A stretch of 22,899 nt of DNA from a virus. Location of the stretch: positions 1 through 22,899 of IMG/VR virus record IMGVR_UViG_3300037245_000414; one strand, 5' to 3'. The notes beneath the pieces are model-generated. The model was not told the DNA's origin and did no database searches. It saw only the letters and a list, made by a program, of their open reading frames with translations. Of the stretch, positions 1 to 22,899 are shown one piece after another; position 1 is the first letter of the stretch, and every line of letters starts with the position of its first letter. Both the position numbers and the translations under genes were made by a program.

Positions 1-1
1 A

Positions 2-400
2 CAGACCGAGAAGATCGACCGTGAGATCTTGGCACAGCGGGATGAGATGCGAGAGCAGAAAGCCAACGAAGATCTGAAGGATGCTCTGAATGAGTGGCAG
101 GAGATCGTAGCGGAGGAAGGCCCTGAAGTCTACGGGCGAGGTCCCCTTCAGGGTGCCCGAGTCACAATGGGTGTGGCTGACGACACGGTGAACTCGCCGG
201 CTCACTACAACACCTATGGCGTGGAGTGTATCGACGCCATCAAGCTCGCCGTAGGTGAGGACGGCTTCCGTGGCTACTGTCACGGCAACGCTCTCAAGTA
301 CCTGTGGCGTGCAAACTACAAGGCCGATGCTACTGAGGACCTGAAGAAGGCAGCATGGTACTCACGCATGGCGACAGGAGATGATCCCCGTGACGAGTAA
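2..400 (+). CDS. DUF3310 domain protein (T7 gp1.7-like), 5' end outside window
   Basis: The reading frame is open to the left edge, so the gene is partial or starts at the TTG at 29. The N-terminal part is a charged helix rich in Glu, Lys and Gln. From about base 190 it carries the DUF3310 pattern: PAHY near the start, then VECIDAI, a gnALKYLWR-type helix (GNALKYLWR), and a closing DLKKAAWYSRM. DUF3310 is common in early and middle regions of T7-like phages and is often annotated as a nucleotide kinase by analogy with T7 gp1.7. I see no Walker A motif, so kinase activity is unproven here. The gene overlaps the start of the next ORF by up to 20 bases, which suggests coupled translation. The family call is fairly sure; the function is not. 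Confidence 0.8.
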   Translation, partial: QTEKIDREILAQRDEMREQKANEDLKDALNEWQEIVAEEGPEVYGRGPLQGARVTMGVADDTVNSPAHYNTYGVECIDAIKLAVGEDGFRGYCHGNALKYLWRANYKADATEDLKKAAWYSRMATGDDPRDE

Positions 401-983
401 TGGAAACGGTATGACCCCGGAAGAGATGTCGCTCATCAAGCTGAGCCTCATGTACGACCGCGGGCTCGATCTGGATAGCCGTGCTCTCTACATCTTTGAT
501 GGGATTGACGAGAATATGTCTGAGAGTATTGTGATGGGTCTGAACTATCTGTCTCGCACAGACGGTCCGATCACCATGCTCATCAACAGCCAAGGTGGCT
601 CGGTGTCAGATATGTTTGCCATCTATGATACGATGCAGGCTTGTCAGAATGAGATCACGACTATCGGGATAGGTGAGGTCTGCTCCGCTGCGGCTCTGCT
701 GCTGGTGGGTGGCGACTACCGCCTCGTGTCCCGCAACTGTCTCTTCATGGCTCACCAAGTACAGGGCGGGTACAACGTGGACGAGTCCCTCAACACAGCC
801 GAGGTGCAGCTCGCTGCGGTCAGGGTATGTTGGGACCGCTGGGCAAAGTGCATGGCAGAGCACACCGCGCTGTCCGAAGCCTACTGGAAGAACGAGCTGC
901 CGGCCAAGGTGGGTGAGCTGTGGCTCCCAGCAGAGAAGATGATCCTGAAGAAGAACCGGATAGCTGACGCTATCTGGGAATAG
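381..983 (+). CDS. ClpP-like (S14 family) serine protease homologue
   Basis: The 200-residue protein has the ClpP/crotonase fold signature. INSQGGSV at residues 68-75 matches the oxyanion-hole segment, IGEVCSAAALLL places the nucleophile at Ser102, and FMAHQVQGG places His125. The third ClpP catalytic residue should lie about 49 residues after the His, near 174, but no Asp occurs between D152 and D196. The triad may therefore be incomplete or rebuilt with a nearby Glu. The start is uncertain: ATG at 381 sits directly against an AGGAG at 376-380, whereas the in-frame GTG at 390 has normal 9-base spacing from it. ATG at 411 is another option. In other phages ClpP-like proteins act as prohead proteases, but T7-type capsids are not normally cleaved, and this gene lies ahead of the structural operon. 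A role in altering host proteolysis is possible but inferred. Confidence 0.85.
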   Translation: MIPVTSNGNGMTPEEMSLIKLSLMYDRGLDLDSRALYIFDGIDENMSESIVMGLNYLSRTDGPITMLINSQGGSVSDMFAIYDTMQACQNEITTIGIGEVCSAAALLLVGGDYRLVSRNCLFMAHQVQGGYNVDESLNTAEVQLAAVRVCWDRWAKCMAEHTALSEAYWKNELPAKVGELWLPAEKMILKKNRIADAIWE

Positions 984-1029
984 AACCAGCGAGTAGAGGC
1001 TTTCCTCCCCTTGAGCCTCCTCGCACCGG

Positions 1030-1069
1030 CCCTCAGACAGGTTGCCTCCCTCCTGTCTGGGGGTTTTTT
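1030..1069 (+). terminator. Intrinsic terminator after the ClpP-like gene
   Basis: CCCTCAGACAGG (1030-1041) pairs with CCTGTCTGGGGG (1052-1063), leaving one interior mismatch in a stem of about 12 pairs with a 10-base loop. It is followed at once by six T residues (1064-1069). This is a textbook rho-independent terminator. It separates the early/middle genes from the structural operon. Confidence 0.93.
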
Positions 1070-1091
1070 GTCGATTCCTGTGAGATGCAAC

Positions 1092-1105
1092 CTCATGGCG
1101 TTAGA
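1092..1105 (+). repeat. Direct repeat copy 1, CTCATGGCGTTAGA
   Basis: The sequence CTCATGGCGTTAGA recurs at 1240-1253 with one change (A to G at the fourth base). Both copies are followed 5-7 bases later by TGCC. They lie in the untranslated spacer before the structural operon, so a protein-coding explanation is unlikely. They could be binding sites for a phage polymerase or a regulator; that is inference. Confidence 0.55.
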
Positions 1106-1239
1106 GCAGGTGCCCGCTGTAACGGCAGGAAACCGCATCCACAATTGGCCTGTGCTGCACGATCTTTTGGAATAGGTAGTAGAGTGAGGGGCAATATCAC
1201 CCCTGTTTACAGCGCAGTTCTGGGCCGCTGTAGCGCACG

Positions 1240-1253
1240 CTCGTGGCGTTAGA
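1240..1253 (+). repeat. Direct repeat copy 2, CTCGTGGCGTTAGA
   Basis: This is the second copy of the 14-base spacer motif, 13 of 14 bases identical to 1092-1105. It lies about 70 bases before the start codon of the first structural gene. The companion motif CCGCTGTARCG sits just upstream of this copy but downstream of copy 1, so the two motifs are arranged in opposite order. Confidence 0.55.
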
Positions 1254-1324
1254 AAGATACTGCCGGGGTAAGAAGAAGAAGCGGTTTTCCCGAAGTACAA
1301 ATCTAACACATAAAGGAGTAGCTT

Positions 1325-1579
1325 ATGTGCGGAGGTATGCCTAAACAGCAACCCCAGAAGCGCGATCTTCCGCCCCCGGCTCCGCCCGTTGAGCTGATTC
1401 TCGATGAGAAGGATGCTCAGGCGATGGCGGCACGGCGTGGCAAGAAGCAGAAACGAGCTGGACGCTCCGCTCTCGTGACCCCCGGCCTGAACATCAGCGC
1501 AACAATTTCACCAGCAGGCGGCGGGACAGGCGCAGGTGCAGGCGTCAGTATTGGCCGCTCTATCCGGCGCACTAGGTAG
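1325..1579 (+). CDS. Small virion-associated MCGG protein (T7 gp6.7/gp7.3-like position)
   Basis: This 84-residue protein sits directly upstream of the portal gene and has AAAGGAG six bases before its ATG. It begins MCGG. Next come a proline-rich stretch (about residues 14-23) and a basic patch (RRGKKQKRAGR), and it ends in a Gly/Ala-rich tail with SIGRSIRR. T7 has small ejected or head-tail assembly proteins (gp6.7, gp7.3) immediately before its portal. As I recall them, gp6.7 also starts with Met-Cys and both are basic with Gly/Ser-rich ends. I infer a comparable minor virion protein. A second MCGG protein is encoded at 19197-19424. Sequence identity to named families is too low to claim homology by eye. 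Confidence 0.7.
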   Translation: MCGGMPKQQPQKRDLPPPAPPVELILDEKDAQAMAARRGKKQKRAGRSALVTPGLNISATISPAGGGTGAGAGVSIGRSIRRTR

Positions 1580-1595
1580 CCAGAGGAGTTAGCAC

Positions 1596-3239
1596 ATGAA
1601 GAATGAAGGCGAAGTCAAAGCTGCGTATGACAGGATGACCGAGAACCGACAGTGGTACCTCACCGAAGGTAAGGAATCCGCTCAGCTCACCATCCCCTCG
1701 ATTATGGCGTCGGACCAAGACGCTTCAAACATCGCTACGCTGACCTCACCCGCAACCCTTCCAAAGCCTTGGCAATCCATTGGCGCGAAGGGTGTACGGA
1801 ATCTTGCCTCCAAGCTGGGGTTGACGCTATTTCCCCCGACTGGTTCCTTCATGAGGTATCAGCTCCACCCCCAGTTCAAACGAGAGCTGGACAACGAAGA
1901 GCGAGATGACCAACGCACTGAGATTGAGCGCGCGCTGGCCATCCGTGAGCAGGTCATCATGGACGACGTTGAGGCAAACAACGTCCGCACCAAGGCTGAC
2001 CAAGTGCTTCGACTTCTGATCGTAACAGGTAACGCCCTCGTCTACCTGCCGCCCGAAGGCGGGATGCGAGTCTTCCCCCTCAATCATTATGTGGTCCGCC
2101 GTGACTTTACCGGCAACGTAGTCGAGATCATCTACCTTGAGATGCTCGACAAGGCCACCCTTCCTGCAAACATCAAACAAACCCTCATCGACAACGGTGC
2201 CGAAGCAATCGACGGCGTACTGGAAACAGACGACGCGAAGAAGAGCAAGGCTGTGTCGGTGTACACTCGCCTCCGCCTCGAAGGTAAGAAGTTTATGATT
2301 ACGCAGGAGGCTGATGGGTTTGAGGTTGACTTGGCCGGCAAGACATCGGTCGCCAAGAACAAGATGCCCTTCCTAGCACTCCGCTTTGTCACCATTGACG
2401 GTGAAGATTATGGCCGCGGCTATGTCGAAGAGTATCGCGGAGACCTGAAGTCCCTTGAAGAACTACGTAAAGCTATCGTGATCGCCTCGTTGAACGCAGC
2501 GAAGCTGACCCCACTGGTAGCCCCCGGCGCAGTGGTGACCCCGAAGAAGTTGATGGAGGCTGAGAACGGACGCCCCATCTTCGGACGCGAGGGTGACATT
2601 CACATGCTCCAGCAGAACAAGCACGCTGACATGACTGTGGCGATGAACACTAGCGCCCAACTCCAGAACGATCTGTCCTCGGCCTTCCTTCTCAACTCAT
2701 CCTTCCAACGTCAGGCTGAGCGGGTGACTGCCGAAGAGATCCGACGTATGGCTGAGGAGCTTGAGGATGCGCTTGGCGGCGTGTACTCCGTGCTGTCGCA
2801 GGAGCTTCAGCTCCCACTGGCGATTCGCACAGAGGATCGACTTATCAAAGAGGGTGCGCTCGTAGAGCTGGAGCCCAAGGATGCGATCAAACCTATTGTC
2901 GTGACAGGGCTGGCCGCTATCGGCAGAGGCCATGAGTTCAACCGCAACCGAGAGCTGTTCGCTTTCCTTGCGCAAGAGATCATGCCCCTCGTACCTGAGA
3001 TTGGGCAGTACCTTATCCCGAGAAATATTCTTGAGCGCGGGGCCATTGGCCTTGGCGTTCCGATTGATGGACTCGTCAAGACTGATGAGCAAATCCAGCA
3101 AGAGCTGGCTGACGCACAGCAGGCCGAGATGCAGAAGTCAATGATTGATGGCGCGGCACCTCACATTGGTGAGATGGCAACGCAAGAAATGGGCGGTCAA
3201 GTATTGGCCGCAGCAGATGAAGAAACACCCGAGGCATAG
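1596..3239 (+). CDS. Portal protein (head-tail connector, T7 gp8-like)
   Basis: The 547-residue protein is close to the length of T7 gp8. The N-terminal part has the family segment PWQSIGAKGVRNLASKLGLTLF, shown here split as PWQSIGAKGVRN and LASKLGLTLF (about residues 58-79), followed by FPPTGSFMRYQL. A central helical region includes ERVTAEEIRRMAEELEDALG, the conserved helix after the crown in T7-type portals. The C-terminus is rich in Gln, Ala and Glu. A dodecamer of this protein forms the vertex through which DNA enters and leaves, and it nucleates scaffold-capsid assembly. GAGGAG lies seven bases before the ATG. It is followed by an unknown small gene and then the scaffold, the expected order. 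Confidence 0.97.
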   Translation: MKNEGEVKAAYDRMTENRQWYLTEGKESAQLTIPSIMASDQDASNIATLTSPATLPKPWQSIGAKGVRNLASKLGLTLFPPTGSFMRYQLHPQFKRELDNEERDDQRTEIERALAIREQVIMDDVEANNVRTKADQVLRLLIVTGNALVYLPPEGGMRVFPLNHYVVRRDFTGNVVEIIYLEMLDKATLPANIKQTLIDNGAEAIDGVLETDDAKKSKAVSVYTRLRLEGKKFMITQEADGFEVDLAGKTSVAKNKMPFLALRFVTIDGEDYGRGYVEEYRGDLKSLEELRKAIVIASLNAAKLTPLVAPGAVVTPKKLMEAENGRPIFGREGDIHMLQQNKHADMTVAMNTSAQLQNDLSSAFLLNSSFQRQAERVTAEEIRRMAEELEDALGGVYSVLSQELQLPLAIRTEDRLIKEGALVELEPKDAIKPIVVTGLAAIGRGHEFNRNRELFAFLAQEIMPLVPEIGQYLIPRNILERGAIGLGVPIDGLVKTDEQIQQELADAQQAEMQKSMIDGAAPHIGEMATQEMGGQVLAAADEETPEA

Positions 3240-3281
3240 AGCAGCGGGTGAAACCAAGAAGCATAGAGGAGATTCATCAAG

Positions 3282-3632
3282 ATGGGCAGAACTAAACAGA
3301 ATGAATCCGATACGAGCGGCAGCACGCTTGCTGACGATACGGGCGTTGACCCGGAAAAGGAAACTGTAGAGGCTACGGATGTGAAAGTCACACCCAAAGC
3401 AAAGGCTAAGCGTACTCGTCTGTTTCGCGGACAGGATTGTGAGATTATCAAGACGACTAAAAACACCTCAACAGGTGCCGTTTACGACCTCATTCTTTAC
3501 AAGCGCAACGTTACGAACCGCCGAACTGGCGAGGCGAAGGATGTGTTTGTAGGCCACAAACTCAGGCGCGAAGGTACTGGCGTAGTGTCAGCGAACCGCG
3601 AAATTGAGATTGAGCAAGAAGTAGAGGAGTAG
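3282..3632 (+). CDS. Hypothetical protein between portal and scaffold
   Basis: I do not recognise this 116-residue protein. The first 45 residues are polar and probably disordered (Asp, Glu, Thr, then a KAKAKRTR basic stretch). The remainder alternates charged and hydrophobic residues (CEIIKTT, YDLILYKRNV, KDVFVGHKL) in a way that suggests a small beta-sheet domain. It ends in an acidic tail. The ribosome binding site GAGGAG is 10 bases before the ATG. The stop codon lies two bases before the scaffold start. Its position suggests a head assembly or decoration role, which is inference only. Confidence 0.75.
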   Translation: MGRTKQNESDTSGSTLADDTGVDPEKETVEATDVKVTPKAKAKRTRLFRGQDCEIIKTTKNTSTGAVYDLILYKRNVTNRRTGEAKDVFVGHKLRREGTGVVSANREIEIEQEVEE

Positions 3633-3634
3633 AC

Positions 3635-4504
3635 ATGGGCGAAGAAAAGACCGACCTTGGTGGACACGAAAACATAGTCTTCCAAGTAGAGGCTGAGGAT
3701 GCACTCGCCGCAAAAGAGTCAGGAAACTATGACCTTGGCGAGGGCACGAAAGAAACTACACCCGAAGAGAAGGCTCCCGAAACGGAGTCAATGTCAATCA
3801 TCTCTGACGTAGACCCCGGAGACCCTAAGGCTGAGACCGAAGAAGAAGAAGAAGTCAAAGCTGAAGACACAACGGAAGACACGGACGAGGAAGCAAAGAC
3901 AGACGAGGAAGCAAAGACAGACGAGGACGAGAAGCCGAAGGAAACTGAGGCCACACCGTTCGATGCTGATTATGACAAGTGGACGCAAGAGTTCATGACT
4001 GACGGCGAACTCAGTGATGAGAGCCGTGAGGAAGTTCTGTCCTCAATCTTTGCAAAGGGTGTACCCGAAGAGTTGAAGTCCCAACTGGTAGAAGCATATG
4101 AAGCCGGTTTGACCTCGCTCAAAGCATCCGCAACAAAGGATGCGTTTGACATAGTTGGTGGAGTCGAGAAGTACCAGAATATGCTGGGCTGGGCTCAAGA
4201 GAATCTAACCGAAGGTGAAGTTCTTGCTTTCGATGGTGATGTTCTCGGCACCAATGTTGACAGACGTAACACAGCCATCAAAGGTCTGCACGCCCGTATG
4301 CAACAGGCCCTTGGTTCAGAGCCGAACTTTGAACCGAACTTGGCGCACGATGGATCTAAAGCTGGCGGCGAACCGATTATCAGTTCGCGACAAGAGCTAG
4401 CGGTGATCCAGGGGACCGACGCTTACAAGAAAGACCCGGCGGTCCGCGCAAAAGTCGCGCGTCAACTACAACAATCAATGGCTACAGGCAAATATCTTGC
4501 TTGA
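3635..4504 (+). CDS. Scaffolding (capsid assembly) protein, T7 gp9-like
   Basis: The 289-residue protein lies immediately before the major capsid gene, as gene 9 does in T7. The first 110 residues are very acidic, with runs of Glu and a DEEAKT repeat. The middle (about 115-220) is predicted helical. The C-terminal segment, from SSRQELAVIQ through a short DAYKKDPAVRAKVARQL helix, resembles the end of T7 gp9, where a similar serine-arginine-glutamate motif leads into the capsid-binding helix. Scaffold is incorporated into the prohead and lost during packaging. The start is supported by GAGGAG five bases upstream of ATG. Confidence 0.9.
   Translation: MGEEKTDLGGHENIVFQVEAEDALAAKESGNYDLGEGTKETTPEEKAPETESMSIISDVDPGDPKAETEEEEEVKAEDTTEDTDEEAKTDEEAKTDEDEKPKETEATPFDADYDKWTQEFMTDGELSDESREEVLSSIFAKGVPEELKSQLVEAYEAGLTSLKASATKDAFDIVGGVEKYQNMLGWAQENLTEGEVLAFDGDVLGTNVDRRNTAIKGLHARMQQALGSEPNFEPNLAHDGSKAGGEPIISSRQELAVIQGTDAYKKDPAVRAKVARQLQQSMATGKYLA
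3884..3927 (+). repeat. 18-base tandem repeat inside the scaffold gene
   Basis: GACGAGGAAGCAAAGACA occurs at 3884-3901 and again, identically, at 3902-3919, followed by a partial third unit at 3920-3927. It encodes DEEAKT twice in the acidic, probably unstructured, N-terminal part of the scaffold. Identity at the DNA level implies a recent slippage duplication. Confidence 0.9.
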
Positions 4505-4538
4505 GCCCCTTTTCCCCAACACCTTAGGAGATTAAACT

Positions 4539-5501
4539 ATGGCTTCTGCCTCAACACCGAGTCGAGTTGGTCAGTCCAACTTGACAGGAACCACGACCAC
4601 TCTGTTCCTCGAAGAATTTTCGGGAATGGTTTTGGAACGGTTCGACAAAACTCAGATTACGGATGATCGTCAGATCGTTCGCACAATCAAAAGCGGAAAG
4701 TCCGCACAGTTCCCGATTACATGGTCCACCGTTGCGGCGTATCATACGCCGGGCAACGAGATCGTAGGTCAAACGGTTGCTCACGCTGCCAAGACCATCT
4801 CGATTGAAAGCCTTCTGTACTCGGACGTATTCGTTGACGTGCTGGATGACGCGATGAATCACTACGAAGTGAAGTCGATCTACGCTCACCAAATCGGTGA
4901 GGCACTTGCGAACGCACGGGACATGAATACGTTCCGCGCTATCTTCGCAGGCGCGGCTGCTTCTCACCCCATTACCATCGCTCAGACCGAGAATGATGGC
5001 ACGCAGATTCAGTCTGCTGGCCTCTCGACTACGGCTGCTGTGGCGAAGGCTGCTGTCTATGACTCGGCGCAGACTTTGGACGAGAAGAACATCCCGACGA
5101 CCGAGCGCTACTGCGCACTTCGTCCTCTGACTTGGTACCTCCTGCTCGAAGACGGTGAGTTCATTCATCGTGACTACGACGGACAGGGATCAAAGGCTGT
5201 GGCAACCATGCCGTTCGCCGCTGACCTTCAGGTCTTGAAGACGAATAACCTCCCCATTCTGGAAGAGGATTCGACTGTACCCGCGAACGTTCCGACGGCA
5301 CTCCACGCCGACTTCCGAGAGTTGTGCGGCCTCGTGTGGCACAAGTCTGCGGTTGGAACCGTGAAGCTGCTTGACCTCGCTACTGAGATCGAGTGGGACA
5401 CCCGCCGACAAGGCACCTTGCTGATTGGCAAGTACGCCATTGGCCAGTCCTACCTCCGCACGGAAGCGTGTGTCAGCATCGAAGACACGAGCATCGTGTA
5501 G
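4539..5501 (+). CDS. Major capsid protein (T7 gp10-like, HK97 fold)
   Basis: The 320-residue protein shows the T7-type capsid pattern. LFLEEFSGMVLERF occurs near residue 22, IKSGKSAQFPI near 50 and AYHTPGNEI near 68. SIESLLYSDVFVDVLDDAM and NHYEVKS follow around 88-113, then the helix HQIGEALANARDMN. These match the N-arm, E-loop and spine-helix regions of T7 gp10A. The ATG has AGGAG upstream (4525-4529). I see no slippery sequence at the end of the gene that would produce a gp10B-like extension; the stop codon is followed within eight bases by a long hairpin. The N-terminus lacks an obvious cleavable delta domain. Confidence 0.96.
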   Translation: MASASTPSRVGQSNLTGTTTTLFLEEFSGMVLERFDKTQITDDRQIVRTIKSGKSAQFPITWSTVAAYHTPGNEIVGQTVAHAAKTISIESLLYSDVFVDVLDDAMNHYEVKSIYAHQIGEALANARDMNTFRAIFAGAAASHPITIAQTENDGTQIQSAGLSTTAAVAKAAVYDSAQTLDEKNIPTTERYCALRPLTWYLLLEDGEFIHRDYDGQGSKAVATMPFAADLQVLKTNNLPILEEDSTVPANVPTALHADFRELCGLVWHKSAVGTVKLLDLATEIEWDTRRQGTLLIGKYAIGQSYLRTEACVSIEDTSIV

Positions 5502-5508
5502 TACCCCG

Positions 5509-5562
5509 CCCCCTGAGGCAAACCGAGCGGCCCAGTATCCGCTCACCTCAGGGGGCACCTTT
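5509..5562 (+). terminator. Long hairpin after the capsid gene (T-phi-like position)
   Basis: CCCCCTGAGG (5509-5518) pairs perfectly with CCTCAGGGGG (5546-5555). Inside it, GAGCGG (5525-5530) pairs with CCGCTC (5539-5544), giving a two-tier stem. Only three T residues follow (5560-5562), so this is not a classic sigma70-type intrinsic terminator. T7 has its T-phi terminator at exactly this place, just after gene 10, where it reduces transcription of the tail genes. I infer a partial terminator or an mRNA-stabilising or processing stem. Confidence 0.75.
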
Positions 5563-5585
5563 CCCCCTACCCGTGAGGACCCCCT

Positions 5586-6167
5586 ATGGCAATCCCTACC
5601 CAGACCACAGAGCTGTCAGCAGTCAACCTCATGCTGGCTTCCATCGGTGAGCGTCCTATCGTCAACTTGGATGACAACCAACGCGCTGATGTAATGCGTG
5701 CTTTGTCCACGTTGAATGAGACCAACGTCCTCGTGCAGTCCCGCGGCTGGTGGTTCAATGAAGAGCATGACCTAGTTCACGCCCCCAACGATGACGGCGA
5801 GTACATCCTTACCGACGACGTTATCAAGGTAGATCCCTCTGACGCCTCTGTTGACAACTTTGTGAAGCGCGGTAAGAAGCTCTACAATACCACGACTTGG
5901 ACCACGACAGGCCACTCCACTCCTCTCGCACTGGATCTCGTGAGACTACTCCCCTTTGATGATCTTCCTGAAACCGCGAAGATCTACATTGCCCGCAGAG
6001 CCGGCGTTATTTATCAGACCCGCTCCGTAGGCTCCCCTACCTTGTTTGAGTTCACCAGCCGTGACGCCCAAGAGGCATACGGTACGCTTCAGGAGGAAGA
6101 GCTTGAGCACGTAGACACCAACCTCACCCACTCACCCGGTATCTTCGATGCTGTTTGGAGGCGGTAA
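5586..6167 (+). CDS. Tail tubular protein A (T7 gp11-like gatekeeper)
   Basis: The 193-residue protein is almost the length of T7 gp11. Its N-terminus (TELSAVNLMLASIGERPIV) and the segment VLVQSRGWWFNEE are typical of the family, as is the C-terminal PETAKIYIARRAGVIYQ helix. Twelve copies form the ring joining the portal to the nozzle. The ATG follows a GAGGA-type site. The stop codon overlaps the ATG of tail tubular B by one base (6165-6169), so the two are probably translated together. Confidence 0.95.
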   Translation: MAIPTQTTELSAVNLMLASIGERPIVNLDDNQRADVMRALSTLNETNVLVQSRGWWFNEEHDLVHAPNDDGEYILTDDVIKVDPSDASVDNFVKRGKKLYNTTTWTTTGHSTPLALDLVRLLPFDDLPETAKIYIARRAGVIYQTRSVGSPTLFEFTSRDAQEAYGTLQEEELEHVDTNLTHSPGIFDAVWRR

Positions 6168-8632
6168 TGGCCAAACGAAGTCGCGCGAACGAGCTGGTCT
6201 CCAAGTCGATTGACAAAGTTCTCAACGGAGTTAGCCAGCAGCCGCCCACGATCCGCTTCATGGATCAGTGTGAAGCGCAGGACAATATGATCTCGAAGGT
6301 TTCGGACGGGGTATCTCGCCGACCGCCCACTGAGCATGTTGCCCCGCTTGACATTAACCCCGTTCCGACCGAGGGCTACAAAGCCCACGTCCGCGCCCGC
6401 GACGAAGATACCCAACACCTCGTACTGATTGAGAACGGAAACATCCGAGTCTTCAATCTATTCACGGGAGTTGAGGCTACTGTCACTGACACCTCTGGCA
6501 CCTATCTTGACATCACTGGCGACGACGCTAACAAAGCCTTTGCCATCACCTCTGTCGCCGACTATTCCTTCGTCGTCAACAAAGAGACCACGGTGGCGAT
6601 GTCCACTGTGACTGACGCTGAAGCAACCCCGCCTCTGGTTAACGGCGTAACTCCCGCCCGTATCCACGAATTTCTGATCTACTTCTTTGAAGATGGAAAG
6701 GCCAGTGGATCAAACTGGCGTCACGATATTGGTGCCGTTGACACCGAATGGAACCTCACCAATACCGCCCCTACCCGTGGCGCTGAGCCCGGTGACATGA
6801 TCCTCCGCCTGACTGACCACGTTTACAACGCGACGAACTACCCGCGATGGGACTTCAACATCCCCAATATCAACGTACTTCACTGCTGGCAGGACACTGA
6901 CGTTGGTAACCCCGACTCCCTCACCGTTCCCGGCTACTTCTACAGTGATGAGGTCTACTCGTACATTGGCCCGCAGACTCAGCGGTTCTCTGACCTCCCC
7001 GCGAAAGGCGTGGATGGTCTGCTCACTGAGATCACCGGAGCCGATGGTAACGAAGAGAACAACTACTGGGTGATCTTTGATGAGGAGCTGAGTGCGTGGG
7101 TTGAGACTGTTGGCCCCGAGCAGCAGGACATCTTTGACGCCTCTACTATGCCTCACGTCCTCATACAGACAGGCGCGAGCACCTTCGACTTCAAGCCCCA
7201 AGACTGGGACGACCGCCTCAAAGGCGACGTTGACTCTGCCCCGGAGCCCAGCTTCGTAGGACGACAGATCACAGACGTGTTCTTCCACAAGAACCGCCTC
7301 GGCTTCCTCGCGGGAGAGAGTGCGGTTCTATCCGAATCCGGCGAGTTCTTCAACTTCTGGCCCACAACCGTCACTACCATCGTAGACTCTGATCCCATTG
7401 ACGCCGCCTGTACCAACAATCGTATCGCGCTGCTCGACCACGCTGTCCCCTTCGACCAAGAGCTGTACCTTTTCTCCGGTCACGGCGGAGTACAGAACGT
7501 GTTGAAGCAGGGCGGAGAGTCGATGACCAACGCCTCGGCTCAGATCGTTGAGGTGTCGGCATACCCCACATCTACTTCCGTGAAGCCCAGAGCGACCGGA
7601 CAGGGACTTTATTTCACCGTTGACCGCGGAGTATCTAGCGCTGTTTTCCACTACGTGGTGCAAGACGAGGGCCGTCCTGAAGCCTTTGACATCACCGCCC
7701 ACGTCCCCACTTACATTCCCAACAACGCCAGAGACCTCACAGTCTCCTCGAAAGAGAACATTCTGAGTATGTTCTGCGGCACCGATTCCAACACGCTTTA
7801 CACCTACTCGTTCTTCTTCGTGAATGGCGAGCGGGCTCAGAACTGCTGGTCAAAGTGGGACTTCGCTGATGACTACTCGATCCTCGCTGCTGAGTGGGTG
7901 AACGAAAAGCTCTACCTCGTGATCGAACGGACTGACGGGGTGTACCTCGAAGTCATCAATATCGCCACCCTCACGGATGGTGATTTGAACTTCCGCGTCC
8001 ACCTTGACTCCCTCTATGAAACCACTGGCGTCTACACTGTCGCCGACAACCTCACCACTTGGACACTCCCTTACGATTCTGACCCTGAGACCTACGGGAC
8101 CTTCCAAGCCATTCTGACCGACACCGACCACGGCGTCGAACTCGGCGCTGTCGTTCCCCTCACCTACCTCTCATCCACCGAGGTCACAGCAGAAGGGGAT
8201 CACTCCGCTGGAGCGGCCCACATCGGCAGGACCTACACGCACAACTATGAGTTCACCAAGCCTGTCATCACCGCCCCTGATGCGTCAGGCAGAGATCAAG
8301 TATCCGTAACACAGGGACGCCTACAAATCAAAAAGTTCAAGATTCTTACCAAGATGTCGGGTGGATTTGAAGCCCGCGTTACCAGCGACGAAGTGAACCA
8401 GAACGAAGTGGTCACTGCGGAAGCTGAGTACGTCTACATCTTCCCCTCCAAGATTGTTGGAGCGGGTACGGTGGGAAACTTCAATCCCAGAGAAGTCGAT
8501 GAATTTCTCTTTGACGTAGGAGTCGAAAGTACATATGCGAAAATCAGAATCACAGGATCGAGCCACCTACCCTTCACCCTCGTGGGAGCGGAGTGGGAGG
8601 GATACTACTCAGTCAGGGCGTCGAGGATTTGA
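6167..8632 (+). CDS. Tail tubular protein B (T7 gp12-like nozzle)
   Basis: The protein has 821 residues if it starts at ATG 6167. I prefer that start over the in-frame TTG at 6155 because GGAGGCGG (6157-6164) is a good ribosome binding site for it. The N-terminus carries the family hallmark: NGVSQQPPTIRF near residue 23, then MDQCEAQDNM and SRRPPTEHV. In T7 gp12 the same region reads as a GGISQQP motif followed by a KRPP motif. The rest is beta-rich (propeller and nozzle) with FVGRQITDVFFHKNRLGFL near 370, also typical. Six copies form the tail nozzle and contact the fibre anchors. Its last 98 bases are overlapped by the next gene. Confidence 0.96.
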   Translation: MAKRSRANELVSKSIDKVLNGVSQQPPTIRFMDQCEAQDNMISKVSDGVSRRPPTEHVAPLDINPVPTEGYKAHVRARDEDTQHLVLIENGNIRVFNLFTGVEATVTDTSGTYLDITGDDANKAFAITSVADYSFVVNKETTVAMSTVTDAEATPPLVNGVTPARIHEFLIYFFEDGKASGSNWRHDIGAVDTEWNLTNTAPTRGAEPGDMILRLTDHVYNATNYPRWDFNIPNINVLHCWQDTDVGNPDSLTVPGYFYSDEVYSYIGPQTQRFSDLPAKGVDGLLTEITGADGNEENNYWVIFDEELSAWVETVGPEQQDIFDASTMPHVLIQTGASTFDFKPQDWDDRLKGDVDSAPEPSFVGRQITDVFFHKNRLGFLAGESAVLSESGEFFNFWPTTVTTIVDSDPIDAACTNNRIALLDHAVPFDQELYLFSGHGGVQNVLKQGGESMTNASAQIVEVSAYPTSTSVKPRATGQGLYFTVDRGVSSAVFHYVVQDEGRPEAFDITAHVPTYIPNNARDLTVSSKENILSMFCGTDSNTLYTYSFFFVNGERAQNCWSKWDFADDYSILAAEWVNEKLYLVIERTDGVYLEVINIATLTDGDLNFRVHLDSLYETTGVYTVADNLTTWTLPYDSDPETYGTFQAILTDTDHGVELGAVVPLTYLSSTEVTAEGDHSAGAAHIGRTYTHNYEFTKPVITAPDASGRDQVSVTQGRLQIKKFKILTKMSGGFEARVTSDEVNQNEVVTAEAEYVYIFPSKIVGAGTVGNFNPREVDEFLFDVGVESTYAKIRITGSSHLPFTLVGAEWEGYYSVRASRI

Positions 8633-9104
8633 GGCATGGGCTCAGCCCGCTCGCCTCGAAGACGTGGCAGCCATTGAAGTCGAAGGGTTCCGTGTAGCGG
8701 ATGAGCGCGAGTGCTACTCCATGTGTGGAGACACTGCTGCCCTCCAGTGCTACAAAGCCTTGGACACCCCTGACGCCGATACTTTCACCATTATGGCGAA
8801 TGATTATCCCGTCGGGATGTTTGGCGTGGTGCCCAAGATTGATCTGGAGAGCGTACCCGGTCAGGGTATCGTTTGGTTCCTCGCCTCCAACGGACTCTAC
8901 GATGTCAAACGATCCTTCATCAAGCAGTGTCCCGTCTGGCTCACCCACCTCCAACGCTACTACCACCACGTTGAGAACTTCGTTCACATGGACAATACGG
9001 TAGGGCTCAAATGGGTTGAGTACCTTGGCTTCACGCTTGAGGGTGTGGTGAACCACGGAATCCTGGGGGAGAGATTTATGCACGTCACCAAAACACAACT
9101 TTAA
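8535..9104 (+). CDS. GNAT-like protein in the gp13 position (internal virion protein A)
   Basis: The gene stands between the tail nozzle gene and the gp14-like gene, where T7 has gene 13. The C-terminal half contains VHMDNTVGLKWVEYLGFTLE, the pattern of the last strands and helix of GNAT acetyltransferase folds (HxxNxxxxxxxxxlGF). It is preceded by IVWFLASNGL and IKQCPVWLTHLQ. The only ATG that works is at 8535, giving 189 residues and a 98-base overlap with the upstream gene; AGGAG at 8519-8523 precedes it by 11 bases. The residues resembling T7 gp13 appear to begin near residue 32, just where the upstream gene stops. GTG at 8664 is a less likely start because it lacks a ribosome binding site. 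T7 gp13 is needed for infectious particles; acetyltransferase activity is unproven. Confidence 0.85.
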   Translation: MRKSESQDRATYPSPSWERSGRDTTQSGRRGFEAWAQPARLEDVAAIEVEGFRVADERECYSMCGDTAALQCYKALDTPDADTFTIMANDYPVGMFGVVPKIDLESVPGQGIVWFLASNGLYDVKRSFIKQCPVWLTHLQRYYHHVENFVHMDNTVGLKWVEYLGFTLEGVVNHGILGERFMHVTKTQL

Positions 9105-9117
9105 GAAAGGAGCGCTT

Positions 9118-9726
9118 ATGCAGTGCCCGGTTACCATCGCCGTCATCACCGCGGCTGTAGCTATCAGCCAAGTGGTGCTGCAATACAAGATGCAACAGAA
9201 GCGAGCCAAGATCGCGCGTAACATCGCCGACCAAAAGGCGCAGGCTCAGTACACACAGTCCCGAAACCAAGCTACCCGCGCGGTCGCTCAAGAAGCTGAA
9301 GCAGCCGCGGCTGAAACAATTGAAGCGGCTGAGACCCTTGGACAGGTTCACAACTATCAGAATCGTGGTGACATGCAGATGGCCGCGCTCTCCCGACAGG
9401 CGTCGAGGATCGAGCAGGCAAACGCAGTCAGCCGAGATGTTCGTGTGGCCTCCGTGTACGGCGACGTGCGAGATGCCTACCGTAACATCCAAACTACTCA
9501 TCACGCGACCTACGCCCAGAACAAGGGACCGTCTACGGTTGGCCTTGCCATCGGTATTGTCGGCGGTGCTGCCTCCGGCTTGGCCGCTGGTATAAGCGCT
9601 GGCGGTGGTACAACGTGGGCTTCATGGAAGGGAGGAAGTGCGGCGACGAAGCCCACTGGCGGAGCAGTCTCAATGCTCAGCGCCTCGCTCCCCGCCTCCA
9701 CGGACTATGACTACACCCTCGCGTAA
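9118..9726 (+). CDS. Internal virion protein B (T7 gp14-like)
   Basis: The 202-residue protein has an N-terminal hydrophobic helix (about residues 5-22), then a long Ala/Gln/Glu-rich helical region (25-130). A glycine-alanine-rich hydrophobic stretch (STVGLAIGIVGGAASGLAAG, about 138-157) precedes a flexible tail. Length and layout match T7 gp14, which is ejected first and forms a channel in the outer membrane. AAAGGAG lies just upstream of ATG, and the gp15-like gene follows after 14 bases. The call rests mainly on position and architecture. Confidence 0.85.
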   Translation: MQCPVTIAVITAAVAISQVVLQYKMQQKRAKIARNIADQKAQAQYTQSRNQATRAVAQEAEAAAAETIEAAETLGQVHNYQNRGDMQMAALSRQASRIEQANAVSRDVRVASVYGDVRDAYRNIQTTHHATYAQNKGPSTVGLAIGIVGGAASGLAAGISAGGGTTWASWKGGSAATKPTGGAVSMLSASLPASTDYDYTLA

Positions 9727-9740
9727 ACTTAGGAGACAAG

Positions 9741-11675
9741 ATGGCCATTGATATTCGCAAGTACCGCTCTACGTCCGTCCGTGTCCCTACGATTGATGCC
9801 AGCACCGGACGACGTTACAACGAAGATCCGATTGGCACGGGCTTGGACCAGCTCCAACGCTTGCTCGCGTTTGGAACCGGCGTCTGGAAAGAGAAGCAGA
9901 ACGTGAAGGCTGAGCTTAACGCTGAGAAGCTCAAGGATATGTTCGCCGGCTATATCTCCTCGGATGGAGTGGAGGTGTCCAACCAACAGCTTGACGCCGA
10001 ATACTTTGCACAGACTGGAGCACACATTACTGACTTGCCGGGAGGGCAGATCAACTTGGACCGTGCAACCGGGACCAAAGCGGCGGTTATCGGTGTGAAG
10101 GACATGCACGCACAGTACGCCGATGGCGCGTTCAGAGACACAGGAGCGCAGGGAGTTCAAGAGGCATGGGACGCCCAGCATCAGACTCTCGTAGACGAAG
10201 GCCGGAACCCCGGTGAGATTGACAGCTACTATGCCAGCTCCGTGGAAGCTGTAACTAAATTGAAGGGCCTCGCACAGAAGCAGCTCACAGTCCGACAAGA
10301 CAACGAGAAGTTGGGGATCATCACGACCACCCTGACCGAACGGCTTGAGACTGACATGGACCACGACGAGACCGTAGCGGCGTTCCGAGAGTATGGACAG
10401 TCAGCGGTTGAGAATCTTCCCAATGCTACTGACGAAGAGCTTGAGCAGGGAGCACTGGACACCTTTAAATCATGGGCTACAGAGCCCCATAACCTTGATG
10501 AGGTCTCTCCGAGAGCTAAGGCCATACTTGAGTCTGGCGCAGTCTTTACATCCGCCGGCAAACGAACGCTGGACGCCATCGTTGACGCTGCTGAAATAGA
10601 TCAGGAGACCCGCGCAGGCATCCCCACAGTTGAGCAGGAAAACGAAATTCGCGCATTAGGGCCGCGGCTACAAAAGGCTTGGCTGGCAAACGACCAAGAG
10701 AAGATTGCCGAGCTGGCCAACCAAGCTATGGGCATCCACCAGAACTTCGGGATGTCATGGTCAAACGGCTTCATTGATGGTCTCGACAAAAACGACGCCT
10801 TCGGAAAGCAGGTCCAGAGAGGCTCGTCTGATGACGAACTCATCGCGCAAGGAATGGCGATCACACACTACACCTCAAATGGCCACACCGCCGCCCTTCA
10901 GGCTATGAACACCCCGCTTTACCAAATAGGACGGGGCTACACCGAAGCCGGCAAGAAGATACAAGAAAAACTGGACGCTGCGATTGCAACGCTGTCAGGG
11001 TTGGCTGAAGTACCCGGACGTGTGACCCGCTACGCCAAAGAGCAAGTCGAGGCTGACCCCAACATTGGAAATGACCTTGACCGTCCCGCTGATGCGGTTC
11101 CGTACAACGAAGAACTCGTCGGCGACCTGATGAACTACTACCTACTCAACCCGCGAGCGACTGAGGTTGACGGGCGAGATTTTGTCAAGAACCATATGAA
11201 GGACCAAAGGACGGAAGACACTCTGGCCGTGGCTCGTCGCAAAGAGAACCAAGGCACCCCCGCCACCCGAGAGATCGCCACCAACCGAGTTGAGAACGCT
11301 TCCAAGAGAGAAGCGGACACCAAGGACGCTCTGACGATAGCGAAGTCTGACGTTGTGAGTGAGGAAGGCGCGAAGACAGCATGGGTCCGAGCTAACGTCC
11401 GCGTTGGTCTCGGCGGTCAGATCCCCGAAGCCACTCCCGTGATGCCCGATGAGGAGTTGCTATCCCCCGCTGACTACCCAGATCAGCAACGTCTTGATGA
11501 CGCCAAATCAACAGAGCGCGAAGCGAGTCGAAACTGGCACACCGCAAGACGTGGCCTCAGCTTTGCAAACGAGCAGCTTACCGCGAAAGACCTACAACTT
11601 TCTCAGGACGCTAAACGTCAATCCCCTGACGCTCAGGTGATGGACGAAACTTACAACCAAGCTCTTCCTGAATAA
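9741..11675 (+). CDS. Internal virion protein C (T7 gp15-like)
   Basis: The 644-residue protein lies between the gp14- and gp16-like genes and is somewhat shorter than the T7 gp15 I remember (about 750). The N-terminus is basic, leading into a predominantly helical protein. The segment from TGTKAAVIGVKDMHAQYADG through FRDTGAQGVQEAW resembles the internal core protein family. The last 150 residues are highly charged and probably coiled coil. T7 gp15 forms the periplasmic tube with gp16 during ejection. TTAGGAG provides the ribosome binding site. I see no catalytic motif. Confidence 0.85.
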   Translation: MAIDIRKYRSTSVRVPTIDASTGRRYNEDPIGTGLDQLQRLLAFGTGVWKEKQNVKAELNAEKLKDMFAGYISSDGVEVSNQQLDAEYFAQTGAHITDLPGGQINLDRATGTKAAVIGVKDMHAQYADGAFRDTGAQGVQEAWDAQHQTLVDEGRNPGEIDSYYASSVEAVTKLKGLAQKQLTVRQDNEKLGIITTTLTERLETDMDHDETVAAFREYGQSAVENLPNATDEELEQGALDTFKSWATEPHNLDEVSPRAKAILESGAVFTSAGKRTLDAIVDAAEIDQETRAGIPTVEQENEIRALGPRLQKAWLANDQEKIAELANQAMGIHQNFGMSWSNGFIDGLDKNDAFGKQVQRGSSDDELIAQGMAITHYTSNGHTAALQAMNTPLYQIGRGYTEAGKKIQEKLDAAIATLSGLAEVPGRVTRYAKEQVEADPNIGNDLDRPADAVPYNEELVGDLMNYYLLNPRATEVDGRDFVKNHMKDQRTEDTLAVARRKENQGTPATREIATNRVENASKREADTKDALTIAKSDVVSEEGAKTAWVRANVRVGLGGQIPEATPVMPDEELLSPADYPDQQRLDDAKSTEREASRNWHTARRGLSFANEQLTAKDLQLSQDAKRQSPDAQVMDETYNQALPE

Positions 11676-11700
11676 TTAACCTCGGCATAGGAGTTCCAAT

Positions 11701-14700
11701 ATGGCTAACGAACATGACAGCTTTGACACCACCTACGCCGCCCGTGTAGAGGAGCGCGTCCGCATCGCGGAGCAAGAGGAAAGACTGCGAGAAGAGGAGG
11801 AGGAAGCAAAACTTACGAGGCAGGTGACCGAAGCGAAACGACGCGAAGAGGCGTCACAGCAGGCCCAGTCCGAAGCCGACGTAGCCTCCCAACTCGACTT
11901 GAGCCGCGGCGAAGAGCAGACCCTTGAGGACTTCGGAGACCCAACTGAAGAGCCCGCAGCCCTCTCCCCCGCTGATGCCGGCGACATCGCAGAGGAGGGC
12001 GAAGAGCTTACCCCCGTTGAAACAGACGAAGACCTCGCTGGTGAAGACTTTGAAGAGGCTGAGGCTGTAGACGAGACCAACATCTTCGGTGATATAGCTA
12101 CGGGCTTCCTTGGTGGCATCCGAGATGCAGGCGTCAACATCCTTCAGACGGTTGCGGACCTTGCCTCCCTCGGTCAGGCCGACGTAAACTTTGATGAAAT
12201 GATGCCCGACTTTGAAGAGCGCGAAGGGCTAGCACACGGCTTTGTACGCTCTACCACACAGTTTCTCACCGCCTTTCTCCCCGCCCTTGGTGCCATGAGA
12301 GGCCTCGCTTCGATCTCTAGGATCAGCAAGGCTCTGGCCGTGGGACGAGAACAGATGGCTACCCGCGCCCTCACTGGTAACTTCGCCATGAATATCGGCG
12401 CTGGCGCTGTCTCTGACTTTGCTGTCTTCAACCCGCAGGAGGCGCGGTTTGCTGACATGCTGGAGTCCTTGGACATCAGCAACCCCGTCACAGATTTTCT
12501 CTCGGTAGACCCGGATGACACCGCTATGGAAGGCCGTCTGAAGAATGTCATCGAAGGCGCTGGACTTGGAGCCGTCGGCGATATTATCTTCAAGGGCATC
12601 AGAGCTTCCCGAGACCCCAAGGCTCTCTGGGACGACATGATCCGTGGGGACGTGAACCCCCATGTCGCCAACGCTTACAAAGACATCGAAGACCGCGTGA
12701 TGGTAGGCAGGCAGGGCCTCGCAGAAGCGAAGCGTGTCCGCGACTTGGCAGTGCAAGCCAGCACTGGCGCTCCCAACCCCGGCATCGCCGCGGCACGAGC
12801 TGCTGAGCTGGACAAGCAAACCCTTTACAATGACCTGTTGGAGATCGAAGGTGAGATCACGCTGCGCAAGAAACGCGGCGGAAAAGCCCCCGAACTCCGT
12901 GAAGCACTCAAAGAGTTGCAGATCAGGAAAGAGTCCATCGAGTCTGGCATCCGCTACCTTGATGGGGCTGAGGCACAGGGCCGTTCCTTTGATGAGTATG
13001 TGGCTGCTGAGGAGGCTGACGCCGCCGCTTCCCAACCGCTGAAAGACATGCGTGCCGCCGATCCTGAGAAGTCTCTTGGCGTCGAAGAGGGACTGGCCGC
13101 GATGAATAAGGCCGCGGACACCAAGGTTGCCAACGCGACCAAGGTGGTCGAAGAGGCTGAGATGGCGTACCGCGACTTCCACAAGACTGTCGCCTACCGC
13201 TCGCCGAAGACCAAGGACCTCCGTGAGCGCCATGATAAGATGATGGACGAGTACGGATTCCCTGAGTCGGCTGAAGAGGTCAAAGCGATTCACCTTGCCA
13301 TCGACGCAAAGACTGGCACCACTGTAGCTCAAGAACGGGCACAGGCGCGTGTTGTCAGCGTGGGTGCTGGGCGCAAGGTTGATGCTGATATTGACGAAGC
13401 CATCCCCGGTGGAGCCACTCCGGTAGGCCCCGACTTTGGAAAGGCTGGAGCCGAAGGTGGCAAGATTGTCGAGGGTACCCGTGGCATCTTCAACATCCAC
13501 GAGGACGGAACGTACACTGTCAACGGCGTAGAGCTTGGGCGAGTCAATAAAGAGAAAGCTGAGAAGGGTATCCTGAACACTGCGGTGGCCTTCGATCCCA
13601 AGGACAGACAGCTTGTAGACATGATGACGCGAATCTTCGTGAACCGCAAGCATCGAGCGACCAAGCAAGACGTTGAGAACATGACGAAGATCTGGCACGC
13701 CAACCCCTACAACGCGCGTAAAGCCACCACTCCCAACGGCCTGACCCTCGCGGTTGCTGAGATTCACGGGAAGCTCGCTGAGCTGTACCCGGAGAACCTT
13801 AGACCCCGCAAGCAGAAGGACACGGAAAGAGCGGGCCGAAAGCTCGTTCAAGCGTGGGGCGTCAAGTACGGCGAGACCGACCCCGATCATGTCGAGGCTG
13901 TGATGAAGCGGTTGATCGACTTGGGCGGAGGCTTCGAGAACGCTGACCTTACGATCTCCACCGTGATGACGATGGAGGAGACCGCTGTCAGACAGATCGA
14001 CAAAATGGCCGACGACATTCTTATGGACCAAGCCGGCGCTGTCACTCAGTTCGACTTCATGGGCTACGTTCAGTCCCTCGCCACCATCATGCGTGTCAGG
14101 GATGGGATCGCTCACGAACTCGGCGCTGGTCTTTCAATGATGAAAAAGCGCTCGACCGCCGTGCAGATCAGCCAAGCGACGGTTGCACGAACGAACGATA
14201 TACCCATTGACCAGTTCATGATGGCAATTGAAGGTATGCCGATCAAGGAAATGGCGACGACTATGAAGGCGCTGTCTGGTAGTGGGCGACAAGGAATGAA
14301 GAAGGCCATCCGACAGATCGAAGGTGAGAACGCCAGCATCATGAAGATGGGCACAGAGTATTGGCTCAATGCCATCCTCTCCGGCCCCATCACACAGACT
14401 GTCAACGTTCTTTCCAACACGTTGGTCCCGCTCTTCACCCCCGCCGAGAAGATCATTCAAGGCGTATTCACTGGGAACCAAGACGTTGTGAATGGCGCTC
14501 TGAAAGAGTACGCCTCAATGACCGAGGGTTACCGAGCCGCTTTCCGAATGTCCGCTGATGCGCGAAGTGACTTTTGGACGAACATCAGCGAGCAGATGCG
14601 TAGCGTCCCCGGCGCTCAAGCCAAGGCTTACATCATCGCGCAGAGACATGGCCAAGATATGGGCGGTGTTTGGAAGTCCTTCATGACTGGGGAAGCCCAG

Positions 14701-16440
14701 CTTATCAAGGGTGCTGACCAGTTTGACATTGGTGACGCAGCCATCACGGCGCGTGGCATCCGCGGTAGGTACTTCAACAACGGCGAGGACGGCCCTCTTC
14801 AAGACGGCTCCCCCGGCGCAGCACTGGTCAACGGTGTTGGCAATCTCATCCGTATGCCCGGTCGCCTACTCACCACTGGCGACGAGCTGGCCAAGACTGT
14901 CAACTACCACATGGCCCTCAACCGCCTCAGCTTTGAGGACGCACTGGCACGGAAGCGTGCTGGTACCATCCTCACCGACGAAGCCTTTGACAACCACATG
15001 CGCAGCCTCGTCCGCGACGTACCGGATCACTTTCAGAACCAAAGTCTCGATGACGTGACTCGCACCTCGTATGCCGAGATGGACATGCTCGCAAAAGAGC
15101 AGGCGATGAGGAACACATTCACTGACCCGCTGAACGATGGCACCCTTGGTCAGTCAATCCAGCGTGCGGTTGTTGCTCACCCCTACCTCCGCTTTGCAGT
15201 CCCGTTTGTGCGGACCCCTGTCAACCTCCTCAAGTTCAACATGGAGAGGACCCCGCTCGTGGCCGTGTATACCCGCCGCTTCCGAGCCGCTCGCAAGGCC
15301 GCTCTCAAGGAAGGCGCAAATCAGGAAGACAAGGTAGCTTACCAAGCTGCCAAGACCCGCATGTTCGTGGGCACTGGTGTCTACCTCGGCATGTACGCCG
15401 CCGCAAGCAGCGGAGTACTGACGGGCAATGGCCCCTCAAACTTCGATGAGAGGACCGCCCTCCGAGCAACTGGATGGCAGCCCTACTCTGTCAAGATCAC
15501 GCAATCGGACGGTTCGACCAAGTACGTGTCTTATAACAGATCCGACCCGTTCGGTCTATTCATGGGCATCGCAGCTACAGCTTCCGAGCTGATGGGCTCG
15601 ATCAGTGAGAACGATAGGAACAACCTTGCTGAGTCGCTGATGGCCGCTCTCGCTGAGAGCCTCATGTCCAAGTCCTACTTCACCGGCATCACGGCCATTG
15701 TGGCCGCGCTTGACCGTCCTGACGAAAGACTTGGTGCAGTCGTGAGCAACCTCGGAGCCTCGTTTGTTCCCAACTTTGTATCCTCCATCAACAAGACTGG
15801 CCTCACCCCCTTCGCCGCCCCTGACGGTATCATGCGAGAAGCTGATACCCTCATGCAGAAAATCATGGCGAAGACCCCCGGTTGGTCAGACAGCCTCGCA
15901 CCCCGCCGCAACATCTTCGGTGAGGTGATCTCCTACGCGATGGGGTTCGGACCGGACACGTTCAGTCCCTTCCAGTCTCGTACCTCTGCCAACGACTCGG
16001 TGAACAAAGAGATCGCAAGGCTGGCGAAGGACGCGGACTTTGGTCTCAACATGGGTGCTTATGACAGCATCGGTGACATCGAGCTGACGGACTCACAGCG
16101 GGACAGGTACATTGTGCTGACCGCTGGTGACCCCAACCGAAATGGCTCCACCCTGCGGGATGACATTCGCAAGCTGATCGAGTCGAACAAGTACCAAGCA
16201 GCGGACGACGGACCTGACGGCAAGCAAGCCCTCATCAAGAGGCTTATCCGTAAACGGCGAACCCGCGCGCAGAACGCAATGAAGCGGGCTGACGCCGCCT
16301 TGGCACTCGCAATCAAAGAGCGAAGGCGGAGAGCCAACCTAGCCAAGAAGACGAAGCTCACTCGCCGGGCTGGTCAGCAGGGCAGATCGCCCAGTGACAT
16401 ACTCGCCGCACTCACAACCACACCTGATAAGTTCTCGTAA
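11701..16440 (+). CDS. Internal virion protein D (T7 gp16-like ejection protein)
   Basis: At 1579 residues this is the largest gene and ends the core protein block. Residues 1-135 are extremely Glu/Asp-rich and probably disordered or coiled. Next comes an amphipathic segment (FGDIATGFLGGIRDAG, about 129-144). A region ending AMEGRLKNVIEGAGLG (about 280-295) is widespread in large phage ejection proteins. EYWLNAILSGPITQTVNVLS (about 883-902), FVRTPVNLLKF (about 1170) and YSVKI with SYNRSDPFGLFMG (about 1266-1290) are further conserved parts. The C-terminal 100 residues are basic. T7 gp16 carries a lytic transglycosylase at its N-terminus; I see no such motif here. It probably spans the inner membrane during ejection. 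Its long in-phase antisense ORF is explained by codon choice. Confidence 0.93.
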   Translation: MANEHDSFDTTYAARVEERVRIAEQEERLREEEEEAKLTRQVTEAKRREEASQQAQSEADVASQLDLSRGEEQTLEDFGDPTEEPAALSPADAGDIAEEGEELTPVETDEDLAGEDFEEAEAVDETNIFGDIATGFLGGIRDAGVNILQTVADLASLGQADVNFDEMMPDFEEREGLAHGFVRSTTQFLTAFLPALGAMRGLASISRISKALAVGREQMATRALTGNFAMNIGAGAVSDFAVFNPQEARFADMLESLDISNPVTDFLSVDPDDTAMEGRLKNVIEGAGLGAVGDIIFKGIRASRDPKALWDDMIRGDVNPHVANAYKDIEDRVMVGRQGLAEAKRVRDLAVQASTGAPNPGIAAARAAELDKQTLYNDLLEIEGEITLRKKRGGKAPELREALKELQIRKESIESGIRYLDGAEAQGRSFDEYVAAEEADAAASQPLKDMRAADPEKSLGVEEGLAAMNKAADTKVANATKVVEEAEMAYRDFHKTVAYRSPKTKDLRERHDKMMDEYGFPESAEEVKAIHLAIDAKTGTTVAQERAQARVVSVGAGRKVDADIDEAIPGGATPVGPDFGKAGAEGGKIVEGTRGIFNIHEDGTYTVNGVELGRVNKEKAEKGILNTAVAFDPKDRQLVDMMTRIFVNRKHRATKQDVENMTKIWHANPYNARKATTPNGLTLAVAEIHGKLAELYPENLRPRKQKDTERAGRKLVQAWGVKYGETDPDHVEAVMKRLIDLGGGFENADLTISTVMTMEETAVRQIDKMADDILMDQAGAVTQFDFMGYVQSLATIMRVRDGIAHELGAGLSMMKKRSTAVQISQATVARTNDIPIDQFMMAIEGMPIKEMATTMKALSGSGRQGMKKAIRQIEGENASIMKMGTEYWLNAILSGPITQTVNVLSNTLVPLFTPAEKIIQGVFTGNQDVVNGALKEYASMTEGYRAAFRMSADARSDFWTNISEQMRSVPGAQAKAYIIAQRHGQDMGGVWKSFMTGEAQLIKGADQFDIGDAAITARGIRGRYFNNGEDGPLQDGSPGAALVNGVGNLIRMPGRLLTTGDELAKTVNYHMALNRLSFEDALARKRAGTILTDEAFDNHMRSLVRDVPDHFQNQSLDDVTRTSYAEMDMLAKEQAMRNTFTDPLNDGTLGQSIQRAVVAHPYLRFAVPFVRTPVNLLKFNMERTPLVAVYTRRFRAARKAALKEGANQEDKVAYQAAKTRMFVGTGVYLGMYAAASSGVLTGNGPSNFDERTALRATGWQPYSVKITQSDGSTKYVSYNRSDPFGLFMGIAATASELMGSISENDRNNLAESLMAALAESLMSKSYFTGITAIVAALDRPDERLGAVVSNLGASFVPNFVSSINKTGLTPFAAPDGIMREADTLMQKIMAKTPGWSDSLAPRRNIFGEVISYAMGFGPDTFSPFQSRTSANDSVNKEIARLAKDADFGLNMGAYDSIGDIELTDSQRDRYIVLTAGDPNRNGSTLRDDIRKLIESNKYQAADDGPDGKQALIKRLIRKRRTRAQNAMKRADAALALAIKERRRRANLAKKTKLTRRAGQQGRSPSDILAALTTTPDKFS

Positions 16441-16451
16441 GGAGTCCAGCT

Positions 16452-17114
16452 ATGGCAACCTATTCCCACACCGTCATCACCCCGAGTGACGACGTTACAG
16501 TCGAATATACGATTGGGTTCTCATACGCGAGAACCGACGACGTGAAAGTCTACATTGATGGTGTAGAGATCGACAGAGGTACAGACGCAGATCAGTGGGT
16601 CTATAGTTCCGCAGGAGCTAAGATCACATTCACCTCGCCTAACCACCCCACGTCTTCACAGACACTCACCATCAAACGGGTCACTGACATCTCTGACTCC
16701 ACCACTGTGTACTCCGCTGGCACCGGCTTCAGCCACACTGACGCCAACGCTTTCATCAACCAGCTCCTCTACGCGATTGACGAGCTGCAAGTCCCGGCGT
16801 TCGACTCCGGCTGGCAGAGCGTTGCCACCCTCGTTGACGGCGAAGTTGACATCGAGTACCTCCACGGCCTCGAAGCTGTCCCCACCCGTATTCTGATTCA
16901 GTACAAATGTACGGACACTGAGCTTGGCTACGAGACTGGTGATGTTATCACGGCAGCCGAAGCCCTCATCGGTGGCGTCTTCCCTGTCTCGACTACAGCG
17001 TTCACCGCGACCTTTGAAACGATCACCGATCTACGGTTCTTCAACGTGACCACCGGCGTTGCCACAACGGCTGACGACGCCAAATGGTCCTACCGCATCT
17101 TGGCGTGGAGATAA
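16452..17114 (+). CDS. Short tail-fibre/anchor protein with T7-fibre N-terminal domain
   Basis: Residues 1-115 fit the T7 tail-fibre N-terminal domain: YSHTVITPSDDVTVEYTIG, here read as an aromatic-rich opening strand, then DDVKVYIDGVEI, LTIKRVTDIS and GFSHTDANAFINQLLYAIDE. That domain attaches gp17 to the tail. T7 gp17 is over 500 residues; this protein is only 220. The last 100 residues (DSGWQSVATL, EYLHGLEAVPTRILIQYKC, YETGDVI) look like a compact beta-sandwich knob rather than a fibre shaft. It may be an adaptor carrying a separate fibre, or a stubby fibre. A GGAG follows the previous stop and serves as the ribosome binding site. Confidence 0.88.
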   Translation: MATYSHTVITPSDDVTVEYTIGFSYARTDDVKVYIDGVEIDRGTDADQWVYSSAGAKITFTSPNHPTSSQTLTIKRVTDISDSTTVYSAGTGFSHTDANAFINQLLYAIDELQVPAFDSGWQSVATLVDGEVDIEYLHGLEAVPTRILIQYKCTDTELGYETGDVITAAEALIGGVFPVSTTAFTATFETITDLRFFNVTTGVATTADDAKWSYRILAWR

Positions 17115-17116
17115 TC

Positions 17117-17563
17117 ATGGCCCTTACACCTCAGGAATCACAACAGATGGGCCGGATTGAAGCGGGGGTAGAGATCCTCGTGGACCGTGCCGACGGGCAG
17201 GAAGAGCGTGTACTCAAACTCGAAGGCTCAGCGTCTAAGATCAAAGGTGCGCTGTGCATTCTGTCCTTGCTTTTAACAGTTGGGTGCGCGTGGCTTATCG
17301 CTGGGTGCGCCCACTACCACAACACGGACTACTACCCCAACGGCGCAATCGCTCAAGAGACCGTCAGCACCGTTCTCGGATCAGGAGAAGCTACCATTCT
17401 CGATGGTGACGATCTGTACTCAACACGAGACAACGGTCTCTCTGACAACGCACTGGAGGGTGTCGAAGCCCTCGTAACCGTGACGCCTCCCGCCGCCGCT
17501 GTTGTATTGAGCGAAGGACTCTTCGGAGGCATTGGGAGGATCGTCGATGAAGTGGTGGAGTGA
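17117..17563 (+). CDS. Small membrane protein, possibly holin/spanin-related, with lipobox-like site
   Basis: I choose ATG 17117 (148 residues), which has GGAG six bases upstream. Residues 1-42 form an amphipathic helix (GRIEAGVEILVDRADGQEER) reminiscent of XhlA-type phage membrane proteins. Residues 43-62 form a transmembrane helix. It ends in LIAGC (60-64), a good lipobox sequence, though it is far from the N-terminus for a signal peptidase II substrate. The remaining 84 residues are acidic and polar, then hydrophobic near the end (PPAAAVVLSEGLFGGIG). The gene occupies the place of the T7 holin (17.5). It could be a holin, a fused inner-membrane/lipoprotein spanin, or something else. It overlaps the next gene by 17 bases. 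Confidence 0.75.
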   Translation: MALTPQESQQMGRIEAGVEILVDRADGQEERVLKLEGSASKIKGALCILSLLLTVGCAWLIAGCAHYHNTDYYPNGAIAQETVSTVLGSGEATILDGDDLYSTRDNGLSDNALEGVEALVTVTPPAAAVVLSEGLFGGIGRIVDEVVE

Positions 17564-18014
17564 CTGGCGTAAGAAGAGGAAGAAATCAAAGAAGAAGAAG
17601 CAGCGGGCGAAAGACCGTAAAAAGCGACAGGTGGCTAGAGCTGCATATCACGCTCTCAATGACATTCCTGATCGCTTCATTGATGATGGTTGCAGCTACT
17701 CGCCTGACTCCATATTTCATAACGAGATTGGGTGGGCATGTCGCATCCACGATTACCGCTACTGCTCTCGTTCAATGGGTCCGCGAGATATGGAACCGCA
17801 CTTGAGACTGGCAGCAGATAAAGAACTACGAGCGAACATAGCCCTCTCTGTCCCGAAATGGTTGGGCTGGATTCGCTGGCTCTACTACCGCGCTGTGCGA
17901 CACTTCGGCAGTCAGACCTCGTGGGACTCCTGCGGGTACGATGCGGGTGTGAGGTGCAGACATAACCTACTCCGTCCTCGATGGATGGACCGACAAGAAT
18001 CGGAGAAACTATGA
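17547..18014 (+). CDS. DUF1353-like protein with phospholipase A2-type HD motif
   Basis: ATG 17547 has GGGAGGA (17534-17540) six bases upstream and gives 155 residues. The first 27 residues are strongly basic, dominated by Lys and Arg. The core has FIDDGCSYSPDSIF (44-57), then GWACRIHDYRYC (62-73) with the His68-Asp69 pair. AADKELRANI (89-98) and WLYYRAVRHFG (111-121) follow. The order D-CS-xP, HDxxY, ADxxhxxxh and YxAVRxFG is the DUF1353 pattern, and HDxxY followed by AD resembles compact phospholipase A2 active sites such as parvoviral PLA2. Five cysteines are present. It overlaps both neighbours and sits among lysis and packaging genes. Enzyme activity is inferred; a structural role is also possible. 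Confidence 0.82.
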   Translation: MKWWSDWRKKRKKSKKKKQRAKDRKKRQVARAAYHALNDIPDRFIDDGCSYSPDSIFHNEIGWACRIHDYRYCSRSMGPRDMEPHLRLAADKELRANIALSVPKWLGWIRWLYYRAVRHFGSQTSWDSCGYDAGVRCRHNLLRPRWMDRQESEKL

Positions 18015-18295
18015 GCAAGAAAGCTACAAGCGAAGAGATGGGCACGCTCCACGACGAGCTGGCTAAGAAGCTAACCGACATTGTGAAGAATGGAGAGACC
18101 GTCATCAAGGCGGGGGAACCTCACCGTGTCCCTGCTTCCGCCGCTCTCCTCGGCGTTGCAGCCCGCTTTCTCAAGGACAACAACGTAGTCTGCGCAGACG
18201 AGCTGCCCTCGGCCCCTATCACAGGACTCGATCAAGCCCTCAAGGATTTCCACATTCAGGAAGACGAAGACGAGCTTCCCACGTTCCCAAATTGA
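18011..18295 (+). CDS. Terminase small subunit (T7 gp18-like DNA maturase A)
   Basis: The 94-residue protein begins at ATG 18011, which overlaps the previous stop by four bases. It has an N-terminal helix with HDELAKKLTDIV and the sequence VPASAALLGVAARFLKDNNV (about residues 44-63), a pattern I associate with small terminases of podoviruses. An acidic C-terminus follows (QEDEDELPTF). In T7-like phages this subunit recognises concatemeric DNA and stimulates the large subunit. Size and gene position agree, although six genes away the large subunit is not immediately adjacent, as also in T7, where 18.5 and 18.7 intervene. Confidence 0.85.
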   Translation: MSKKATSEEMGTLHDELAKKLTDIVKNGETVIKAGEPHRVPASAALLGVAARFLKDNNVVCADELPSAPITGLDQALKDFHIQEDEDELPTFPN

Positions 18296-18296
18296 C

Positions 18297-18647
18297 ATGG
18301 CAAAGTCAGTCAAGGAAAAGCAATTCCTCTTCGCAGCTCTGATACCTGAGCTGATCCGGCACGCCTTGGACACCTCTCACAACGTAGCTTTGAAAGAACT
18401 CCTCCGTACCAAAGAGCAGGCTGAAATATACGCCGCACAAGGTAAGGGGATTAAGGGCTCTCTTCACTGCAAGGGCTTAGCGCTCGATTTAATCCTCTTC
18501 AAACAGGGTAAACCCCTCTGGGACACGGAGTCTTATAGGGAATTGGGAGAGTTCTGGGAGAGTCTACACCCCCTCTGCTGTTGGGGTGGACACTTCCGTC
18601 GCCGCGACGCTTACCACTTTTCAATCACTCACAATGGAGTCAAATGA
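18297..18647 (+). CDS. M15-family peptidoglycan peptidase (endolysin)
   Basis: The 116-residue protein has the VanY/M15 signature. SLHCKGLALD (residues 55-64) provides metal ligands His57 and Asp64. WGGHF (96-100) is followed by DAYHF (104-108), where Asp104 is the catalytic base and His107 the third zinc ligand; this DxxH spacing is the one used in T5-type L-alanyl-D-glutamate peptidases. All expected active-site residues are present, so it is probably functional as the cell-wall endolysin that replaces the T7 amidase. There is no signal peptide, so it would need a holin or other membrane lesion to reach the wall. It starts one base after the small terminase stop and its end overlaps the next ATG. 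Confidence 0.93.
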   Translation: MAKSVKEKQFLFAALIPELIRHALDTSHNVALKELLRTKEQAEIYAAQGKGIKGSLHCKGLALDLILFKQGKPLWDTESYRELGEFWESLHPLCCWGGHFRRRDAYHFSITHNGVK

Positions 18648-18847
18648 TGAAGAACTTTTTCAAAAAGGTATGGGCGTTCTTCACCACCAACTGGACGCAC
18701 ATCAAGTCAGCCGCACGGCTGGTCAAGTCTGTGCTGTTCGTAGGTTGGCGACAAAAAGCGCCTCATGATTGGGTGCAGACCTCAACCCTGGACCGGAAGC
18801 ACAGCCGCGTTTACGCGCGCTGTTCCCGATGTGGAGCAACGAGATGA
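18644..18847 (+). CDS. Small CxxC protein of the lysis cluster
   Basis: Starting at ATG 18644 (tandem ATG at 18647), with GGAG at 18635-18638, the protein has 67 residues. The N-terminal half is aromatic and basic (NFFKKVWAFFTTNW, then RLVKSVLFVGW) and could lie on or span the membrane. The C-terminal half has HDWVQTS and a final RCSRCG, so Cys60 and Cys63 could bind a metal or form part of a zinc ribbon, with His41 perhaps contributing. It overlaps its upstream neighbour by four bases and its downstream neighbour by four, so it looks like a real member of a coupled string. I do not recognise the family. Confidence 0.7.
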   Translation: MMKNFFKKVWAFFTTNWTHIKSAARLVKSVLFVGWRQKAPHDWVQTSTLDRKHSRVYARCSRCGATR

Positions 18848-19194
18848 TGGCACTACTACAAATTATCGCAGCAATTCTAATGCTGATGTACTTCGCAGCT
18901 CCGTCCACCGCGGAAATGATCGTCTACGGGTGGAGAAGTCCCGAAGGGGCATATGAGTTCACCGACGACATCAACCGCGTACCTGTCGCTCATCTTCACA
19001 ATGTGCAACGTGTTGAGATCGACGGTCTCGTGGGCTACAGGTACTTCACTGTTGACGACTCACCCTTCACACCCAAAGAGCTTGAAGAGGCTGACGAAGC
19101 CCTTGTTGAAGAGGCGCTGGAAACAGCCGTAGAAATCGAAGAAGTAGTAGTTGAACCCCGACGGCGCAAGCGCCATCGCAGCGAAAGGAATTAA
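18844..19194 (+). CDS. Exported protein with signal peptide and DUF4124-like segment
   Basis: ATG 18844 has GGAG eight bases upstream and overlaps the previous stop. The 116-residue product starts with a hydrophobic segment (about residues 3-19) ending in APSTA, a plausible signal peptidase I site after residue 23. The next part, VYGWRSPEGAYEFTDDINRV, resembles DUF4124 domains (aromatic-rich strand, then a Gly-x-x-x-F/Y-[ST]-D motif), which occur in bacterial periplasmic proteins. The C-terminal third is acidic and helical (ELEEADEALVEEALETAVEI) and ends in a basic cluster. If the first helix is not cleaved it could be an inner-membrane spanin-type protein with a periplasmic coiled coil. The exact function is unknown. 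Confidence 0.72.
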   Translation: MMALLQIIAAILMLMYFAAPSTAEMIVYGWRSPEGAYEFTDDINRVPVAHLHNVQRVEIDGLVGYRYFTVDDSPFTPKELEEADEALVEEALETAVEIEEVVVEPRRRKRHRSERN

Positions 19195-19196
19195 AT

Positions 19197-19424
19197 ATGT
19201 GTGGTGGTTTTCTGAAAGCAATGATTAACTCGACGAACCCTCTCTCCCTTGCCGGGATTGGTCCGAAGAAGACTCTTTGGAACAAAAACCCGAACCCTGA
19301 GCAAGGACCCACAGAGCAGATTGGTCTGCAAGCGGCGAGAGAAAACAAACCCCTCCCCACCTTCCGAGCTGAGGGAAAGACTGGTACAGGAACCCGTCCC
19401 AGCAGGGGCCTAACTATTAGGTAG
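19197..19424 (+). CDS. Second small MCGG protein, upstream of large terminase
   Basis: The 75-residue protein begins MCGG, as does the protein at 1325-1579, and likewise ends in a basic Gly/Thr-rich tail (GTGTRPSRGLTIR). The middle (SLAGIGPKKTLWNKN) has no motif I know. AAAGGA lies eight bases before ATG and the large terminase follows after nine bases. The shared first four residues and similar tails suggest a common origin or common targeting signal with the other MCGG protein, but the middles do not align by eye. A minor virion or ejected protein is my best guess. Confidence 0.7.
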   Translation: MCGGFLKAMINSTNPLSLAGIGPKKTLWNKNPNPEQGPTEQIGLQAARENKPLPTFRAEGKTGTGTRPSRGLTIR

Positions 19425-19433
19425 GAGAACGTA

Positions 19434-21170
19434 ATGGCGTCAGCAGCAGCCTTGGGCAAGGCACAGGCCGACTTCCGAATCTTCCTGTTTCTCATCTGGA
19501 AGCATTTGGGTCTCCCTGATCCGACGCCCCGACAGTACGAGATCGCAGAGTACCTTCAACATGGCCCGCGACGTAAGGGCATCCTCGGCTACCGGGGCAT
19601 TGGCAAGAGCTGGATCACCTCGGCCTTCGTCCTCTGGCTCCTGTGGCGGGATAGCGAGTTGAAGATCCTCGTGGTCTCTGCTTCAAAAGAACGTTCTGAC
19701 TCCTTCTCAATCTTTACCAAGCGGCTCCTCGCGGAGGTCGATTTTCTGAGTCACCTTGCTCCCAATCCCCGGATGGGTGACAGAGATTCCAACGTAGCAT
19801 TTGATGTTAGAGGTTGCCGCCCTGCCCATGCGCCCTCTGTCAAATCAGTTGGCATCACCGGCCAGATCGCGGGGAGCCGTGCGGACTACATCGTCTGCGA
19901 CGACGTTGAGGTACCGAACAACTCCGAGACCGCAACCCAGCGGGAGAAGCTACTCATCCGCTGTACTGAGCTGGGTGGTGCTGTGTTGACCCCTGACTCA
20001 CAGAACCCCGAGGGCGGCGTGACCTTCCTCGGTACCTACCAAGTCGAGGACAGCCTCTACAACAAGTTGGAGGAGAAGGGCTACGTTCTCCGCATTTGGC
20101 CCTCTGAGATGCCCGAAGAACTCAGCAAGTACCAAGGACGACTGGCTCCGTGGATTCCCACGGCTGACCTCCCCGCCGGCACGGCCCTTGACCCCGACCG
20201 CTTTGACTCCGCTGAACTCCAAGAGAGGCGCATCGAGTACGGTGGCGGCGGGTACGCCCTTCAATTCATGCTGGACACCAGCGTGGCAGACGAGAACATC
20301 CACCCTCTGAAGACCCGTGACCTCGTTGTCATGGACGTGGATGTAGACGTTGCCCCTGACTTCGTTGTCTGGTCAGGCGGTGACGCACAGACTATGGAAT
20401 ACCTCCCCAATGTAGGGCTCCACGGCGACAGGTTCCAAGAGCCTATGAAGATTGCGGAGGAGTTCTCCCCGTATACAGACACCGTGATGTACGTTGACCC
20501 GTCGGGACGAGGTAAAGACCAGACGGCCTATGCCATCATCAAGATGCTGAACGGTCTGATCTTCCTTTATGACTGGGGTGCCCTGCAAGGTGGTTACGAG
20601 AACTCCACTCTCACCAAGCTGGCAACCCTCGCGCGTGACGCGAAGGTCAACTCTATCATCGTAGAGGACAACTTCGGCGACGGAATGTATGAGCAACTCC
20701 TCATGCCTGTCGTCATGAAGATCATCAAGTTCAAACGCCATGACGGCGAGAAACAGGAAGGCTGTCATGTCGAAGGTCACCGCGCTACCGGGCAGAAGGA
20801 AGTCCGTGCTATCGAAACCCTTGAGCCCGTCCTTGCAGGCCACAGGCTCGTAATTGACACGGCCTTGGTCAAGCGTATCGCGGCAGCAAAAGATCGCGCT
20901 ATGGACGCTGACGCCGCGCTGAAGAGCGGTTTCTTCCAGATGACACGCCTCACCAAGGACCGCGGATGCCTCAAGTATGATGACTGGATCGACGCCCTGA
21001 GTGGCGCAGTCCGGTGGATCACTGAGACCCTCGGCCTTGACGTGCGGAAGGAAGCGAAGGAACGGCAGTCTGAAAGGCTCGACGAAGAGCTGCTCAAATT
21101 TGAAGAGAGTATCCTCGGAGACAGACCTCAGGGCACTTGGACCACCAACTTTACAAAGGACACCCCATGA
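19434..21170 (+). CDS. Terminase large subunit (T7 gp19-like packaging ATPase/nuclease)
   Basis: The 578-residue protein carries both motor domains. GYRGIGKS at residues 52-59 is the Walker A motif, DYIVCDDVE at 151-159 the Walker B and catalytic carboxylates, and GGVTFLGTYQ near 194-203 the coupling motif C region. The nuclease domain has MYVDPSGRGKD (352-362, acidic residue D355), SIIVEDNFGDG (407-417, E411) and YDDWIDALSGA (515-525, D520), the three clusters of RNase H-type terminase nucleases. TAGGAG provides the ribosome binding site. T7 gp19 has about 586 residues. Its stop overlaps the start of the fibre-like gene by three bases. Confidence 0.97.
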   Translation: MASAAALGKAQADFRIFLFLIWKHLGLPDPTPRQYEIAEYLQHGPRRKGILGYRGIGKSWITSAFVLWLLWRDSELKILVVSASKERSDSFSIFTKRLLAEVDFLSHLAPNPRMGDRDSNVAFDVRGCRPAHAPSVKSVGITGQIAGSRADYIVCDDVEVPNNSETATQREKLLIRCTELGGAVLTPDSQNPEGGVTFLGTYQVEDSLYNKLEEKGYVLRIWPSEMPEELSKYQGRLAPWIPTADLPAGTALDPDRFDSAELQERRIEYGGGGYALQFMLDTSVADENIHPLKTRDLVVMDVDVDVAPDFVVWSGGDAQTMEYLPNVGLHGDRFQEPMKIAEEFSPYTDTVMYVDPSGRGKDQTAYAIIKMLNGLIFLYDWGALQGGYENSTLTKLATLARDAKVNSIIVEDNFGDGMYEQLLMPVVMKIIKFKRHDGEKQEGCHVEGHRATGQKEVRAIETLEPVLAGHRLVIDTALVKRIAAAKDRAMDADAALKSGFFQMTRLTKDRGCLKYDDWIDALSGAVRWITETLGLDVRKEAKERQSERLDEELLKFEESILGDRPQGTWTTNFTKDTP

Positions 21171-22899
21171 AACGAATTCTACTCACAGCACTCCTGACAT
21201 TCGCCTTCGCGGTTCCTTCATTTGGTGCGGCCACGGGTGAGAGAGAGATCCAAGAAGAGCTGTTGAATATGTTTCGCGGGGAGATCTCTGAACTCACTGA
21301 CTTTGATGACGAGCTGTGCGGAGCGGAAGATGGCACCTTCGGTCTGATTAGCACGGATGGCGTGTGGTCCTGTGAAGACGCTGGCGACTTCCTTGGCTTC
21401 GATCCTGACCTCTACTTAACCCACGCTGGCAGCCCCAACGACATGACCGTAGAGATCTGCGGTCACAACAACACCGCCGACAACTGTGCCACCTCCAACT
21501 GGGTCATCTCCATACTGGGCCGCGCCACCTTTGACGGATACGTCCTCTCGAAAGACCTCGGTATGCCCGTAGGCGAAAGTGGTGGAATGAATATCGGCGA
21601 CCAAGGCGAGCCCCTCGATGGTGTATGGGTCAAGACTGGTGGCTTGTGGTCTGTCATGCGAGATGGGCGCTACTTCACTGTAGACGGTACCGCAGGACTC
21701 CCCGCATTCTCTTTTGACTCTGATATAACCACGGGGATGTACCTCTTCCAAGCCAACAAGATCCGAATAGGCGTGAACGGTGCGCCGGTTCTCGGCATCA
21801 ACATCGAAGACATCACCGCGTACTGGCCGGTCCTCGGAGTAGACGGAACCGTTACCAATCCCAGCTACTCCTTCTCTGGCGCGACCACCACCGGCTTCTT
21901 CCTTTCCGGCTCTAGCCCCGCTGTTACAATCGCCGGCACAGCACGGTACTACTTCACCTCATCGTACTTCCAAACCGAACCTCTCCGCGTCAGCAACACG
22001 TCGGGCGTGGGGGAACCGGGCTTCTCGTTCCTCATCGACCCGAATACCGGAATGTACCACGACGCCGACGACGACAATGACATCCACTTTGCTTCTGGTG
22101 GTGTCCACGCCGCGACGTTGAACACTACAGCTCTCACCCTTTCAGGACAGCTCATCTTCTCCAACTCGGGCTCGACCACAGACAGCGCAGTGAGCTTTGC
22201 TGGTGACACCGGCACAGGGTTCTTCCACTCCAGTGACGGCTACATTACGTGGACCTCCAACAACTCCGCTCGCCTCCGCATTGGTGAAGTGAACGTCAAG
22301 GTCTACTCCCCGCTTCAGATTCAAACTGGAGCGGTAGGCGTTCCTGCTCTCAACTTCTCTAACGATGTCACCACCGGCCTCTACCAAGTGACTGAAGGTG
22401 ACGGCGACATCGACTTCACCTCTGCTGGTGTCCACGCCGCGACCTTGGACGCCGCCGCCCTCACCCTTACAGGCGGGATTCGCGTAGCCAACGGCCTAAC
22501 CGGCACCCCTTCTATAACGTTCAAGAACGATGACGACTCCGGCCTCTACTTGGTCACGTTGGGTCAGTGGCGCATGGTGAGCAACAGTAACGCGAAGTTC
22601 GAGATTGGACCTACCTACGTCAAGGCGTTTGACAACTTCTTCCTCATTGACGGCACCGAAGCTGCTCCCGCAGTAGTCGCCTCTTCTGAAACCAGCACCG
22701 GTATCTACTTCACATCGAGCGCCTTCAACGTGAGTGTGGACGGCACCAACGCCATGACCCTCAACGCCACTGGCCTCACGCTTGCAGGCACGTTGAACGC
22801 GGGTGATGGCCTCCTCGCTACTCCGGGGCTCTCCTTCGCCAACCACACCGGCACGGGGATCTACTGGCACGCCAACGGATACCCCGCTTTAGCCGTCAC
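21167..22899 (+). CDS. Fibre-like repeat protein with N-terminal signal peptide, 3' end outside window
   Basis: The frame is open from ATG 21167 to the edge (577 codons read). AAAGGA lies seven bases upstream. Residues 2-3 are Lys-Arg, 4-17 are hydrophobic, and SFG-A at 18-21 is a good signal peptidase I site, so this looks like a Sec signal peptide. Residues 24-170 form a head domain containing all four cysteines seen (51, 69, 98, 107). From residue 179 the pattern P-x-x-S/T-F-x-x-D-x-x-T-G-x-Y repeats eight times at 52-56 residue spacing, a motif I know from phage tail fibres that often end in a chaperone domain. The C-terminus is not visible. It is most likely a fibre or adhesin; the signal peptide is the odd point. 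Confidence 0.85.
   Translation, partial: MKRILLTALLTFAFAVPSFGAATGEREIQEELLNMFRGEISELTDFDDELCGAEDGTFGLISTDGVWSCEDAGDFLGFDPDLYLTHAGSPNDMTVEICGHNNTADNCATSNWVISILGRATFDGYVLSKDLGMPVGESGGMNIGDQGEPLDGVWVKTGGLWSVMRDGRYFTVDGTAGLPAFSFDSDITTGMYLFQANKIRIGVNGAPVLGINIEDITAYWPVLGVDGTVTNPSYSFSGATTTGFFLSGSSPAVTIAGTARYYFTSSYFQTEPLRVSNTSGVGEPGFSFLIDPNTGMYHDADDDNDIHFASGGVHAATLNTTALTLSGQLIFSNSGSTTDSAVSFAGDTGTGFFHSSDGYITWTSNNSARLRIGEVNVKVYSPLQIQTGAVGVPALNFSNDVTTGLYQVTEGDGDIDFTSAGVHAATLDAAALTLTGGIRVANGLTGTPSITFKNDDDSGLYLVTLGQWRMVSNSNAKFEIGPTYVKAFDNFFLIDGTEAAPAVVASSETSTGIYFTSSAFNVSVDGTNAMTLNATGLTLAGTLNAGDGLLATPGLSFANHTGTGIYWHANGYPALAV
21701..22864 (+). repeat. Eight-unit protein repeat of about 53 residues in the fibre-like gene
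   Basis: Units begin at residues 179, 232, 284, 340, 393, 448, 501 and 553, each with a variant of PxxSFxxDxxTGxY (PAFSFDSDITTGMY, PSYSFSGATTTGFF, PALNFSNDVTTGLY and so on). Between them lies a strand-rich segment, often with GVHAATL and an ALTL or GLTL element. Spacing is 52 to 56 residues. The regular period fits a beta-helical or triple-beta fibre shaft. Copies differ at DNA level, so the array is old. Confidence 0.9.

Follow-up and report, generated by a model that had tools for sequence, protein, structure and literature searches.

The window, as we call the whole stretch of DNA analysed, is an IMG/VR contig of 22,899 bp with the gene set of a T7-like podovirus, including virion genes for the portal, a Gp10A-type capsid protein, the tube, the nozzle and a T7 gp17-type fibre N-domain. 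At its right end, the gene for the terminase large subunit (TerL) is followed by a gene for a putatively exported, fibre-like protein (Table 1), which begins with an ATG at 21167 and is cut by the contig end, so that its C-terminus is missing. Elsewhere in the window, a ClpP-type protease (381-983; PF00574, 5.7e-25) is encoded upstream of the portal gene, and a small protein just before the small terminase (17532-18011) gives a weak PF09056 match (E 0.0099); the forms of this protein in two relatives described below (L002:4944-5429; L105, about 7750-8209) have a C..HD..YC motif resembling that of prokaryotic phospholipase A2.

Table 1. Features at the right end of the window and their supporting evidence
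Feature	Coordinates	Strand	Evidence
Short tail fibre of the T7 gp17 type, encoded separately, 220 aa, without signal peptide	16452..17114	+	PF03906 6.3e-6
Endolysin, peptidase M15 type	18297..18647	+	PF13539 1.1e-5
TerL, T7-type	19434..21170	+	PF22530 6.9e-33; phrog_38 3.5e-99
Fibre-like protein with predicted signal peptide, 5' 577 codons	21167..22897	+	frame open to contig end
Predicted Sec-type signal peptide MKRILLTALLTFAFAVPSFG	21167..21226	+	rule-based; conserved in L002
Post-signal module AATGEREIQEELLNMFRGEISELTDFDDELC...VWSCE with C51 and C69	21227..21376	+	similarity to L002 and G010a
Insertion with C98 and C107	21377..21676	+	mostly absent from L002 (alignment)
About eight cysteine-free fibre-type repeats, 52-56 residues	21677..22897	+	anchors, direct repeat, PHROG

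The TerL stop codon and the start of the fibre-like gene overlap (ATGA), and the ATG is preceded by an AAAGGA ribosome site, which is also present in L002; an in-frame TTG also lies upstream. Since a scan for sigma-70-type signals found neither a promoter nor a terminator at this junction, we infer from the sequence that the gene is likely co-expressed with TerL late in infection.

Residues 1-20 of the fibre-like protein (MKRILLTALLTFAFAVPSFG, then AATG) comprise two basic residues (KR at 2-3), a hydrophobic core of 13 residues (ILLTALLTFAFAV, residues 4-16) with a mean Kyte-Doolittle value of 2.58, against 1.36 for the best 13-mer after residue 20, a helix breaker (P17) after the core, and the cleavage motif PSFG/AATG. 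The Sec-type signal peptide claimed in an earlier note on this DNA is thus borne out by rule, its KR pair and SFG-A site standing and its 14-residue core being one residue too long. The stretch after the core, AVPSFGAATG, has no cysteine and so no lipobox of the Llp/Cor type. In L002, whose TerL is 82% identical, the counterpart of this segment is MKRILLTLLLTLAFAIPSYG; over the 20 codons of the signal peptide 15 are changed, 11 of them synonymously, and the remaining four swap hydrophobic or aromatic residues, in a stretch so short that no dS, and hence no ratio, can be computed. This synonymous bias, together with the recurrence of signal peptides in all five members of the clade defined below, points to more than a chance hydrophobic N-terminus. 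The n-region, h-region and SPase I site, found by rule and kept in homologues, mark the protein as a predicted Sec substrate, the rule being home-made and returning some false positives.

The protein has exactly four cysteines (51, 69, 98 and 107), all within the first 107 residues, and its overall cysteine density is low (0.7 per 100 aa). The positions named for a four-cysteine head domain are therefore correct, but as a conserved domain it does not hold: only C51 and C69 recur in relatives, C98 and C107 lying within an insertion that L002 mostly lacks. Residues 1-71 are 65% identical between the window protein and L002 (E 1e-28), and the post-signal module within this stretch recurs in G010a, where it is internal (L002 module against G010a residues 255-302, E 1.1e-5; window module against G010a, 0/2000 shuffles). 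The module was not found in L003a, L003b, L105a or L105c. L003a found no support as a homologue of the head (BLASTP E 0.82, 395/1000 shuffles).

The repeats that follow the head start near residue 170, with TG[IMLF][YF] anchors at 189, 242, 294, 350, 403, 511 and 563, and the translation shows a further repeat position, SGLY, near 457; a direct repeat of 101 nt with 73% identity lies in the same region. The cysteine-free fibre repeats reported earlier are confirmed, and they give weak PHROG matches to virion structural and tail fibre families (best E 5.9e-6); it is because of the repeats and these matches that we call the protein fibre-like. No match was obtained in Pfam or NCBIfam, and the PF03906 adapter domain of gp17-type fibres was not found in 21167-22897. 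At the protein level, the full gene, G010a and L105c had no match among 50,697 phage records, and scans of viral contigs with the head, L003a and the repeats added no new relatives, the A1 scan returning only L002. Against PDB sequences, the window protein had two weak chance-level matches and L105c none. AlphaFold2 did not resolve the fold of the N-domain (window residues 21-330 with L002, pLDDT 32.5), and L105c alone reached a pLDDT of 34.

Relatives were gathered by TerL from viral contigs and genome contigs, and the clade consists of the five phages whose TerL is at least 54% identical to that of the window (54-100%, window included): the window phage, L002, L105, L003 and G010, a 43.8-kb relative reached via its portal. 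Signal-peptide proteins of at least 150 aa, nine in total, lie just downstream of TerL in all five: one in the window, one, partial, in L002, two in G010 (444 and 183 aa), three in L105 (214, 216 and 632 aa) and two in L003 (255 and 497 aa). Conservation of the signal peptide at this slot in related podoviruses, which the earlier note had proposed to check, thus extends to the entire clade. A chimeric assembly was rejected, as the order of TerL and cassette is identical in independent contigs. The rule-defined signal is carried by 9/10 cassette genes against 5/78 other sense genes (at least 150 aa; Fisher p 3e-8, an indicative value, since the rule was written after the cassette had been seen and gene calling relied on a simple longest-ORF method). 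At 174 comparator TerL loci (<52% identity; up to 4 kb scanned after TerL, with a minimum of 450 bases available), a signal-rule scan judged by eye revealed no fibre cassette; 26 of the loci had a rule match of any size, and the matches of at least 150 aa, at eight loci, look, by eye, like host genes, non-secreted or unrelated proteins.

The passenger domains of the cassette proteins are largely swapped. Fibre repeats are found in the window and L002, G010a shares one region with L003b (E 4e-24) and a C-terminal one with G010b (E 1e-25), and L105c looks by eye like a beta-helix. The mature cysteine count is even in all seven complete proteins (12, 12, 10, 4, 4, 4 and 18; p 0.008), where the counts for G010b, L105a and L105b assume cleavage downstream of a cysteine lying in the signal, and it is also even in the two truncated proteins (window and L002), in support of the suggestion that the cysteine pattern would suit oxidation. 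Cysteine density in the cassette is 2.4 per 100 aa, nearly threefold the 0.8 of these phages' other genes.

Several other features of these genomes were noted. Tyrosine recombinase genes occur in G010 and L105, and a T7-type RNA polymerase-like gene was seen by eye further on in G010, from which both appear to be temperate T7-like phages. In its late region (L104 and L102 reverse complements joined, 10678-11412), G010 has a gene whose product is probably an internal virion protein and starts with a signal-like hydrophobic segment. After the signal-peptide genes of L003, the product of 7499-8074 has a sulfotransferase-like N-terminus (TGLMRSGTSFLARTL), with no sulfotransferase match in Pfam. 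A Phycisphaerales host, suggested by the MAG that holds L105, is unsupported: other genomes among 298 of the class have no TerL match at E 1e-60, and tetranucleotide similarity is only moderate. The best-studied superinfection-exclusion proteins of phages, of the Llp/Cor type, are small lipoproteins, and four temperate T7-like phages or prophages (L152, L154, L169 and L195) have a lipoprotein-like gene of 134-148 aa in the same post-TerL region, possibly encoding superinfection-exclusion lipoproteins.

Each phage of the clade also encodes a separate gp17-type fibre without a signal peptide, of 220 aa in the window, 216 in L002, 219 in G010, 419 in L003 and 299, twice, in L105, where PF03906 matches the first of the pair and the second was assigned by similarity. 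The putatively exported protein is therefore not the sole fibre candidate, in keeping with the earlier proposal of a role other than that of a conventional tail fibre. At their ends the short adapters have a tip-like domain of their own, common to the window, L002, G010 and L105, which argues that they are complete, although they may also serve in docking.

The clade-wide retention of signal-bearing proteins suggests that their site of action is the host envelope or the space beyond it, and that they are not ordinary tail fibres. With somewhat less than even confidence, we propose that they make up a late cassette of fibre- or adhesin-like proteins that leave the cytoplasm through Sec, form disulfides and act in the periplasm, at the envelope or once the cell has lysed. 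Their likeliest use would be receptor masking or superinfection exclusion; export, disulfide formation, the fibre fold, timing and receptor masking are all points that we infer. Such a cassette would be rapidly swapped at the right end, after TerL, within a clade of T7-like podoviruses, and would be translated late, alongside TerL. By means of its signal peptide the window protein would reach the periplasm; there C51 could pair with C69 and C98 with C107, and the repeats would then fold into a fibre able to bind an envelope component, from the periplasm or after release by lysis. Most plausibly, the phage's own receptor would be blocked, and progeny would not be trapped by late-infected cells and debris; the exported proteins may alternatively dock on virions after lysis. 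By eye, the complete relatives show neither an outer-membrane anchor nor a lipobox, which leaves surface display in a diderm host unexplained. Domain swapping and the shared post-signal motif would fit virion receptor-binding proteins as well.

The cassette might encode accessory receptor-binding proteins that are exported, folded with disulfides in the periplasm and docked on virions during or after lysis, for instance through the post-signal motif and a short gp17 stub. Three of the five phages have adapters of 216-220 aa, which is short for gp17, the passengers are of fibre type, and the post-signal module is common to otherwise different passengers (L002 against G010a, E 1e-5). Podovirus tails are, however, assembled in the cytoplasm, the short adapters carry their own tip-like domain, and the module, which lies in the interior of G010a, went undetected in L003a, L003b, L105a and L105c; we consider this reading unlikely. 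The broader idea that the clade sends receptor-binding-type fibres out through Sec, for oxidation in the periplasm and a function outside the cell, with possible docking on virions at lysis, is likewise unlikely; if true, the host secretion pathway would make some of the fibres of a tailed phage.

A secreted adhesin, depolymerase or lysogenic-conversion factor altering the host surface or biofilm, carried by temperate T7-like phages, would fit the tyrosine recombinases of G010 and L105 and the small lipoprotein at the same slot in other temperate T7-like prophages. Yet the overlap with TerL and the lack of a detected promoter suggest late lytic expression, no enzymatic domain was found and the evidence of an integrase comes from two of the five phages, G010 and L105, so that we consider it quite unlikely. 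Less likely still is a conventional virion fibre whose uncleaved hydrophobic N-terminus inserts in the tail, the alternative of the earlier note. In its favour, the probable internal virion protein of G010 has a signal-like N-terminus and the repeats match virion and tail fibre families in PHROG; against it, passengers unrelated to one another share the pattern of basic n-region, hydrophobic core and small-X-small cleavage site, cysteine counts are even and a separate gp17-type fibre is present.

A literature search, weak as evidence of novelty because subscription papers were mostly outside its coverage, found no Sec-exported fibre of a tailed phage. Compared with T7 gp17-type fibres (PF03906), the window protein shares a fibre-like architecture and a place in the phage late region, but it lacks PF03906, has a signal peptide by rule and sits after TerL. 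Similar in plan are the mosaic adhesive trimer (MAT) proteins of Bdellovibrio, phage-fibre-like exported adhesins led by signal peptides (PMC10769870). The order of signal peptide and fibre-like architecture and the mosaic domains are alike, MAT acting as an exported adhesin; MAT proteins are, however, encoded by a bacterium and the window protein by a phage. In the window protein a predicted signal peptide and repeats are seen, the N-domain model is of low pLDDT (32.5), the sequence has no meaningful match among solved structures, and an S74 or tip domain would lie beyond the truncation at the contig end. As for function, Llp of phage T5 masks FhuA from the periplasmic side in infected cells, and the same paper accounts for such proteins in part by non-productive adsorption to fragments of lysed cells (PMC9586334). 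Like Llp and Cor, the cassette proteins would be phage-encoded and exported, and periplasmic receptor masking is the role that we propose for them; Llp is a small lipoprotein, whereas they measure 183-632 aa, have no recognisable lipobox and are fibre- or sandwich-like. Llp shows that a periplasmic phage protein can close a receptor, and MAT that phage-fibre-like proteins led by signal peptides can serve as exported adhesins; neither is evidence that the window protein does so. If borne out, a conserved late cassette of swapped fibre-like proteins that are exported, rich in disulfides and larger than the Llp/Cor lipoproteins would represent a new phage strategy at the envelope, or else a sign of a tailed phage maturing its fibres through Sec.
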